NCBI GenBank assembly: GCA_041545745.1
Contig: CP168152.1
Coordinates: forward strand, 494,001-558,000
Direction: 5' to 3'
Length of the DNA: 64,000 nt
From: Stenotrophomonas indicatrix
GTDB lineage: Bacteria > Pseudomonadota > Gammaproteobacteria > Xanthomonadales > Xanthomonadaceae
The notes below the pieces were generated by a model that worked only from the letters and a program-made list of their open reading frames with translations, searched no databases and had not been told where the DNA came from. This document shows positions 1 through 64,000 of this stretch, piece after piece. How positions within the stretch are numbered: position 1 is the first letter of the stretch; each line of letters starts with the position of its first letter. The position numbers were made by a program, and so were the translations under genes.

Positions 1-29
1 TTCATGTGTCGTGACCGAGGAGCGGTTGG

Positions 30-1226
30 ATGTTTTCAAGGACGAAGAGCGCACCGCGCGCTTTTGCGCGCCTGCTTGCCTATGCCCTGTGCCTGGCCGT
101 ATGGCCGCTGGCCAGCCAGGCCGCAGACAAATCGCAGCAGGCCTACTGGGCCGGTTTTGCCTATACCGCTGACGCCGCCGCCGTACAGGCGACCACTCCG
201 CATGCGCATGCCGTACTGGAAAAGCGTGGCCTGATTCCGCTCAACCAGACCCTGGCACAGGCGCTCAAGCGCCGCGCGCCGGCCAACCTGGAACTGATCG
301 ACCAGCCGGTGGCGATGCTCGACGGCACCACCAGTGCCGTGGTGCTGGCCGCTGCGCTGGACCGCGAACTGGTGTCGGTCGAACCGATCGGCGACCAGTA
401 CAAGGTGCTGGTGGAAGTGGCCCTGCAGGCGCTGTTCTTCGATTTCCGCGAGCGCCAGGTGATCGCCTCCTATCCGCTTACCCTGCAGCGTATCGACGTG
501 CAGGAATACCGCCCGGACAGCGACGATATCGACGCGATCGTCGCCGATCTGCTGTACGGCGGTGCCGATACCAGCCTGTCGCAGGTGCTGGCCACGACCC
601 TGGCCCAGGCCAAGCTGCCGGAAGCGGCCACGCGTCGCCTGCAGGTGGGTGCGGTGACCTTGTCCGACGCCACGCTGGCCAAGCTGCCCGACCCGAAGTG
701 GGCCGGTCCGCTGCGTGCCACGCTGGCCCATGAACTGTCCAAGACGCTGTCGTCCAATACCGGTGTCGGCCTGCTGCCACCGGCCTCGGGCCAGGCGATC
801 GGCGGTGCCATGGCGGCGCGCTTTGCCGACGGCAAGGTCTACCAGCTGAAGATCCCCGAGGCCGACTACGTCATCAGCCTGCAGGTGGATGCGCTGAAGA
901 ACGGCGTCATCAGCGAAACCCCGGCGATGAAGACGATGCTGTTCGGCGCCTTCTTCACCGCCAAGGTCACCGAACCGTTCTCCGGCAAGGTGTACTTCGA
1001 ACAACCGCTGCGCAAGGGCGCCACCAAGGTGGTGCCCGTTACGCAGTGGCAGGTCGACCAGTGGTCGGCCAGCTACGAAACCCTGCTGGCCGGCTTCGAT
1101 GCCTTCGCCGGCGCCGCCGCCAAGCGTGCCGATTCGCGCGCCTGGCTGGATGAGCAGAAGCCGGGCGGACGCCCGTTGCAGCAACAGACCCAAGCCCTCC
1201 AGGAGTTGATCAAATCATGTCGTTGA
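30..1226 (+). CDS. Exported protein of unknown function, first gene of CsgG-linked operon
   Basis: 398 residues. The N-terminus (about residues 1-31) is basic then hydrophobic and ends in an A-S-Q-A cleavage-like site, so it looks like a Sec signal peptide. I do not recognise the rest as a named family; no catalytic motif stands out and there are no further membrane segments. A GAGGAG ribosome-binding site lies 8 bases before the ATG. It overlaps the next gene by 10 bases, and the cluster ends with a CsgG-like lipoprotein, so a role in an envelope or outer-membrane assembly is an inference from context only. Confidence 0.8.
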   Translation: MFSRTKSAPRAFARLLAYALCLAVWPLASQAADKSQQAYWAGFAYTADAAAVQATTPHAHAVLEKRGLIPLNQTLAQALKRRAPANLELIDQPVAMLDGTTSAVVLAAALDRELVSVEPIGDQYKVLVEVALQALFFDFRERQVIASYPLTLQRIDVQEYRPDSDDIDAIVADLLYGGADTSLSQVLATTLAQAKLPEAATRRLQVGAVTLSDATLAKLPDPKWAGPLRATLAHELSKTLSSNTGVGLLPPASGQAIGGAMAARFADGKVYQLKIPEADYVISLQVDALKNGVISETPAMKTMLFGAFFTAKVTEPFSGKVYFEQPLRKGATKVVPVTQWQVDQWSASYETLLAGFDAFAGAAAKRADSRAWLDEQKPGGRPLQQQTQALQELIKSCR

Positions 1227-2317
1227 TGCGTACCATCCTGCTCATCCTCATCGCCCTGGCGGTGGCCTCGCCGGTCGCCGCGCAGACCGCCAGTTCGCGC
1301 GGTACCGGTTCGGCCAGCTACAGCCTGCGCCTGAGTGCCGATACCCGTGCCCAAGCCCTGAACAAGGCCAAGGCCAATGCACTGGAGGCGTACATCGCCG
1401 AATCCGGTGCGGCCAAGCTGCGCCTGTTCGAATCGCGCCGCGCCGAATTCCTCGGCGAAATCGACCGCTACGTGCTCAGCGCCGTGCAGCTGTCGGACAA
1501 CGAAGACAAGAAGGCCAAGACCTACAGCGTCACCGTCCGCGCCGAAATCAACACCACCCTGCTGCAGACCAAGCTGGATGCCGGTTCGGCCGTGGCCGGT
1601 GCCACCGCGGCGCAGCGCTCGCTGCTGACTTTCCTGTTCATGGCGCGCTCGCAGGACACCGTGCAGTCATTCCAGGACAAGGAATACCGCCGCGTTGACG
1701 CCAGCAGCAGCTACAGCGAGAACACTCGTGAGGGCGACAGCTTCCGTGGCAACTCGGTCAGCACCAACGGCAGCATCAACCAGAACGGCTCGGTGTCGGT
1801 CACCAGCGGCGGCAGCACCACCGCACGCAGCGACAACATCAGCTGGAAGGTGGCCAACGCCGCCGAAGTCAACACCGCCATGACCGGTGCCTTCAGCGCC
1901 GCCGGCTACGAAGTGGTTGAAGCCGAATACGTGGAAGGCGAGTCGCGCGGCCTGCTCAGCATCGAGCGCATCCGCAAGGACTTCAGCACCGGCAATGACC
2001 TGTCCGCAGCGACCCTGCGCGATACCGCCAACGGCATCCGCGCGGCGAACATTCCGTACATCGCCGTCGGCACCCTCGACGTCGGCATGCGCGACCGTGA
2101 CCCGGCCAGCGGCAACATCCGCGTGTTCGTCACTGTCACCGGCAAGGTGCTGGACGTGACCGGTCGCTTCCCGCGCACCGTGTCGTCGGTGGGCCCGGTG
2201 CAGTTCTCCGGTACCGGCCCGAACGAAACCGTCGCCCGCACCAACGCGCTGCAGCTGGCTGCCGAAAAGGCTGCACAGCAGATGATCAACGAGCTGAACG
2301 TCAAGGCGGTCCGCTGA
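1217..2317 (+). CDS. Exported protein of unknown function (FlgT/LPP20-like style)
   Basis: 366 residues with a clear signal peptide ending about VAAQ (residue 22-23). The first mature segment (repeated Ala/Lys-rich helix, then a beta stretch) resembles the N-terminal fold of FlgT/LPP20-type envelope proteins, in which an RA-L-NA-K-A helix follows a short strand; this is an impression, not a firm assignment. Residues about 165-200 are a low-complexity Ser/Gly/Asn stretch that probably forms a linker. AGGAG sits 10 bases before the ATG, inside the end of the preceding gene, so translation is likely coupled. The third gene follows after 100 bases. Confidence 0.8.
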   Translation: MSLMRTILLILIALAVASPVAAQTASSRGTGSASYSLRLSADTRAQALNKAKANALEAYIAESGAAKLRLFESRRAEFLGEIDRYVLSAVQLSDNEDKKAKTYSVTVRAEINTTLLQTKLDAGSAVAGATAAQRSLLTFLFMARSQDTVQSFQDKEYRRVDASSSYSENTREGDSFRGNSVSTNGSINQNGSVSVTSGGSTTARSDNISWKVANAAEVNTAMTGAFSAAGYEVVEAEYVEGESRGLLSIERIRKDFSTGNDLSAATLRDTANGIRAANIPYIAVGTLDVGMRDRDPASGNIRVFVTVTGKVLDVTGRFPRTVSSVGPVQFSGTGPNETVARTNALQLAAEKAAQQMINELNVKAVR

Positions 2318-2417
2318 TACCACCGCTTCGGTGGGTGCCGAGCTTGCTCGGCATCGCCGCAAAATTCCCGTCTTTCCACGTGCCGCATCGCGGCCGTCTC
2401 TCCCAAAGGAATCTTCC

Positions 2418-3092
2418 ATGATCCGCAATACCGCTCTCGTCGTTGCCATCGCGGCCGCTACCCTGTCGATGCCGGCCCATGCCCAGTTCGGCAAGCTGAA
2501 GGATCTGGCTGGCGCCGCTACCGGTACCTCCAGCAGCAGCACCAGCGCTGCCGCCCCGGACGAAGCCGCGCAGGAAGCGCTGGTCCGTCGTTTCGTCAGC
2601 TCGCAGTCGCACTCGCTGCAGGCTCAGACCTCCTTCGCCCGCGCCTTCGGCCTGGCCGAGCAGGTGCAGCTGCTGGAAGCCGAGCGCCAGGCGCTGTCGT
2701 CGGGTTCGGTGAACGTCGATGCGATGAAGAAGTCGGTCTCGGTCAGCCAAGCCGCGCAGGCCGCCATCGACGAGCGCCAGGCGGCACAGCCGGAACTGAA
2801 CGCTGAATCCAAGCAGCACTACGCCGAAGGCCTGGTCTCGCTGCTGTCTTCGGCTGCCGAAGCACAGAAGCTGAGCGGCGAAGCCAGCGGCTTTGCAGCC
2901 GGCATGAAGAACCTGGGTGCCACCCAGATGGCCACCGTTGGCCGCAAGCTGGCTGCCGGTGCCTGGGTTGCCAAGGAATCGCCGGGCTTCATCAAGGGCC
3001 TGTACGGCTCGACCAAGTCGGCTGTGACCTTCGCCAAGAAGAGCAAGGTGAAGGTGCCGACCAACGCCGATTCGATGCTGGATTCGCTCTGA
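2418..3092 (+). CDS. Exported small protein of unknown function
   Basis: 224 residues. The ATG at 2418 is preferred over an upstream in-frame ATG at 2331 because it has AAAGGA at proper spacing and begins directly with a signal peptide (cleavage near MPAHA-Q, residue 22). The mature protein is Ala/Ser/Gln-rich and mostly helical in character, with a Ser-rich linker at about residues 34-41. No known domain recognised. It sits 16 bases before the CsgG-like gene and probably works with it. Confidence 0.8.
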   Translation: MIRNTALVVAIAAATLSMPAHAQFGKLKDLAGAATGTSSSSTSAAAPDEAAQEALVRRFVSSQSHSLQAQTSFARAFGLAEQVQLLEAERQALSSGSVNVDAMKKSVSVSQAAQAAIDERQAAQPELNAESKQHYAEGLVSLLSSAAEAQKLSGEASGFAAGMKNLGATQMATVGRKLAAGAWVAKESPGFIKGLYGSTKSAVTFAKKSKVKVPTNADSMLDSL

Positions 3093-3108
3093 TACGAGGC
3101 AACGCCGC

Positions 3109-4755
3109 ATGCGTACGACGACTCGATTGATCGGCCTGGGCCTGGCCGCGGCCCTGCTGGCAGCCTGCGGCAAGCAGGATGCACCGGCAGAAGCCGCACC
3201 CGCCAAGGACAAGGCCGCCAGTGCACTGGCCAGCAATGCGCCGGTGCAGGAAGCGCCCCTGCGTGGCACGCCGGATTTCGGCGGCACCACCCAGGTCGCG
3301 CGCGAAGCCGACGGTATCGGCAGCACCCCGGAACTGGCGGTGCTGGCGGCATTGCAGTCGGCCGTGGCCCAGGTCAACGGCGTACGCGTGGCCAGCCAGA
3401 TGCAGAGCCTGCGCGCAGGCCTGCATGTGGACGTGGACGGTGAACACGTCGGCGATATCCGCGCCGACGCGTTCTCCCAGCAGATGATTGCCGGCTCGCA
3501 GGGCGCGGTGCTGGGCTATGAAATCCTCTCGCAGGATGAAGTGAGCCAGCTCGACGAAGAGACCATTGCCCGCGTGCGCGCCAGCGACGAAGGCTGGAGC
3601 TTCAAGGGTTCGGCCTCGGCCAGCGCTTCCGGTGAAGCCTCCGCCAAGGGCGGCTCGGCGTCGGCCAGCGTCAAGGAAAACTACGAAGAGCAGGTCAAGG
3701 TAGACGCCAAGCGCGGTGCCAGCTCCTTCGATTCGGATGTCACCCGGCGCAGCATGCGCAGCTACTGGAAGGTGCGTGTACGCGCGCAGATTGCCCAGTA
3801 CCGCGCACCGGACGAAGAAGGCAAGCCGAAGATCGTGGTGGCCCTGCCGCGCACCAAGTCGGGCAGCTATGCCGTTGGCGATGGCCGGGTGAATGCCGAC
3901 GAGGTCGCCCAGGCGATCCGCGCGCGGCTGTCCGACACGCTTACCCAGACCCAGCGCTTCATCGTGCTGGACCGCGAGTTCGGCGACGAACTGCAGGCCG
4001 AGATCGACCACATCAACAGTGGCAACGTGCGCCTGCAGGACACCGCACGCGTTGGCCAGCAGCTGGCGACCGACCTGATCCTGATTCCGACCATCGAACG
4101 TTTCGAGTACCCGCGCAGCGTGCGCAACCTGCGCATGTCCGATCGCCAGGTGACCTCGTACTCCGGTGGCGGTCGCATCACCCTGCGGCTGATCAACGCC
4201 ACCACCGGCCAGGTGGTGATGTCCGACAGCTTCGACCACCAGCTGGCCTCGACCGGCCCGAGCACGCTGCCGCGCGTGGTCAACGGCCGCAGCATGGCTG
4301 CCTCGATGATGGATTCGCTGTCCGGCCAGATCGGCAGCACGATCGTCACCACGCTGTTCCCGGTGTCGGTGGTGTCCGTCGATGGCGACCAGGTCGTGCT
4401 GAGCCAGGGCGGTGACACCGTGCAGGTCGGCCAGCGCTGGCAGGCTGTGCGCCTGGGCGAAGAGCTGAAGGACCCGCAGACCGGCCGTTCGCTCGGCCGC
4501 AGCGAGCATCCGTGCTGCACCATTCGCATCGACCGCGTTGCCGCGCAGACTTCCTACGGCACCCTGGAAGAGGGCGTGGACGCGATGCGTGGTGGTTTCC
4601 GCCCCGGTCAGATCGAACTGCGGCAGAAGCTGGGCAGCAAGCCCAAGGCCGCCACCGGCGCAACCGCATCGGCCGCCCCGGCCGCAGCAGCGCGCCCGGC
4701 CAGCAAGCCGAAGCCCAAGCCCGCCGCCGCCCCGGCTGAAGACCCGAACTGGTAA
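3109..4755 (+). CDS. CsgG-family lipoprotein
   Basis: 548 residues. The signal peptide ends in a lipobox LLAAC with Cys20, so the protein is predicted to be lipidated. Residues about 220-420 resemble the CsgG/HfaB fold: a helix with R-L-S-D-x-L followed by F-I-V-L-D-R-E-F, then A-T-D-L-I-L-I-P-x-I and a strand-rich G-G-R-I-T-L-R-L-I-N-A-T-T-G-Q-V segment, as in the curli secretion channel family. The C-terminal 35 residues are an Ala/Pro/Lys tail. No curlin or csgE/csgF genes are visible nearby, so this is not a curli operon; the partners are the three exported proteins upstream. A strong hairpin repeat follows 22 bases after the stop and may terminate the operon. Confidence 0.8.
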   Translation: MRTTTRLIGLGLAAALLAACGKQDAPAEAAPAKDKAASALASNAPVQEAPLRGTPDFGGTTQVAREADGIGSTPELAVLAALQSAVAQVNGVRVASQMQSLRAGLHVDVDGEHVGDIRADAFSQQMIAGSQGAVLGYEILSQDEVSQLDEETIARVRASDEGWSFKGSASASASGEASAKGGSASASVKENYEEQVKVDAKRGASSFDSDVTRRSMRSYWKVRVRAQIAQYRAPDEEGKPKIVVALPRTKSGSYAVGDGRVNADEVAQAIRARLSDTLTQTQRFIVLDREFGDELQAEIDHINSGNVRLQDTARVGQQLATDLILIPTIERFEYPRSVRNLRMSDRQVTSYSGGGRITLRLINATTGQVVMSDSFDHQLASTGPSTLPRVVNGRSMAASMMDSLSGQIGSTIVTTLFPVSVVSVDGDQVVLSQGGDTVQVGQRWQAVRLGEELKDPQTGRSLGRSEHPCCTIRIDRVAAQTSYGTLEEGVDAMRGGFRPGQIELRQKLGSKPKAATGATASAAPAAAARPASKPKPKPAAAPAEDPNW

Positions 4756-4777
4756 CGCGCCCAAGCAACACATAGAT

Positions 4778-4818
4778 GGGGTCAGAGCCCTTTCCCACCG
4801 GGAAAGGGATCTGACCCC
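4778..4818. repeat. GGGGTCAG-type hairpin repeat, copy 1
   Basis: Arms of 19 bases (4778-4796 and 4800-4818) are complementary with one mismatch and a 3-base loop, followed by a T-rich stretch (TTCTTG). The same hairpin, preceded in two cases by TAGAT, occurs at 20935 and 22810. Its position just after the CsgG operon suggests it acts as a transcription terminator or mRNA-end protector; that is inference. Confidence 0.8.
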
Positions 4819-4833
4819 TTCTTGTTTCTGGTC

Positions 4834-4882
4834 ATCCACGCATGGCGTGGATCTACCGTGTCGACCAAGGTCGACACCTACC
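4834..4882. repeat. SMAG-type palindrome pair
   Basis: Two palindromes in tandem: 4834-4852 (ATCCACGC-ATG-GCGTGGAT) and 4858-4877 (GTGTCGACC-AA-GGTCGACAC), each followed by CTACC, the complement of the GTAG end that defines S. maltophilia SMAG elements. Confidence 0.8.
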
Positions 4883-4904
4883 AAGAGCAGGCCATGCCCT
4901 CCCG

Positions 4905-5105
4905 ACAGATTGCGGAGATCTGTCCAAGGCGGGATGGGTGCGGTTGCGGGGGTGTAAGCGCCATGGATGGCGCGCCCAAGCCTCCAGGGACGGATTCACG
5001 GCGTCCCCCGCAACCGCACCCACCCCGCCATCCCACGGATAGCCCGCTGTTGCTCCGGCCGTTGCCGTTGATTCGGTGGGTGCAGGGCGCAGCCCTGCCG
5101 AACCC
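4905..5105. repeat. Long structured repeat, family A copy 1
   Basis: The core is a 25-base inverted repeat (4928-4952 with 5005-5029, one mismatch) enclosing exactly 52 bases. The loop itself carries a small hairpin (4958-4973, GCGCC and GGCGC around ATGGAT). A short hairpin precedes it (GACAGAT...ATCTGTC, about 4905-4925) and another follows (5082-5098, GCAGGGC-GCA-GCCCTGC). Related copies lie at 25835 and 38868. It fills most of the 394-base gap before the M28 gene; an open frame through it is not credible as a gene. Confidence 0.75.
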
Positions 5106-5149
5106 CTTACCCCTTACACTCCAGAACGATTTCCCTGCTGGAGAGAGCA

Positions 5150-6799
5150 ATGAAGCGAGTAGTACTGGGCGTGCTGGCCCTGTCGGTGTCGAGCGCACTG
5201 ATGGCGGCCACCCCGAAATTCGATGGCGCGCGGATCTCCGCCGACGTCAAGGAACTGGCCTCCGACGCCTATGAAGGCCGCTCACCGGCCACCGCCGGCG
5301 AAGAAAAGACCATCGCCTTCCTCAGCAAGCAGTTCGCCGATGCCGGCCTGCAGCCCGGTGGTGACCTGAAGGACGGCAAGCGCCTGTGGACCCAGGCCGT
5401 GCCGCTGCGCAAGGGTGACATCGTCGGCACCCCGCAGCTGTCGCTGCAGCAGGGCGGCAAGACCATCGCGCTGGAGCAGGGCAAGCAGATCGCCGTGCGT
5501 GCAGCCATGAACGGTGCGACCAGCGTGGACATCAGCAAGGCACCGCTGGTGTTCCTTGGCTATGGCGTGAAGGCAGCAGAGCGCAACTGGGACGACTTCA
5601 AAGGCGTGGACCTGAAGGGCAAGATCGCCGTCGTGCTGATCAACGACCCGGACTTCGAAACCGGCAAGGGCGACTTCGATGGCAAGGGCATGACCTGGTA
5701 TGGCCGTTGGCCGTACAAGTACGAAGAAGGCGCACGCCAGGGCGCACTCGGTGTGCTGATCGTGCATGAGACCGCCCCGGCGTCGTATGGCTGGGCCACG
5801 GTGGCCGGCTCCAACACCAACACCATGTTCGACGTGGTGCGCGACAACCCGGCCGACAGCCACCCACTGCTGGAAGGCTGGATCCAGCGCGATCTGGCAG
5901 TGGAACTGTTCCGCGCGGCCGGGCAGGATTTCGAAGCATTGAAGAAGAAGGCGCAGCAGCGCGACTTCACTCCGGTAACGCTGACCGGCGCCAGCCTGGA
6001 CGCGAAGTACGCGGTGAAGACCGAAGTAATCACGTCGCAGAACTTGGCCGCGCGCCTGGAAGGCAGCACGCATGCGGACGAGACCATCATCTACAGCGCG
6101 CACTGGGACCACATCGGCGTGGGCGAACCGGATGCACGCGGCGACCGCATCTTCAACGGCGCGCTGGACAACGCCAGCGGCACCGCCTCGCTGATCGAAC
6201 TGGCACGCGGCTTCGCCAAGGCCCCGCGCGCACAGCGTTCGGTCGTGTTCCTGGCAGTGACGGCCGAGGAGAAGGGCCTGCTGGGTTCGGAGTACTACGC
6301 AACGCATCCGCTGTATCCGCTGGAAAAGACCGTGGCGATGATCAACATGGACGGTATGGCGCCGTTCGGTCCGTCGCGCGATTTCGGCATCTACGGCGCG
6401 GCGCGCTTCGAACTGCTGGACCAGTTGAAGGACGTGGCCAAGGGCTGGGACATCCGCTACACGCCGGACCCGAAGCCGGAGGCCGGCCTGTTCTTCCGCT
6501 CCGACCACTTCCCGTTCGCCAAGCGTGGCGTGCCGGCGCTGTCCTGGTCGGCAGGGCAGGACTGGGTGGACGGTGGCGTCGCGGCGGGCAAGAAGGCGTC
6601 CGAGGACTACACCGCCAAGCGTTACCACCAGCAGGGTGACGAGTGGCAGCCGGACTGGGTGTTCGCCGGCGCCGCGCGCGACCTGGAAGTGCTGTACACC
6701 CTGGGCAACCAGTTGGCCAACTCGCGCAGCTGGCCGAACTGGGGCAAGGACGAGGCGTTCCGCGCGGTGCGTGACGCCAGCGCCGACCAGCGCAGATAA
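5150..6799 (+). CDS. M28 family zinc metallopeptidase (exported)
   Basis: 549 residues with a signal peptide (cleavage near LMAA, residue 20). The C-terminal half carries the M28 co-catalytic zinc site: S-A-H-W-D-H (about 316-321), L-D-N-A-S-G (about 339), the T-A-E-E-K-G glutamate pair (about 371) and N-M-D-G (about 400). A PA-type insert is likely at about residues 130-260 (F-L-G-Y-G-V-K, V-V-L-I-N-D-P). The family removes N-terminal amino acids in the periplasm or outside the cell. GAGAG lies 8 bases upstream of the ATG. It stands alone between repeat-rich spacers. Confidence 0.93.
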   Translation: MKRVVLGVLALSVSSALMAATPKFDGARISADVKELASDAYEGRSPATAGEEKTIAFLSKQFADAGLQPGGDLKDGKRLWTQAVPLRKGDIVGTPQLSLQQGGKTIALEQGKQIAVRAAMNGATSVDISKAPLVFLGYGVKAAERNWDDFKGVDLKGKIAVVLINDPDFETGKGDFDGKGMTWYGRWPYKYEEGARQGALGVLIVHETAPASYGWATVAGSNTNTMFDVVRDNPADSHPLLEGWIQRDLAVELFRAAGQDFEALKKKAQQRDFTPVTLTGASLDAKYAVKTEVITSQNLAARLEGSTHADETIIYSAHWDHIGVGEPDARGDRIFNGALDNASGTASLIELARGFAKAPRAQRSVVFLAVTAEEKGLLGSEYYATHPLYPLEKTVAMINMDGMAPFGPSRDFGIYGAARFELLDQLKDVAKGWDIRYTPDPKPEAGLFFRSDHFPFAKRGVPALSWSAGQDWVDGGVAAGKKASEDYTAKRYHQQGDEWQPDWVFAGAARDLEVLYTLGNQLANSRSWPNWGKDEAFRAVRDASADQRR

Positions 6800-6831
6800 G
6801 GGAATGCGCCGGGCTCACCCGGCACCTCCCC

Positions 6832-6908
6832 GGTAGTGCCGGCCGCTGGCCGGCAACCCTGTGGTGCTTGCGGAGGCAATGGGGAGCCGGCCAGCGGCCG
6901 GCACTACC
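6832..6908. repeat. SMAG pair, inverted
   Basis: GTAG at 6833 begins a GTAGTGCCGGCCGCTGGCC palindrome (6833-6857); a second, oppositely oriented copy ends with CTAC at 6886-6907. The two face each other across about 28 bases and can fold as one long hairpin. Confidence 0.85.
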
Positions 6909-7010
6909 AGAACCGGTTCCATCCACCCTTTTCCGGCCTTCGTCGCACACCGCTTGTTTGCCCGAAGGGCCGTTCTATGCTCGGCTCACCCCTTCCACCA
7001 AGGCGCCGCC

Positions 7011-8270
7011 GTGATCGCCAGCTTCTCCCTCATCATCCGTCATCTGCTGGCCTGGGCCGCGGCGCTGTTCGTTGCCGGCATGGTCTGGAGCGGCATCTTC
7101 AGCGGCATGCGCGATGGCCCGGGCTGGGTGTTCGGGCTGCTGGTGATGTTCCTGATGATCTCCGCACTGGGCAGCGCGATCACCCACGTGCGCCGGGTCT
7201 GGCTGGTGGCTGGTCGCCTCGACGGCGCCACGTTGTCGGGTCGCCAGCGCCGGCAGATCGAACTGCCGATGGATGCCGGCCAAGCGTTTGCAGTGGTCGA
7301 GGCGGCCGTCGGCGAACTGCCACGGGTGGAAGAGGTGGAGAGTTCTGCCGGCAGCCTGCAGGTGCGTGCCTATGTGCGGCGCGTCGACCTGTGGAACGGC
7401 CGGCAACCGTCGCGTTGGAACCTGCCGGCGCGGCTGGCGATCAAACGCAACAGCGTGCTGGCCACGGTAACGCCGGGGCAGGGCACCAGCACCGTCACCC
7501 TGCTGTTCGAACCCGATGCTGGCTGGTGGGCCGATCTGCTGGCGCTGGATGAAGGCAGCAACTATGAGAACGCCGAAGCGGTGACCCGCGCGATCAGCCG
7601 CCGCGTGGCCGACCAGCGCCGCGACGAGCAGGCCGCTGCCGAACAGACCCAGGTGGAAAAGGAACTGTCGGTCGCGCGCTTGAACTTGCTGCACGCGCAG
7701 GTCGAGCCGCACTTCCTGTACAACTCGCTGGCCAACGCACAGGTGCTGACCCGCACTGACCCGGCACGTGCTGACCAGATGCTGGGCCACCTGATCCAGT
7801 ACCTGCGCAGTTCGCTGCCTCAGGTGGATGAGTCGGTGTCCACGCTGGGCGTGGAACTGGAGCGCACCCGTGCCTACCTGGAAATCCTGCGTATCCGCAT
7901 GGGCGCCCGGCTGGCGGTGGAAGTGCAGGTGCCCACCGAGCTGCACGAGGTGAAGCTGCCGGCGATGGCGTTGCAGACATTGGTCGAGAACGCGATCAAG
8001 CACGGCCTGGAGCCCAAGCCCGGCGGCGGCACGATCTGGATCCTCGCGCGTGGTTTCGATGACCATGTCACCGTGACGGTCGCCGACGATGGGCTCGGTT
8101 TCGGACAGGGCACCAGCGGCACCGGCATCGGCCTGAAGAACCTGCGCGAGCGGCTGCGCTTGACCTGCGGCGAGCAGGCCGGGGTGGCGATCGTGGCCAA
8201 TTTCCCCAGCGGTGTAGCCGCCACCATGACCCTGCCGCAGTCGGCCAAGGAGCCCAGCCATGCCGCTTGA
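7011..8270 (+). CDS. LytS/YehU-type membrane sensor histidine kinase
   Basis: 419 residues from a GTG at 7011. A longer frame starting at 6861 would begin inside the SMAG repeat and add a non-hydrophobic tail, so it is rejected. Two membrane helices (about 6-28 and 40-60) precede a cytoplasmic sensory stretch. The kinase is of the HisKA_7TM/LytS class: H-A-Q-V-E-P-H-F-L-Y-N-S-L with phospho-acceptor His234, N box E-N-A-I-K-H-G (326-332), G box D-D-G-L-G-F (359-364). It overlaps the response regulator gene by 11 bases. The signal is unknown. Confidence 0.9.
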   Translation: MIASFSLIIRHLLAWAAALFVAGMVWSGIFSGMRDGPGWVFGLLVMFLMISALGSAITHVRRVWLVAGRLDGATLSGRQRRQIELPMDAGQAFAVVEAAVGELPRVEEVESSAGSLQVRAYVRRVDLWNGRQPSRWNLPARLAIKRNSVLATVTPGQGTSTVTLLFEPDAGWWADLLALDEGSNYENAEAVTRAISRRVADQRRDEQAAAEQTQVEKELSVARLNLLHAQVEPHFLYNSLANAQVLTRTDPARADQMLGHLIQYLRSSLPQVDESVSTLGVELERTRAYLEILRIRMGARLAVEVQVPTELHEVKLPAMALQTLVENAIKHGLEPKPGGGTIWILARGFDDHVTVTVADDGLGFGQGTSGTGIGLKNLRERLRLTCGEQAGVAIVANFPSGVAATMTLPQSAKEPSHAA

Positions 8271-9030
8271 AGCGCTGATTGCCGAAGACGAGGAGCTGCT
8301 GCGGCACTCGCTGGTCGAGCAGCTCGGGCGGCTGTGGCCGGAGCTGAAGCTGGTGGCCGAATGCGAGGACGGCGCCAGTGCGCTGGAACAGCTGGCCGAG
8401 AAGCAGCCGGACATCGCCTTCCTCGACATCCGCATGCCCGGCATCAGCGGCATCGAAGTGGCGCGGTCATTGGCCGAACTGAGCCCGCGCACCCAGGTGG
8501 TGTTCGTCACCGCCTACGACCAGTACGCCATCGATGCCTTCGAGCAGGGTGCGATGGATTACCTGCTCAAGCCGGTCAGCGACGAGCGGCTGCTGGCCAC
8601 GCGCGACCGCATTCTTTCGCGGCTGCCATCCACGCGCCAGGACGATGCGGTGCTGGAGCGCCTGCTGCAGCGCCTCGGTGCAGGCCCGGTCGCCAACGAT
8701 CGACCACCGCTGGCCTGGATCACCGCCAGCAACGGGCGCGATACGCAGCTGATCATGCTCGACGATGTGATCTATTTCCGTGCTGACAACAAGTACACCA
8801 CCGTGGTCACCGCTGCCGGCGAAAGCCTGTTGCGCACACCGCTGCGCGAACTGCTGGAAGTGCTCGATCCGCTGCACTTCCGCCAGGTGCATCGCTCCAC
8901 CATCGTCAACATGAAGGCGGTGGCAGCCGTCAGCCGCGACGATACCGGCCGTGGCGTGCTGCGCCTGCGCCAGCGTGCCGAAACCCTGGTGGTCAGCCAG
9001 CCGTTCATGAGCCTGTTCCGCGGCATGTAG
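8260..9030 (+). CDS. LytTR-family response regulator
   Basis: 256 residues. The receiver domain spans 1-120 with acidic pair E9-D10, phospho-acceptor Asp56 in F-L-D-I-R-M-P and the L-L-K-P lysine near 107. Residues about 150-256 form a LytTR DNA-binding domain (D-D-V-I-Y-F-R-A-D-N-K-Y-T; H-R-S-T-I-V-N-M). Partner of the kinase just upstream, with overlapping reading frames. Regulators of this class bind paired direct repeats; I could not assign a target from the sequence. Confidence 0.93.
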   Translation: MPLEALIAEDEELLRHSLVEQLGRLWPELKLVAECEDGASALEQLAEKQPDIAFLDIRMPGISGIEVARSLAELSPRTQVVFVTAYDQYAIDAFEQGAMDYLLKPVSDERLLATRDRILSRLPSTRQDDAVLERLLQRLGAGPVANDRPPLAWITASNGRDTQLIMLDDVIYFRADNKYTTVVTAAGESLLRTPLRELLEVLDPLHFRQVHRSTIVNMKAVAAVSRDDTGRGVLRLRQRAETLVVSQPFMSLFRGM

Positions 9031-9062
9031 CCGCAGCCATTGCCGTCCACCGAGGAACGAAC

Positions 9063-9407
9063 ATGCGCCGTATCCTGCTTGTAGGTGTCGCCGTGCTGGC
9101 CATCGCCGGCTGCGAAAAATCCAGCAACACGTCGATCACCCGCACCACTGCCAATGGCGTGGATACGCTGTACAGCAAGAGCACGGTGGTCGATGGCGTG
9201 GCGCGTTTCGAATGCATCGCCAGCAGCAGCGGCCAATGCCATTACCTGGTGCTGGCGCCGGGCTGCAGCACCGACACCGCTTGCGCGACGCCGCCGCTGC
9301 GCCGGTTCGCGGTGGCCGCAGGCAAGACCGAGCAGGTCAGTGGCCTGCCGAAGGACTTCCGCCAGTGCGTCAGCGACGTGCAGAAAGAACAATGCCACCG
9401 TGACTGA
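9063..9407 (+). CDS. Small lipoprotein of unknown function
   Basis: 114 residues with a short signal peptide and lipobox AIAGC (Cys17). Mature part has four more cysteines (in E-C-I-A, G-C-S, A-C-A, Q-C-V, E-Q-C), suggesting disulfides. It follows the LytTR regulator by 32 bases with GAGGAAC before the ATG, so it may be co-transcribed. Its stop codon lies inside the hairpin at 9391-9420. Confidence 0.75.
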   Translation: MRRILLVGVAVLAIAGCEKSSNTSITRTTANGVDTLYSKSTVVDGVARFECIASSSGQCHYLVLAPGCSTDTACATPPLRRFAVAAGKTEQVSGLPKDFRQCVSDVQKEQCHRD

Positions 9408-9420
9408 GCACGGTGGCATT
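9391..9420. terminator. Hairpin between convergent genes
   Basis: Perfect 12-base arms (9391-9402, 9409-9420) with a 6-base loop. On the minus strand the stem is followed by GTTCTTTC, so it best suits termination of the gene that ends at 9447; on the plus strand no T-run follows, and the stop codon of the lipoprotein sits in the loop. Confidence 0.7.
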
Positions 9421-9446
9421 GTGGCTCCCCCCGGATTGCGTTCGGC

Positions 9447-10061
9447 TCAGTAAGCCGGCTGCAGCGTCATGTCGTGATGGTGTTCGGTTTCACCGACATG
9501 ATTCAGGCGACCCACCAGTTCGGAGTGCTGCTTCATGCGCCCGATCTCGGTCATGATGCGTATGTCCTCGTGGCGAAGCTCGCGCTTGGCGGTGACCGCC
9601 TGCTTGTAGTCCAGCACTTCCGGATAGTGTTCAGCCAGGTCCAGTGCTTCGGCCACGTGCTCGACGCTGTCGGCCTTGGAGGTGATGCGCGCGCGGCTGT
9701 TGAAGGCCTTCATCCAGCGTTCGAAGCCCGCTGTGCGGTCGAACATGTTGGCCATGAACCAGATCACGAACAGGATCGAGATCCACGAGCCGAACACCAC
9801 GACCACGCGGGTGAAGGTGATGTGGTAATCGTCGCGCCACAGGTAATTGGTGATCAGGCCGAGGATCAGCAGCGAGGCTGCCTGCCATCCGACGATCGAA
9901 GTGATCAGCCATTGGCACTTGGCCTGGGCCAGCACCGCCACTTCATCGCGGATCTGCTGTTCGCTGAGGCTGCGCCAGTGCGCGACCTGTTTTTCGAACG
10001 GGCTGCTGTAGAGCTCGTTGTCGCGAAGCAGTAATCCCAAACCCTTGAACAAAGCAATCAT
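9447..10061 (-). CDS. Inner-membrane protein of unknown function
   Basis: 204 residues from the ATG at 10061, which has AAGGAG 6 bases upstream; a longer frame to 10265 lacks such a site. Two strongly hydrophobic segments (about 55-75 and 85-107) suggest a two-helix membrane hairpin, with a helical charged C-terminal part (about 110-190) and a His-rich end (E-H-H-H-D). No family recognised. Confidence 0.8.
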   Translation of the reverse strand: MIALFKGLGLLLRDNELYSSPFEKQVAHWRSLSEQQIRDEVAVLAQAKCQWLITSIVGWQAASLLILGLITNYLWRDDYHITFTRVVVVFGSWISILFVIWFMANMFDRTAGFERWMKAFNSRARITSKADSVEHVAEALDLAEHYPEVLDYKQAVTAKRELRHEDIRIMTEIGRMKQHSELVGRLNHVGETEHHHDMTLQPAY

Positions 10062-10193
10062 GGCTGGCTCCTTGTGGAACGTGCGGCGATCTGCAGTGGA
10101 CGGTGTGGCGGGTTCAGTTCTAGCACTTCCAGCGAGCGGTGCAATGGCCTCAAGGCCACGCGGCACAAGGGTTCTGCCTGAACAGGTGAATAT

Positions 10194-10240
10194 TGTTGCG
10201 ACGCAACATTGCTTGCGCGGCCTGCGACAAGATGTCGCAG
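10194..10240. promoter_or_regulatory. Two perfect palindromes in divergent promoter region
   Basis: TGTTGCG-A-CGCAACA at 10194-10208 and CTGCGACA-AGA-TGTCGCAG at 10222-10240, both perfect, lie in the 309-base gap between the divergent membrane-protein and DUF2236 genes. They look like operators for a dimeric repressor or pair of regulators; neither is a motif I can name. Confidence 0.5.
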
Positions 10241-10370
10241 GGTGAAACGTGCTGCGCGCGCACATGAAACCGACGCTGAGCGGATGGGCTCGCTGTGCCG
10301 GTCATGATCGACCAGAATCGGGGGGTACCGCGCAGGACGCGGTCCGTCCCTCCGCCGATCTGGACCCGTG

Positions 10371-11300
10371 ATGCCGCCGTTGCTGCACCGTCTTTCCCGC
10401 CCCGTCACCGCGCCGATCCGACGCTGGGTCCTGGATGCGTTTCCGCGTGGGCAGAGCGGCATCGACTACGACCATCCACTGGGCGATCCCGGCTGGTTCG
10501 GGCCGCACAGCGTGACCTGGCGGATGCACGCCGAACTGCCCTCGATGCTGGCCGGCGGCCTGTGTGCACTGATGCTGCAGACGCTGCACCCGCGCGCACT
10601 GGCCGGTGTCTACGATCATTCCAATTTCCGCCAGGACTTGGTCGGCCGCCTGCGCCGCACCACTGCCTTCGTGGCAGGCACCAGCTACGCACCGGCAGGT
10701 GAGGTGGAAGCGCTGGTGGCCAAGGTGCGGCGCATCCACGCGCAGATCCGCGGCCATACCGCGCAGGGCGAGCCCTATGCCGCTGATGATCCGCACCTGC
10801 TGACGTGGGTGCATGTGACCGAGGCCTACGGCTTCCTGCAGGGCTATCGCCGCTACGGGCGTGAAGTGCCTGCCGCGATCGCCGACCGCTACTACGACGA
10901 ATACCGCTGCGTGGCCGAAGCGTTGGGCGCGGTGGATGTGCCGCGCAGCGAGGCGGAAGTGGATGCGTACTTCTGCGCGCGGCAGCCGGAGCTGGTGGTG
11001 GACGAACGCTCGCGCGAAGTGCTGCAGGTGCTGTCCGGCGTGCGCCTGCCGGTGCCGGTGCCCGGCCTGTCACGCGAAATTTTCCTCGGTGCCGGTGCCG
11101 CGCTGCTGCCGGACTGGGCCGAGGGCATGCTCGAGCGCAGCACGCGCCAGCGTGCACAGGCAGCGGCGTCGGCCAAGCTGATGCAGGGCATGGCGCCGCT
11201 GTTCCGCCGCGCGTTGCCCGACGGCCTGGCGACCCGCGCCTGCACACGGGTGGGTGTGCCGGTGGACGTGTTGCGCGAGTGGCCGGCATTGCTCCGGTAG
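10371..11300 (+). CDS. DUF2236 / MpaB-Lcp-type oxygenase-like protein
   Basis: 309 residues from the ATG at 10371 (a GTG directly before it is also possible). The sequence has the DUF2236 hallmarks: G-P-x-S-V-T-W-R-M-H-A-E near residue 45, Q-T-L-H-P-R-A-L-A-G-V about 70-80 and W-V-H-V-T-E-A-Y about 145-152. The family includes the rubber oxygenase Lcp and fungal MpaB and binds b-type haem through conserved histidines; the substrate here is unknown. The TAG stop is the TAG of a SMAG GTAG end. Confidence 0.85.
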   Translation: MPPLLHRLSRPVTAPIRRWVLDAFPRGQSGIDYDHPLGDPGWFGPHSVTWRMHAELPSMLAGGLCALMLQTLHPRALAGVYDHSNFRQDLVGRLRRTTAFVAGTSYAPAGEVEALVAKVRRIHAQIRGHTAQGEPYAADDPHLLTWVHVTEAYGFLQGYRRYGREVPAAIADRYYDEYRCVAEALGAVDVPRSEAEVDAYFCARQPELVVDERSREVLQVLSGVRLPVPVPGLSREIFLGAGAALLPDWAEGMLERSTRQRAQAAASAKLMQGMAPLFRRALPDGLATRACTRVGVPVDVLREWPALLR

Positions 11301-11392
11301 ATGCCGACCTTGGTCGGCGCGCCGCCGCGCGGCGCCGCATCCACGCCATGCGTGGATGCCGGAAAAACGCCAACCAAGGTTGGCGTCTACCC
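11297..11392. repeat. SMAG cluster
   Basis: GTAG at 11297-11300 starts a GATGCCGACC palindrome; a central palindrome lies at 11337-11359 (GCATCCACG...CGTGGATGC) and an inverted copy with GCCAACC-AA-GGTTGGC ends with CTAC at 11390. The GTAG supplies the stop codon of the upstream gene. Confidence 0.8.
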
Positions 11393-11402
11393 ATGGAAAC
11401 GA

Positions 11403-11426
11403 AACGGGCGCCTTTCGGCGCCCGTT
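11403..11426 (-). terminator. Rho-independent terminator of M13 peptidase gene
   Basis: Perfect 10-base arms AACGGGCGCC / GGCGCCCGTT with a 4-base loop, 9 bases after the stop codon at 11436. On the minus strand the stem is followed by TCGTTTCC, moderately T-rich. Confidence 0.75.
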
Positions 11427-11435
11427 CGCGTTACA

Positions 11436-13547
11436 TCACCAGACCTTGACCCGCTTGTCCGGGGCCAGATACAGCTTCTGGCCTTCCTTCACTTCGAACG
11501 CCGGGTACCAGGCGTCGATGTTGCGCACTGTCAGCGCGCGGAACTGGCCCGGTGCATGCACGTCGGTCAGCAGCGAATTGCGCAGCGCCTGCTCGCGGCT
11601 CTTGCTGCGCCAGGCCTGGGCGAAGCCGAGGAAGAAGCGCTGGTCGGGGGTGAATCCTTCCAGGGTCTGGCCCGGCTTGCCCTGTAGCGAGAGCTGGTAG
11701 GCGTCGTAAGCGGTGCCGAGGCCGGCGACGTCGGCGATGTTCTCGCCCAAGGTCAGCTTGCCGTTGACGTGCACGCCCGGGAACGGCTCATAGCTGCTGA
11801 ACTGCGCGGCAAGCGCATCACCGGCAGCATTGAACTGCTTGAGGTCTTCGGCCGTCCACCAGTTGTGCAGCTTGCCGGTGTCGTCGAACAACGCGCCTGC
11901 ATTGTCGAAGCCGTGGCTGATCTCGTGGCCGATCACCGCGCCGATCGCACCGTAGTTCACCGCGTCGTCGGCGGCGCCGTCGAAGAACGGCGGCTGCAGG
12001 ATCGCCGCCGGGAACACCAGACGGTTTTCCAGCGGCACGTTCATCGCATTGATGGTCTGCGGCAGCATCGCCCACTCGCTGTGGTCGACCGGCTTGCCCA
12101 GCTTGGCGATGTTGCGCCGGTACTCGAACAGTTCGGCGCGCTGCGCATTGCCCAGGGGATCATCGCGGCGGATATCCAGGCCGGTGTAGTCGCGCCACTT
12201 GTCCGGATACCCCATGCCCACGGTCAGGCCGGCGACCTTGGCCTTGGCGCTGGCCTTGGTCTGCGGTGACATCCAGGCCAGTGCATCGATGCGCTTGGCG
12301 AAGGCGGCGATGATGTTCTTCGCCATCTCGTCGGCACGTTCCTTGGTCTTCGCATCGAAGTGCTTTTCGACATAGCGCTTGCCGATGGCCTCGCCGACCG
12401 CATGGTTGGCGTCATCCACCGCACGCTTCCAGCGGTCGCTCTGCTGCGGCGTACCGCTCAACGCGGTGCCGTGGAAGGCGAAGCGCGCATCGGCGAACTT
12501 CTTCGGCAGGTAGGCGGCGGCGCGGTCCAGCGCGTGGAAGGTCATGTAGTCCTTCCAGGCATCCAGCGGCTCGGTGGCCACCAGTTTGGACAGGCCGGCC
12601 ACGGCCTTGGGCTGCCACACGATGAAGTCCTGCTGCTGGCCGAGCGCGGCAGCGTCCAGGAATGCGGCCCAGTCCATGCCCGGCGCCTTGGCGTTGAAGT
12701 CGGCCTGGGTCCAGGGATTGGCACCCTTGGTCACGTCATTGGTTTCTTCCTGCGTGGCGTGCGCCTGGGCGATCTTCGTTTCCAGGGCGAGGATGCGCTG
12801 CGCCTTGCCGGCCGGGTCGGCCACGCCGGCCAGCTGCAGCACCTCCGCGATGTAGGCCTGGTACTGCTTGCGCAGTTCGGCCATGCGGCCACCCCCCAGG
12901 TAGAAATCGCGGTCCGGCATGCCCAGGCCGCCCTGCACCAGGTACGGCGCGGTGCGGTCCGGTTGCAGCAGGTCCACCGAGACCCACAGGCCAAACAGGC
13001 GGTCGGTGTAGAAGTTGGTGGCGTTGAGCAGGTCGACATCGGCGCGCACCTCGCCGCCGAGGGCGCGGGCCAGGCCGGCCTTGTCGGCGATCGCATCGAT
13101 GTTCTTCAGCTGCGGCTGCACCGGTGCCAGGCCGCGCTGCTCGATACCAGCCTCGTCCATGTAAGCGGCATAGTAGTCACCGATCAGCTTGTCTTCGCCG
13201 CTGGCCTGGGCATTGCCGGCAGCCCCTTCCAGGATCGCGCGGGTATCGGCCTGGGTCTTCTCGGCGATCACGTTGAAGCTGCCGAAGCGCGAGCGGTCCG
13301 CCGGAATCTCGGTGTTCTTCACCCAGCTGCCGTTGGCGAAGCCGAAGAAGTCTTCACCGGCGGCGATGCTGCGGTCCATGCCACTGGCATCGAATCCAAA
13401 GCTGCCCAGCATCGGCTTGGCGGCAGCGGGTGTCGCCTCGGCCGGTGCGGCGGTGCCGGCGGCCGGGTCGGCCGGGCGGTCGCAGGCGGCCAGGGACAGG
13501 CTGGCAACGATGGCCAGTGCCAGGGTGGGGCGGCGCAGCTTGGACAT
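11436..13547 (-). CDS. M13 family zinc metallopeptidase (PepO/neprilysin-like lipoprotein)
   Basis: 703 residues, the usual length of bacterial M13 enzymes. Signal peptide with lipobox SLAAC (Cys22), so the protein is probably anchored in the outer membrane. The zinc motif H-E-I-S-H is near residue 538 in V-I-G-H-E-I-S-H-G-F-D, the third ligand motif E-N-I-A-D near 600, and the C-terminus ends in V-K-V-W as in many members of the family. It degrades peptides shorter than small proteins. It is a monocistronic unit with its own terminator. Confidence 0.95.
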   Translation of the reverse strand: MSKLRRPTLALAIVASLSLAACDRPADPAAGTAAPAEATPAAAKPMLGSFGFDASGMDRSIAAGEDFFGFANGSWVKNTEIPADRSRFGSFNVIAEKTQADTRAILEGAAGNAQASGEDKLIGDYYAAYMDEAGIEQRGLAPVQPQLKNIDAIADKAGLARALGGEVRADVDLLNATNFYTDRLFGLWVSVDLLQPDRTAPYLVQGGLGMPDRDFYLGGGRMAELRKQYQAYIAEVLQLAGVADPAGKAQRILALETKIAQAHATQEETNDVTKGANPWTQADFNAKAPGMDWAAFLDAAALGQQQDFIVWQPKAVAGLSKLVATEPLDAWKDYMTFHALDRAAAYLPKKFADARFAFHGTALSGTPQQSDRWKRAVDDANHAVGEAIGKRYVEKHFDAKTKERADEMAKNIIAAFAKRIDALAWMSPQTKASAKAKVAGLTVGMGYPDKWRDYTGLDIRRDDPLGNAQRAELFEYRRNIAKLGKPVDHSEWAMLPQTINAMNVPLENRLVFPAAILQPPFFDGAADDAVNYGAIGAVIGHEISHGFDNAGALFDDTGKLHNWWTAEDLKQFNAAGDALAAQFSSYEPFPGVHVNGKLTLGENIADVAGLGTAYDAYQLSLQGKPGQTLEGFTPDQRFFLGFAQAWRSKSREQALRNSLLTDVHAPGQFRALTVRNIDAWYPAFEVKEGQKLYLAPDKRVKVW

Positions 13548-13832
13548 GGACTTCTCTTGCGGCGGAAAACTCCAAGTCTAATCCGCTGCGGGCCGGCTGG
13601 ACGTGCTCGGCAAGGCCAGCACTGTGCGTGATCTGGCTGAACACGCAGCAGCGACCTTCACGCGGTCATCGGCGTGGTGCATGCTGCGGGCTGGATGTCC
13701 GCAGCACCCGGGGGAGGGCGCATGCAGGACGGATCGAGGCGTCAAGAATGGCGTCCGCCGGCCGTTGAGGTCGGGGATGTGGAGGAAACGTTCGCGCATG
13801 AAGTCAGCCGACTGCACAGGGAAGACCGACCG

Positions 13833-16784
13833 ATGCCGGCGCTGAGACACGCGCTGGCCCGGCCGTTGCGTGCCATTACCTGGGGCGGCGTGGTGCTGGG
13901 CGTGCTGCTGGCGGTTGGCCTGGCTGCAATGTTGGCCAACGACTACCAGCGCCGGCTGGAAGCCGCGCAACGGCAGAGCCGGGCGTTGGCGATAGGCAGC
14001 GAGCGCCTGTTGGCACTGGAACTACGCAATCTGGAACGGGCGATGGGTGGCATAGCTGCCGATGCAGCCGAGCTGTTCCGCACAGTGCCTGTGCAGACGC
14101 CCGCGCTGCTGAACTCGGCCATTGCCGGCGTGCTGCGCCGACACGCCGAACTGCACAGCATCGTCGTGCTCGATACCCATGGCCGCGCCCTCACGGCCGG
14201 CAAGGGTGACCTGCAGCTGCCGCTGTGGACAGATCCGCAGCGTCGCGGGCAGGGCAGTGCGCTGTACATCGGGCCGCCGCAGCGTGCCAGCGATGATGGC
14301 TGGGTGGTACCGCTGGCGCTGCCGATGGCGGGCGATCGCTGGCTGCTGGCACGGCTGCGCTGCGGCGAACTGCAGCGGATCGTGGGTGGTCTGGATCTGG
14401 GGCCGAGTGGCCTTGCCTCGATCAGCGACGCCGACGGCTACATGTTGGCCCGTGTCCCTGATCCGCATGGCACCGTCGGCCGCCGCTATGCGCTGCCGGC
14501 ACGAAAGCTGCTGGGCCGGCAGGCGGTGGTCGAGCTGGGCACCGTTCCCGGCGCGGTGGACCAGATATCGCGCATCTCCACCATCAGTACCCTCGAACAC
14601 AGCCCCTTGGCGGTGCAGGTGGGCCTGGCCAACGAGGATGTGCTGAAGCCATGGTGGCCGTATCTGCAGGCAGCGGTCGTCATCGTGCTGGCCTACGTGG
14701 CGCTGCTGCTGGCACTGCTGTATGCGGTTCGCCGCAGCACGCATCGGCAGCAGTCGATGGCCGAAGAACTGCATACCGGCCACGCCGAACTGCGCCTGGC
14801 GCACCAGGTGGGCCGCGTATGTACCTGGTATGTCGACGAAGACGCCGCGCTGCTGCGCTGGTCACCGTTGGCGCGGGAAATCTTTGGCGTGCAGACCGAT
14901 GCGCTGCCGGTGGCCGAATTCTTCGCCCGCGTCCACCACGATGACAGCACACGCATGCAGCAGGCCTTCGACCAGGCCTTCGCCGGCACTGCGGTGTTCG
15001 ACGAAGAATTCCGCCTGGTGCTGCCCGGCGGTGCCGTGCGCTGGGTTGCCGCGCGCGGCCAGCGGGTGGCGGTTGCCGATCGGCAGCGGCGCATGATCGG
15101 CGCGCTGACCGACCTCAGCGAGCGTTACCAGGCACACGAACAGATGCGCCAGGTCGAGCGCCGCTTCCGTCTGCTGTTCGATCGCAACCCCGCGCCGTTC
15201 TGGGTGTTCGATCCGGACACATTGCGCTTCATCGAGGTCAACGAGGCGGCCGTGCAGCAGTACGGCTACAGCCGCGATGAATTCCTGGCGATGAGCATCC
15301 TCGACATCCGCCCGCGCGAGGGCTGGGACGAGGTCAAGGGGGCCATCGCGCAGGTGCGCAGCGGTGAACTGCAGGATGCTGCCGTTCGCCTGCACCAGCG
15401 CAAGGATGGCACGGTGTTCGAAGTGCGCGTGCACCTGTCGCAGCTGGATTTCGACGGCCAGCCCGCATGCCTGGTGCTGGCCGAGGATGTCAGCGAGCGC
15501 TTGGCTTACGAACGCGACCTGGCCTATCACGCGCGCCACAACCCGGCCACGGGCCTGCTCAACGTGCGTGCACTGAGCGAACAGCTGGACGAGCAGGCTG
15601 GCGCCTACACCATTGCCTATGTACAGCTGCGCGGCCTGCAGCTGGTGGCCGATACGCTGGGCCGCGAGATCGGCGATGCGGTTCTGCAGTCGATGGCTTC
15701 GCGCCTGGGCGGACTGGGCGCGCGCTTCGGCCTGCTCGCGTTCCAGCCGGCGGAGGACTTCGTGCTGGCGATCGCGCCGGAACACAACACCCAGCGCGTG
15801 CTGGACGATCTGCTGCAGATCGTCTCCGCACCGATGCGCGGCCAGGATTCGCTGCACCAGTTCGAACCCCGCATTGGTGTGGCGGTACATGACGCCGATG
15901 CAGGCCACAGTGCGGAACAGGCGATCGGCATGGCCGCGCAGGCGGCGCACGCGGCCCGCGCCGAAGGCAACGTGGTGGCCTGGTTCGATGCGGCGGTGAC
16001 CACCCGCCTGGCCGATCGCCTGCGCCTGGCCGGTCGCATCCATGCGGCCATCGACAACGAGTTCCAGCTGTACTTCCAGCCGATCCGGCACGCCAGCGAT
16101 GGCAGCCCGGCGTCACTGGAGGCGCTGCTGCGCTGGCCGCAGGCCGATGGCAGTTTCATCCCGCCCAGCGAGTTCATCCAGTTGTGCGAGGACACCGGTC
16201 TGATCCTGGCGCTGGGGCGCTGGGTGATCCGTGCGGCGGCACAGGCACAGCGGCGTCTGGTCGAAGCGGGGTGGGGCGAGCTGTCGATCGCGGTCAACGT
16301 GTCGGCGGTGCAGTTCTTCAACAGTGATCTGGTGGCCGAGTTCGCACGCGCGCAGCAGGATTTCGGCCTGGCCCGCGGCGCACTGCACGTGGAGCTGACC
16401 GAGAGCAGCCTGATGCGCAAGCCGGCACAGGCGATGCAGACCATGCAGCGCCTGCACGAGCAGGGCATCAGCGTGTCGCTGGACGATTTCGGCACCGGCT
16501 ACTCGAGCATGTCCTACCTGCAGCACCTGCCGCTGGACATCCTCAAGATCGATCGCAGCTTCGTCGCCGACGTGGAAACCAATCCGCGCAACGCGTCGAT
16601 CTGCCGGGCGCTGCTGTCGCTGGGCCACAGCATGGGGCTGACGATCATCGCCGAGGGCGTGGAGACGCCGGGGCAGCTGGATTGGCTGGCCGCGCATGGC
16701 TGCGACCAGGTGCAGGGTTACCTGCTGGGGCGGCCGGCACCGCTGGAGAGGATCATCGCGCAGCTGGATGAGGTAGCCGCCTAG
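13833..16784 (+). CDS. Membrane PAS / degenerate GGDEF / EAL c-di-GMP phosphodiesterase
   Basis: 983 residues from 13833 (AGGGAAGA upstream); an ATG at 13722 with GGAGG is an alternative that would add 37 residues. Order: membrane helix (about 15-37), periplasmic sensor (about 40-275), second helix (about 278-302), PAS (about 315-435), PAS with PAC (about 445-555), a GGDEF-like domain in which the signature reads P-A-E-D-F, and an EAL domain (about 740-983). The EAL domain keeps E-A-L-L-R (about 762), L-T-E-S, D-D-F-G-T-G-Y-S-S, K-I-D-R-S-F and E-G-V-E-T, so it should hydrolyse c-di-GMP, while the GGDEF part should be non-catalytic. Confidence 0.93.
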   Translation: MPALRHALARPLRAITWGGVVLGVLLAVGLAAMLANDYQRRLEAAQRQSRALAIGSERLLALELRNLERAMGGIAADAAELFRTVPVQTPALLNSAIAGVLRRHAELHSIVVLDTHGRALTAGKGDLQLPLWTDPQRRGQGSALYIGPPQRASDDGWVVPLALPMAGDRWLLARLRCGELQRIVGGLDLGPSGLASISDADGYMLARVPDPHGTVGRRYALPARKLLGRQAVVELGTVPGAVDQISRISTISTLEHSPLAVQVGLANEDVLKPWWPYLQAAVVIVLAYVALLLALLYAVRRSTHRQQSMAEELHTGHAELRLAHQVGRVCTWYVDEDAALLRWSPLAREIFGVQTDALPVAEFFARVHHDDSTRMQQAFDQAFAGTAVFDEEFRLVLPGGAVRWVAARGQRVAVADRQRRMIGALTDLSERYQAHEQMRQVERRFRLLFDRNPAPFWVFDPDTLRFIEVNEAAVQQYGYSRDEFLAMSILDIRPREGWDEVKGAIAQVRSGELQDAAVRLHQRKDGTVFEVRVHLSQLDFDGQPACLVLAEDVSERLAYERDLAYHARHNPATGLLNVRALSEQLDEQAGAYTIAYVQLRGLQLVADTLGREIGDAVLQSMASRLGGLGARFGLLAFQPAEDFVLAIAPEHNTQRVLDDLLQIVSAPMRGQDSLHQFEPRIGVAVHDADAGHSAEQAIGMAAQAAHAARAEGNVVAWFDAAVTTRLADRLRLAGRIHAAIDNEFQLYFQPIRHASDGSPASLEALLRWPQADGSFIPPSEFIQLCEDTGLILALGRWVIRAAAQAQRRLVEAGWGELSIAVNVSAVQFFNSDLVAEFARAQQDFGLARGALHVELTESSLMRKPAQAMQTMQRLHEQGISVSLDDFGTGYSSMSYLQHLPLDILKIDRSFVADVETNPRNASICRALLSLGHSMGLTIIAEGVETPGQLDWLAAHGCDQVQGYLLGRPAPLERIIAQLDEVAA

Positions 16785-16827
16785 GCCGCGATTCGCGCTC
16801 GCCGGGCATGGCCCGACGGACGCACCC

Positions 16828-17709
16828 TCACACCCCGGTTTCCACCAGGTAGTCGATGAAGCTTCGCACCTTCGGTGCGAGATGGCTGCGGCTGGTGTAG
16901 ACGGCGAAGATGCCGATCGGCGCGGCTTCCCATTCCGGCAGGATGCGCACCAGGCGGCCATCGGCAAGCGCTTCTTCCAACAGGAAGTCGGGCTGCAGGA
17001 TCACGCCCATGCCGGCAATCGCCGCTTCGCGCAGGACGTCGCCGTTGTTGGCGCGCAGCAGGGTGGTCACTGCCACCTTCACTTCGCCGCCGGGTCCCTG
17101 CAGTGGCCAGTGGTCGCCAGCGGCCCAGTAGCTGTAGCCGAGGCAGGCATGCGTCTGCAGATCCTCTGGTGCCTGTGGTGTTCCGTGTGCGGCCAGGTAG
17201 GCCGGTGCGGCACACAGGCTGATCCGCGATTGGCCCAGGCGTCGTGCGATCAGGGTCGGGCCTGGCTCGCGGGTGATGCGGATGGCCACGTCGTAGCCTT
17301 CTTCGACCATGTCCACCAGGCGGTCAGACAGCGCCAGGTCCAGTTCGACCTGCGGGAAGCGCTCGCGGTAGCCGGCCAGCAAGGCACCGAGGCGGGCGAT
17401 GCCCCAGCTGACCGGTGCGTTGATGCGCAGCGTGCCGGACGGCTCCAGCGCCTGCGCGCCGATGCTGGCCTCCAGCGCATCGAACTCGGCCAGCAGGCGC
17501 ACGCACTGCGCGTAGTAGGCGGCGCCGGCGCTGGTCGGGCTGACCCGGCGGGTGGTGCGGTGGAGCAGGCGGGTGGACAGGCGTTTTTCAAGCGCAGCGA
17601 CCTGGCGGGTGACGCCGGCCGTGGACAGGTCCAGCGCCTGTGCGGCGGCGCTGAAGCCGTTGCGTTCGACCACCGTGACGAACACGCGCATGGCATCCAG
17701 GGTGTCCAT
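16828..17709 (-). CDS. LysR-family transcriptional regulator
   Basis: 293 residues from the ATG at 17709; the frame extends upstream but would overrun the divergent gene's promoter. N-terminal winged helix-turn-helix (about 1-60, S-T-A-G-V-T-R-Q-V-A-A-L-E) and a periplasmic-binding-type effector domain. It is divergent from the DoxX and dioxygenase genes, with a perfect inverted repeat between them, so it very likely controls them. A decayed half SMAG palindrome lies just after its 3' end (about 16797-16818). Confidence 0.93.
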   Translation of the reverse strand: MDTLDAMRVFVTVVERNGFSAAAQALDLSTAGVTRQVAALEKRLSTRLLHRTTRRVSPTSAGAAYYAQCVRLLAEFDALEASIGAQALEPSGTLRINAPVSWGIARLGALLAGYRERFPQVELDLALSDRLVDMVEEGYDVAIRITREPGPTLIARRLGQSRISLCAAPAYLAAHGTPQAPEDLQTHACLGYSYWAAGDHWPLQGPGGEVKVAVTTLLRANNGDVLREAAIAGMGVILQPDFLLEEALADGRLVRILPEWEAAPIGIFAVYTSRSHLAPKVRSFIDYLVETGV

Positions 17710-17725
17710 TGTTGCGCCTTTTGAA

Positions 17726-17753
17726 ATAAATACGGTCGATTCATCGTATTTAT
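17726..17753. promoter_or_regulatory. LysR-type operator
   Basis: ATAAATACG and CGTATTTAT form a perfect 9-base inverted repeat separated by 10 bases, 17 bases before the LysR start and about 50 before doxX. The T-N11-A-like symmetry and AT-richness in a GC-rich genome fit the binding site of the divergent LysR protein. Confidence 0.65.
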
Positions 17754-17803
17754 CATCGAGGGAGGGCGCAATAACCTGTGCCCTGTCCCCACCGAGGTGC
17801 CCC

Positions 17804-18214
17804 ATGAACGCTACCGCCGCTCCCCTGTCTCCGCTTGCCCCGTATGCCGCGACCCTGCTGCGGCTGGCCCTGGGCGTGTTGTTCCTGGTCCATGCGCTGA
17901 CCAAGCTGCTGGTGTTCACCCCGGCAGGTACCGCTGCCTTCTTCGAGTCGCTCGGCCTGCCCGGCGTCCTGGGCTACCTCACCATCGCCGTTGAACTGAC
18001 CATTTCCGCAGCGCTGCTGCTCGGCATCTACGCGCGCTGGATCGGCCTGCTCGGTGTGCCGCTGCTGCTGGGCACCATCGTGACGGTGCACGGCGGCAAC
18101 GGTTTCAGCTTCGCCAACGCTGGTGGCGGTTGGGAATACCCTGCGTTCTGGGCGCTGGCGCTGGTCGTGCTGTTCCTGCTTGGCGATGGCCGCTGGACCC
18201 TGCGTTCGCGCTGA
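17804..18214 (+). CDS. DoxX family membrane protein
   Basis: 136 residues, four hydrophobic segments (about 15-35, 48-70, 73-95, 105-128). Motifs typical of DoxX: R-L-A-L-G-V-L-F-L-V-H-A, K-L, F-x-S-L-G-L-P and A-V-E-L. DoxX proteins accompany redox and quinone or thiol detoxification functions; the downstream extradiol dioxygenase and divergent LysR fit an aromatic or quinone response unit (inference). GAGG lies 6 bases before the ATG. Confidence 0.9.
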   Translation: MNATAAPLSPLAPYAATLLRLALGVLFLVHALTKLLVFTPAGTAAFFESLGLPGVLGYLTIAVELTISAALLLGIYARWIGLLGVPLLLGTIVTVHGGNGFSFANAGGGWEYPAFWALALVVLFLLGDGRWTLRSR

Positions 18215-18257
18215 ACGTCCCCCGGCCCGCTGCCTGTTCCTGTGATTGGAGAAGATC

Positions 18258-19067
18258 ATGTCCCGCCTGCCTTCGCTGTACATCTCCCACGGCTCGCCGA
18301 TGACCGCCCTGCATCCGGGCCAGGTTGGCGTGCGCCTGGCCGAGCTGGCCCGCGACCTGCCGGCACCGCGTGCGATCGTCATCGCCTCGGCGCATTGGCT
18401 GGCCCGGCAGCCGCTGGTCGGCAGCCATCCACACCCGCCCACCATCCACGATTTCGGGGGCTTCCCACGCGAACTGTTCGAACTGCAGTACCCGGCGCCG
18501 GGTGATCCGGCGTTCGCCGAAGACGTGGCGGGCCGCATCGCCGCCGCAGGTCTGCCGGTGGCACTCGATCCGCAACGTGGCCTCGACCACGGCGCGTGGG
18601 TACCGCTGCGCCTGCTGCACCCGCAGGCCGACATCCCGGTGGTGCCGCTGTCGATCCAGCCAATGCTGGGCCCGCAGCATCAGTTCGCGCTGGGCCGTGC
18701 GCTGGCGCCGCTGCGCGAACAGGGCGTACTGCTGATCGGCTCGGGCAGCATCACCCACAACCTGCACGACTGGGGCAACTACCAGGACGGCAAGCAAGCG
18801 CCCTACGTGCGTCCCTTCATCGACTGGGTGGAGCAGCGGCTGGCCGCCAATGACCGCGATGCCCTGTTCGACTACCGCCGACAGGCACCGTTTGCCGAGC
18901 GTGCGCATCCCACCGATGAGCATCTGCTGCCGCTGTACTTCGCGATGGGTGCGGCGGGCGAGGGCGGTTTCGGTGCGCAGCGCATCAATGCCGGTATCGA
19001 CGCCGGCTTCCTGGCGATGGACCTGTACCGCTTCGATGGCACAGGCCGCGCTCGGGAAGCGGCATGA
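18258..19067 (+). CDS. Class III extradiol ring-cleavage dioxygenase (DODA/YgiD-like)
   Basis: 269 residues from the ATG at 18258 (GGAGA upstream; a TTG at 18246 is less likely). Family motifs: L-Y-I-S-H-G-S-P near residue 8, A-S-A-H-W about 48, H-D-F-G-G-F-P about 70, D-H-G-A-W about 114 and G-S-G-S-I-T-H-N about 165; the histidines ligate the metal. Members such as YgiD cleave L-DOPA-type catechols. It follows doxX by 43 bases and is probably co-transcribed. Confidence 0.92.
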   Translation: MSRLPSLYISHGSPMTALHPGQVGVRLAELARDLPAPRAIVIASAHWLARQPLVGSHPHPPTIHDFGGFPRELFELQYPAPGDPAFAEDVAGRIAAAGLPVALDPQRGLDHGAWVPLRLLHPQADIPVVPLSIQPMLGPQHQFALGRALAPLREQGVLLIGSGSITHNLHDWGNYQDGKQAPYVRPFIDWVEQRLAANDRDALFDYRRQAPFAERAHPTDEHLLPLYFAMGAAGEGGFGAQRINAGIDAGFLAMDLYRFDGTGRAREAA

Positions 19068-19276
19068 GCCGGCTGCTGCCAGGGCTTGAATGCCCTGCAC
19101 AAGGACACGTGCAGGGTCGGGTGAGCACACTGGCCCGGCCCGGGTAGCGCTTGCTGTCGCGGTCCTGACGCGCATTCAGATGGCTGGCCGCAGTGGCGGC
19201 CTGCTGTGTTAAGTTTTTTCCCGTCCCCCGGCGCACTCCGGTTTTTCCGGCCCCACGCGCCGCTCCTGGAAGAAGC

Positions 19277-20920
19277 ATGCACACCATCGAAGTCGTCCTG
19301 GCGATGCTGGTGGCCGTTGTCGCCAGCGGCTACCTGGTTCGCGTCCTGCCATTCTCGTTGCCGCTGCCGCTGGTACAGATCGGCCTCGGCGCGGTGATTG
19401 CCGGGGTATTCAACCGCGGCCATGCACTGGAACCGGAAGTGTTCTTCCTGCTGTTCCTGCCGCCGCTGCTGTTCCTCGATGGCTGGCGCATTCCCAAACA
19501 GGGCCTGTTCCGCGACAAGGGCGCGATCCTCGAACTGGCGTTCGGGCTGGTGGTGTTCACCGTGCTCGGCGCGGGCCTGCTGATCCACTGGATGATTCCG
19601 GTGATGCCGCTGGCGGTGTGCTTCGCGCTGGCCGCGATCGTGTCGCCGACTGATCCGGTGGCGGTCGGCGCGATCGCTGCCAAGGCACCGATTCCCAAGC
19701 GCCTGATGCACATCCTGGAAGGCGAGTCGCTGCTCAACGATGCCTCCGGCCTGGTCTGCTTCCGCTTCGCGGTGGCGGCGGTGATGACCGGTACCTTCTC
19801 GTTGGCGACCGCCTCGCTGACCTTTGTGTGGGTGGCGGTGGCCGGCCTGGCCGTCGGCGTGGCGGTCACCCTGGGCGTGTCCACGTTCCAGCGCTGGTTG
19901 TGGCGCCGCTTCGGCGAAGAGCCCGGCGCGGCGATGCTGGTCAACCTGCTGATCCCGTTCGCGGCGTACCTGCTGGCCGAAGAGATCAACGCCTCGGGCA
20001 TCCTCGCTGCGGTCGCAGCGGGTATTTCCATGAGCTACGTGGAAATGACCGGCCGCGTGTCCGGCAGCATGCGCGTGCAGCGTGCCGGCGTCTGGAACAT
20101 GCTGCAGTTCAGCTTCAACGGCATCATGTTCGTGCTGCTGGGCGAGCAGTTGCCGGGCATCGTCGAACGCGCCACCACCACCATGAACGAGAGCGGCCAC
20201 CAGAGCGCGTGGTGGCTGCTGGTGTACGTGCTGGTGATCAACGCGACGCTGATCGCGCTGCGCCTGCTGTGGGTGTGGCTGTCGCTGCGCTGGAACCTGC
20301 TGCGCGCGCGACGCCGCGGCCTGGAGCGTGGCGAGGCACCGAACTGGCGCATCGTGGTGGCCACCTCGGTGGCGGGTGTGCGTGGTGCGATCACCCTGGC
20401 CGGTGTGTTGACGCTGCCGCTGTTCCTGCCTGATGGCAGCCCGTTCCCGGCACGTGACCTGGTGATCTTCCTGGCGGCCGCGGTGATCCTGTGCTCGCTG
20501 GTTGGTGCCAGCGTGGCGCTGCCGCAGCTGTTGAAGGGCCTGCAGCTGCCGGCCGATTCGGGTGAGCGCAAGGAAGAGGATCTGGCCCGCAAGCTGTCCT
20601 CGAAGGCCGCATTGGCGGGCGTGGAGCGCATGCGCCAGCAGCTGGTGCTGAACCAGAACACCGAGAACGTGCAGCTGTACAACGACGCCGCATCGCGGGT
20701 GAGCCTGCTGTATCAGCGGCATCTGGACCGCGACAACCCCGATGTGGATCCGGAAAAGGTGAACCGGATGGAGGTCGGCTACCGCCAGCTGCGCAGCGCC
20801 GGCCTCAATGCCGAACGCGAGGAACTGTTCCGGCTGACCCGCCGCGGCGTGGTGTCTGACGAGATCGCACGGCGGCTGATCCGCAACCTGGACCTGCTGG
20901 AATCGCGCAAGCGCGAGTGA
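19277..20920 (+). CDS. CPA1-family Na+/H+ antiporter
   Basis: 547 residues. About twelve membrane helices up to residue 430 followed by a hydrophilic C-terminal tail of about 110 residues. Key motifs of the NhaP/NHE (CPA1) type: F-L-L-F-L-P-P-L-L-F near 55-65, A-I-V-S-P-T-D-P-V-A about 120-130 (the ND/TD ion-binding motif) and E-G-E-S-L-L-N-D-A about 148-156. GGAAGA precedes the ATG by 4 bases. Expected at the inner membrane for pH and sodium homeostasis. The 209 bases before it show no further feature I can support. Confidence 0.93.
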   Translation: MHTIEVVLAMLVAVVASGYLVRVLPFSLPLPLVQIGLGAVIAGVFNRGHALEPEVFFLLFLPPLLFLDGWRIPKQGLFRDKGAILELAFGLVVFTVLGAGLLIHWMIPVMPLAVCFALAAIVSPTDPVAVGAIAAKAPIPKRLMHILEGESLLNDASGLVCFRFAVAAVMTGTFSLATASLTFVWVAVAGLAVGVAVTLGVSTFQRWLWRRFGEEPGAAMLVNLLIPFAAYLLAEEINASGILAAVAAGISMSYVEMTGRVSGSMRVQRAGVWNMLQFSFNGIMFVLLGEQLPGIVERATTTMNESGHQSAWWLLVYVLVINATLIALRLLWVWLSLRWNLLRARRRGLERGEAPNWRIVVATSVAGVRGAITLAGVLTLPLFLPDGSPFPARDLVIFLAAAVILCSLVGASVALPQLLKGLQLPADSGERKEEDLARKLSSKAALAGVERMRQQLVLNQNTENVQLYNDAASRVSLLYQRHLDRDNPDVDPEKVNRMEVGYRQLRSAGLNAEREELFRLTRRGVVSDEIARRLIRNLDLLESRKRE

Positions 20921-20934
20921 CCGGTATGCCGATC

Positions 20935-20973
20935 GGGGTCAGATCCCTTTCCGCAGGAAAGGGATCTGACCCC
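20935..20973. repeat. GGGGTCAG-type hairpin repeat, copy 2
   Basis: Perfect 18-base arms (20935-20952, 20956-20973) with the 3-base loop GCA, between the convergent antiporter and DUF3297 genes. Likely serves as a bidirectional terminator. Confidence 0.85.
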
Positions 20974-20989
20974 GCCCCGGGACGGCCGG

Positions 20990-21238
20990 TTACTCCGGCT
21001 TCTGTTCCAGGAAATATGCCTCGACCTTGCCCTTGACCTTGATGGTCATCGGGTTGCCGCGACGGTCGCGGGCCTTGCCGGCCTGCACGCGGATCCAGCC
21101 TTCGCTGACCGAGTATTCCTCGACGTTGTCGCGCTCGACATCGTTGAAGCGCACGCCGACGCCGCGCTCCAGGGCCTGCGCATCGTGGAAGGGGCTGGCC
21201 GGGTTGATCGCCAGGTGGTCGGGAGGGGTATCGCTCAT
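20990..21238 (-). CDS. DUF3297 family protein
   Basis: 82 residues. The sequence D-x-L-A-I-N-P-x-S-P-F, G-V-G-V-R-F-N and E-G-W-I-R-V-Q-A-G-K-x-x-D-R-x-G-N-P-M-T-I-K matches what I know as DUF3297, a short conserved proteobacterial protein of unknown function. The start at 21238 is the first methionine consistent with that family length. Confidence 0.85.
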   Translation of the reverse strand: MSDTPPDHLAINPASPFHDAQALERGVGVRFNDVERDNVEEYSVSEGWIRVQAGKARDRRGNPMTIKVKGKVEAYFLEQKPE

Positions 21239-21328
21239 CGCTTCATTCACAGTGACGGCCACCACGGCCGGCTTCAGCGGTACAGGATAAACCGTAGAAT
21301 GCCCACCTGCTCCCGAGGACGTTCCGCC

Positions 21329-21871
21329 ATGCCTGACAACAGCGACTATTTCGACTTCGAGGAAGACGCCCACGATTTCGACGAGGACGATTTCGAGGCG
21401 CGGGTCTGGAACCTGCTCGTGCTGATCAATCCGGGCGACGAAGAGTTGGCCCTGCAGCAGTTCAACCGCTGGCGCGAGCATCTGTCCGAGGACGGCCAGC
21501 CGCTGGAAGCCGACAGCGATTGGCTGCCGGCACTGTTCACCGCCATCGCCTGGCAGTCGGGTTTCGAGGTCGAGCGTGATGACTTCGATTCGCTGCAGTC
21601 GGCGGTGAACGAGCTGTCGGCGCGTTTCAACCTGCAGCTGGACTGGGGTGGCGACCTGGACGATGAGGACTTCGCCGCAGACCTGGACGGCGTGCAGCTG
21701 ATGAGCACCGCCTTCGACCGCCTGCGCGAGCACAACTACACGCTGTGGAGCGTGGATGCCGGCAACGACGGCTTCAGTGGCTGGATGGCGCTGACCCGCG
21801 ATGACGACGCCCTGCTGGCGCTGTGCTCGCTGCTGAACGTGGAAGTGCGGCTGGGCAGCGACCCGTTCTGA
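21329..21871 (+). CDS. Conserved acidic protein (DUF6630-like)
   Basis: 180 residues, strongly acidic (D/E-rich first 25 residues), no signal peptide or membrane segment. Internal features are W-N-L-L-V-L-I-N-P-G-D-E, a repeated L-D-W-G-G-D-L-D-D-E-D-F acidic block, and L-W-S-V-D-A-G-N-D-G-F-S-G-W-M-A-L-T-R near the end. I think this belongs to the DUF6630 group but am not certain. CGAGGA lies 10 bases before the ATG. Confidence 0.8.
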   Translation: MPDNSDYFDFEEDAHDFDEDDFEARVWNLLVLINPGDEELALQQFNRWREHLSEDGQPLEADSDWLPALFTAIAWQSGFEVERDDFDSLQSAVNELSARFNLQLDWGGDLDDEDFAADLDGVQLMSTAFDRLREHNYTLWSVDAGNDGFSGWMALTRDDDALLALCSLLNVEVRLGSDPF

Positions 21872-21880
21872 GCTTCACCG

Positions 21881-21948
21881 GTAGCGCCGGGCCATGCCCG
21901 GCGGCTTCTCGCCGCGCTGTGCGCTCGCCGGGCATGGCCCGGCGCTAC
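21881..21948. repeat. SMAG pair, inverted
   Basis: GTAGCGCCGGGCCATGCCC (21881-21905) and its inverted partner ending CTAC (21926-21948) between convergent genes; another pair of the same subtype is at 42570-42637. Confidence 0.85.
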
Positions 21949-21958
21949 CCGTACCCGC

Positions 21959-22234
21959 CTATGGCCGGTACTGCGCCCTGGCATTCGCGATCACCGCTTT
22001 CACCTGCGCGCGATCCACGTGCCGGGAAATGGCCACCGCACCCAGCGCAAGCGCCTGCGCACGCAGCTCGGCGGTGACATCGTAGTGCGCCCCGCTGGCC
22101 TTGTTCTGGAAGGCTCGCGAGGGAATGCCGAGCTGCGCCGCCATCGCGTGCAGCTCGGCCAGGGTATCGGCCATCAGGTGCGCCCAGCGCTGACCGCGCC
22201 AGGGATGCACCGCGTCATCGACGTAGACCGACAC
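21959..22234 (-). CDS. DUF4031 domain protein
   Basis: 91 residues from a GTG at 22234. The DUF4031 signature starts right there (V-S-V-Y-V-D-D, W-R-G-Q-R-W-A-H-L-M-A-D, H-Y-D-V). A longer frame to 22336 would overlap the preceding gene and add an unrelated Pro/Thr-rich stretch, so GTG is preferred; it then begins 13 bases after the upstream stop, in the same operon. Confidence 0.85.
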   Translation of the reverse strand: MSVYVDDAVHPWRGQRWAHLMADTLAELHAMAAQLGIPSRAFQNKASGAHYDVTAELRAQALALGAVAISRHVDRAQVKAVIANARAQYRP

Positions 22235-22247
22235 CGCCGCCGCCGGA

Positions 22248-22754
22248 TCAGGCCTGCGGCTTGCCGTCGGCGTCGGCGGCCGTAGCGGCCTCGGCGTCGG
22301 CAGCGCCTTCGGCGCCGTCAGTGTCCGCAGCTTCATCGGCAGCTTCGCCTTCGGCGGCTGCGTCTTCAGCCTGCTCGCTGGCGAACTCGGCCACCAGCTT
22401 GTCCAGGTATTCCTCGGCGGTCTGGCCCGCTTCTTCGGCCAGGGTGTCGAGCAGCTTCTGCATCAGCTCGGAATATTCCAGGGTAACCTTGCGGCCTTCG
22501 GTTTCCTGCACGTTGGACAGGTGCTTGAGCATGGCCAGCATCGGCACCGGGTTGTCGGCGTTGCCCATGGTCTGGCCGCCGATGGCCAGCAGCCACTCGC
22601 GGCCCTGCAGGCCGATGGCGGCCACGGCCTGGCCGTCCTCGTTGACCAGCACGGCATGGTTCTGCACCTGCTGCTGGGCGTTCAGACGGAGGAACGGACG
22701 CTTGGCCTGCTGCTTCTTGCGCTTGTCGCGCTTGGCCTTGGAGGACTGGGACAT
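22248..22754 (-). CDS. Conserved protein with basic N-terminus and acidic Ala-rich tail
   Basis: 168 residues. Starts with a very basic stretch (K-A-K-R-D-K-R-K-K-Q-Q-A-K-R), has a central ordered part (about 20-115) and ends in about 50 residues of low-complexity Ala/Glu/Asp. No named domain recognised. The charge layout suggests nucleic-acid or ribosome contact but nothing in the sequence proves it. Co-directional with the DUF4031 gene. Confidence 0.75.
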   Translation of the reverse strand: MSQSSKAKRDKRKKQQAKRPFLRLNAQQQVQNHAVLVNEDGQAVAAIGLQGREWLLAIGGQTMGNADNPVPMLAMLKHLSNVQETEGRKVTLEYSELMQKLLDTLAEEAGQTAEEYLDKLVAEFASEQAEDAAAEGEAADEAADTDGAEGAADAEAATAADADGKPQA

Positions 22755-22809
22755 GGGGTGTAATCACCTGGAATCGGAAAGACCGCCATTGTAGCGGCCG
22801 CGCGTAGAT

Positions 22810-22848
22810 GGGGTCAGATCCCTTTCCATGGGAAAGGGATCTGACCCC
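22810..22848. repeat. GGGGTCAG-type hairpin repeat, copy 3
   Basis: Perfect 18-base arms (22810-22827, 22831-22848) with loop ATG, lying between the end of motB (22887) and the start of the next minus-strand gene (22754). TAGAT directly precedes it, as at copy 1. Confidence 0.85.
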
Positions 22849-22886
22849 GGTTCAGCGCTGTGCGGACCAGGGCCCGCACCCACAGA

Positions 22887-23825
22887 TTACTTTCCTGGCC
22901 CCTGCGCAGCCTGCACGTCCGGGTCCACGGTGGTCGCCGACAGGCCCACCTGCGGTCCGGCGCCGGCCAGCGCGGCTTCTTCGGCGGCCTTGGTCATCAC
23001 CACGATGCTGATGCGGCGGTTGATCGGGTTCTGCGGGTCGGTCCTGTCGAACAGCACCGACGAAGACAGGCCGACCACGCGGGTGATCTTGCTGTCGTCC
23101 ATGCCGCCATCGATCAGCGCGCGGCGCGCGGCATTGGCGCGGTCGGCGCTCAGTTCCCAGTTGCCGTAGCCGCGTGCGGCCGAATAGGCGGTGATGTCGG
23201 TGTGGCCGGTCAGGCTGATCCGGTTCGGCACGTGGTTCAGGTACTCGGCCAGCTCGTGCAGGATCTGCTGCGTGTACGGCTTCAGGGTGGCGCTGCCGAG
23301 GTCGAACATCGGCCGGTTCTGCTTGTCCACGATCTGGATGCGCAGGCCTTCCGGGGTCAGGTCCAGCAGCAGCTGGTCCTTGAACGGTTCCAGTGCCTGG
23401 CTGCGGCTGATCGCCTCCTGCAGTTCCTTCATCAGCGCTTCCAGCTGCTGCTTGTCGCGCTGCTGCTCGTCCACCGGCTGCGGAATCGCCTTCTGCTGAT
23501 TCTGGAAGGGATCGTTGCTGTTGCCGCGCGAGACATCGGTAGCACCGCCCAGCTTGATCATCGAGGTGCTGGCACCGCCCGGCCCGGCCATGCCCGGCGC
23601 CGGCGTCGCGCTGGAGCCGACCAGCGGGCTGGGGTTGCGGAAGTATTCGGAAATGGCCGCGCGCTCGGGCTTGCTGGTGCTGGCCATCAGCCACAGCACC
23701 AGGAAGAAGGCCATCATCGCGGTCACGAAGTCGGCATAGGCCACCTTCCACGAACCGCCGTGGTGCGCGGCGTGGCCGGCTTTCTTGACCCGGCGGACGA
23801 TGACGGTGGGCTTGGTCTCGGCCAT
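22887..23825 (-). CDS. motB: Flagellar motor stator protein MotB
   Basis: 312 residues. Short basic N-terminus, then the single membrane helix Y-A-D-F-V-T-A-M-M-A-F-F-L-V-L-W-L-M with Asp32, the position of the proton-binding aspartate of E. coli MotB. After a linker with plug region the OmpA-like peptidoglycan-binding domain follows (about 160-280: L-T-G-H-T-D, N-W-E-L-S-A-D-R-A-N-A-A-R). The polar linker and the aspartate suggest a proton-driven stator. Directly downstream of motA (3 bases). Confidence 0.96.
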   Translation of the reverse strand: MAETKPTVIVRRVKKAGHAAHHGGSWKVAYADFVTAMMAFFLVLWLMASTSKPERAAISEYFRNPSPLVGSSATPAPGMAGPGGASTSMIKLGGATDVSRGNSNDPFQNQQKAIPQPVDEQQRDKQQLEALMKELQEAISRSQALEPFKDQLLLDLTPEGLRIQIVDKQNRPMFDLGSATLKPYTQQILHELAEYLNHVPNRISLTGHTDITAYSAARGYGNWELSADRANAARRALIDGGMDDSKITRVVGLSSSVLFDRTDPQNPINRRISIVVMTKAAEEAALAGAGPQVGLSATTVDPDVQAAQGPGK

Positions 23826-23828
23826 GGC

Positions 23829-24683
23829 CTACTTGACCGTCTTCAGGTGCTGCTCGAAGTCGGAGAACGCCGGGCGAACGTTCGACGGCAGCGTCTTGCG
23901 GGCGAACTCCAGCGCGATCTTCGGGTTGTAGCCGCGCAGGCAGGCCAGCAGGGCGGTCTTCACCGACTCGTAGATGCGGCTGTCCTGCTCGGCACGGGCT
24001 TCCATCGCCGAGGCCATCGGGCCGACGAAGCCGTAGCCCAGCAGGATGCCGAGGAAGGTACCGACCAGCGCGCCGGCCACATGGCCCCCCACTTCGACGA
24101 TGTCGCCGCCGATCGAGCCCATGGTGATGACGATGCCCAGCACCGCCGCCACGATGCCGAAACCGGGCAGGCCGTCGGCAACCTTGGTCAGCACCTGAGA
24201 CGGCGCCATCGCTTCGGCGTGGTGCTTTTCCAACTCCAGCTCCAGCAGCGGCTCCAGCTCATGCGGCTCGATGTTGCTGCCGATCATCAGGCGCAGGCAG
24301 TCGGTGATGAAGTCGATCAGGTGGTGGTCGGCCTGCACCTTCGGGTAGTTGCCGAACAGCGCGCTTTCGGCCGGGCGCTCGACGTGGTCTTCCAGCGCCA
24401 TGAAGCCTTCACGGCGGGCCTTGTTGAGCAGTTCGTACACCAGGCTGAGGACATCGATGTAGTCCTGCTGCTTGTAGCGCGGGCCCTTGAACACGCCGAC
24501 CATGGCCTGCAGCGTCTGCTTGACTGTCTTGGCCGGGGTGCCGACCAGGAACGCACCCAGCGCGGCACCGCCGATGATGACCAGTTCGTAGGGCTGCCAC
24601 AGCGCCCCAAGGCGGCCGTGTGCGCCGAGGTAGCCGCCCAGCACGCTGATGATGACGACCAGGAATCCAACGATGATGAGCAT
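23829..24683 (-). CDS. motA: Flagellar motor stator protein MotA
   Basis: 284 residues, four membrane helices (about 1-20, 30-50, 170-190, 200-222) and the cytoplasmic loop that contacts FliG, containing the conserved charged stretch A-R-R-E-G-F-M-A-L-E-D-H-V-E (about 85-98). P-G-F-G-I-V-A-A-V-L-G-I-V-I-T-M carries the conserved proline of helix 3. First gene of the motAB operon; other flagellar genes are not in this window. Confidence 0.96.
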   Translation of the reverse strand: MLIIVGFLVVIISVLGGYLGAHGRLGALWQPYELVIIGGAALGAFLVGTPAKTVKQTLQAMVGVFKGPRYKQQDYIDVLSLVYELLNKARREGFMALEDHVERPAESALFGNYPKVQADHHLIDFITDCLRLMIGSNIEPHELEPLLELELEKHHAEAMAPSQVLTKVADGLPGFGIVAAVLGIVITMGSIGGDIVEVGGHVAGALVGTFLGILLGYGFVGPMASAMEARAEQDSRIYESVKTALLACLRGYNPKIALEFARKTLPSNVRPAFSDFEQHLKTVK

Positions 24684-24784
24684 GGCGCGACGGAAGGAGG
24701 GGGGATATCTTCTTGTCGGCCTGACACCGGTGTTTCTGAAGAGGGAATTCTGTGAAGTCGATCAGTGGGCCATTGCGGCGGGTG

Positions 24785-25252
24785 TCAGCCCGCCACGCCG
24801 GCTTCCGCGCCGCCACGCTGCAGCGGATCGGGCCAGGGCTCGCCGTTGCCGGTGAAGGAAAGTGAGACCGAGTTCAGGCAATGGCGCTCGTAGGTGGGCG
24901 GCGGACCGTCCGGGAATACGTGGCCCAGGTGGCTGCCGCAGCGGGCGCAGGTGATCTCGGTGCGGACCATGCCATGGCTGCTGTCGCGGATCTCGCGCAC
25001 ATGTGCCGGGTCGAACGGAGCGAAGAAGCTGGGCCAGCCGGTGCCCGAATCGAACTTGGTGCTGGAGCGGAACAAGGGCAGGGCGCACAGCCGGCAGCAG
25101 TAGACGCCCTCGCGCTTGTTATCAAGGAATACCCCGCAGAACGGCGCCTCGGTGCCGTGCTGCAGCAGCACGCGGCGCTCCTCGGCGCTGAGCCCGGCGA
25201 CCAGGGCGTCGGTCTGCGTGGCGGTGGGGGGCGTCAGATCGAAAGCGCTCAT
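24785..25252 (-). CDS. msrB: Cytosolic peptide-methionine (R)-S-oxide reductase MsrB
   Basis: 155 residues from the ATG at 25252 (GGAGA upstream). Structural zinc cysteines at 53, 56, 102 and 105, G-T-G-W-P-S-F (70-76), and the catalytic Cys125 in R-H-C-L-N-S. No signal peptide, unlike the second MsrB at 51515. Reduces the R epimer of methionine sulfoxide in proteins. The extended frame upstream has no start with a credible ribosome site. Confidence 0.94.
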
Positions 25253-25389
25253 GCCGGCTCTCCGTGGGGTAATGGCCTGGGATGCCGCAGACGTGGGGGT
25301 GTCGGTACGTGCTTGCAAGTGTGACAGCCGTTCATGGCCGGCACACAGGGGCAGGCGCAGGGTAAACATGATCCACCCTGGAGCGCGCC

Positions 25390-25764
25390 ATGAAACCCCG
25401 ACTAGTCCTGCTGGTGACGGCCCTGCTGCCTCTGCTTGCCCAGGCCCAGGTGCCCACCGGCAATCCGACCGCCACCCGCAGCAGCTCGACGCTGGCACCG
25501 CCGCCTGTCGCCCCGCCACCGCAGTCGTCGCGCCCGCAGCCGCAGGTGCTGCCCTCGCCGCAGCCGGCCCAGCCGATCCGCTCGACCGGCCCAGCCCAGG
25601 TGACCCCCACGCCCGCACCGGCACTGCCGGACAAGGTCTACGACCGCAACGGCCGCATCGTTCCCGGCGTCAAACCGGTCGGCCCCAACCGCGTGTTCGA
25701 CTCGCGCACCGGCCGCTACTACGACAGCGTACCCACCGGCGACGGCCAGCAGATCAAGCGCTGA
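25390..25764 (+). CDS. Exported Pro-rich small protein
   Basis: 124 residues; signal peptide ending near LAQA (residue 19). Residues about 25-78 are Pro/Gln/Ser-rich and surely disordered; the last 45 residues form a small conserved-looking block ([26 protein letters not shown]). Function unknown. Followed by a good terminator. Confidence 0.8.
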
Positions 25765-25798
25765 CCCAGCGCCTGAAACCAATCGAGTAACCCAAAGA

Positions 25799-25829
25799 GA
25801 GCGCAGCGACCCGCTGTCGCTCTTTTTTC
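25799..25829 (+). terminator. Rho-independent terminator
   Basis: Arms 25799-25808 and 25813-25823 pair with one bulged base and are followed by a run of six T and TCTTTT. Ends the transcript of the Pro-rich protein gene. Confidence 0.85.
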
Positions 25830-25834
25830 TTTTC

Positions 25835-26075
25835 CGTGGCTGGCGCCCGCATGAACCTGTCAGAGGCGGGGCGGGTGGGCTGCGCAGGGGCGTAAGCGCC
25901 ATGGATGGCGCGCCCGAGCCTACAGGGGTGAGGGCGCTTTGCTTGCGAAGCACTGCTTCGCAAGCGCCCGAACGCACAGCCGCTAGCGGCTGGGCCGGTC
26001 TGGGGATTCACGGCGTCCCCTGCACAGCCCACCCGCCCGGCCCACCCGACAACGCTGCACCCGGCCCCAGCCACG
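25835..26075. repeat. Long structured repeat, family A copy 2 (with inserted hairpins)
   Basis: 26-base arms (25865-25890, 26017-26042; 24 of 26 pair) have a sequence different from copies 1 and 3 yet remain self-complementary. The loop starts with the family core (inner hairpin 25896-25911 around ATGGAT) and ends with GGATTCACGGCGT, but is enlarged from 52 to 126 bases by an insert with two palindromes: 25941-25965 (12-base arms around one base) and 25977-25992 (perfect). An outer 9-base repeat (25835-25843, 26067-26075) closes the element. It occupies most of the 477-base gap. Confidence 0.7.
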
Positions 26076-26241
26076 AGGGGCTCAGCCGTTCGCCGATCCC
26101 CACATGAACGCCGGAAAACAGCCTCCGCCCTGCACACCCCGCATCACCCGTTTTTCGCCTGCGATTAACCGCGCCAGGACCACGGTGGAGCTGCGCCGGC
26201 ATCCCCGCCGTCGCGCTTCCCTCGCCCCTTGGAATACGATC

Positions 26242-26394
26242 ATGGCCAACCAGCAGAACCGTCATCCCGGCAAGGAACAGCAGGGCAAAACACCGCAGGA
26301 CCAGCAGCGCCAGCAGCAACAGCAACAGCAGCCGAACGAGCAGCAGAAGAAGAATCCGCAACAGGGTTCCATGAAGAACCCGCAGCAGCGCTGA
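26242..26394 (+). CDS. Gln-rich microprotein
   Basis: 50 residues, about 40 percent Gln, otherwise Asn, Pro, Lys; contains a run of seven Gln. No membrane segment. The ATG has GGAA 9 bases upstream. Composition is unlike its neighbours. Small hydrophilic proteins of this kind are often annotated near stress genes in xanthomonads, but I cannot name a family. Confidence 0.55.
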   Translation: MANQQNRHPGKEQQGKTPQDQQRQQQQQQQPNEQQKKNPQQGSMKNPQQR

Positions 26395-26451
26395 TGCAGC
26401 CAGGGGCCAGAGCCCGTGCTACGGGGTCTGGTCCCGCTGCCGACCGCCAAT

Positions 26452-26931
26452 TCAATCGGGAATCGGCAGCGACCAGGTCTCCTTGACCTCTTCCATCACG
26501 ATGTAGCTCTTCGATTCACGCACATGCGGCAGGGTCAGCAGGGTGCTGCCAAGCAGCTTGCGATACGAGGCCATCTCGCTGATCCGCGCCTTCAACAGGT
26601 AATCGAAATCGCCCGACACCAGATGGCATTCCAGCACGTTGGGCAGCTTCAGCGCCGCCCGCCGGAATTCCTCGAAGATGTCACCGGATTTGTAAGCCAG
26701 GCTGATCTCCACGAACACCAGCAGGCTGGCTTTCAGCGCCGACGGGTCCAGGTGGGCGTGATAGCCGGTGATCACCGCTTCGCGCTCCAGCCGGCGCACG
26801 CGCTCGGTGCACGGGGTGGTCGACAGACCGACCCGCTCGCCCAGCTCGGTGAAGGAGATGCGGCCTTCGCCCTGCAGGATGCGCAGGATCTTGCGGTCGA
26901 TCTTGTCCAGTTCGCGGGGGCGGGTGGTCAT
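26452..26931 (-). CDS. Lrp/AsnC-family regulator of dadAX
   Basis: 159 residues from the ATG at 26931 with GAGG 9 bases upstream. N-terminal helix-turn-helix (L-D-K-I-D-R-K-I-L-R-I-L-Q; L-S-T-T-P-C-T-E-R-V-R-R-L-E) and C-terminal RAM effector domain (L-V-F-V-E-I-S-L; V-S-G-D-F-D-Y-L-L-K). Divergent from dadA with AT-rich inverted repeats between them; Lrp-type control of dadAX by alanine or leucine is well established in gamma-proteobacteria, so that role is likely here. Confidence 0.93.
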   Translation of the reverse strand: MTTRPRELDKIDRKILRILQGEGRISFTELGERVGLSTTPCTERVRRLEREAVITGYHAHLDPSALKASLLVFVEISLAYKSGDIFEEFRRAALKLPNVLECHLVSGDFDYLLKARISEMASYRKLLGSTLLTLPHVRESKSYIVMEEVKETWSLPIPD

Positions 26932-26958
26932 GGCCGTCAACCTCGGGGAATGAATCAT

Positions 26959-27080
26959 AGGAAAATATCCTGCCTGCATTCCTAAAATCAGGCAAATCAC
27001 CTAGGAACGGAAGAATATACTTCCCCGATTATGGCCCCTGCGCACCCAAATGCAGGGAATGATCGGGTTGGAGAATTTCC
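26959..27080. promoter_or_regulatory. lrp-dadA divergent control region
   Basis: AT-rich for this genome, with several weakly symmetric GGA...TCC boxes: AGGAAAATATCCT (26959-26971), GGAAGAATATACTTCC (27009-27024) and GGAGAATTTCC (27070-27080). Their centres are roughly 51 and 59 bases apart, close to multiples of a helical turn, as expected for cooperative Lrp octamer binding. TATACT at 27016 could be the dadA -10 element. Confidence 0.5.
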
Positions 27081-28385
27081 ATGCGAGTCCTAGTTCTCGG
27101 CAGCGGCGTGATCGGCACCACCAGTGCCTGGTACCTGCGACAGGCCGGGTTTGAAGTCACGGTCGTCGACCGCCAGCCCGGTCCCGCGCTGGAAACCAGC
27201 TTCGCCAATGCCGGCCAGCTGTCCTTCGGCTACACCTCGCCGTGGGCCGCCCCGGGCGTGCCGAAGAAGGCCATCGGCTGGCTGTTCGAAAAGCACGCAC
27301 CGCTGGCGATCAAGCCGGGCATGGACCTGGCCCAGTACCGCTGGCTGTGGCAGATGCTGCGCAACTGCACCCACGAGCGCTACGCGATCAACAAGGCGCG
27401 CATGGTGCGCATGTCCGAGTACAGCCGCGACTGCCTGAACGAGCTGCGCGCGCAGATCGGCATCGATTTCGAAGGGCGCGACCTCGGCACCACCCAGCTG
27501 TTCCGCACCCAGCAGCAGCTGGATGCATCGGCGCAGGACATCGAGATCCTGGCCCAGTACGGCGTGCCGTACGAAGTGCTGGATCGCGCCGGCATCATCA
27601 AGGCCGAACCCGCGCTGGCCCACGTCGATGGCCTGGTCGGTGCGCTGCGCCTGCCGCGCGACCAGACCGGCGATTGCCAGCTGTTCACCCGCCGCCTAGC
27701 GCAGATGGCGGCCGAAGCGGGGGTCGAGTTCCGCTACGACCAGGACATCACCGGCGTGGAATTCGACGGCGACCGCATCACCGGCGTGCGCATCGGCGGC
27801 AAGCTGGAAACCGCAGACCGCTTCGTGGTCGCACTGGGCAGCTATTCGCCGGCACTGGTTGCGCCGCTGGGCATGCGTCTGCCGGTGTATCCGCTGAAGG
27901 GCTACTCGCTGACCCTGCCGATCACCGACCCGGCGATGGCGCCCACCTCGACCATCCTTGATGAGAGCTACAAGGTGGCGGTGACCCGCTTCGACAACCG
28001 CATCCGCGTCGGCGGCATGGCCGAAGTGGCCGGTTTCGACCTGTCGCTGTCGCCGCGCCGCCGCGAGACGCTGGAGCTGGTGGTGCGCGATCTGTACCCG
28101 AAGGGCGGTGACCTGGCCAAGGCCGAGTTCTGGACCGGCCTGCGCCCGGCCACGCCGGACGGCACGCCGGTGATCGGCGCCACGCCGTTCCGCAACCTGT
28201 TCCTCAACACCGGCCACGGCACGCTGGGCTGGACCATGGCCTGCGGCTCGGGCCGCTACCTGGCCGACCTGATGAGCGCGCGCCAGCCGCAGATCAGCAC
28301 CGAAGGCCTGGATATCTTCCGCTACGGCCAGTACCGCCACGCCCCGCAACATGAGAACCGCACATGCGTCCTGCCCGCGCGCTGA
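27081..28385 (+). CDS. dadA: D-amino acid dehydrogenase small subunit DadA
   Basis: 434 residues, matching the family length. N-terminal FAD-binding motif V-L-G-S-G-V-I-G (4-11) and D-R-Q-P-G; further family stretches are [19 protein letters not shown] and, at the C-terminus, [16 protein letters not shown] membrane-associated flavoprotein that deaminates D-alanine to pyruvate and feeds electrons to the respiratory chain. dadX starts inside its last 22 bases. Confidence 0.96.
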
Positions 28386-29434
28386 TCGATCTGGGCGCAC
28401 TGCGCAGCAACTACCGCCTGGCCCGCGAACTGGGCGGTGGCAAGGCGCTGGCGATCATCAAGGCCGATGCCTATGGCCACGGTGCAGTGCGCTGCGCGCA
28501 GGCATTGGAAGGCGAGGCCGACGGCTTCGGCGTGGCCACGATCGAAGAGGCACTTGAGCTGCGCCAGGCCGGTATCCGTGCACCGATCCTGCTGCTGGAA
28601 GGCATCTTCGAGCCCAGCGAGATGTCGCTGGTGGCCGAGCATGACCTGTGGTTCTCGGTCGGTTCGTCGTGGCAGCTGGAAGCGCTGGCCGCGTTCGACA
28701 GCCCGCGACCGCTGACGGTGTGGCTGAAGCTGGACAGTGGCATGCACAGGCTGGGCCTGGACGTTGCCGGTTTCCGCGCCGCGCATGCACGTTTGTCTGC
28801 ACTGCCGCAGGTGGCGCGCATCGTACTGATGACCCACCTGGCACGTGCCGACGAGCTGGACAGCGAGCGTACCCATGAGCAGGCCACCACCTTCGTCCAG
28901 GCCATCGAAGGCCTGCAGGGTGAGACCAGCGTCTGCAATTCGCCGGCGCTGCTGGGTTGGCCTGACGTACGCAGTGACTGGGTGCGCCCGGGCCTGATGC
29001 TGTACGGCGCCAACCCGCTGCCAGACAACAGCGAGCTGACCGCGCGCCTGCGCCCGGTGATGACGATGCAGTCCAAGGTGATCGCCGAGCGCTGGATCGA
29101 GGCCGGTGAACCGGTCGGCTACGGTGCGCGTTTCGTCGCCAAGGCACGCACACGCGTGGGCGTGGTCGCACTGGGCTATGCCGATGGCTATCCGCAGTTC
29201 GCGCCCAACGGCACCCCGCTGCTGATCGATGGCCAACCCGGTGGGCTGATCGGCCGCGTGTCGATGGACATGCTGACCGTGGACCTGACCGCACATGCGC
29301 AGGCCGGCGTCGGCAGCGTGGTGGAACTGTGGGGCACAGCGCCGACGCTGTCCGAGCTGGCCCCGCGCTGCGGTGTCAGTGCCTACCAGCTGCCGTGCGG
29401 CGTCAAGCGCGTGGCACGCGTCTACCAGGATTGA
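28364..29434 (+). CDS. dadX: Catabolic alanine racemase DadX
   Basis: 356 residues. PLP lysine Lys33 in [18 protein letters not shown] about 210, and the catalytic tyrosine in [10 protein letters not shown] near 253. Converts L-alanine to the D form for DadA. It overlaps dadA by 22 bases, so translation should be coupled. The operon position identifies it as the catabolic racemase rather than the biosynthetic Alr. Confidence 0.95.
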
Positions 29435-29442
29435 CCGGCGCT

Positions 29443-29563
29443 GGTAGCGGCCGACCTTGGTCGGCGCTTTGAATGCGTGTCGACCAAGGTCGACACCTAC
29501 CGGATCGGATCAAACCCTGGTCGGCGCTTTGAATGCGTGTCGACCAAGGTCGACACCTACCGG
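29443..29563. repeat. SMAG cluster with exact 60-base tandem duplication
   Basis: GTAG at 29444 begins the cluster. Bases 29459-29503 recur identically at 29519-29563, a period of exactly 60. Each unit holds a GTGTCGACC-AA-GGTCGACAC palindrome followed by CTACC. The last unit runs into the 3' end of the minus-strand DUF3016 gene and provides its stop codon. Confidence 0.85.
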
Positions 29564-30123
29564 GCAGCGGTGACGCGCGAGGTCAGCTGGCGCTTCACCC
29601 AGTCATCGATCAGGCGCTTTTCATAGCGCAGCGGATCGGTATCGCTCTTCAGGCCAATGTTGTGCAGGTAGCCGCTGTCGCTCAGGCGGGCATCGCCTTC
29701 ATCGATGATGCGACCGCTGGCGTCCTTCAGCGTGTACTGCAGGGTGATCCGCGGCGGGTAGATGTCGCGCATGATCCGGATGTCGCTGCCACGCGGGCCA
29801 TGCCAGGGCTCGTAGTCGCCCGCGCGCTTGATATCGACCAGGGTTACGTCCAGCGTCTGCCCGGCCTGCAGCGGCTTGGCCGCGCTGGTCTGTACGTAGC
29901 GTGCCAGTTGCTGCACCCAGTCCCCACGTTCAGCCTCGAAGCGGTTGGTACTCTGGCGGATCTCGGTGAATTTCGCCGGATCGTCCCACTTCACGCTGAC
30001 CGGCCCATCGGCCTGCAGCGCGCGTGGTGCATCGGGCGCCGTTACCGTCCGCGGCGCGGCGGCCACGCTGCCCACGGCAAGCATGCCGGCCAGCAGCAGG
30101 GCGGTTGAAAGCGAACCTTTCAT
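29557..30123 (-). CDS. DUF3016 exported protein
   Basis: 188 residues from the ATG at 30123 (AGGAG 6 bases upstream). Signal peptide ending near VAAA (residue 22). The mature sequence (V-K-W-D-D-P-A-K-F-T-E-I-R, L-x-V-T-L-V-D-I-K-R-A-G-D-Y-E-P, D-I-R-I-M-R-D-I-Y-P-P-R-I-T-L) matches DUF3016, an exported family of unknown role. The TAG stop is the GTAG end of a SMAG palindrome. Confidence 0.87.
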   Translation of the reverse strand: MKGSLSTALLLAGMLAVGSVAAAPRTVTAPDAPRALQADGPVSVKWDDPAKFTEIRQSTNRFEAERGDWVQQLARYVQTSAAKPLQAGQTLDVTLVDIKRAGDYEPWHGPRGSDIRIMRDIYPPRITLQYTLKDASGRIIDEGDARLSDSGYLHNIGLKSDTDPLRYEKRLIDDWVKRQLTSRVTAAR

Positions 30124-30374
30124 GGCAGTCTCCTGCGTCCCCGAAGCGGGGAGGATGATGATCTCGGATCGAGTGTGATCCCGCCGCAGGACCGCAGCAA
30201 TGGTCAGTAGCGTCAAATGCGTCAACAGTTGCCGCCAATTCATGGTCGTCAACCCTGACTGACGACGCTTGACGCTGTGAATACGCGCTCTGGAAGATGC
30301 TGTACCTCCATCCGGTCTTTTTCCTTCCCACGCCCTTGTCCACATTGCCGCCCCTCGTGGAGCGCTCACCCTTG

Positions 30375-32360
30375 ATGGTGCCGACGCCCGAACCCGACCT
30401 GCACCATGGCCTGCTTGAGCGCATCCACGCAGGTTTCTGTGTGATCCAGGTGCTGTTCGATGGCGACGAGGCGATCGATTACCGCTTCCTGGAAGTCAAC
30501 GAGGCATTCGAGCGCCACACCGGCCTGAAGGATGCCTGTGGCAAGCGCATGAGCACGCTGGAGCCACAGCACGAAGGCGACTGGTTCCGGATTTACGGCG
30601 AAGTGGCGCGGACCGGGCGACCGGCGCAGTTCGAGATGGATGCCCGTGCCCTGGGGCGCTCGTTTGCCGTCGATGCGGTGCGGGTCGGCCAGCCTGGCGA
30701 GGACAAGGTTGGCATCCTGTTCTTCGACGTGACCGCGCGCAAGCAGATGGAAGTGGAGTTGGGCGAGAGCGAGGCCCGTTTCAGCGCGTTGGCCGATGGC
30801 CTGCCGATGCCGGTATGGGTGCTGGATGAGCGTGGTCACGCCCGCTTCGTCAACAGTGCCTTCAGCGAGTTCTTCGGCGGCGACGAGAACCGCGTGCCGG
30901 AAGATGTCTGGCGTGGCCTGGTGCATCCCGACGATGCGTCGGTGTTCGAATACGAGCTGCAGGAGGCGCTGAAAGCGCAGCGTTCGATGCATGCCCTGGT
31001 GCGCGCCCGTCGTGCCGATGGGCAGTGGCGCTGGCTGGAAATGAACGCGCGTCCGCGCTTCTCGCGGATGGGCCGATTCATCGGCCTGGCCGGCAGCAGC
31101 CCGGATGTTACCGAGCGTCGCGAGATCGAACTGGCGCGCGAGGAACTGTTGCAGTCCGAGCGCGCCGCGCGCAGTGCGGCGGAAAACATGGCACGGCTGA
31201 AGGATGAGTTCCTGGCCACGCTGTCACATGAGCTGCGCACGCCGCTGACCACGATCCTGGGCTGGAGCGAACTGCTGTTGCAGCGCGTCGATTCCACCAG
31301 CCCGCTGTACAAGGGCCTGGGCGTGATCGCCAACAGCGCCACCGCGCAGAAGCGGCTGATCTCGGACATGCTCGATCTCAGCAGCATGCTGCTGGGCAAG
31401 GTGCAGCTGGAAGTGGAAGTGCTGGATCTGCGCGACCAGTTGAACGAAGCGATGGGCGCGCAGGAGCTGGTGGCCGAGGGCAAGGCGCTGGATGTCACCC
31501 TGCAGTTGCCGGCGCAGGCCTGCCAGGTGCTGGGCGATGCTACCCGGCTGCAGCAGGTGTTCTGGAACCTGCTGTCCAACGCAATCAAGTTCACCCCGGC
31601 CGAAGGCCGCATCGACGTGCAGCTGCAGGCCGATGGCAACTATTGGACGATCACCGTGCGCGATACCGGCGACGGCATCGCGCCGGAGTTCCTGAACCAT
31701 CTGTTCAGTCGCTTCCGCCAGGCCGACGGCACCACCACCCGCCGTCATGGCGGTCTCGGCCTGGGCCTGGCCATCGTGCAGCAGCTGGTCGAACTGCACG
31801 GCGGCACGGTCAGCGCGGCCAGTGATGGCCACGGTCACGGCTCCACCTTCACCGTGCGCCTGCCGCAGCATCTGCCCGATGCCGAACGGCGTCCGCTGCG
31901 TGAGGTCGTCAGCGGCCCCATCCTGGAACCGATGATGGTCGAACCGTACCCGCTGCGCGGCCTGCATGTGCTGGCGGTGGAAGACCAGCCGGAAGTGCTG
32001 GAGTACCTGCGGCGCATGCTGGAGGAGCAGGGCGCCAGCGTGTCTGCGGCCAGTTCGGCGGGCGAGGCGCTGGCGCTGCTGGCCGACAATGGCCACCTGC
32101 AGTACCACGTGCTGCTGACCGACATCGGCATGCCGGGGATGGATGGCTATGGCCTGGTAAGCACGCTGCGGCAGGACCTTGGCGTAGATGCGGCAGCGCT
32201 GCCGGCAGTGGCGGTGACCGCGCTGGCCCGCGCCGATGACCGTCGTCGCGCGCTGGCCTCGGGCTTCCAGGAGCATGTGGCCAAGCCGTATTCGGTGGCC
32301 CAGTTGGTGGGTGTCGTACGCCGCGTGCAGGCCACGCGCGGGGACAGTCTGCTGCACTGA
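30375..32360 (+). CDS. Hybrid sensor histidine kinase (PAS-PAS-HisKA-HATPase-REC)
   Basis: 661 residues from the ATG at 30375; an upstream ATG at 30297 with GGAAG very close is possible and would add a 26-residue hydrophobic tail. No membrane helices otherwise, so it is probably cytosolic. Two PAS domains (about 15-125 and 135-255), HisKA with His285 in L-S-H-E-L-R-T-P-L, N box N-L-L-S-N-A-I-K-F, G boxes D-T-G-D-G-I and G-L-G-L-G-L-A-I-V, and a C-terminal receiver (about 530-650) with Asp583 in T-D-I-G-M-P-G. It has no adjacent response regulator, so output may be phosphotransfer to a partner elsewhere. Confidence 0.93.
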   Translation: MVPTPEPDLHHGLLERIHAGFCVIQVLFDGDEAIDYRFLEVNEAFERHTGLKDACGKRMSTLEPQHEGDWFRIYGEVARTGRPAQFEMDARALGRSFAVDAVRVGQPGEDKVGILFFDVTARKQMEVELGESEARFSALADGLPMPVWVLDERGHARFVNSAFSEFFGGDENRVPEDVWRGLVHPDDASVFEYELQEALKAQRSMHALVRARRADGQWRWLEMNARPRFSRMGRFIGLAGSSPDVTERREIELAREELLQSERAARSAAENMARLKDEFLATLSHELRTPLTTILGWSELLLQRVDSTSPLYKGLGVIANSATAQKRLISDMLDLSSMLLGKVQLEVEVLDLRDQLNEAMGAQELVAEGKALDVTLQLPAQACQVLGDATRLQQVFWNLLSNAIKFTPAEGRIDVQLQADGNYWTITVRDTGDGIAPEFLNHLFSRFRQADGTTTRRHGGLGLGLAIVQQLVELHGGTVSAASDGHGHGSTFTVRLPQHLPDAERRPLREVVSGPILEPMMVEPYPLRGLHVLAVEDQPEVLEYLRRMLEEQGASVSAASSAGEALALLADNGHLQYHVLLTDIGMPGMDGYGLVSTLRQDLGVDAAALPAVAVTALARADDRRRALASGFQEHVAKPYSVAQLVGVVRRVQATRGDSLLH

Positions 32361-32403
32361 GCATTCACGGACGATCGGCGACCCTGCACACAGGAGGTCG
32401 CTT

Positions 32404-32694
32404 ATGTCCCGTATTGCTCCCCGAATCCATACCGATGCCGCGCAGATCGCGCGCTTGGAAACCCTGCTGCCGCAGTTGCAGGGCGAAACCGAGGTGCAGC
32501 TGACCCTGCATGATGGCCGGCGCCTGCTGGGCACGGTTGCGGTGCAGCCGACGTTGCAGCAGTACCGCAACGACGCTGGCGACGAAGGCAGCAACGGCCA
32601 GCTGCGACTGGATGATCTCGATACGCCGGTGCAGCAGCATTACGTGTGGCTGGATGAAATCGCCAGCATCCGCAGGCTGCCGCCGCGGCTCTGA
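32404..32694 (+). CDS. DUF3247 family protein
   Basis: 96 residues with a perfect AGGAGG 7 bases before the ATG, so it is surely expressed. The sequence V-Q-L-T-L-H-D-G-R-R-L-L-G-T-V-A-V-x-P-T and H-Y-V-W-L-D-E-I-x-S-I-R-x-L looks like a small Sm-like beta barrel and corresponds to DUF3247, found mainly in xanthomonads. Function unknown. Confidence 0.87.
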   Translation: MSRIAPRIHTDAAQIARLETLLPQLQGETEVQLTLHDGRRLLGTVAVQPTLQQYRNDAGDEGSNGQLRLDDLDTPVQQHYVWLDEIASIRRLPPRL

Positions 32695-32728
32695 CGGCAA
32701 CTTGCCAACGGCATCCGCGGATGGCGGC

Positions 32729-32807
32729 ATCCACGCATGGCGTGGATTTACTTCGACCGCATCCGCAGATGGGGTGGGTCAACAGTAGAGCCACGCCATG
32801 CGTGGCT
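32729..32807. repeat. SMAG pair, one half decayed
   Basis: CATCCACGC-ATG-GCGTGGAT at 32729-32747 is followed by TTAC instead of CTAC; the intact partner GTAGAGCCACGCCATGCGTGG lies at 32785-32807. Forms the spacer between two convergent small genes. Confidence 0.75.
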
Positions 32808-32824
32808 GCGGTGGTCTGCGGTGG

Positions 32825-33088
32825 TCAATGCTCGAACAGCGTTGCCGTCGCTTCGAACCTGCGCGCATAGGCGCGCTCCTCGGCTACCCGGGTCACTTCA
32901 TCGTCTGCCAGATCCGGCGCGCCATAGACGGCGTAGGCCACGCTGCCATCGGCACCGTGGCCGACCTGGTGCAGGCGGTAGCGGGAATGGCCGCCGCCGG
33001 TGTCCTCCGGGTAATGCACGGGGGGATGGCTGCCTTCCAGGTCCATTTCGCTGTTGTCGACGACACCTCCGACGAACAAGGCACGCAT
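32825..33088 (-). CDS. Hypothetical protein
   Basis: 87 residues, no signal peptide or membrane segment. Contains M-R-A-L-F-V-G-G-V-V-D-N-S-E-M-D at the start and H-S-R-Y-R-L-H-Q-V, V-A-Y-A-V-Y-G further on, which reads like a folded beta-rich domain rather than noise. GGAGAT stands 8 bases before the ATG. No family recognised. Confidence 0.6.
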   Translation of the reverse strand: MRALFVGGVVDNSEMDLEGSHPPVHYPEDTGGGHSRYRLHQVGHGADGSVAYAVYGAPDLADDEVTRVAEERAYARRFEATATLFEH

Positions 33089-33244
33089 GCAGGATCTCCA
33101 GGAGTTGCGGGGGAGCCTCTACCCTGAACGCTGGCATGTTGCTGCGGCATCAAGGCAACGTTGAAGTTTCGCAAAGCGGTGACCGGGGCCGGGCCGGACA
33201 AGCCGGTACAATGGACGGCCCTCACGCTTCCAGTACCCGCGCCG

Positions 33245-34315
33245 ATGGCATCCAGCGACGACGCCCCCCTGCAGACCCTGCTCCTGCCGTTCTCCAGCGG
33301 CGCCCTGCGCTGGCCGGAGGGTCCGGTGGCCTTCCTGCGTGCCCGCGACGGCTGGCCCCTGCGCGAGCAGGCCGGCGGCCGCGAGGTCGACTGCGAGCAG
33401 AGCTTCGCCCCGTTCGCGCAGCCGCTGCAGCAGGCCGCTGGCTGGACCGTCAGCGGCCAGCTGGATGATGCTGCCGGCCGCGGCCGTTACCCGCTGGTGC
33501 TGGTGCTGCCGCCGCGCCAGCGCGAGGAAGCCCGCGCGTTGTTCGCCCGCGCCCTGGCGCTGGTCGCCGACGGTGGCCGCATCGTGGCCTGCCAGCACAA
33601 CAACGAGGGCGCCCGCTCCGGCGAAGGCGACCTGAAGCAGTTGACCGGTCTCGGCGGCAGCCTGACCAAGAACCACTGCCGCGTGTTCTGGACCGCGCCG
33701 TTGCAGGGCCAGCACGATGCGGACGTGGCCAAGCGCTGGGGCAGCCTGGACGCGGTGCGGCCGATCGTCGGCGGCCGTTTCCTCAGCCGCCCGGGCGTGT
33801 TCGCCTGGGACCGCATCGACCCGGCATCGGCCCTGCTGGCCGAACATCTGCCGGCCGACCTGGCCGGGCGTGCGGCCGACCTCGGTGCCGGTTATGGCTA
33901 CCTGTCGCGCGAGCTGCTGGAGCGCTGCCCGAAGATCACCGCGTTGGACCTGTACGAGGCCGAGAAGCGCGCACTGGACCTGGCCGAACTCAATCTGGCG
34001 CCGCCGCCGCGCCCGGTGCCGCTGCGCTTCCTGTGGCGCGACGTCACCGCTGGCATCGAGCCGGACTACGACGTCATCATCAGCAACCCGCCGTTCCACA
34101 CGCCCTCGCGTGCGGACCGCCCGGACATCGGCCAGCGCTTCATCGCCGTGGCCGCGCAGGCGCTGCGCCCCGGCGGTCGCCTGTACGTGGTGGCCAACCG
34201 CCACCTTCCGTACGAATACACGCTCAATGAGAGCTTCGGCGCCGTGCGCGTGGTTGCCGAGCGCGATGGCTTCAAGCTGGTCGAGGCGGTGAAGGGCAAG
34301 GGGAAGGGCCGGTGA
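33245..34315 (+). CDS. RsmC-like 16S rRNA guanine-N2 methyltransferase
   Basis: 356 residues from the ATG at 33245. Two-domain architecture as in RsmC: a degenerate N-terminal methyltransferase fold and a C-terminal catalytic one with SAM motif A-A-D-L-G-A-G-Y-G-Y-L (about 210-220) and the N-P-P-F-H substrate motif at 281-285. Expected to methylate a guanine of the small-subunit rRNA. TACAAT at 33207 is a likely -10 box. It overlaps the pseudouridine synthase gene by 4 bases, which groups three genes into one operon. Confidence 0.9.
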   Translation: MASSDDAPLQTLLLPFSSGALRWPEGPVAFLRARDGWPLREQAGGREVDCEQSFAPFAQPLQQAAGWTVSGQLDDAAGRGRYPLVLVLPPRQREEARALFARALALVADGGRIVACQHNNEGARSGEGDLKQLTGLGGSLTKNHCRVFWTAPLQGQHDADVAKRWGSLDAVRPIVGGRFLSRPGVFAWDRIDPASALLAEHLPADLAGRAADLGAGYGYLSRELLERCPKITALDLYEAEKRALDLAELNLAPPPRPVPLRFLWRDVTAGIEPDYDVIISNPPFHTPSRADRPDIGQRFIAVAAQALRPGGRLYVVANRHLPYEYTLNESFGAVRVVAERDGFKLVEAVKGKGKGR

Positions 34316-35013
34316 AACTGGTCAAGCACATCGCCAACCTCGGCTACGGCAGCCGCAAGCAGGTGCAGTGGATGTTCCGCGAAGGCCGCGTCACCGATGC
34401 CGACGGCGAGGTGCTGTATGCCGACGACCAGGTGCCGCATGAAGCGGTGCGGGTCGACGGCGAGCCGCTGGACCCGCCGGTGGGCCTGTCGCTGGCGATG
34501 TACAAGCCGGCCGGCTACACCTGTTCGACCAAGGACAAAGGCCGTTTGATCTACGACCTGCTGCCGCCGCGCTTCCGTGACCGCGACCCGGTGCTGTCCA
34601 CCGTCGGCCGCCTGGACCGCGAGACCAGCGGCCTGTTGCTGCTGACCGACGACGGCAATCTGTTGCACCGGATCATCTCGCCGAAGTCGAAGCTGCCCAA
34701 GGTCTACGAAGTGGAGCTGGCCGAAGATCTGCGCGGTGACGAAGTGGCGCTGTTCGCCAGCGGCACGCTGATGCTGGAAGCGGAGAAGACGCCCCTGCTG
34801 CCGGCTGAACTGCAGGTGCTCGGCCCGCGCAAGGCGCGCCTGATACTGCACGAAGGCCGCTACCATCAGGTACGCCGCATGTTCGCTGCCGCAGGCAACC
34901 ACGTGCAGGCACTGCATCGCAGCCGTGTCGGTGGCCTGGACCTGCAGGGGTTGGCTGAAGGGCAATGGCGGCTGCTGACCTCCACCGATCTGGATACGCT
35001 GTTCGCTCCATGA
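34312..35013 (+). CDS. RsuA-family 16S rRNA pseudouridine synthase
   Basis: 233 residues starting with GTG inside the stop of the previous gene (GTGA overlap), with GGGAAGGG upstream. N-terminal S4-like RNA-binding domain (about 1-55), then the catalytic domain with Asp102 in G-R-L-D-R-E-T-S-G-L-L-L-L-T. C-terminal H-E-G-R-Y-H-Q-V-R-R-M is the family signature. Makes pseudouridine in 16S rRNA (RsuA modifies position 516 in E. coli). Confidence 0.93.
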   Translation: MKLVKHIANLGYGSRKQVQWMFREGRVTDADGEVLYADDQVPHEAVRVDGEPLDPPVGLSLAMYKPAGYTCSTKDKGRLIYDLLPPRFRDRDPVLSTVGRLDRETSGLLLLTDDGNLLHRIISPKSKLPKVYEVELAEDLRGDEVALFASGTLMLEAEKTPLLPAELQVLGPRKARLILHEGRYHQVRRMFAAAGNHVQALHRSRVGGLDLQGLAEGQWRLLTSTDLDTLFAP

Positions 35014-35693
35014 CCTCCATCGCTGCACTGCCGTTCCTGCCCGACGCCGTCATCTTCGACATGGACGGCCTGATGATCGACAGCGAGCGCGTGTCGCTTG
35101 CATGCTGGAGCGAGGCGGCAGAGGAATTCGGTCTGCCGCTGGATGCCACCTTCTTCGTGCGCATGGTCGGCCTCGGTGACCGCGACAGCCAGGCGCTGCT
35201 GCGCCGGCAGGGTATCGAAGACAGCATGATCGAGGCCATGGCCGCGCGCTGCCATGATCTGTACGAGGAACGCACGCAGACCGGGTTGCCGCTGCGCCCG
35301 GGCATCCTGGAACTGCTTGAGTTGCTGAAGTTGCACGCGGTGCCGCGTGCGGTGGCGACCACCACGCGGCAGCCGCGGGCCAACCGCAAGCTGGCCGCGG
35401 CCGGGCTGCTGCCGTACTTCGATGCGGTGATCACCAGTGGCGATGTGGCGCGGCCGAAGCCGGCACCGGACATCTACCTGCTGGCCGCGCAGCGGCTGGG
35501 ACAGGCGCCGGAACGCTGCCTGGCGCTGGAGGATTCCCCTGCAGGCACGCGTGCCGCACTGGCTGCGGGCATGACCGTGATCCAGGTGCCGGATCTGGTG
35601 CATCCCGATGAAGAACTGCGTGCCTTGGGCCACCGCATCGTCGGCTCGCTGGTGGACGCGCACGCCTTGCTGCTGCCGTTGTTGCCGAGGTAA
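35010..35693 (+). CDS. HAD-family phosphatase/phosphomutase (beta-PGM-like)
   Basis: 227 residues from the ATG that overlaps the previous stop (ATGA). HAD motif I F-D-M-D-G-L-M-I-D-S (about 15-24), motif II T-T-T near 113, motif III K-P-A-P-D (about 151) and motif IV L-E-D-S-P-A-G (about 175). The D-x-D-G-L-x-x-D-S form and helical cap match the beta-phosphoglucomutase/YcjU-like subgroup. Substrate not deducible; the link with rRNA modification genes may be only transcriptional. Confidence 0.9.
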   Translation: MTSIAALPFLPDAVIFDMDGLMIDSERVSLACWSEAAEEFGLPLDATFFVRMVGLGDRDSQALLRRQGIEDSMIEAMAARCHDLYEERTQTGLPLRPGILELLELLKLHAVPRAVATTTRQPRANRKLAAAGLLPYFDAVITSGDVARPKPAPDIYLLAAQRLGQAPERCLALEDSPAGTRAALAAGMTVIQVPDLVHPDEELRALGHRIVGSLVDAHALLLPLLPR

Positions 35694-35705
35694 CGGTGGG
35701 GGATG

Positions 35706-35782
35706 GTGGGTGCCGACGGTTGGTCGGCACGCTTCACCGCCCTCCTTGAACCCGGTGGGTGCCGACCGTTGGTCGGCACGCT
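35706..35782. repeat. Direct pair of GTGG-type palindromes (SMAG variant)
   Basis: GGGTGCCGACGGTTGGTCGG and GGGTGCCGACCGTTGGTCGG start 50 bases apart (35706 and 35756). Same architecture as SMAG but with GTGG in place of GTAG and in direct, not inverted, order. The second lies 6 bases from the end of fabB. Confidence 0.75.
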
Positions 35783-35787
35783 TTCAG

Positions 35788-36996
35788 TCACACCCTGCCG
35801 AACACCAGCGCCGCGTTGGTGCCACCGAAGCCGAAGCTGTTGGACATCACCGTGTCCAGCTTCTGCTCGCGGCTTTCGCGCAGGATCGGGAAGCCTTCCA
35901 CCTTCGGGTCCAGCTCGCCGATGTTGGCCGAACCGGCCACGAAGCCATCGCGCATCATCAGCAGGCAGTAGATCGCTTCATGCACGCTGGCAGCGCCCAG
36001 CGAATGGCCCGACAGCGCCTTGGTCGAGGACAACGGCGGAATCGCATCGCCGAACACCTCGCGGATCGCACCCAGCTCGGTCACATCGCCCAGCGGGGTC
36101 GAGGTGCCGTGGGTGTTGAGGTAATCCAGCGGACGGTCGACGTTCTGCAGCGCCATCTTCATGCAGCGCACGGCGCCTTCACCGGACGGCGCGACCATGT
36201 CGGCGCCATCGGAGGTCACGCCGTAACCGATCAGCTCGGCATGGATGTGCGCGCCACGTGCCACCGCGTGGTCGTAATCTTCCAGCACCAGCATGCCGCC
36301 ACCACCGGCGATGACGAAGCCATCGCGGTCCTTGTCATACGGGCGCGAGGCGCTGGCGGGGGTGTCGTTGAAGCTGGTGGACAGTGCTCCCATCGCATCG
36401 AACATCACGCTCATCGACCAGTGCAGGTCTTCACCGCCACCGGCGAACATGATGTCCTGCGCGCCGTGGCGGATGAGGTCGGCAGCCGCACCGATGCAGT
36501 GTGCGGAGGTCGCACAGGCGGCCGACAGCGAGTAGCTGACGCCCTTGATCTGGAACGCGGTGGCCAAGCAGGCCGACACGGTCGAGCACATCGTGCGCGG
36601 CACCATGTACGGACCCACCTTGCGCACGCCGCGGCTGCGCAGCAGATCCACCGCACCCACCTGCCATTCGCTGGAGCCGCCGCCGGAACCGGCGATCAGG
36701 CCGGTGCGCAGGCCACTGACCTGTTCAGGAGTCAGGCCCGCATCGGTGATGGCATCGGCCATCGCCAGGTAGGCGAAGGCGGCGGCATCGCTCATGAAGC
36801 GCTTCTGCTTGCGGTCGATCAGCGCGTCCAGGTCGAGGTCGACGCGACCACCCACTTGGCTGCGCAGGCCGGCTTCGGCGTGGTCGGCCAGCGCGGTGAT
36901 GCCGGCGCGGCTCTCGCGCAGGGCGGCCGAAACGGTATCCAGATCATTGCCGAGGCAGGACGTGATGCCCATGCCGGTGATGACGACGCGACGCAT
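35788..36996 (-). CDS. fabB: 3-oxoacyl-ACP synthase I (KAS I)
   Basis: 402 residues. Thiolase-fold condensing enzyme with nucleophile Cys in [12 protein letters not shown] (about 163), His in [10 protein letters not shown] (about 298) and His in L-S-G-H-S-L-G-A-A (about 333), the KAS I/II Cys-His-His triad at FabB spacing. Elongates unsaturated acyl chains. The ATG shares its A with the fabA stop (TGATG), so the two are translationally coupled. Confidence 0.95.
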
Positions 36997-37511
36997 CAGA
37001 AGCTCCCGGTTTCAGTGAACAGGCCCACGCGCAGGTCGCGGGCGTTGTAGATCTCGCGGTCGTCCACGTACATGCGCGCGTCGGACTGGGCCATCACCAG
37101 CTTGCGGTTGATGACGCGGCTGATGTCGATCTCGTAGCGCACCAGCTTGGCATCGGGCAGCACCTGGCCGGTGAACTTCACTTCGCCGCAGCCCAGGGCG
37201 CGGCCCTTGCCGGGGGCACCCAGCCAGGTGAGGAAGAAGCCGGTCAGCTGCCACATGGCATCCAGGCCCAGGCAGCCGGGCATCACCGGGTCGCCGATGA
37301 AGTGGCAGCCGAAGAACCACAGGTCCGGGCGGATATCCAGTTCGGCGCGTACCATCCCCTTGCCATGCGGTCCGCCGTCCTCGCGGATTTCGGTGATGCG
37401 GTCGAACATCAGCATCGGGTCGTTGGGCAACCGGCCGGCGGCAGCGCCGAACAGTTCACCGCGTGCGCTGGCCAGCAGCTGGTCGCGGTTGAACGCGTGG
37501 AGACGAGTCAT
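36996..37511 (-). CDS. fabA: 3-hydroxydecanoyl-ACP dehydratase/isomerase FabA
   Basis: 171 residues from the ATG at 37511; the family is about 172. Active-site His and Asp are in [22 protein letters not shown] (about 67-88). Introduces the cis double bond in unsaturated fatty acid synthesis; with FabB it makes up the anaerobic pathway. First gene of the fabAB operon. Confidence 0.96.
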
Positions 37512-37613
37512 GGAAAGCGCAATCCTGGAAGCGAAAACAAGGCAACGAGTTCCCGAGGATGCACGACGGATCAGGCGGATATCAAACCGCGTCTCCGTAC
37601 GCGTGCGTAGTGT

Positions 37614-37625
37614 TTTCAGCTGAAA
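37614..37625. promoter_or_regulatory. Palindrome upstream of fabA
   Basis: TTTCAGCTGAAA, a perfect 12-base palindrome 100 bases upstream of fabA and 78 before dinB. Could be the operator for a FabR/DesT-like fatty acid regulator or unrelated; I found no LexA-like box for dinB. Confidence 0.35.
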
Positions 37626-37702
37626 CCACGCATCCCGTTGATGCACAACGACCATACTTCGGCGTCTGGACGGGTACGGTGCAGGTATCATGTGGGCCAA
37701 CC

Positions 37703-38791
37703 ATGAACGCACTGCGCAAGATCATCCACGTCGACATGGACGCCTTCTACGCGTCGGTGGAGCAGCGCGACGATCCGTCACTGCGCGGCAAGCCGGTGGT
37801 TGTGGCATGGCGCGGCGCGCGTTCAGTGGTGTGCGCAGCCTCGTACGAGGCGCGCGTGTTCGGCGTGCGTTCGGCGATGCCGGCGGTGCGGGCCGAGCGC
37901 CTGTGCCCGGACGCGATCTTCGTGCCGCCGGACTTCGCACGTTACAAGGCGGTGTCACGCCACGTGCGCGAGATCTTCCTGCGTCATACCGACCTGGTCG
38001 AGCCGTTGTCACTGGATGAGGCCTATCTGGATGTCACGGCGCCGAAGAGCGACATCGTGCTGGCCACCGACATCGCCCGCACCATCCGCGCGCAGATCCG
38101 CGAGGAAACCCACCTGACTGCTTCAGCCGGGATCGCACCGAACAAGTTCCTGGCCAAGATCGCCTCGGACTGGCGCAAGCCCGACGGCCAGTTCGTGATT
38201 CCGCCGCAGCGGGTGGATGCGTTCCTGCTGCCGCTGCCGGTGAACCGCGTGCCCGGCGTCGGCAAGGTGATGGAAGGCAAGCTGGCGGCGCGCGGCATCG
38301 TCACCTGCGGCGACCTGCGGCAGTGGACCCTGCAGGACCTGGAAGAGGCCTTCGGCAGCTTCGGCCGCAGCCTGTACAACCGTGCGCGCGGCGTCGACGA
38401 GCGGCCGGTGGAACCAGACCAGCAGGTGCAGTCGATCTCTTCCGAAGACACCTTCGCCGAGGACCTGTTGCTGGAAGACCTGGGTGAAGCGATCGTGCAG
38501 CTGGCCGGGAAGACCTGGCAGGCCACGCGCAAGACCGAACGCATCGGCCACACCGTGGTGTTGAAGCTGAAGACCGCGCAGTTCCGCATCCTCACCCGCA
38601 GCTTCACCCCGGAACGCCCGCCGGAATCGATGGCCGAACTACGCGACATCGCACTGGCATTGCGCGCCCGCGTAGATCTACCCGCCGACACCCGCTACCG
38701 CCTGGTCGGCGTCGGCCTCGGCGGTTTCCGTGAAAAGGAAGCGGTAGTGCAGGGCGAATTGTTCGAGCACACCCAGACCGATCATTCCTGA
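37703..38791 (+). CDS. dinB: DNA polymerase IV (Y-family translesion polymerase)
   Basis: 362 residues from the ATG at 37703 (the frame extends to 37559 without support). Palm carboxylates in [13 protein letters not shown] (Asp near 8) and [10 protein letters not shown] (about 103-104), then thumb with helix-hairpin-helix (V-P-G-V-G-K-V) and little-finger domain. The last residues lack an obvious beta-clamp QL-x-LF motif; G-E-L-F-E-H may stand in for it. Replicates past lesions with low fidelity. Confidence 0.95.
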
Positions 38792-38798
38792 TCGTTCA

Positions 38799-38846
38799 TC
38801 CACGCATGGCGTGGATCCAAGTGTCGACCAAGGTCGACACCTACCA
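38799..38846. repeat. SMAG palindrome pair
   Basis: CATCCACGC-ATG-GCGTGGAT followed by GTGTCGACC-AA-GGTCGACAC and CTACC, almost the same as 4834-4882, and likewise located immediately before a family A element. Confidence 0.8.
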
Positions 38847-38867
38847 ACAGCAGCACAGAACGCCGTT

Positions 38868-39072
38868 CCGACAGCTCGCGGAAATCTGTCGAAGGCGGGG
38901 TGGGTCCGGTTGCGGGGGCGTGAGCCGCATGGATGCGGCGACCGAGCTTACATGGACGTACTTGCAGCGTCCCCCGCAACCGGACCTACCCCGCCATCCC
39001 CCGGAATGCCCGCTTTTGCCGTTGCCGTTGCCGTCGATTCGGCGGGTGCAGGGCGCAGCCCTGCAAAAGAAA
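38868..39072. repeat. Long structured repeat, family A copy 3
   Basis: 25-base arms (38894-38918, 38971-38995; one G-T pair) enclose 52 bases, the same loop length as copy 1. The arm differs from copy 1 at positions that are matched in the opposite arm (GTGCGG/CCGCAC versus GTCCGG/CCGGAC). Inner hairpin 38924-38939 has the same ATGGAT loop but a stem of GCCGC/GCGGC instead of GCGCC/GGCGC. Flanking small hairpins GACAG...CTGTC (about 38869-38890) and 39048-39064 correspond to copy 1. Confidence 0.75.
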
Positions 39073-39082
39073 ACCCCCTACC

Positions 39083-39994
39083 TTACGGCCACTGCATCTC
39101 GCCCTTGGCCACCTTCGCACTCAACTCCAGCGACGCCACACCCGCCAGCTTCGGGTAACGCGCCTGCATCGCCTTCACCAACGCCGCACTGTCCTTGGCC
39201 TTGGCTGTTTCAACATCGAAGGCCCGGATGTACTCCGCCGTGAAGCGCAACGCACTGGCATCCAGCGCCGCACCCTCCGCGTAATGGCCGGGCACCACTA
39301 CCTTCGGCTTCAACGCCTGCAGCTGCTGCAGCGTGCGCAGCCAATCGGCATGCGACTGCGGCGTCTGCGTATCGGCCATCCACACATGCTCGCCGGCCAC
39401 CACCGGAATACCCCCGACGATCGCGCGCAGTGACGGTACCCACAGCACGCTGCGGTCCGGCGTCGGCCCATCCAGGCCGATCAACGGCAGGCGCTGATCT
39501 TCCAGTTGCAGTGCATCGCCTTCCAGTACGGCGGGCACCACGATGCGTGCGGGAACGTCGGCGCCCATCTTCGGTCCCCAGTACGCCAGCTTGCCGGCCT
39601 GGGATTCACGGATGTGCGCCACGGTCTGCGCGGTGGCGACGATGCGCGCCTGCGGGAACGCGTCCTGCACGGTGGCCAGCCCGAAGTAGTAATCCGGATC
39701 GCCATGGCTGATGTAGATGGTGGTCAGCTGCTTGCCGCTGGCGCGGATCTGCTCGACCAGCCGGCGCGCATCGCCGGCCCCGAACTGCGCGTTGACCAGG
39801 ATCGCGTCGTTGCGCCCTTCGATCAGCACCGAGGACACCGGGAACATCGCCTTCGGGCCAGGATGGAAGGTCTGCAGGCGCAGCTGGGATTTCGCAGCAG
39901 TGGCAGGCGCAGGGGCGGCCGATGCGGCCAGCAGCGGAGGGCTGGCGAAACCTGCAGCCAGCGCGAGGGGGAGCAGCAGGGTAGCGGTGCGCAT
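39083..39994 (-). CDS. Exported MBL-fold protein with altered metal motif
   Basis: 303 residues from the ATG at 39994 with AAGGA 8 bases upstream. Signal peptide to about residue 24. Metallo-beta-lactamase fold features: a strand V-S-S-V-L-I-E-G-R-N-D-A-I-L-V-N-A, then I-S-H-G-D-P-D-Y-Y-F-G where the usual H-x-H-x-D-H is H-x-D-x-D-Y, and V-V-V-P-G-H-Y with a later histidine. Metal binding or chemistry may therefore differ from the standard family. Substrate unknown. Confidence 0.87.
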   Translation of the reverse strand: MRTATLLLPLALAAGFASPPLLAASAAPAPATAAKSQLRLQTFHPGPKAMFPVSSVLIEGRNDAILVNAQFGAGDARRLVEQIRASGKQLTTIYISHGDPDYYFGLATVQDAFPQARIVATAQTVAHIRESQAGKLAYWGPKMGADVPARIVVPAVLEGDALQLEDQRLPLIGLDGPTPDRSVLWVPSLRAIVGGIPVVAGEHVWMADTQTPQSHADWLRTLQQLQALKPKVVVPGHYAEGAALDASALRFTAEYIRAFDVETAKAKDSAALVKAMQARYPKLAGVASLELSAKVAKGEMQWP

Positions 39995-40042
39995 GGGAGG
40001 TGTCCTTGGGGATGTCGAGCCGAGCATCGGCTCCATGGGGAA

Positions 40043-40066
40043 GTAGCGCCGGGCCATGCCCGGTGG
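40043..40066. repeat. Single SMAG palindrome
   Basis: GTAGCGCCGGGCCATGCCC followed by GGTGG; the inverted partner to the right is only a remnant (ACCCGGCGC, about 40072-40081). Lies between two co-directional minus-strand genes. Confidence 0.75.
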
Positions 40067-40091
40067 GCATGAAACCCGGCGCATGCCGCGA

Positions 40092-40730
40092 TCAGTACGC
40101 TGCCGTGATGATCTGCTTCGGGTACGTGTGCGCTTCCAGTTCGGCGACGAACGCGGCGCCGTAGTCGGCGTAGCTGATGCGGCTATGGCCGCTGGCATCG
40201 GCGAGCAACGCCTTGGGCTGCACGCGATACTGCCCACGCTCTTCACCCGGGCCGATTTCGGCGGCCGGCGAGAAGAAGGTCCAATCCAGGTCATCCACTG
40301 CCTGCAGCCGGTTGAACGCTTCACGGTGGGCCAGCGCGTACGGCTTGTAAGCCTCCGGGAAGGTGGGGGTGTCGACCAGCTGCACACCGGGGGCGACTTC
40401 CAGGCTGCCGGCACCGCCGACCACGACCAGGCGCGGCACCTTGGCCTTGCGGGCGGCATCGGCCAGCTGTGCGGCAACCTCGCCGACACGGCCGATGTCG
40501 TCGCCCGGGCGCGGGCCGTAGGCGCTGGCCAGCACATCGTGGCCGGTGATGGCGGCGACCAGGGCATCCTGGTCATCCAGCGAGGCGATGACCGGATGGG
40601 CGCCGGCCAGCTCGGCCGGCAGGTCCTGCGCGCTGCGCACGATGACGGTCAGTTGGTGGCCGTTGGCCAGCGCGTGGCGGGCGATCTGGCGGCCGATGTT
40701 GCCGGTGGCACCGACGAGGGCGATCTTCAT
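40092..40730 (-). CDS. NAD(P)-binding oxidoreductase (NmrA/SDR-like)
   Basis: 212 residues from the ATG at 40730. Rossmann motif A-L-V-G-A-T-G-N-I-G (4-13), V-V-V-G-G-A-G-S-L about 107, and the family stretch W-T-F-F-S-P-A. This is the atypical SDR group (YwnB/BVR-B-like) that reduces quinones or flavins or senses redox state. Divergent from a LysR gene 106 bases away that probably regulates it. Confidence 0.9.
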   Translation of the reverse strand: MKIALVGATGNIGRQIARHALANGHQLTVIVRSAQDLPAELAGAHPVIASLDDQDALVAAITGHDVLASAYGPRPGDDIGRVGEVAAQLADAARKAKVPRLVVVGGAGSLEVAPGVQLVDTPTFPEAYKPYALAHREAFNRLQAVDDLDWTFFSPAAEIGPGEERGQYRVQPKALLADASGHSRISYADYGAAFVAELEAHTYPKQIITAAY

Positions 40731-40794
40731 GACAGGACTCCGTGGGGGTGGTGGCTGGGAATGGGGCCACTGTAGGTCGCTGCAGTCGCTCGAA

Positions 40795-40818
40795 AAACAG
40801 CGTATAACGCGCTTGTTT
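40795..40818. promoter_or_regulatory. Candidate LysR operator
   Basis: AAACAGCG-TATAA-CGC-GC-TTGTTT is an interrupted inverted repeat in the 106-base divergent gap; the inner GCGTATAACGC is at 40800-40810. Its place and symmetry suit the neighbouring LysR protein. Confidence 0.4.
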
Positions 40819-40836
40819 GTTGCATGGATCGAGCAG

Positions 40837-41766
40837 ATGGACCGATTGACCGCCATGACCGTATTTGTCGAAGTTGCCGAGCGCGGCAGCCTGACCGCCG
40901 CCGCCGAGGTGCTGGACATGTCGCGGGCGATGGTCAGCCGCTACCTCGCCGAGGTGGAGGGCTGGCTGGGCGCGCGGCTGCTGCACCGGACCACCCGGCG
41001 GGTCAGCCTGACCGGGGCTGGTGAAGCCGCGCTGGCGCGTTTCCGGCAGATGCTGGCGATCGGCGATGAACTGCAGGGCGAGCTGGCCAGCGACGATCCC
41101 GAGCCACACGGAACGTTGCGCATCACTGCCAGCGTGTCGTTCGGGCAGAGCCATCTGGCGCGCGCAGTGGCCGCCTTCGTGCAGCGCCATCCGGCCGCCC
41201 GCATCGAACTGCTGCTGGTCGACCGCACGGTCAACCTGGTGGAGGAGCGCGTCGACCTGGCGGTGCGCATCGCGCGGCAGATCGATCCCAGCCTGATTGC
41301 ACGTCGCTTGGCGATCTGCCGCTCGGTGCTGTGCGCGACACCGGCCTACCTGCAGGCACGTGGCACGCCGACCGCGCCCGAACACCTCGCCGCGCACAAC
41401 TGCCTGACCCATCACTACGTCGGCAAAAGCCTGTGGCAGCTGCATCGCGAAGGGCGCTCGTTGTCGGTTGCGGTGGGCGGCAACATCAGTGCCAATGAAG
41501 CATCGCTGTTGCTGGAGGCGGTGCGCGCCAATGCCGGCATCGCCATGTTGCCGACCTACCAGGTCGCACCGCTGCTGCGCAGTGGCGAACTGATCGAACT
41601 GCTGCCCGAGTACAGCCTGGACGAGCTCGGCATCCATGCGGTGTACGCGTCGCGTCGACAGCAGCCCGCCATCATGCGGCGATTCCTGGACTTCCTCGCC
41701 GAATGCTTCGCGAGCCCGGCCTTCCAGGATCTGGACTGGCGCCCTTCGGGCAAGGAGAACACATGA
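40837..41766 (+). CDS. LysR-family transcriptional regulator
   Basis: 309 residues from the ATG at 40837, where the helix-turn-helix domain begins (M-T-V-F-V-E-V-A-E-R-G-S-L-T-A-A-A-E-V-L, S-R-Y-L-A-E-V-E). Effector domain from about residue 90 (H-G-T-L-R-I-T-A-S-V-S-F-G). The protein is close in style to the DhcR/CrgA-type group that controls adjacent oxidoreductases. Its TGA overlaps the ATG of a truncated methyltransferase frame (ATGA). Confidence 0.93.
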   Translation: MDRLTAMTVFVEVAERGSLTAAAEVLDMSRAMVSRYLAEVEGWLGARLLHRTTRRVSLTGAGEAALARFRQMLAIGDELQGELASDDPEPHGTLRITASVSFGQSHLARAVAAFVQRHPAARIELLLVDRTVNLVEERVDLAVRIARQIDPSLIARRLAICRSVLCATPAYLQARGTPTAPEHLAAHNCLTHHYVGKSLWQLHREGRSLSVAVGGNISANEASLLLEAVRANAGIAMLPTYQVAPLLRSGELIELLPEYSLDELGIHAVYASRRQQPAIMRRFLDFLAECFASPAFQDLDWRPSGKENT

Positions 41767-41843
41767 ACCATGGTCAGACGTTGATCGACCACAACCGCGC
41801 TGTGTGGGATCGCCAGGCCACCCGCGCACGCCGGGTCGGCTGA
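41763..41843 (+). pseudogene. Remnant of a SAM-dependent methyltransferase gene
   Basis: 26 codons starting in the LysR stop (ATGA). The peptide has T-L-I-D-H-N-R-A-V-W-D-R-Q-A, which reads like the N-terminus of class I methyltransferases that begin x-L-I-x-H-N-R-x-A-W-D-x-Q-A. It then meets a stop and no methyltransferase body follows. The simplest reading is that the rest was deleted, leaving the coupled start behind. A genuine microprotein is the alternative. Confidence 0.55.
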
Positions 41844-41854
41844 AGGCGCGGGCG

Positions 41855-41860
41855 TACAAT
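41855..41860 (+). promoter_or_regulatory. -10 box of gph
   Basis: TACAAT within TACAATGGACGGCC, a 14-base block that is identical at 33207-33220 upstream of the rsmC-like gene; both lie 22-33 bases before the start codon. No clear -35 hexamer was found at the ideal distance. Confidence 0.45.
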
Positions 41861-41881
41861 GGACGGCCCCATGTTGCACGA

Positions 41882-42562
41882 GTGAGCCGTCCCTTGTCGT
41901 ATCCCTATCCGCTGGTCGTGTTCGACCTCGATGGCACGCTGGTCGACAGCGCGGCCGATATCGCCGAAGCACTGAACCGCACGCTGGAAGACATCGGCCT
42001 GGCGCGCGTACCCGAAGCCACCGTGCTGGGCTGGATCGGCGACGGCGTGCGCCGGCTGGTTGAACAGGCCGTGGAGGCTGCCGGGCGCGAGATCGATCTG
42101 GCGGCCGTGATGCCGACCTTCATGGTCCACTACCGCGAATGCCTGCTGCGCAGCCCGCAGCTGTTCGATGGCGTAGTGGACGCGCTGACGCAGTTGCGCG
42201 CGTTGAACGTACCGCTGGCGATCTGCACCAACAAGCCGGCCGCGCTGGTGCCGCCGTTGCTGCAGCACCTGGGCATCGCCGAGGCCTTCGCGCTGGTGCT
42301 GGGCGGTGATTCGCTGCCGCAGCGCAAGCCCAGCGGCGAGCCGTTGCGGCATATCGCCGCACACTTCGGACTGCCCGTCGATGCGTGCCTGATGGTGGGC
42401 GACTCGCTTACCGATTACCGCGCCGCTGAGGACGCCGGCATGCCGATCACGCTGGTGCGCTACGGCTATCCGCGAGGACTGGACCTGGAAAACGCGCAGG
42501 CCGTCGCGGTAATCGACGACCTGCGTGAACTGCCGGGATTGGCTGCGGTATCGGCGATCTGA
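41882..42562 (+). CDS. gph: Phosphoglycolate phosphatase
   Basis: 226 residues from a GTG at 41882 (a TTG at 41894 is possible); the longer open frame to 41636 runs through the LysR gene and is not real. HAD motifs V-V-F-D-L-D-G-T-L-V-D-S (about 11-22), C-T-N-K about 116, K-P (about 148) and M-V-G-D-S-L-T-D (about 168-175). Residues D-L-D-G-T-L-V-D-S-A-x-D-I and the C-terminal V-R-Y-G-Y fit Gph, which removes phosphoglycolate arising from DNA repair. Confidence 0.92.
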   Translation: MSRPLSYPYPLVVFDLDGTLVDSAADIAEALNRTLEDIGLARVPEATVLGWIGDGVRRLVEQAVEAAGREIDLAAVMPTFMVHYRECLLRSPQLFDGVVDALTQLRALNVPLAICTNKPAALVPPLLQHLGIAEAFALVLGGDSLPQRKPSGEPLRHIAAHFGLPVDACLMVGDSLTDYRAAEDAGMPITLVRYGYPRGLDLENAQAVAVIDDLRELPGLAAVSAI

Positions 42563-42569
42563 CCCGCCG

Positions 42570-42637
42570 GTAGCGCCGGGCCATGCCCGGCGGCCCTTCG
42601 ATCTGGCGCCCCGACGCCGGGCATGGCCCGGCGCTAC
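42570..42637. repeat. SMAG pair, inverted
   Basis: GTAGCGCCGGGCCATGCCC (42570-42594) with inverted partner ending CTAC (42615-42637), between the convergent gph and btuB genes; same subtype as 21881-21948. Confidence 0.85.
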
Positions 42638-42640
42638 CAC

Positions 42641-44482
42641 TTACCTGGGCTGGTAACGCACGCTCAGCTGGTACTCGCGGCCGGGCTGGTTGAACCACGC
42701 CACGGTCTCGTACTCGCGGTCGAACACATTGGCCACCCGCGCCAGCACCGACCATGCCGGGGTCAGCGCATATTCGGCGCGCAGATCCAGCGTACCGTAG
42801 CCGCCGACCTTTACCGCGTTGGCGGCATCGTCGTAGCGCTTGCCCGCGCCCTGCACGGTCAGGCCGGTGCGGAAGCCGCCGAAGCGGCGGTCGACGTCCA
42901 GGCGCGCGGTCTGCTGCGCACGTCGTGCCAGCCAGTTGTCGAACTGCGCACTGCCGCTGGTGCGGTTACGCGGATCGGTGAAGCTCAGCTGCGCGTTGAT
43001 GTCGAAGCCGGCCAGGGTGGCGCCGCCGGTCAGTTCCGCGCCGCGGATGCGTGCTTTTTCGACCTGTTGCATGCGGAAGGTCGCCGCGTCATAGGTGATC
43101 AGGTCATCGATGCGGGTCTCGTACACGTCCAGGCCCCAGCGCCAGCCCTGGCCCTGCTGCGAGATGCCGAGGTTGGCACTCTTGGACTTCTCCGGGTCCA
43201 GTGTCGGCACGCCGCTCCACGGGTCGTACAGGTCGCTGAAGGTCGGCGCCTTGAACGCGATTCCGTAGCTCGCGTTGACGCGCAGACCGTGGCCCAGCTC
43301 CATCGCCCAGCCGAGGCTGCCGGTGGCGTGGTTGCCGAACTGCTGGTTGTCGTCGTTCCGTGCGCTGGCCTGCAACTGGTGACGGCCGAAGCGCGCCTGG
43401 TACTGCAGGAACACGCCGGTATTGCGGCGGCTGTCGACCAGGTAACCGGCGCTGCTGCCGTCCAGGTTGTCTTCGCTCCAGTCCACGCCGGCGCTGAGCA
43501 GCTGGCCTTCGGCCACACCGATGTCGGCCTGCAGCGAGGCGCTGTCGCGGTGCGTCTGTGCGCTGCCGCGTGCACCGAAATCGCCGAAGTTGTCGGATTC
43601 GTTGTCGCTGCGGCCGACATTGGCAGTCAGCGTCAGCTGCTCGGACGGGGTGTAGCGCACCTTGCCGGCCAGCACCTGCTGGCGGGTCTCGGAGTAGTTG
43701 TAGTAGCCGTCGTAATGGTTCTTGCCGTCGGCGCGCAGGGCGCTGCCTTCCACGGTCCACTGGTCGCTCAGGTTGTAACCACCGCGCAGGCTCTTGGACA
43801 GGTTGCGGTAGCCATCACGGTCGGGTTCATCGGCGAAGCAGCCGGCAAACAGCGTGGCCGAACCGCGGCAGGCATCGATGCCATCCGAATGCTGGTAGGC
43901 GATGTCGGCGCCGAACCAGCCGCGTTCGGTGCCGCCACCGATGCCGCCGCTGGCTTCACGCAGGCCGTTGCTGCCGCCGCCCAGCTGGAAGTGCGGAGCG
44001 AAATCGCCCTGGTTGCGGCGGGTGAAGATCTGGATCACGCCACCGATGGCGTCGGCGCCGTACAGGCTGGACTGCGGACCGCGCACGATTTCCACGCGCT
44101 CGATCTGCGCCAGCGGCAGATCCTGGTACATCGCCAGGCCGAGGTCGGCGCTGTTGATGCGCACGCCATCGACCAGCACCACGGTATGCGAGGAATTGGT
44201 GCCACGCAGGAACAGCGAGCTCTGCTTGCCCAGGCCACCGGCATTGGTCAGGTTGATGCCGGCGCGGCCCTGCAGCAGTTCCTGCAGGGAGGTGGCCTGG
44301 CTGGATTCGATCTGCGCGCGGTCGATCACCTGCGCAGGCGCAATGCTGTCCTGCAGGGCGATCGGCGTGCGGGTGGCGGTGACCAGCACCTGATCGAGGT
44401 CGGCGGCGCCATCATCGGCCAGGGCCAACGCGGGAAGCGCGGCCAGCACGGCCAGGGACAGCATTCGGGACTGCAGTTTCAT
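42641..44482 (-). CDS. btuB: TonB-dependent vitamin B12 receptor BtuB
   Basis: 613 residues from the ATG at 44482, length typical of BtuB. Signal peptide to about residue 22 (L-A-L-A-D). TonB box-like D-Q-V-L-V-T-A-T-R about 30-38, plug domain to about 160 (L-L-Q-G-R-A-G-I-N-L, S-S-L-F-L-R-G-T-N-S-S-H-T-V-V-L-V-D-G-V-R-I, R-G-P-Q-S-S-L-Y-G-A-D-A-I-G-G-V), 22-strand barrel, final R-Y-Q-P-R. Preceded by a cobalamin riboswitch, which confirms B12 as substrate. Confidence 0.95.
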   Translation of the reverse strand: MKLQSRMLSLAVLAALPALALADDGAADLDQVLVTATRTPIALQDSIAPAQVIDRAQIESSQATSLQELLQGRAGINLTNAGGLGKQSSLFLRGTNSSHTVVLVDGVRINSADLGLAMYQDLPLAQIERVEIVRGPQSSLYGADAIGGVIQIFTRRNQGDFAPHFQLGGGSNGLREASGGIGGGTERGWFGADIAYQHSDGIDACRGSATLFAGCFADEPDRDGYRNLSKSLRGGYNLSDQWTVEGSALRADGKNHYDGYYNYSETRQQVLAGKVRYTPSEQLTLTANVGRSDNESDNFGDFGARGSAQTHRDSASLQADIGVAEGQLLSAGVDWSEDNLDGSSAGYLVDSRRNTGVFLQYQARFGRHQLQASARNDDNQQFGNHATGSLGWAMELGHGLRVNASYGIAFKAPTFSDLYDPWSGVPTLDPEKSKSANLGISQQGQGWRWGLDVYETRIDDLITYDAATFRMQQVEKARIRGAELTGGATLAGFDINAQLSFTDPRNRTSGSAQFDNWLARRAQQTARLDVDRRFGGFRTGLTVQGAGKRYDDAANAVKVGGYGTLDLRAEYALTPAWSVLARVANVFDREYETVAWFNQPGREYQLSVRYQPR

Positions 44483-44605
44483 CGGGGGACTCCAGGTGCC
44501 GCGCACGCCCGCGCAGCGAAGGGGAGGAGTCACGACAGGCAGGCACGCGCCGATGCCGCGGCCATCGCCACAGACATCCAGCGCCATGCCCACCGCATCG
44601 CGACC

Positions 44606-44790
44606 TGAGGCTTCCGGGCCGGTCTCCGGGCTCGCCGCCGGGTGGCCCAAGGCCACCGTCCAGGCGCCTTCCCATGCCTGCGGCACAGTGGCGGGTTGCC
44701 TGGAACTGACGTGCTTACCGTTGCGGGGGCAGCGCCGGCATGGCGTGTTGTCACGCGTCACCGGCTTCCCGTTTCAACCTGCCGGCAGGG
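44606..44790 (-). promoter_or_regulatory. Cobalamin (AdoCbl) riboswitch of btuB
   Basis: Read on the minus strand the leader contains, in order, the conserved pieces GGGAAGCCGGTG, CTGCCCCCGCAACGGTAAG, GCCACTG, CATGGGAAGGCG and GAGCCCGGAGACCGGCC (B12 box). They are spaced as in the class I cobalamin riboswitch. About 120 bases separate it from the btuB start. Expected to switch off btuB when B12 is plentiful. Confidence 0.93.
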
Positions 44791-44996
44791 CCGCAGGTCA
44801 CCTGGAAGTGCGCGCAGTCTACGGCATCGCGGCCGGGCCGTAGCGTTGAATCTGCGCGACCGGAGGGGCGCGGATGCACCTGCACGGTGCAGCAGACCGG
44901 CGCCAGCGCCTAGAATGCAGCTCGAATTATCGTGGTGCCGTTGCCGATGTCCGTCTGTTTTCCGCTGTTCCCGCGCCGCCCTGACTGGGCACGCGC

Positions 44997-45575
44997 ATGA
45001 TCCTCGACCTGGTCCGCCATGCCGGCAACGGTCGCGATGAGTTCCTCGATGGCCGCAGCGATCCGCCGCAGCTGGCCCGCCTGCCGCAGGAACTGGTCGA
45101 TGCCTATGCCGGGCAATCGTGGGAACGGGTGATCAGTTCGCCGCGCCTGCGCTCGCTGCATACGGCGATGGCACTGGCCACACCGCGCGCGCTGGACGTG
45201 GAAGCGGACGAGGAGTGGGAGGAGCTGGATTTCGGCGACTGGGATGGCCAATCGCTGTTCGACCTGCCAGAAGACGCGTTGGCCGCCTTCCACGCCGATC
45301 CGCACGCGTTTCCGCCGCCGCATGGCGAGAGCTGGGGCCACTTCGAACGGCGCATCGCACGGGCGCTGGATCGACTGCTGGATGACGACGACCCGGTGCC
45401 GACGGTCGTGGTCAGCCACGGCGGTCCGCTGCGCATGGTGCTGTCGCAGGTATGTGGCCTGCCGATGTCGCTGTGCTGGGCGCTGCGCATCGACCACGGC
45501 ACGCGCCTGCGCGTGTGGGTCGAGCGCGGTGAAGCAGGTCTGGTGGGCGAGCTGCTGGAGCTGCAGCAGCCGTAG
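44997..45575 (+). CDS. Histidine phosphatase, CobC-like (alpha-ribazole phosphatase)
   Basis: 192 residues. Phosphohistidine motif L-V-R-H-A-G-N with His8, second His in V-V-S-H-G-G-P-L-R (about 137), acid E-E-L-D-F-G-D-W-D-G (about 77). The L-D-F-G-x-W-x-G block and divergent position next to the B12-controlled btuB favour CobC, which makes alpha-ribazole in lower-ligand salvage; other histidine phosphatases remain possible. A TAGAAT -10-like box is at 44911. Confidence 0.75.
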   Translation: MILDLVRHAGNGRDEFLDGRSDPPQLARLPQELVDAYAGQSWERVISSPRLRSLHTAMALATPRALDVEADEEWEELDFGDWDGQSLFDLPEDALAAFHADPHAFPPPHGESWGHFERRIARALDRLLDDDDPVPTVVVSHGGPLRMVLSQVCGLPMSLCWALRIDHGTRLRVWVERGEAGLVGELLELQQP

Positions 45576-45582
45576 TGCCCGG

Positions 45583-45658
45583 GTAGTGCCGGCCGCTGGC
45601 CGGCAACCTCATGAATCCGAAGGACACAGCGCAGTTGCCGGCCAGCGGCCGGCACTAC
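45583..45658. repeat. SMAG pair, inverted
   Basis: GTAGTGCCGGCCGCTGGCC (45583-45607) and inverted partner ending CTAC (45634-45658); the same subtype as at 6832, 47264 and 48918. Between convergent genes. Confidence 0.85.
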
Positions 45659-45665
45659 CAAACAG

Positions 45666-46028
45666 TCAATCCTCGTCGGCGCTTTCGGCCGTGCTTTCTT
45701 CGCCGTCGTCCTCGGCGTCGAAGCGCTGCTCATGCACCGGACCCGATGCCGGACCTGCGGCCTTCAGCGGATGCACGGCGATACGTGCTTCGTAGTCCTG
45801 CACCAGTGCCGTGCGCTGCGGCTCGCTCAGTTCCTGCCAGTGGCAGTCCAGCAGCGCACCTTCCAGCGAATACAGCAGGTTGAGGCTGGGCTTGAAGCCG
45901 GCGCGCTTGACCTTGACGAAGGCGCCGACGGCACCGATGGCAACCAGATCCTCGCGGCTGCGCAGGCCTACCTGGCGCAGCCATGCCGCACTCTTCGGAC
46001 CGATGTTGCGCAGCTTGACCGCGCTCAC
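45666..46028 (-). CDS. TfoX/Sxy C-terminal domain protein
   Basis: 120 residues. Residues 5-80 match the TfoX C-terminal domain: L-R-N-I-G-P-K-S-A-A-W-L-R-Q-V-G-L-R-S-R-E-D-L, with a helix-hairpin-helix flavour. The N-terminal TfoX domain is absent. The last 40 residues are acidic and disordered. Its ATG overlaps the stop of the fRMsr gene by 4 bases, so the two are coupled. A role in competence is not implied by this domain alone. Confidence 0.87.
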   Translation of the reverse strand: MSAVKLRNIGPKSAAWLRQVGLRSREDLVAIGAVGAFVKVKRAGFKPSLNLLYSLEGALLDCHWQELSEPQRTALVQDYEARIAVHPLKAAGPASGPVHEQRFDAEDDGEESTAESADED

Positions 46029-46507
46029 GCCAACGCCCCGACGAACACGTGGGCGATGGCTTCCAGACCGGCCTGGTCCTCAGCATCGAAGCGGCCGACG
46101 ACCGGGCTGTCGATATCGAACACACCGATCAGCTCCCCACCGCGGACCAGCGGTACCACCAGCTCTGAGCGCGATGCGGCATCGCAGGCGATATGGCCGG
46201 GGAAGGCCTCCACGTCTTCGATCCGCTGGGTCACGCGCTGGCTGGCGGCCGCACCGCATACGCCCTTGTCCAGCGGAATGCGCACGCAGGCCGGCAGGCC
46301 CTGGAACGGACCGACCACCAGTTCCTTGCCGTCGTACAGGTAGAAGCCGACCCAGTTCAGGTCGGGCAGGGCGTGGTAGACCAGTGCAGCGAGGTTGGCC
46401 GCATTGGCGATGCGGTCGGACTCGCCGTAGACCAGGCCACGGGCCTGTTCCAGCAGCTGGGCGTATTGTTCCGGCTTGCTGCCGGTGAGCGAGGCGTTGG
46501 CGAACAT
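46025..46507 (-). CDS. Free methionine-(R)-sulfoxide reductase (fRMsr, GAF domain)
   Basis: 160 residues, one GAF domain. Cys74, Cys84 and Cys108 have exactly the 10- and 24-residue spacing of the catalytic cysteines of E. coli fRMsr (84, 94, 118). Motifs N-W-V-G-F-Y-L and P-F-Q-G-x-x-A-C-V-R-I-P are characteristic. Reduces free Met-R-sulfoxide in the cytosol. Overlaps the TfoX_C gene by 4 bases. Confidence 0.95.
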   Translation of the reverse strand: MFANASLTGSKPEQYAQLLEQARGLVYGESDRIANAANLAALVYHALPDLNWVGFYLYDGKELVVGPFQGLPACVRIPLDKGVCGAAASQRVTQRIEDVEAFPGHIACDAASRSELVVPLVRGGELIGVFDIDSPVVGRFDAEDQAGLEAIAHVFVGALA

Positions 46508-46574
46508 GGCCGCAGTCTAGCAAGCGTGCCGGGCCAGCGATAATGCAGGCTCTGTTGCCCTGCTGGAGCCTGTG

Positions 46575-47261
46575 ATGTCCCTGCCTGCCACGTTGCCGAC
46601 GGCCCTGTTCGTCACCGGCACCGATACCGAGATCGGCAAGACCGCCGCCAGTACCGCGCTGCTGCATGCGTTGCGCCGGCGCGGCCTGCGCGTGGTGGGC
46701 ATGAAGCCGGTGGCCAGCGGCAGCCACGATCTGGGGCAGGGGCTGCGCAACGACGACGCGCTGGCACTGCAGGCCGCCAGCCTGCCGGTGCCGGACTATG
46801 CCGATCTGAACCCCTACGCATTGCGCCAGCCGTTGGCGCCGGAGCTGGCGGCGGCAGAAGATGGCGTGCGCATCGAACTGGCCCCGATCGTGGCAGCCTT
46901 CGAACGCCTGCGCGCACAGGCCGACGTGGTGGTGGTCGAAGGCGTGGGCGGCTGGCTGGCGCCCTTGTCGGCGCAGTTGGACCAGCTTGACCTGGTACGT
47001 GCGCTGCGGCTGCCGGTGGTGCTGGTGGTCGGCATGCGCCTGGGCTGCGTCAACCACGCGCGGTTGACCGCACACTCGCTGCAGGCCAGCGGCGTGGACT
47101 GCCTGGGCTGGATCGGCAACCACATCGATCCTTCGATGCAGCGCCAGGATGAGAACGTCGCGACCCTGCAGCAGCGCCTGCCGATGCCCTGCTGGGGGCG
47201 GCTGCCGCATCTGCCGGAAGCAGGTGGCGAAGCGTTGAGCACACACCTGCACGACGCGTGA
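46575..47261 (+). CDS. bioD: Dethiobiotin synthase
   Basis: 228 residues from the ATG at 46575 (GGAG 8 bases upstream; a GTG directly before is possible). P-loop G-T-D-T-E-I-G-K-T (about 14-22), K-P-V-A-S-G (about 45), V-V-E-G-V-G-G-W (about 117-124) are BioD signatures. Forms the ureido ring of dethiobiotin from DAPA, CO2 and ATP. Other bio genes are not adjacent. Confidence 0.95.
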   Translation: MSLPATLPTALFVTGTDTEIGKTAASTALLHALRRRGLRVVGMKPVASGSHDLGQGLRNDDALALQAASLPVPDYADLNPYALRQPLAPELAAAEDGVRIELAPIVAAFERLRAQADVVVVEGVGGWLAPLSAQLDQLDLVRALRLPVVLVVGMRLGCVNHARLTAHSLQASGVDCLGWIGNHIDPSMQRQDENVATLQQRLPMPCWGRLPHLPEAGGEALSTHLHDA

Positions 47262-47263
47262 GG

Positions 47264-47336
47264 GTAGTGCCGGCCGCTGGCCGGCAACCCCGAGGTAATC
47301 AAACGCGTGCGATTGCCGGCCAGCGGCCGGCACTAC
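47264..47336. repeat. SMAG pair, inverted
   Basis: GTAG at 47264 and inverted partner ending CTAC at 47336. The right-hand GTAG, read on the minus strand, gives the TAG stop of the MocR-type gene. Confidence 0.85.
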
Positions 47337-48781
47337 CGTGTTGTCGCCACCAGCTCCCGCGCGATCGCACCCAACCGTTCCACCGCACCGATGAAGCGCG
47401 CGTCCAGGGTCTGGCAGCACGACAACCGCAGGCAATGCCGGTAGCGCGCGCCACGCGAATACACCTGGCCCGGCATGAACACGATGTCCTCTGCCAGTGC
47501 GCGCTCGAACAGTTCACGGGTGTCCACACCCGGCAGCTCCAGCCACAGCAGGAAGCCGCCCTGCGGCTCGGTGGCGCAGGTGCCGGCAGGGAAGTGCTCG
47601 GCCACCAGTTGCCGCAGGCGACCGACCTGTTCGCGGTACAACCGGCGCATGCGGTGCAGGTGGTGCTCGTAGCTGCCGGCTTCCAGGTAGGCCGCCACCG
47701 CATCACCGAGCAGCTGCGGTTCGCCGCCGGTGGACTGGAATTTGAGCAGCGCGATGCGTTCGGCGAAGCGGCCGCCATCGAGCCAGCCGATGCGGTAGTC
47801 CGGTGCCAGCGTCTTCGAGAATCCACCGACCACCATCACCCAGCCATCGCGGTCGAACGCCTTCAGCAAGGGTGCTGGCGGCTCGCTGAACTGCAGTTCG
47901 GCATACACCGCGTCTTCGATCAGCGGCAGCTGGCGTGCGTTGACCAGCTCGGCCAGACGTTGCTTGTCGGCGATCGGCATCGTGCAGCCCAGCGGGTTGT
48001 GTACGGTCGGCATCACCACCAGCGCCGCAAGAGATGTGTGCTCCAGCAGTGCTTCCAGCGCATCCACGTCCAGGCCACGCTGCGGATGGGTGGGCAGTTC
48101 GATCGGCTGCAGGCCGAGCGTGGTCAGCAAGGGGTACAGGTTGAAGTACGAGGGCGCCTCGATGCCGATGGCATCACCGGCCTGGGTGACCGCGCGCAGG
48201 GCCAGCTGCAGTGCCTCCATCGCGCCATGGGTCAGCAGCAGGCGCTCGGCATGGGTATGCAGGCCCAGCCGGGGCCCACGCCGCACGATCTGCGCCAGCA
48301 GGCGCTGCGACCCGTTGGGGCGGGCATAGGTTTCCACGGTCTGTTGGCCGTGGCGCAGCACCTGCGCGGTGTGCCGGGCCAGCTGCGCGCCCGGGTAGAA
48401 CTGTCGTCCGCGCGGGCCGGCAAAGGCCAGGTCGACCACGCCGGGGCGGCGCTGTGCTTCCAGCACGCGCGCCATCAGCACCTGCTGCAGCGGCGCAGTG
48501 GGTGCTGACGGCGCATCACGCAGCGAACGCTGCGGTGCCGACAGTCGCGGCGCAACTTCGAAGCCGGCCTTCGGCCGTGGAATGACCAGTCCGGCGTCTT
48601 CCAGTTGGCGATAGGCCGCAATCACGGTGTTCAGGCTGAGCTGGCGCTGCGAAGCCATCTGCCGCAGCGATGGCAACCGGCTGCCGACCGGCAGGCGCCC
48701 GCCGTGGATGGCTTCAGCCAGCTCGTCCGACAGCCGCTGATAGCGGGGTGGGATCATCGTGGTGGTGTCTTCTGTATCCAT
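47333..48781 (-). CDS. MocR/PdxR-type regulator (GntR HTH fused to aminotransferase)
   Basis: 482 residues from the ATG at 48781; ATGs at 48832 and 48757 are alternatives and none has a good ribosome site. N-terminal winged helix (Y-Q-R-L-S-D-E-L-A-E-A-I, G-S-R-L-P-S-L-R-Q-M-A, L-N-T-V-I-A-A-Y-R-Q-L-E) and a fold-type I aminotransferase domain with PLP lysine in G-G-F-S-K-T-L-A-P-D-Y-R-I-G-W. Such proteins usually act as PLP-sensing regulators and control a divergent gene; here no protein gene is divergent. The stop lies in a SMAG element. Confidence 0.9.
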   Translation of the reverse strand: MDTEDTTTMIPPRYQRLSDELAEAIHGGRLPVGSRLPSLRQMASQRQLSLNTVIAAYRQLEDAGLVIPRPKAGFEVAPRLSAPQRSLRDAPSAPTAPLQQVLMARVLEAQRRPGVVDLAFAGPRGRQFYPGAQLARHTAQVLRHGQQTVETYARPNGSQRLLAQIVRRGPRLGLHTHAERLLLTHGAMEALQLALRAVTQAGDAIGIEAPSYFNLYPLLTTLGLQPIELPTHPQRGLDVDALEALLEHTSLAALVVMPTVHNPLGCTMPIADKQRLAELVNARQLPLIEDAVYAELQFSEPPAPLLKAFDRDGWVMVVGGFSKTLAPDYRIGWLDGGRFAERIALLKFQSTGGEPQLLGDAVAAYLEAGSYEHHLHRMRRLYREQVGRLRQLVAEHFPAGTCATEPQGGFLLWLELPGVDTRELFERALAEDIVFMPGQVYSRGARYRHCLRLSCCQTLDARFIGAVERLGAIARELVATTR

Positions 48782-48879
48782 CGACTCGACCCACATCTGG
48801 TTCTGTACCCATGATGCTGACGAGCCTAGCATGTCGTTGTCGGCCGGGCCTGATCGGGACCGGGTCGATACTTCCCAAG

Positions 48880-48911
48880 CGCACGGCCCCGTGGCCGTGC
48901 GTCTTTTTTAT
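48880..48911 (+). terminator. Orphan Rho-independent terminator
   Basis: GCACGGCC-CCGT-GGCCGTGC (48881-48900), extended by one more pair, followed by TCTTTTTTAT. It reads on the plus strand, yet no plus-strand gene lies upstream within 1.6 kb, so it may end a short non-coding transcript starting near the MocR promoter. Confidence 0.8.
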
Positions 48912-48917
48912 GCCTTG

Positions 48918-48988
48918 GTAGTGCCGGCCGCTGGCCGGCAATCCCTGGCGCCGGAAGGGTGCGGTTGCCGGCCAGCGGCCGGCACTAC
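48918..48988. repeat. SMAG pair, inverted
   Basis: GTAGTGCCGGCCGCTGGCC (48918-48942) and inverted partner ending CTAC (48964-48988), directly after the 3' end of msrA on the minus strand. Confidence 0.85.
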
Positions 48989-48996
48989 CCGGGCCG

Positions 48997-49734
48997 TCAG
49001 CGCATCGGTACCAGCGTCGGATCGCGGCGATACAACGCCGGGAACTGCTTGCCCAGCGCGGCCAGCTTGGGCGCGTCGTAGTAGCGGATGTACGCGGCCT
49101 GCGGGTAGTTGCTCATGTAGTTCTGGTGATAACTCTCGGCCGGGTAGAAACGCTGGCCGCTGCCCACCTGGGTAACGATCGGCGCACGATAGCTGCCTGC
49201 CTGGCCAAGCTGGCCAATGTAGGCGCGGCTTGCTGCCTGCTGGCGCGTGTCATCGACGAAGATCGCCGAGCGGTACTGGCTGCCATGATCGGGTCCCTGG
49301 CGGTTGAGCTGGGTCGGGTCGTGCACCACCGAGAAGAACACCTGCATGAGCTGTCCATAGCTGACCTGGCGCGGGTCGTAGTCCACCTTCACCGCTTCGG
49401 CGTGGCCGGTGCGGCCACCGCTGACGCGCTCATAGCGCGCGTCGGTGGCACTGCCTCCGATGTACCCGGACACCGCGTTGCTCACGCCTTTGACGTGCTG
49501 GAACACGCCCTGCACGCCCCAGAAACAGCCGCCGGCGAAGACCACGCTGGCGTGGCTGGCGTCATCGCGGAAGGCCGCATCGCCGCTGGGCGCAGGCAAC
49601 GCCTGCACCTGCGCCGTGGGTTCGGCCGCTGCGGCCACCGCACCGCGGTCCACCAGCAGCACACCCGCGACCAGCGCGGTGGCAACCAGGCCGGCGACGC
49701 CGGCGGCAATGCCCTGTTCGAAGGAGAGTTTCAT
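48997..49734 (-). CDS. msrA: Membrane-anchored peptide-methionine (S)-S-oxide reductase MsrA
   Basis: 245 residues from the ATG at 49734 (AAGGAGAG-rich codons follow; the frame goes 6 codons higher). An uncleaved-looking N-terminal helix (about 8-30) places the enzyme in the periplasm. Catalytic Cys70 in A-G-G-C-F-W-G, with the Y-I-G-G and [10 protein letters not shown] motifs of MsrA. Third gene of the msrB-dipZ-msrA unit, 14 bases after dipZ, which should supply its electrons. Confidence 0.94.
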
Positions 49735-49748
49735 CGTGTGCTCCCGGT

Positions 49749-51515
49749 TCAACCGAAGGTGAAGGCGTAGGCCTGCACACCTGCGTCGAGGAATTCGATC
49801 TCGAAACGATGCGGACCGATCGTGCCGCGCTGGCGGATCAGCTGGTACAAGCGGTGCTCGTTGACGGTGCCGGTGCCATCGGCCGCCACGTCGGCGCCGG
49901 CATCGGCCGCGGGCAATGGCTTGCCATCGAGCAGCACGCGGAAGCGCACCGGTGTTCCGTCCTCGCCCGGTGCCAGCACCAGATGCAGGTCGCGGGCATG
50001 GAACTGGAACGCGATGCGCCCGCCAGCCTGCTGCAGCTGTGCCGCTTCATCGTTGACCCGCCACTGCCCGGACAGGCCCCATTGGTTCAGCGCCAGGGTG
50101 GACGGCAGCGTGTAGCCGAATGCCGCGTCGGCGCGCTGCCCGCCCGGCGAGGCGAACTGCTCGGCACGTGCGTGGCCCAGGTAGGTTTCCGGCGAGCGCA
50201 GGTTGCCCATGTCGGCCTGCGTGGCTACGCCCTGCAGGTCGGCCGCAGCGGGGTCTGCAGGCGGTGGCAGGTCGGTCTGCCCGGCTTCCACCAGCAGGCG
50301 GCGGATCACCTGTTCGGAGTGTGCGTAGTTGCCCTCGCCGAACTGGTGGCCACGGATGTTGCCCTGCGCGTCGATGAAGTAGTGCGCGGGCCAGTAGCGG
50401 TTGTTGAACGCGCGCCAGATCGCATACTGGTTGTCGAGCGCGACCGGGTACTGGACCTTCAGCTGCTGCACGGCCTTCATGACGTTGCGCGGGTCGCGCT
50501 CGAACGCGAACTCCGGCGTATGCACGCCGACCACCACTAGGCCGTGGTCGCGGTAGCGCTGCGCCCATTCGTGCACGAACGGCATCGCACGCAGGCAGTT
50601 GATGCAGGAGTAGGTCCAGAAATCGATCAGCACCACCTTGCCGCGCAGCTGCTCAGCACTCAGCGGTGGGCTGTTGAGCCAGCCGGTGGCGCCGCTCAGC
50701 GAAGGCAGTGTGCCTTCCACTGGCAGCGGCGCGCCTGCCTGCCCAGCCGCCATCATCATCATCGGCGGTGCTGCCGGCTGCGCATCGGGCACGGCATCCA
50801 GCAGGCCCTGCTCGATGCGTGCGGTACTGACGGCGGACAGGCGGGTCAGCAGGCCGGTGTCCCAGCCCAGGCCGATCGCCACCACCGCCAGCAGCGCGGC
50901 CACGCCGAGCACGCGGCGCACCACATTGCCCAGGCCAAGCCGGGCCTGCAGCGCACGGAATACACGGCCGCCCACCCAGACCGCCAGCGCCAGTGCGGTG
51001 ACGGCGCCCAGCGCGTAGGCCAGCAACAGCGAACTGGTGCCGACACTGGCGCCGTTCAGGGCGGCACCGGTCAGCACCAGGCCGAGAATCGGACCGGCGC
51101 AGGGTGCCCACAGCAGGCCAGTGGCGATGCCGATCAGCAGCGAGGTCCAGGCGCCGCCACGGCCGGCCGCATCCGCGGCGTCGGCACGCGCGCTCAGTCG
51201 CGCACCGATGCGCTGGAATGGCGCCAGCAGATGGTCGGCCAGGGTCGGCCACAGCAGTGCGATGGCGAACACGGCCATCAGCACCAGTGCCACCCAGCGG
51301 CCGATCTGGTTGGCCTGCGCCACCCACTGGCTGCCGACCGCCGCCAGGCTGGCGACCACGGTGAAGGTCAGCGCCATGCCCAGCAGCAGCGGCAGGGTGC
51401 TGCGCAGGAAAGGACGATCGGCGCGCGCGAACACGAACGGCAGCACCGGCAGGATGCACGGGCTGAGCAGGGTCAGCACGCCGCCGAGATAGGCAAGCAG
51501 CAACAGCAGCATCAT
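49749..51515 (-). CDS. DipZ-type fusion: CcdA electron carrier, thioredoxin and C-terminal domain
   Basis: 588 residues from an ATG whose A is shared with the msrB stop (TGATG). The first 240 residues are a CcdA-like six-helix domain with redox cysteines in L-L-S-P-C-I-L-P (Cys20) and L-W-A-P-C-A-G-P. A periplasmic thioredoxin/TlpA domain follows with W-T-Y-S-C-I-N-C (about 304-307). The last 150 residues form the beta-rich, carbohydrate-binding-like domain typical of DipZ. It should pass electrons from cytosolic thioredoxin to the exported Msr enzymes on either side of it. Confidence 0.92.
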   Translation of the reverse strand: MMLLLLLAYLGGVLTLLSPCILPVLPFVFARADRPFLRSTLPLLLGMALTFTVVASLAAVGSQWVAQANQIGRWVALVLMAVFAIALLWPTLADHLLAPFQRIGARLSARADAADAAGRGGAWTSLLIGIATGLLWAPCAGPILGLVLTGAALNGASVGTSSLLLAYALGAVTALALAVWVGGRVFRALQARLGLGNVVRRVLGVAALLAVVAIGLGWDTGLLTRLSAVSTARIEQGLLDAVPDAQPAAPPMMMMAAGQAGAPLPVEGTLPSLSGATGWLNSPPLSAEQLRGKVVLIDFWTYSCINCLRAMPFVHEWAQRYRDHGLVVVGVHTPEFAFERDPRNVMKAVQQLKVQYPVALDNQYAIWRAFNNRYWPAHYFIDAQGNIRGHQFGEGNYAHSEQVIRRLLVEAGQTDLPPPADPAAADLQGVATQADMGNLRSPETYLGHARAEQFASPGGQRADAAFGYTLPSTLALNQWGLSGQWRVNDEAAQLQQAGGRIAFQFHARDLHLVLAPGEDGTPVRFRVLLDGKPLPAADAGADVAADGTGTVNEHRLYQLIRQRGTIGPHRFEIEFLDAGVQAYAFTFG

Positions 51516-52090
51516 CACGCTCCCGAAGTGGGGGAAGAACCCAGCGGCACGCGCCAGCCGCCAGCGGCGTCCTGTTGTGCAGCCCCGGGAATGAACGCCA
51601 TCGCGGCGCCGTTCATGCAGTAGCGCAGTCCGGTCGGGCGCGGGCCGTCGTTGAACACGTGGCCAAGGTGGCCGCCACAACGACGGCAATGTGCCTCCAC
51701 CCGCAACATGCCGAAGGTGGTGTCACGGTCTTCGCCGATGGCGTTGTGCAGCGGCGCCCAGAAGCTGGGCCAGCCGGTGTGGCTCTCGAACTTGGTGGAC
51801 GACGAGAACAGCGGCAGCGCGCAGCCGGCGCAGGTGAACGTACCCTGCCGGTGTTCCTTGTTCAGCGGGCTGCTCCAGGGGCGTTCGGTGGCCTGTTGGC
51901 GCAGCACGGCATACTGCGCCGGGCTCAGCAGACGGCGCCACTCGGCATCGCTGCGGGCCACCTCGAACTGTCGCGAAGGCCGTGCCTCGGCAGCGGCCGG
52001 GGCAGCGCGGCTGCATGCGCCCAGGCCCAGCAGGCCGGCGGCGGTGACAGCACCGCCCAGGCCCAGCAGATGGCGGCGGGTGAGGGACAT
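51515..52090 (-). CDS. msrB: Exported (Tat-type lipoprotein) MsrB
   Basis: 191 residues. The signal T-R-R-H-L-L-G followed by a weakly hydrophobic stretch and L-G-A-C (Cys26) looks like a twin-arginine signal with a lipobox. Zinc cysteines 87, 90, 135, 138 and catalytic Cys158 in R-Y-C-M-N-G. First gene of the msrB-dipZ-msrA operon; together these match, as separate proteins, the functions fused in the Neisseria PilB/MsrAB protein. Confidence 0.93.
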   Translation of the reverse strand: MSLTRRHLLGLGGAVTAAGLLGLGACSRAAPAAAEARPSRQFEVARSDAEWRRLLSPAQYAVLRQQATERPWSSPLNKEHRQGTFTCAGCALPLFSSSTKFESHTGWPSFWAPLHNAIGEDRDTTFGMLRVEAHCRRCGGHLGHVFNDGPRPTGLRYCMNGAAMAFIPGAAQQDAAGGWRVPLGSSPTSGA

Positions 52091-52143
52091 GGCGGACTCC
52101 TGGAAGGGGCGACGGGGTCATGCTGCGCCCCCTCCGGTCAACG

Positions 52144-52175
52144 AATCCTCACGCAGGATTCAATTTTTCGTGAGG
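52144..52175. promoter_or_regulatory. Overlapping inverted repeats in the msrB2 / two-component divergent gap
   Basis: AATCCT-CACGC-AGGATT (52144-52160) and CCTCACG...CGTGAGG (52147-52153, 52169-52175) lie in the 144-base gap. Possible shared operator for the OmpR-type regulator at 52235. Confidence 0.5.
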
Positions 52176-52234
52176 TATCCACGCCGCTCCCGCGCCACAA
52201 TGCGGGCAGCCTCCCCACTGGCCCGAACCTGCCG

Positions 52235-52954
52235 ATGTCCGCCAAACGTGTCCTGATCGTTGAAGACGATGCCCATATCGCCGACCTGTTGCGCATGCAC
52301 CTGGGTGATGAGGGCTATGAAGTCGCGCACGCCGCCAGCGGCGATGCCGGCCTGCGCCTGATCGAACAGGAAGGCCCGTGGGATGCGCTAGTACTGGACG
52401 TGATGCTGCCGGGCGTGGACGGCCTGCAGGTCTGCCAGCGTGCACGCGCGATGGCGCGCTACGTGCCGATCATCATCATCAGCGCACGTGGCAGCGAAAC
52501 CCAGCGCATCGTCGGCCTGGAACTGGGCGCGGACGACTACCTGGCCAAGCCCTTCTCGATGCCGGAGCTGGTGGCACGCGTGCGTGCGCTGCTGCGCCGC
52601 GCCGAGGCCATGGCACAGAACGCGCGCATCGATGCCGGGGCGATCGAACTCGGTGGGCTGCGCCTGGACCCGGTCGCGCGCACCGCTGCCGTCGATGGCA
52701 ATGCACTGGAACTGACACCGCGTGAGTTCGAGCTGCTGCTGTTCTTCGCCCGCCACCCGGACCAGGTCTTTGCGCGGATGGAACTGCTCAACCAGGTCTG
52801 GGGCTATCAGCACGATGGTTACGAGCACACGGTCAACACCCACATCAACCGCCTGCGCAGCAAGATCGAAGCCGACCCGGGCAACCCGCGGCGTCTGCTG
52901 ACCGTATGGGGGCGCGGCTACAAGCTGGTCGACCCGGCCGGGGCGGCAGCATGA
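52235..52954 (+). CDS. OmpR/PhoB-family response regulator
   Basis: 239 residues from the ATG at 52235; the frame stays open for 220 codons upstream through the antisense of msrB and is not coding there. Receiver with E10-D11-D12 and phospho-acceptor Asp55, lysine in L-A-K-P-F. Winged-helix output domain from about 135 (L-T-P-R-E-F-E-L-L, H-I-N-R-L-R-S-K-I-E, V-W-G-R-G-Y-K-L). Overlaps its kinase gene (ATGA). Confidence 0.94.
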   Translation: MSAKRVLIVEDDAHIADLLRMHLGDEGYEVAHAASGDAGLRLIEQEGPWDALVLDVMLPGVDGLQVCQRARAMARYVPIIIISARGSETQRIVGLELGADDYLAKPFSMPELVARVRALLRRAEAMAQNARIDAGAIELGGLRLDPVARTAAVDGNALELTPREFELLLFFARHPDQVFARMELLNQVWGYQHDGYEHTVNTHINRLRSKIEADPGNPRRLLTVWGRGYKLVDPAGAAA

Positions 52955-54423
52955 TCAAGCCGAACCTGTGGCAGAAACTGGCGCTGGTGATGTCGGCGCT
53001 GATGCTGACGTGCTGCATGGCGCTGCTGGCCTGGCAGATGCGCACCAATACCCGGCATGAGCAGGAAGTGGTGCAGCGCCTCTCGCTTGGGTTGGCCGAG
53101 CACATCGCCCAGCGCAGTGAGCTGATGGACACCAGCGGCATGCGCGATGCGGCGGTGCGCGCCTTGTTCGGCCAGCTGATGGCGGTCAACCCCAGTGTCG
53201 AGGTGTACCTGCTGGACGACCAGGGCCGCATCCTCGGCCATGATGCGCCCAGCGGCCACCTGATGCGCAGCCAGGTGGACGTGGCACCACTGCAGCGCCT
53301 GCTGTCCGGTGCGCCGCTGCCGATCCTCGGTGACGATCCGCGCAGCACGGATGGTCGCAAGGTGTTCAGTGTCGCGCCGCTGGTGGTGCAGGGGCGGCAG
53401 GCGGGCTACGTGTATGTGGTGTTGGTGGGCGAACACCGGCAGATGCTGGCCGATGATCTGGCCGCTGGCAGCCAATGGCGTACTACCTTGTGGTCGGTGC
53501 TGTTGATCGGCGGGCTGGGCCTGCTTGCCGGCCTGGTGGCCTTCTACTGGGTGACCCGGCCACTGCGCCAGGTCACCCGGCGCATACAGGCCTTCGACAT
53601 CGACGCACCGACGCCGCTGCCCACGCCGGTACCGCTGCGCGCGGGCGAGCGCGATGAGCTGAAGATCCTCGAACATGCCCATGCACAGATGGCACAACGG
53701 CTGGGTGAACAGTGGCAGCAACTGCGCCAGCAGGACCTGCAGCGCCGAGAACTGGTGGCCAACATCTCGCACGACCTGCGTACGCCGTTGTCCTCGCTGC
53801 ACGGTTACCTGGAGACGCTGGCGCTGAAGGAAGCGACGCTGTCGCCGCAGGAACGCCGTCGCTATCTCGGTATCGCGCTTGCGCAGAGCGCCAAGGTCGG
53901 CCGTCTTGCCCGCGCGCTGTTCGAACTGGCACGGCTGGAACACGGTGAAGTGCGGCTGGAGTGGGAAGTATTCGCGCTGCCGGAACTGCTACAGGACGTA
54001 CTGCAGAAGTTCGAGCTGGCCGCGCAGGCACGCGGGCAGCGCCTGCATGCTGAGTTCCCGCCGGGCTTGCCGCTGGTGCGTGCCGATCTCGGTCTTGTGG
54101 AGCGCGTGCTGACCAACCTGCTCGACAACGCGCTGCGCCATGCGCCGGACGGTGGCAGCGTGCAGGTGCAGCTGTCGGCGCTGCCCGACAGTGTGCAGGT
54201 GGCGGTACAGGACGATGGCCCCGGGGTGCTGCCGGCGCTGCGTGGGCAACTGTTCCAGGCGCCGGCCGCACTGGGCGCGCGGCGTGGCGAAAACGGCGGG
54301 CTCGGCCTGCTGATCGTGCAGCGCATCGTGCAGTTGCATGGCCGCCGAATCGAACTGCGCGACAGCGAACAGGGCGCGCTGTTCGTGTTCGCCTTGCCAC
54401 GCGCGGATGCCGAGACGAACTAG
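52951..54423 (+). CDS. Membrane sensor histidine kinase
   Basis: 490 residues from the ATG that overlaps the regulator stop. Membrane helices at about 9-29 and 178-200 frame a periplasmic domain of about 150 residues with several methionines and no cysteine. HAMP (about 200-255), His274 in N-I-S-H-D-L-R-T-P-L, N box N-L-L-D-N-A-L-R-H, G boxes D-D-G-P-G-V and G-G-L-G-L-L-I-V. Partner of the regulator at 52235. Its TAG stop overlaps the TAG of the convergent kinase (CTAG). Confidence 0.93.
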   Translation: MIKPNLWQKLALVMSALMLTCCMALLAWQMRTNTRHEQEVVQRLSLGLAEHIAQRSELMDTSGMRDAAVRALFGQLMAVNPSVEVYLLDDQGRILGHDAPSGHLMRSQVDVAPLQRLLSGAPLPILGDDPRSTDGRKVFSVAPLVVQGRQAGYVYVVLVGEHRQMLADDLAAGSQWRTTLWSVLLIGGLGLLAGLVAFYWVTRPLRQVTRRIQAFDIDAPTPLPTPVPLRAGERDELKILEHAHAQMAQRLGEQWQQLRQQDLQRRELVANISHDLRTPLSSLHGYLETLALKEATLSPQERRRYLGIALAQSAKVGRLARALFELARLEHGEVRLEWEVFALPELLQDVLQKFELAAQARGQRLHAEFPPGLPLVRADLGLVERVLTNLLDNALRHAPDGGSVQVQLSALPDSVQVAVQDDGPGVLPALRGQLFQAPAALGARRGENGGLGLLIVQRIVQLHGRRIELRDSEQGALFVFALPRADAETN

Positions 54424-55763
54424 ACGTCTTCTGCCGGTGGCGCGACACCGCTTTCCATCGGCAGCAGCAGCCGGATGCAGGCACCACCGAGCGCCGAATC
54501 AGCCACTTCCACGTGGCCACGATGCTTGTCCGCCACCACCTGCACCAGTGCCAGCCCCAGCCCGAAACCCGGGCTGGCCTGGTCCAGCCGCACGTAGGGT
54601 TGCAGCACCTGGCTGCGCAGTTCGACGGCGATTCCGGGGCCGTCGTCCTCCACCTGCAGGCACAGCCATCCCTCGTTGAGCGTGCTGACGATACGGATCT
54701 GCCGGCGTGCATAGCGCAGCGCATTGCCCAGCAGATTGCGCAGCGCCAGTTCCAGCATGTGCCGGTTGACGTTGACCAGCCCTGCCGATGACAGGTCCTG
54801 CTGCACCGGTATCGTCAGTGGTGCGAACTGCTCGACCACCCCGCGTACCAGCGCGGCCAGTTGCAGGCGCTGGCGGGTGAGCTGATGGCAGCGCCCGAGC
54901 GCGGCGTATTCAACGCCGGCGTCGGTCAGGTGCTGCAGCCGGTCCACATCGATGCGCAGCCCGGACAGTGCATCGCGCTGGGCATCATCCAGTCCGGTGT
55001 CTTCCAGGTCCGCAAGGCCGAAGCGCATCCGTGCCAGCGGCGTGCGTACTTCGTGCGCCACCGCCTGGGCCAGCACGCGCTGGCTTTCCAGCAGCAACTG
55101 CAGCTGTTCGGCCATGTGGTTGAACGCCTTGGCCAACGGCCGCACCAGCGCGGTACCGGCTCGCGGCGCACGGCTGTCGAGCTGGCCATCGCGCATCCGT
55201 CGTGCGGTCTGCGCCAGCTGCGAGACATCGCGCCACAGCCGGTAGACCATCACGTACATCGGCAGCGCCACCGCCACCATCAGGATCAGCAGGATGATGG
55301 CCACGCCAGAGGCCTCGCTGTCCTGCCAGCCTTCTTCGGGCAGGGCCTGGTCCAGCGGTCCCAGGATCAGCGCACTACTGCTGTGGCCGATGCGTTGCAG
55401 GCTGCGCATGCTGTCCAGCTCGATCTGTACGTGGCCGTTGATCAAGCCCTTGCGCTGTTTCGCCGGCAGTATCGCGGCAGCCTCGGTCAACGGCATCAGC
55501 TGCAGTGGATAGGCGAAATCGCTGTCCAACTGTTGTGCCAGGGCTGGCCACTGCGCCGGTGGCGTTTCGGCGAAGCGATGTTGAAGCATCGCGTGTGGGC
55601 CGCGCATTTCCGCCTGCAGGCTGGCCTCGGTGCGGTCTTCCAGCAGCGCATCCCAGGCCCATAGCCCGAGCACGATCAGCAGCAGGTGGACGGTTAGGAA
55701 ACCGATGCCGTAGCGCAGGAAGTGGAAGGCGTGGCCACGCATGGCCGACGACGGATGCTTCAT
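54420..55763 (-). CDS. RstB/CpxA-type sensor histidine kinase
   Basis: 447 residues; ATG at 55763 overlaps the stop of the regulator (ATGA). Helices at about 17-37 and 153-174, periplasmic domain between them. HAMP, then His237 in A-V-A-H-E-V-R-T-P-L-A-R-M-R-F, the variant H box found in RstB/CpxA kinases. N box N-L-L-G-N-A-L-R-Y, G boxes D-D-G-P-G-I and G-L-G-L-A-L-V. Second gene of its operon. Confidence 0.92.
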   Translation of the reverse strand: MKHPSSAMRGHAFHFLRYGIGFLTVHLLLIVLGLWAWDALLEDRTEASLQAEMRGPHAMLQHRFAETPPAQWPALAQQLDSDFAYPLQLMPLTEAAAILPAKQRKGLINGHVQIELDSMRSLQRIGHSSSALILGPLDQALPEEGWQDSEASGVAIILLILMVAVALPMYVMVYRLWRDVSQLAQTARRMRDGQLDSRAPRAGTALVRPLAKAFNHMAEQLQLLLESQRVLAQAVAHEVRTPLARMRFGLADLEDTGLDDAQRDALSGLRIDVDRLQHLTDAGVEYAALGRCHQLTRQRLQLAALVRGVVEQFAPLTIPVQQDLSSAGLVNVNRHMLELALRNLLGNALRYARRQIRIVSTLNEGWLCLQVEDDGPGIAVELRSQVLQPYVRLDQASPGFGLGLALVQVVADKHRGHVEVADSALGGACIRLLLPMESGVAPPAEDV

Positions 55764-56449
55764 CCCCATGCCGATCTGCTGAACAGGTAACCACGGCCGC
55801 GCACGGTCTTGATCCGCTCGGGCTGTTCCGGGTTGTCGCCCAGCTTGCGCCGCAGCCGCGAGATGCGTGCATCGATCGAGCGGTCCAAGCCATCGAAGGC
55901 GATGCCGCGCAGGCCGCGCAGCAGCGCATCGCGGTCGAGGATCTGGCCCGCGTTGCCGGCCAGCAGGAACAGCAGGTCGAACTCGGCGGTGGTCAGCTCC
56001 AGCAGGCGGCCCTGCAGATGCACGTTGCGGGTGGACGGGTCGATGCTCAGTTCACCGAAACGCAGGGCGCCATCGCGTGGCTCGACCCGGCGGTGGCGGC
56101 GCAGGTGGGCGCGCAGCCGCGCCAGCAGCACCCGTGGTTCGATCGGCTTGCCGATGTAGTCGTCGGCGCCCAGTTCCAGCCCCAGCACTTGGTCGATGTT
56201 GTCGGTACGGGCGCTCAGCACGCAGATGATCCCGTCATAGTGGGGCCGGATCTGCCGACACACTTCGAAACCATCCTGGTCCGGCAGGCCGATGTCGAGC
56301 AGGACCAATGCCGGCTTCTCGCTGAGGATCCGGGCGATCGCGTGCTGGCCGCAGCGCTCATGGGCGACCTGGTAACCGTGGCGCTGCAGATAGTCGCTGA
56401 CCATGGTGCCCAGCCGAGCGTCGTCTTCAACCAGTACGATATCCAGCAT
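55760..56449 (-). CDS. RstA-like OmpR-family response regulator
   Basis: 229 residues from the ATG at 56449 with GGAGG upstream. Receiver with E8-D9-D10 and Asp52 (L-L-D-I-G-L-P), K-P at about 102. Winged helix from about 125 (L-T-T-A-E-F-D-L-L, R-I-S-R-L-R-R-K-L, V-R-G-R-G-Y-L-F). Similar in layout to RstA. A GTTAC direct repeat upstream may be its site. Confidence 0.92.
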   Translation of the reverse strand: MLDIVLVEDDARLGTMVSDYLQRHGYQVAHERCGQHAIARILSEKPALVLLDIGLPDQDGFEVCRQIRPHYDGIICVLSARTDNIDQVLGLELGADDYIGKPIEPRVLLARLRAHLRRHRRVEPRDGALRFGELSIDPSTRNVHLQGRLLELTTAEFDLLFLLAGNAGQILDRDALLRGLRGIAFDGLDRSIDARISRLRRKLGDNPEQPERIKTVRGRGYLFSRSAWG

Positions 56450-56620
56450 CTGCAAGGCCTCCGGGGCACTTCCGTACCGCCGTGGCACGAGCGCGGCGAT
56501 GCTATCCCAGCTGTCGGGCCGCCCGGGTCCAAGGAGCGGGCGCCATTCAGCCGGGGTTGCTGGCGCACGGGCCGGGCCTCAGGCCGGGCAATGACTTGGC
56601 TGCAACGTAGCAATCGCGCC

Positions 56621-56635
56621 GTTACAAAACGTTAC
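56621..56635. promoter_or_regulatory. GTTAC direct repeat (candidate RstA-type site)
   Basis: GTTACAAAACGTTAC: two GTTAC half-sites exactly 10 bases apart, in the 345-base gap between the rstA-like gene and the asparagine-synthetase-like gene. OmpR-family regulators bind such direct repeats, and the E. coli RstA box also contains GTTACA. The rest of the gap shows nothing else I can support. Confidence 0.5.
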
Positions 56636-56794
56636 GCAAGGCGCGCCTGCGGTGACGGTCGCTGACAGCGCTACGACTGACGTGGCACTCGGTGGGGCCG
56701 AGCATGGCAGTTCTCCCCATCCGCGTGCCGCCCCCATGCCGTCCGCCTTCTGCCCCGTGCTTTTCCTTGATTGCCATTGCCATGGAGGCCAGCG

Positions 56795-58696
56795 ATGAGC
56801 GGCGTGGTCGGGGCCTGGCTGCCGCCTGCCGACGACGAGCAGTTGCTGCAGCAGCTGGCGCCGATGCTGAGGGCGCTGCAGCAGCGCGGCCGCGGTCGTG
56901 TCGGTTACTGGACCGATGCCGATGCAGGGCTTGCCCTCGGTCATTGCCGCGCGCCGACCGACATGCCGTTGCAGCCGCTCAGTTCCAGCTGTGGGCGCTA
57001 TGTGCTGTGCCTGGATGGCCGCATCTACAACAGGGCGGCGCTGCAGTCGCAGCTGCGCGATCTGCCGCGCAGCTGCACCGATGCGCGCCTGCTGCTGCAG
57101 GCCATCGTCGAGTGGGGCGTGCAGCGAGCGCTGTCGCGCATCGAAGGGGCGTTTGCGTTCAGCCTCTGGGACCGCCGTGCGCATGAACTCTGGCTAGCGC
57201 GCGACCCGGTCGGCGAACGGCCGTTGTATTACGGGTGGTACCAGGGCCAGTTCCTGTTCGCTTCGGAGTTGAAGGCGCTGCAGGCCTTCGCCGGGTTCGC
57301 TCCCAGCATCGACCAGGATGCATTGAGCCTGCTGCTGCGCCATGACTATGTGCCCGCGCCGCATACCATCTATCGCGGCATCCACAAGCTGGTGGCCGGC
57401 GCGATGCTGCGCGTGGACCTCAACGATCATGCCGCCGGCGGATCAACGCAGGCGACGCAGGGAGGCCATCGCTACTGGTGCGCGCGCGATGCGATGCAAT
57501 CCGCCTTGCAGCAGCCGTTGCAGCCGGCGCCCAGCCTGGAGCAGGCCACCGACCAGCTGGAGGTGGTGCTGCAGCAGGCGATCGCCACGCGCATGCATTC
57601 ACCCGTGGCCTGCGGTGCGTTCCTGTCCGGTGGTACCGATTCGTCGCTGGTGGTGGCGATGATGCAGGCGCAATCGGCGTTGCCGATCGAAGCATGGACG
57701 GTGGGTTTCGATGACCCCGGTCACGACGAGAGCGACTGGGCCTCGCAGGTCGCCCGCCACCTGGGCGTGCATCACCACCTGCACAGGATGGACAGCCGGC
57801 AGGGCCTGGATCTGCTGCAGCGCTTGCCGCAGGTCTGGTGCGAACCGTTCGCCGATCCCTCGCAGCTGCCCACCCTGCTGGCCAGCGAACTGCTCGGTGC
57901 GCGCAAGCCGGTGGCGCTGACCGGCGACGGCGGCGACGAACTGTTCTTCGGCCATCCCAGCTATGGTCGCGCGTTGCGCAATGCGCGCCTGTGCGGTGGC
58001 CTGCCGGATTGGGTGCGTGACCTCGCGCGGCGTGGCAGCAGCCGCTTGAACGTGGAGCGTGGTCGTCTTGGCGGTTGGCGTGCGCTGGTAGCCGAAGTGG
58101 CCGCCAACGATGTGGAGGGGCATTACCTGCAGCGCGTTACCCGCTGGCGGCAGCCGACCCAAGTGGTACTGGGCGCACGCGAGCCGGCGACGATCTTCCA
58201 GCAGCAGGACACCGCATTGCCGGCAGAAGCGCGTATCCAGCTGCTGGATTTCCGCATGGACCTGGCCGAAGGTATCCTCGCCAAGGTCGACCGTGCCGGC
58301 ATGGCGGCCGGTGTGGAAACGCGCTCGCCGTTGCTGGACATGAAGGTCATACGCTTGGCCTGGCGCCTGCCGCAGCACCTGAAATACCACGACGGTGAGC
58401 ACAAGCGGATCCTCAAGCATCTGCTGTCGCGCTACCTGCCGGCGCCGCTGGTCTATCGCCCCAAGCGTGGCTTCGGCCCGCCGATGGCGCGCTGGCTGGC
58501 CGGCCCGCTGCGTGACTGGGCGGAAGCGCTGCTCGATCCGCAACTGCTGCGCAACCAGGGCTGCTTCGATGCGGTGCGCGTGCGCGCGATCTGGGAGGCG
58601 TTCCTGCGCGGCGAGCGCAAATGGCATACGCACCTGTGGAACGTATTGATGTTCCAAGCGTGGTACCAGCACTGGCACGGCAACCGCAGGCGCTAG
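56795..58696 (+). CDS. Asparagine-synthetase-like protein lacking the glutaminase cysteine
   Basis: 633 residues from the ATG at 56795 (GGAGG 6 bases upstream). N-terminal Ntn-hydrolase-like domain (about 2-210) with R-I-Y-N and L-A-R-D-P-V-G-E-R-P-L-Y-Y, and C-terminal synthetase domain with ATP motif S-G-G-T-D-S (278-283) and L-T-G-D-G-G-D-E-L-F-F-G (about 371). In AsnB the start Met is followed by the nucleophile Cys (M-C-G-I); here it is M-S-G-V, codon AGC. The protein should therefore not hydrolyse glutamine. It may use ammonia or another amine, or form an amide or lactam as beta-lactam synthetases do. Stands alone as a transcription unit. Confidence 0.9.
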   Translation: MSGVVGAWLPPADDEQLLQQLAPMLRALQQRGRGRVGYWTDADAGLALGHCRAPTDMPLQPLSSSCGRYVLCLDGRIYNRAALQSQLRDLPRSCTDARLLLQAIVEWGVQRALSRIEGAFAFSLWDRRAHELWLARDPVGERPLYYGWYQGQFLFASELKALQAFAGFAPSIDQDALSLLLRHDYVPAPHTIYRGIHKLVAGAMLRVDLNDHAAGGSTQATQGGHRYWCARDAMQSALQQPLQPAPSLEQATDQLEVVLQQAIATRMHSPVACGAFLSGGTDSSLVVAMMQAQSALPIEAWTVGFDDPGHDESDWASQVARHLGVHHHLHRMDSRQGLDLLQRLPQVWCEPFADPSQLPTLLASELLGARKPVALTGDGGDELFFGHPSYGRALRNARLCGGLPDWVRDLARRGSSRLNVERGRLGGWRALVAEVAANDVEGHYLQRVTRWRQPTQVVLGAREPATIFQQQDTALPAEARIQLLDFRMDLAEGILAKVDRAGMAAGVETRSPLLDMKVIRLAWRLPQHLKYHDGEHKRILKHLLSRYLPAPLVYRPKRGFGPPMARWLAGPLRDWAEALLDPQLLRNQGCFDAVRVRAIWEAFLRGERKWHTHLWNVLMFQAWYQHWHGNRRR

Positions 58697-58734
58697 CCGG
58701 GAGCGATCCTTACGGGCGCGGAGAATCTTGCTGG

Positions 58735-58830
58735 CGCAGGGCGGAGGCCCTTGCGTGCGAATGTCCTCCGGCGCCGGCCGTTGGCCGTCACCTCCCCCTT
58801 TACTTCGCACGCAAGGGCCTCCGCCCTGCG
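58735..58830. repeat. Structured repeat, family B copy 1
   Basis: Perfect 27-base inverted arms (58735-58761, 58804-58830) around a 42-base centre. The centre is about 80 percent identical to the reverse complement of the centre of copy 2, while the arms are unrelated to those of copy 2. Confidence 0.75.
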
Positions 58831-58900
58831 TCCGGAGCTCGTCGGCGTCTCATTGAAGGGCCGTCGCGAGCGCTGCATCTGCGCGCCGCAAGCCGAGCCT

Positions 58901-58998
58901 CGTCGGGGCGGGTAGGGGTCTGGGCAAAGTAAAGGAGGAGGGGGCGGCCGCAGGCAGGCGCCGGGGGACATTTGCCCAGACCCCTACCCGCCCCGACG
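58901..58998. repeat. Structured repeat, family B copy 2 (opposite orientation)
   Basis: Perfect 28-base inverted arms (58901-58928, 58971-58998) around a 42-base centre. No open frame of interest. Together with copy 1 it fills most of the 583-base spacer after the asparagine-synthetase-like gene. Confidence 0.75.
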
Positions 58999-59055
58999 GG
59001 GCCCATCAGTTCGCAGAACGTCCAGACGAAGAGGCGCTCCAGAATCCAGACGCCA

Positions 59056-59187
59056 GGCAAAAAAAGACCCGGCAGAGGGAGGGATCTGCCGGGTCCGGAT
59101 TGCATGGGGGGAGGGACCCATGCAATGAGCGTGGGCGTCGCGCCAGTGGCTGTTGCCAGTCGCATCCGCCGTGCATTTGCGTTGATG
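59056..59187 (-). ncRNA. Candidate small RNA with two C-rich-loop hairpins (sX13-like)
   Basis: On the minus strand: -35 TTGCAT (59216-59221), 16-base spacer, -10 TATGCT (59194-59199), so a start near 59187. Two perfect hairpins follow: 59099-59126 with 10-base arms and 59066-59095 with 11-base arms, both with the same loop, UCCCUCCC in RNA. The second ends in seven T and acts as terminator. Xanthomonad sX13 RNAs likewise show C-rich loops that can pair with Shine-Dalgarno sequences. No open frame of note inside. Confidence 0.6.
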
Positions 59188-59221
59188 CAATGCAGCATAC
59201 GCCGATCATGCGGCAATGCAA

Positions 59222-59254
59222 CAAAAATCACGAAGGCGCCGTCTCCGGCGCCTT
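59222..59254 (-). terminator. Terminator of queD
   Basis: AAGGCGCCG / CGGCGCCTT stem with a 4-base loop (59233-59254), followed on the minus strand by CGTGATTTTTGT. 26 bases after the queD stop. Confidence 0.8.
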
Positions 59255-59279
59255 GAGGCCTTTCAGATCAATGGGTTGC

Positions 59280-59642
59280 TCAGGCAGCAGGGCCGCGGTA
59301 GCGGCAGCCCGAGGTGCAGGTTTCGTGCACGGTGATCTCGCTCAATGCCGGCAGGACGGGCTTGAGCTCGTTCCAGATCCACACCGCCAGATTCTCGCTG
59401 GTCGGGTTCTCCAGGCCGGGGATGTCATTGAGGTAGTGGTGGTCCAAGCGGTCATAGATCGGCTGGAAAGCCGCCTTCACGTCGCCGAAATCCATGATCC
59501 AGCCGGTCTGCGCACCCGGCTCGCCCTCGACCTTCAGTTCCACCCGGAAGGAGTGGCCGTGCAGGCGCGCGCATTTGTGCCCCGGCGGCACGTTGGGGAG
59601 GCGGTGCGCCGCCTCGAGCATGAAGACTTTGAAGATTTCCAT
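59280..59642 (-). CDS. queD: 6-carboxy-5,6,7,8-tetrahydropterin synthase
   Basis: 120 residues, standard QueD length. Zinc and catalytic residues in F-x-A-A-H-R-L (His13), [10 protein letters not shown] (Cys24, His28, His30) and L-D-H-H-Y-L (about 66-71), with E in H-E-T-C near 107. Converts dihydroneopterin triphosphate to CPH4 in queuosine synthesis. Monocistronic with its own terminator. Confidence 0.95.
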
Positions 59643-59713
59643 GCCGCGATTGTACGCCGCAGGCGCCCGATCAGCCCGATCTCGCGTTGCCTTTCCGTGA
59701 AGAAATTCTTTTC

Positions 59714-59761
59714 ATCCGGATGAAGAGATGATAGTTTCTCTTATATCCGTATGAAGAGATG
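59714..59761 (+). promoter_or_regulatory. 17-base direct repeat upstream of TonB receptor
   Basis: ATCCGGATGAAGAGATG (59714-59730) and ATCCGTATGAAGAGATG (59745-59761) differ at one base and start 31 bases apart, about three helical turns. AT-rich TAGTTTCTCTTATAT lies between them. Likely operator repeats for the receptor gene; regulator not recognised. Confidence 0.6.
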
Positions 59762-59837
59762 TTATTGGCCGCAGCCCGGCCAGGCATGGATTACTGCGGA
59801 ACTTACCTCGTCCTTCCACTACCTCCCCCACATCGTC

Positions 59838-62465
59838 ATGCCCCAGCACACCCTGCTTGTGGCGGCCTTGGCCGTCGCTCTGGCCGCGCCTTTGTCTGCC
59901 GCCGCCGAAACCACCGCCGAAGCCAGCACCCTGGCTGCCGTGCGCGTCACCGGTTCCAACATCAAACGCGCCGATACCGAAGCCTCCAACCCCGTGCAGG
60001 TGATCGGCCGCCAGCAGCTGGAACAGACCGGCAAGGCCACCGTGGCCGATGTGCTGCGCTCGATTTCGGCCAACACCGGCAACGCCAGCAACGAGACCAC
60101 CAACAACGGTTGGGCGTCGGGCTCGGCCGGCATCGGTCTGCGTGGCCTCTCGCAGAAGAACACGCTGGTGCTGCTCAACGGCCGTCGCCTGGCCAACTAC
60201 GGCTTCCCGGCCGGCGGCCTGTCGGACACCTTCGTCGATCTCAACGCGCTGCCGCTGGTGGCCGTCGAACGCATCGAAGTGCTCAAGGACGGTGCATCGG
60301 CGGTGTACGGCAGCGATGCAGTGGCCGGCGTGGTCAACATCATCACCCGGCAGAACTTCGAAGGCGCCGAAATCGGCGGCAGCTTCGGTGGCGCCGACCA
60401 GGGCGGCCTGCACGAGCAGAACCTGAAGTTCGTCGGCGGTCTGGGCGACATCGACAAGGATGGCTACAACATCCTCTTCAGCCTGCAGGCCTACAACCGT
60501 GAGCGACTGGACCAGGACGAGCGCAACCTGACCAAGAGCGGCATCTACAGCGACCAGCCTGGCGGCCGCTGGAACGGCTGGTCGGCCAAGGGCGCACGCT
60601 ATCTGGTCAATGGCACCTCCGTGCCGATGCTCGATGCCAACGGCAACTGCCCCACCGGCACCACCCGCGTGGCCAGCGCGCCGATCGACGGTCTGGCCGG
60701 TGACACCTGCGGCTTCAACCAGGCGCCGTACACCACCCTGATTCCCTCGACCAAACGCTACCAGGCCTACGCCAACGGTACCTTCCGCCTTGGCGACGAC
60801 GTCGAAGCGTTCGGCGAAGTGCTGTACAGCCAGATCAAGAGCGCTGCGTGGTTCGGCAGCAGCCCGTTCTTCACTCTGGAAAGTGGCCGCTTCGCACTGA
60901 ACGCGCAGACCGGCCTGGCCGAGCCGGTGTCGTCCAGCCTGCCGGCCAGCAGCCCGTACAACCCGTACGGCCGCGCGATTCCGATCGAATACACCTTCTT
61001 CGACCTCGGCGGCACCATCAAGACCAACCGGTCCACCGCCTACCGCGGTGTGTTCGGGCTGCGTGGCAACACCGAGAAGTGGGACTGGGAAGTGGCCGCG
61101 TTCGGCGCGCGCAGCAGCGAACGCGAGACCGTCTCCGGCGGCTTCGCCAACCGCTGGGCACTGGCCAACGCACTGGCGACCGGCAGCTACAACCTGCTGA
61201 ACCCGGCGGCCACGCCGCAGTCGGTGCGCGATTCAATCAACATCGCCACCCTGCGTCCGGCCGAGTCGGTGCTGCAGGGCATCGATGCGAAGATCTCCGG
61301 CAGCCTCGGCCACACCTGGGCCGGCGACATCGGTTTCGCCGCCGGTGCCGAATGGCGCCGAGAGAAGCTCGATTCGAACAACCCGTGGCAGATCGATGCT
61401 GGCCTGCAGGTGCGCCCGGCAATCGCCGAAGTGCATGGCGAGCGCAAGGTCAGCGCCGCTTACGCCGAGGTCAACGTGCCGCTGGCCTCGACCCTGGAAC
61501 TGTCCGCCGCCGCCCGCGCCGATCATTACGATGATTTCGGCGACGCGTTCTCGCCCAAGCTCGGCCTGCGCTGGCAGCCGCTGGATTTCCTGCTGGTGCG
61601 TGCCTCCGCGTCGAAGGGCTTCCGTGCCCCGTCGCTGTCGGAGAACTCCAACAGCACCAGCATCGCCTACGGCAGCGTGGTCGACCCGCGTGATCCGGAC
61701 GTGCCGGGCTCGCGGCAGAACCCGACCTTCTTCACCGTCGGCAACAGCGACCTGAAGCCGGAGCGCACCAAGAGCGTGAACTTCGGCGTGGTGCTGTCGC
61801 CGTGGGCGAACACCAACCTGAGCATCGACTACTACCGTATCCAGCTGGACAACCTGGTCGGTACCAACAACACCCAGACCCTGGTCAACGACAACGTCGC
61901 CGGTGCCGTGCAGCGCGATGAGCGCGGTAAGCTGCAGGCGGTCTACAACCGCTACCAGAACCTGAGCGAGCTGAAGACCTCGGGCATCGACGTCGAGCTG
62001 CGCCAGCGCATCCCGACCACCACCTTCGGTGACTTCACCGTGACCTCGGCCTACACCCACGTACGCGACTACCGGCGCCCGACCGTGGTCGGTGGCCCGT
62101 TGGTGGATTACGCCGGCAGCAACCTCGGCGCCACCCTGCCGAAGAACAAGGCCACCACCAGCCTGGACTGGAAGTACAGCGACTACACCGCTGCGGTGAC
62201 CTGGTACTACACCAGTGGCTACGACCAGAAGGCCAGCACCGCCGCCGCCGCGGTGCAGAGCCGTGTCGACGCCTACAACCAGTTCGATCTGTACCTGGGC
62301 TACAGCGGCATCGAGAACCTGACCGTGTATGCCAAGGTGCAGAACCTGGGTGACAAGACGCCGCCGTACGACGCCTCGTTCCCGGGCATCCGTGCGCCGT
62401 ACGACTTCAGCCAGTACGACCTGCGTGGCCGCTACTTCACGCTGGGCTTCGACTACCGCTTCTGA
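59838..62465 (+). CDS. TonB-dependent outer-membrane receptor
   Basis: 875 residues from the ATG at 59838, where the signal peptide begins (cleavage near SAAAE, residue 21); the frame extends to 59751 across the operator repeats. Near the N-terminus V-R-V-T-G-S-N-I-K-R, then plug (G-I-G-L-R-G-L-S-Q-K-N-T-L-V-L-L-N-G-R-R, V-L-K-D-G-A-S-A-V-Y-G-S-D-A-V-A-G-V-V-N-I-I-T-R) and barrel ending in Y-F-T-L-G-F-D-Y-R-F with terminal Phe. This G-S-N-I-K-R type of receptor often takes up peptides or complex organics; the M14 peptidase downstream fits a peptide-scavenging role (inference). Confidence 0.93.
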   Translation: MPQHTLLVAALAVALAAPLSAAAETTAEASTLAAVRVTGSNIKRADTEASNPVQVIGRQQLEQTGKATVADVLRSISANTGNASNETTNNGWASGSAGIGLRGLSQKNTLVLLNGRRLANYGFPAGGLSDTFVDLNALPLVAVERIEVLKDGASAVYGSDAVAGVVNIITRQNFEGAEIGGSFGGADQGGLHEQNLKFVGGLGDIDKDGYNILFSLQAYNRERLDQDERNLTKSGIYSDQPGGRWNGWSAKGARYLVNGTSVPMLDANGNCPTGTTRVASAPIDGLAGDTCGFNQAPYTTLIPSTKRYQAYANGTFRLGDDVEAFGEVLYSQIKSAAWFGSSPFFTLESGRFALNAQTGLAEPVSSSLPASSPYNPYGRAIPIEYTFFDLGGTIKTNRSTAYRGVFGLRGNTEKWDWEVAAFGARSSERETVSGGFANRWALANALATGSYNLLNPAATPQSVRDSINIATLRPAESVLQGIDAKISGSLGHTWAGDIGFAAGAEWRREKLDSNNPWQIDAGLQVRPAIAEVHGERKVSAAYAEVNVPLASTLELSAAARADHYDDFGDAFSPKLGLRWQPLDFLLVRASASKGFRAPSLSENSNSTSIAYGSVVDPRDPDVPGSRQNPTFFTVGNSDLKPERTKSVNFGVVLSPWANTNLSIDYYRIQLDNLVGTNNTQTLVNDNVAGAVQRDERGKLQAVYNRYQNLSELKTSGIDVELRQRIPTTTFGDFTVTSAYTHVRDYRRPTVVGGPLVDYAGSNLGATLPKNKATTSLDWKYSDYTAAVTWYYTSGYDQKASTAAAAVQSRVDAYNQFDLYLGYSGIENLTVYAKVQNLGDKTPPYDASFPGIRAPYDFSQYDLRGRYFTLGFDYRF

Positions 62466-62476
62466 TCCACCCGCCG

Positions 62477-62503
62477 CGGCCGGCCACCCTGTGTGGCCGG
62501 CCG
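62477..62503 (+). terminator. Hairpin between receptor and peptidase genes
   Basis: Perfect 11-base arms CGGCCGGCCAC / GTGGCCGGCCG with a 5-base loop, 11 bases after the receptor stop. No T-run follows, so it may reduce rather than end read-through into the peptidase gene. Confidence 0.6.
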
Positions 62504-62529
62504 TGTTGCCATGTTCCAGGGGAGTCACC

Positions 62530-64000
62530 GTGTCCTTCCACCGCCGTGCCGTTTTCCCGTTGTTGCTCGCCGTCGCCACCGCCATATCGTTGCCGCCTGC
62601 GGTACATGCGCAGAGCGCCTATTTCTTCCCGCAGACCACCGATGCCGCGGCATTCGATACCGCCATTCCCACGCCGGAGCAGTTCCTCGGCTATCCGATC
62701 GGCAGCCGCTACACCCGCCATGACCAGCTGGTGGCCTACTTCCAGGAGCTGGCCAAGCACTCGGACAAGATCAGCGTGCGCGAGATCGGCCGCAGCTATG
62801 AGGGCCGACCGCTGCTGATCGCCACGGTCACTGCTGCAGGCAACCACGCGCGGCTGGAACAGATCCGCCAGCAGCACGCGACCCTGGCCGACCCGGCGCA
62901 GCCGCGCAGCGCTGCCGGTGACAGCCCGGTGGTGGTGTGGCTGGGCTACAGCGTGCACGGCAACGAGACTTCCAGCGGCGAAGCGGCGATGCTGACCGCC
63001 TACTACCTGGTGGCCAACCGCAGCGCGGAAACGCAGCAGTGGCTGCAGCAGGCAGTGGTGCTGTTCGACCCGGCGCAGAATCCCGACGGCCGCGATCGCG
63101 CCGCCAACTGGCACAACGCCTGGGCGTCCGATCCGGCCTCGGCCGACCCGGCCGACAAGGAGCACGTCGAGCCGTTCCCGCAGGGCCGCACCAACCACTA
63201 CTTCACCGATCTCAACCGCGATTGGCTGGCGCTGACCCAGCAGGATTCACGGCCGAAGGTGGCACAGTTCCACCAGTGGTACCCGAACGTGCAGATCGAC
63301 TTCCACGAGATGGGCAAGGACAGCACGTACTACTTCGAGCCCTCGCCGAAGAGCATGCATAGTCCGTTGATCCCGGCGGCGTCGTACGAGTTCAACAAGA
63401 CCCTGGCCAAGTACCACGCCCAGGCACTCGATACGCTGGGTTCGCTGTACTACACCGGTGAGAACTTCGACAATTTCTCGCCGGTGTACGGCTCGACCTA
63501 TCCGGATTTCCACGGCGCGGTTGGTGTCACCGTCGAACAGGCCAGTTCGCGTGGTCGCGTGCAGGAATCGGTGAATGGCCTGCTGACGTTCCCGTTCACC
63601 ATCCGCAACCAGGTTGCCACCGGCTTGGGCACGGTGCGTGGTGCGGTGACCGAGCGCAGCGCGCTGTTCGATCTGCAGAAGAGTTTCTTCCAGAGCGCGC
63701 TGAAGCAGGCCGCGCAGCAGCCGGTGAAGAGCTTCGTATTCGGCGACGCGCATGATCCGGCATTGACCCGACGCCTGCTGGAACTGCTGTTGCTGCACAG
63801 GATTGAAGTGCATGCGCTGGATCGCGCTGTCACCGTAGATGGACAGCGTTTCGAAGCGGGCAACGCCTATGTGGTGCCGGTGCAGCAGGCGCAGTTCCGC
63901 CTGGTCCATTCGATCTTCGCCGAGACCCCGCCGATCAAGGGCGACGTGTTCTACGGCAGCACCAGCTATGCGATCGCCCCGGCCTACGGCGTGGCCGCTG
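62530..64000 (+). CDS. M14 family zinc carboxypeptidase (partial, runs off window)
   Basis: At least 490 residues from a GTG at 62530 with GGGGAG 6 bases upstream; no stop before the window end. Signal peptide ending near V-H-A-Q (residue 28). Zinc motif H-G-N-E (about 139-142) in Y-S-V-H-G-N-E-T-S-S-G-E, N-P-D-G-R-D-R about 180, and third ligand His in D-F-H-E-M-G near 258. Probably trims peptides in the periplasm, perhaps for the receptor encoded just upstream. Confidence 0.92.
   Translation, partial: MSFHRRAVFPLLLAVATAISLPPAVHAQSAYFFPQTTDAAAFDTAIPTPEQFLGYPIGSRYTRHDQLVAYFQELAKHSDKISVREIGRSYEGRPLLIATVTAAGNHARLEQIRQQHATLADPAQPRSAAGDSPVVVWLGYSVHGNETSSGEAAMLTAYYLVANRSAETQQWLQQAVVLFDPAQNPDGRDRAANWHNAWASDPASADPADKEHVEPFPQGRTNHYFTDLNRDWLALTQQDSRPKVAQFHQWYPNVQIDFHEMGKDSTYYFEPSPKSMHSPLIPAASYEFNKTLAKYHAQALDTLGSLYYTGENFDNFSPVYGSTYPDFHGAVGVTVEQASSRGRVQESVNGLLTFPFTIRNQVATGLGTVRGAVTERSALFDLQKSFFQSALKQAAQQPVKSFVFGDAHDPALTRRLLELLLLHRIEVHALDRAVTVDGQRFEAGNAYVVPVQQAQFRLVHSIFAETPPIKGDVFYGSTSYAIAPAYGVAA

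Follow-up and report, generated by a model that had tools for sequence, protein, structure and literature searches.

A probable twin-hairpin small RNA with anti-Shine-Dalgarno loops at a former phasin locus of Stenotrophomonas indicatrix

Twin hairpins and the fixity of their loops

Two hairpins with the same C-rich loop lie on the minus strand of the 64-kb stretch of Stenotrophomonas indicatrix DNA analysed here (the window), raising the question of what such a pair does and how it came to stand there. A sequence-only reading had proposed an sX13-like small RNA (sRNA) with two perfect hairpins, the last of them an ideal terminator, behind a good promoter. The hairpins were found as described, both displaying UCCCUCCC within 59066-59126 (minus strand). 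Hairpin 1 (59099-59126) has 10 Watson-Crick pairs, its loop at 59109-59116, and no U-run after the stem. Hairpin 2 (59066-59095) has 11 pairs, to which the MFE fold adds a terminal G-U pair, and a loop at 59077-59084; its stem is followed directly by seven T (59059-59065, minus strand), as expected of an ideal terminator, and the RNA would end in this tract. Transcription is predicted to start near 59187, and the RNA would be about 130 nt long.

No further copy of TCCCTCCC was found on either strand of the 64-kb window. A census of its minus-strand hairpins (at least 9 pairs, loop of 4-12 nt) returned ten, among which this is the only pair sharing an identical loop of six or more nucleotides, while 10 dinucleotide shuffles gave 3-8 hairpins apiece and no such twins. 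The 166-nt region folds with z = -4.27, and none of 200 shuffles folded equally well. A coding RNA was rejected, as the frames of the window that cross the hairpins continue beyond the terminator; the leaders of the related loci L020 and L027 hold no ATG ahead of the hairpins.

At E <= 0.001, a covariance model built on the pair (R1) matched 38 genomes of the family out of 119, spread over 17 of 46 genera; the genome of the window had a single match. In an alignment of 30 sequences, 7 of the 21 pairs showed two-sided changes. With 62 homologues (51 distinct) this rose to 15 of 21 pairs, with 97.7% of cells paired, a level reached by none of 500 shuffles, but as this alignment was fitted to the covariance model the result leans towards structure. 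Pairing fell to 37-45% when the partners were slid by 1-3 columns. Among the 51 distinct sequences, 35 have UCCCUCCC as loop 1, on 26 different stem combinations, and 36 have [U/A]CCCUCCC as loop 2, on 30 different stem combinations; in eight of the 51 the second loop is short and has lost the motif. Selection on the loops, earlier proposed from their identity in unrelated stems, is thus supported, as far as sequence allows, by loops that are nearly fixed over covarying stems, loop 2 of those eight sequences excepted. The contrary pattern that the sequence-only reading had considered, with stems kept and loops not, is the opposite of what the orthologous loci display. The hairpin pair is very likely a real, selected structured RNA.

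Immediately downstream of the RNA, the segment 58735-59002 holds inverted repeats of 27 nt (100%) and 32 nt (97%), along with a third pair at 58757-58975 (52 nt, 81%), and sequence resembling these repeats was found 3' of the hairpins in several relatives. Elsewhere in the window, a cobalamin riboswitch at 44600-44820 (minus strand) matches the full length of its model with 92.7 bits.

Hairpins at phasin 3' ends, and lineages without the phasin

Among the 30 loci that the covariance model scored best, 28 have a phasin frame whose end lies 35-82 nt upstream of the match centre; the window itself and a locus from another genus (L207) do not. Among the weaker matches, of which 12 of 13 were fetched, a phasin lies beside six and is absent beside the other six. 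Weak second matches at L233-L237 and L241 have no adjacent phasin. In three genomes of genus g21 these second loci (L233, L234 and L235) have tandem hairpins with C-rich loops as well as a terminator, and may encode another anti-SD sRNA; in genome G481 a phasin copy (L211) is accompanied by a phasin-free twin C-rich hairpin pair (L236), a possible paralogue.

A BLAST search of 61 genomes with this region gave matches in 33, every one from the same genus, which makes 33 of the 37 same-genus genomes, that of the window included; in 22 of the 33 the query was broken into two parts. Query positions 50-168 share 95% identity with genome G009 (locus L006). At 19 of 30 loci hairpin 1 is preceded, at a distance of 417-450 nt, by the promoter element described below, and the interval holds a frame of about 115-135 aa; four more loci (L018, L023, L029 and L030) have a phasin frame by HMM. 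The other seven are stand-alone: they lack a phasin frame, and their promoter element precedes the hairpins by 53-102 nt. Among 23 same-genus genomes, 15 encode the intervening protein according to Pfam PF09361 (Phasin_2); the genome of the window gave no match.

What is left in the window is a fossil of the last ten or so phasin codons (59143-59172, minus strand), which can be aligned to the 3' ends of the phasin genes of L003, L004, L006 and L009, and in which the former stop TGA is now TGG (59143-59145, minus strand). The promoter is fused directly to these terminal codons at a short CAACG repeat, which we read as deletion microhomology. Upstream lies queD (59280-59642, minus strand; NCBIfam TIGR03367, 109.9 bits, cut-off 89.25), followed by a terminator-like hairpin (59233-59254, minus strand) that separates it from the RNA's own promoter. 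All 76 loci examined, among which some genomes are represented twice, have a queD frame, the count being of frame presence and not of adjacency locus by locus. The sequence comparison shows that the hairpins originated as the 3' UTR of a phasin mRNA, and that the phasin coding sequence has been deleted here, with the promoter, the codon fossil and the hairpins remaining. A 3'UTR-derived sRNA has its 3' end and terminator in common with an mRNA, as is seen in the relatives; in the window the coding part is gone.

The association with phasin extends across the family. A pattern scan of a collection of named genomes returned at least 118 stretches, and among the 80 matches listed 40 were examined, comprising all 35 with Xanthomonadaceae titles and 5 others. 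A phasin lies 20-56 nt upstream in 31 of the 35 Xanthomonadaceae loci among the matches listed, 13 of them titled Xanthomonas; the four lacking one belong to two Pseudoxanthomonas, S. chelatiphaga and the MAG UBA4619. The five examined matches from outside the family, again among those listed, lack a phasin and appear to be fortuitous. Under a strict test, a hairpin with CCTCCC or CCCTCC in a loop of at most 20 nt was present at the 3' end of 34 of 85 phasin loci, against 21 of 1622 background windows, the phasin frame being picked by a crude composition score that was wrong at least for L062. By family, the counts were 22/26 (f1), 3/3 (f2), 3/5 (f11), 5/27 (f12) and 1/7 (f3), and the test was negative in f5 (0/1), f4 (0/3), f9 (0/10) and f7 (0/3). 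When 26 of the 51 strict negatives were folded, several proved to have longer C-rich loops (e.g., L047, L059, L063 and L107). A lenient test used the phasin HMM instead, which dropped 8 of the 85 loci for want of a match and left 77; in 46 of these 77 loci of the order the phasin stop has CCTCCC or CCCTCC no more than 120 nt away, the corresponding counts being 59 of 1456 for windows and 9 of 188 for the ends of other frames.

A queD tree of 71 rows requires six changes between the phasin-bearing and stand-alone states, with the stand-alone rows falling into the groups L001/L002, L017/L026/L247, L025/L027/L246, L020, L207 and L367/L428. Thirteen rows had been omitted as duplicates, although two of them, the phasin-bearing L217 and L219, were not duplicates of rows kept. 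Grouping all stand-alone rows in one clade was rejected for the first 63 rows (p-AU 0.00045). The phasin-bearing L028 is sister to the stand-alone L020 and nested among stand-alone rows, a placement that suggests either a regain of the phasin by exchange or two separate losses. Since one of the six changes may be such a regain, the phasin is counted as lost at least five times.

Because the rows of this tree were found through their hairpins, hairpin retention in them proves nothing. More informative is that the promoter element, too, is kept in all 12 phasin-less rows (9 by pattern, plus L207, L367 and L428). A count unbiased by hairpin-based finding is provided by the ten same-genus genomes without PF09361 (G000, the genome of the window, and G002, G003, G007, G014, G015, G016, G021, G096 and G121; the G015 assembly is 83% complete), eight of which keep the hairpins. 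G007 gave no hairpin match, and G016 only one of 22.4 bits with no clear pair.

These counts bear on whether the hairpins are a mere 3'-end or stability element of the phasin mRNA, a tandem terminator left over in the window. Hairpin 2 is a textbook terminator and the element is located at mRNA 3' ends, as this explanation would have it. However, hairpin 1 has no U-run, near-fixed loops on varying stems are the reverse of what a pure terminator needs, and retention in eight of ten phasin-less genomes, with the promoter element retained in the stand-alone rows too, fits it poorly; we consider it unlikely. Autoregulation in cis, by pairing of the loops with the ribosome-binding site of the phasin mRNA that carries them, would make use of their complementarity to the SD within one molecule. 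It is very improbable, as no GGAGG lies between the palindrome and the ATG in the Stenotrophomonas leaders of L006, L009, L019, L021 and L028 (5 of 9 loci tried), and it leaves unexplained the stand-alone lineages, where the element outlives the phasin. Retention of the hairpins after deletion of the phasin gene indicates that the RNA probably has a job of its own, and this is probably linked to carbon storage.

The promoter element and PhaR

The conserved promoter/operator element (59183-59223, minus strand) is TGC-rich and contains two TGYTGCANTGCANCA-type palindromes, one exact (59183-59197, minus strand) and one with a single mismatch (59209-59223, minus strand). They overlap a putative -35 TTGCAT (59216-59221, minus strand) and, across a 16-nt spacer, a putative -10 TATGCT (59194-59199, minus strand). 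Judged by eye, TTGCAT-16-TATGCT agrees with about 7 of 12 consensus positions, and a sigma-70 scan did not report it. The promoter had earlier been called good: as a sigma-70 match it is poor, and what speaks for it is the conservation of the element before the phasin gene in relatives.

The exact TGYTGCANTGCANCA-type 15-mer has only two sites in the genome of the window, one of them at the promoter of the hairpin RNA, and a one-mismatch copy sits before phaR. By eye, no polymer genes were recognised at six loci of this genome with one-mismatch operator sites. Of 77 phasins of the order, 33 have the shorter TGCANTGCA in their upstream region and 44 lack it there, compared with 7 occurrences in 371 control windows from the same loci; it is also present in the window, upstream of the hairpins. 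By resemblance, the TGCANTGCA palindrome is possibly a PhaR operator: in other bacteria, according to passages of three reports, PhaR represses phaP and is titrated by the polymer (PMC4873508, PMC9049629, PMC3570403), and TGC-rich phaP promoter DNA is reportedly recognised by PhaR, in a passage of the last of these (PMC3570403).

PhaR (PF07879) is encoded in all 23 same-genus genomes searched. The genome of the window also encodes a class III PhaC (527.6 bits, cut-off 365.3) and PhaE (212.9 bits, cut-off 154.95), so polymer synthesis is probably intact despite the loss of the phasin. With such an operator at its promoter, the RNA would be under PhaR control.

Related RNAs, candidate targets and significance

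Nothing in Rfam scored above its cut-off for the hairpin region, nor for five Xanthomonas loci carrying the element. In a lax scan the best sRNA family was alpha-r14 (30.1 bits, cut-off 58.8), followed by sX13 (RF02232; 27.7, cut-off 50), anti-hemB (25, cut-off 49.5), RF02278 (20.8, cut-off 50) and alpha-r8 (RF00519; 12.6, cut-off 41). Alpha-r14 (RF02344), which we take to be the cuckoo-type RNAs, shares tandem hairpins with CCUCC loops, and its score below cut-off does not imply sequence kinship.

The likeness to sX13 suggested by the sequence-only reading consists of stable stems with C-rich loops, a feature common to both RNAs. Identity with sX13 is effectively ruled out and carries next to no probability: the search with the Rfam model that had been put forward as a check gave the 27.7 bits listed above, the locus is that of queD and not polA, and there are two loops, whereas sX13 has three, of other sequence, and a gene of its own at polA. 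Both RNAs occur in this genome, the true sX13 (117.2 bits) at G000:C1:4504727-4504840, adjoining a frame named by eye as polA (DNA polymerase I). What survives of the earlier proposal is the C-rich anti-SD loops, under selection as far as the alignments can tell. According to passages of PMC3771888, sX13 needs its loops to repress mRNAs that have G-rich motifs close to their start codons, and Hfq is dispensable.

The Burkholderia double-hairpin RNAs ncS03, ncS05, ncS27 and ncS62 (RF02278) likewise have two hairpins with loops complementary to ribosome-binding sites; in the parts of PMC5688073 consulted, their predicted targets are in carbon transport and overexpression of ncS27 attenuates growth. 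They differ in having 3-5 copies per genome and other loops, whereas the hairpin RNA has one copy in the genome of the window, where RF02278 has no match at E <= 0.001. A class-wide search for RF02278 matched 82 of 274 genomes at this threshold, only 2 above the cut-off. Kinship by way of the phasin was rejected, since no phasin frame was seen in any of 30 RF02278-like loci (L155-L184) with a phasin HMM that recovered 8 of 8 positive controls. MmgR/SisA (alpha-r8, RF00519) shares the anti-SD motif, but is a separate sRNA gene acting on phasin and is not carried by the phasin mRNA; passages of PMC8401924 and PMC12559287 report that AniA (PhaR) represses MmgR, which itself reduces the levels of polymer and phasin. 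Among RNAs derived from mRNA 3' ends, RsmU comes from comEA in Xanthomonas (PMC7694677, in part) and ncS63 goes with hemP in Burkholderia (PMC5688073, likewise), with other mRNAs and mechanisms, whereas the RNA of the phasin tail has lost its coding part repeatedly. The hairpin RNA may thus work like sX13, the Burkholderia RNAs and MmgR/SisA without reaching the cut-off of any Rfam family. No description of it was recognised in the openly licensed literature, judged mostly from titles and abstract openings, and passages of two reports on Xanthomonas sRNAs make no mention of phasin.

A loop paired with GGGAGGGA is predicted at -15.5 kcal/mol, compared with -10.4 for the ribosomal anti-SD paired with GGGAGGGA. 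The pattern GGGAGGGN3-11ATG has 58 sites in the genome of the window (19 for the reversed pattern) and 73 in the related genome G013 (28 reversed), GGGAGGG being a strong SD in its own right. Orthologs were compared using frames of at least 60 aa, sought after all 58 sites of the first genome and all but two of the 73 of the second. Nine orthologous genes have the site in common: a TRAP DctP binding protein, the propionate-CoA ligase PrpE, a TonB receptor, a GH97 glycosidase, a nucleoside-H+ symporter, a MatC/CitMHS dicarboxylate carrier, a DUF2147 protein, a NodT-type outer-membrane channel and a short-chain fatty acid transporter. By our own grouping, seven of the nine look like carbon uptake or activation, a theme that is a lead and may be due to chance. 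Direct action on the polymer genes was rejected, as GGGAGG or GGAGGG is absent from the 2.1-kb phaR region and occurs once, on the opposite strand, in the 4-kb PhaC/PhaE region.

The RNA is most likely a trans-acting anti-SD sRNA. The alternative that it is a sponge for a protein or a G-rich RNA, rather than a direct silencer of mRNAs, has little going for it by way of partners: none is known, and RsmA/CsrA binds GGA motifs, from which the C-rich loops differ. Two identical loops would give avidity, and part of PMC12559287 supplies a precedent from Caulobacter, where CrfA sponges the anti-SD sRNA SisA; a sponge is nevertheless an outside chance. The trans-acting reading, which we hold with somewhat more confidence than doubt, is of a PhaR-controlled anti-SD sRNA of about 130 nt, born from a phasin 3' UTR, that would repress mRNAs of the GGGAGGG type, with carbon uptake as the leading candidate. 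PhaR would repress its promoter until storage polymer titrates PhaR away. The RNA would then be made as the 3' end or a processing product of the phasin mRNA in phasin-bearing relatives, and stand-alone in the genome of the window. Its two loops would block translation by pairing with ribosome-binding sites of the GGGAGGG type, and the carbon-uptake genes that lead the candidates would be repressed while polymer forms. A wider and more tentative proposal, which we think plausible but would not yet back, is that the Xanthomonadaceae have in their phasin locus a two-product gene, encoding a granule protein and an anti-SD sRNA, that would be induced by PhaR titration and shut down carbon uptake at translation, with the RNA as the selected part and the protein deleted at least five times from loci that retained the promoter and the RNA.

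If PhaR does control the RNA, there would be a direct route from polymer storage to the translation of uptake genes. A Xanthomonas phaR mutant is described, in passages of PMC6304360, as growing more slowly, being hypermotile and making almost 75% less exopolysaccharide, and part of this pleiotropic phenotype could stem from over-made RNA. The origin of new sRNA genes is an open question, and the phasin locus presents the states before and after, in close relatives and repeatedly. The genome of the window carries a deletion scar there and, if the two-product reading is true, the locus would offer a stepwise view of an mRNA tail becoming an sRNA gene.
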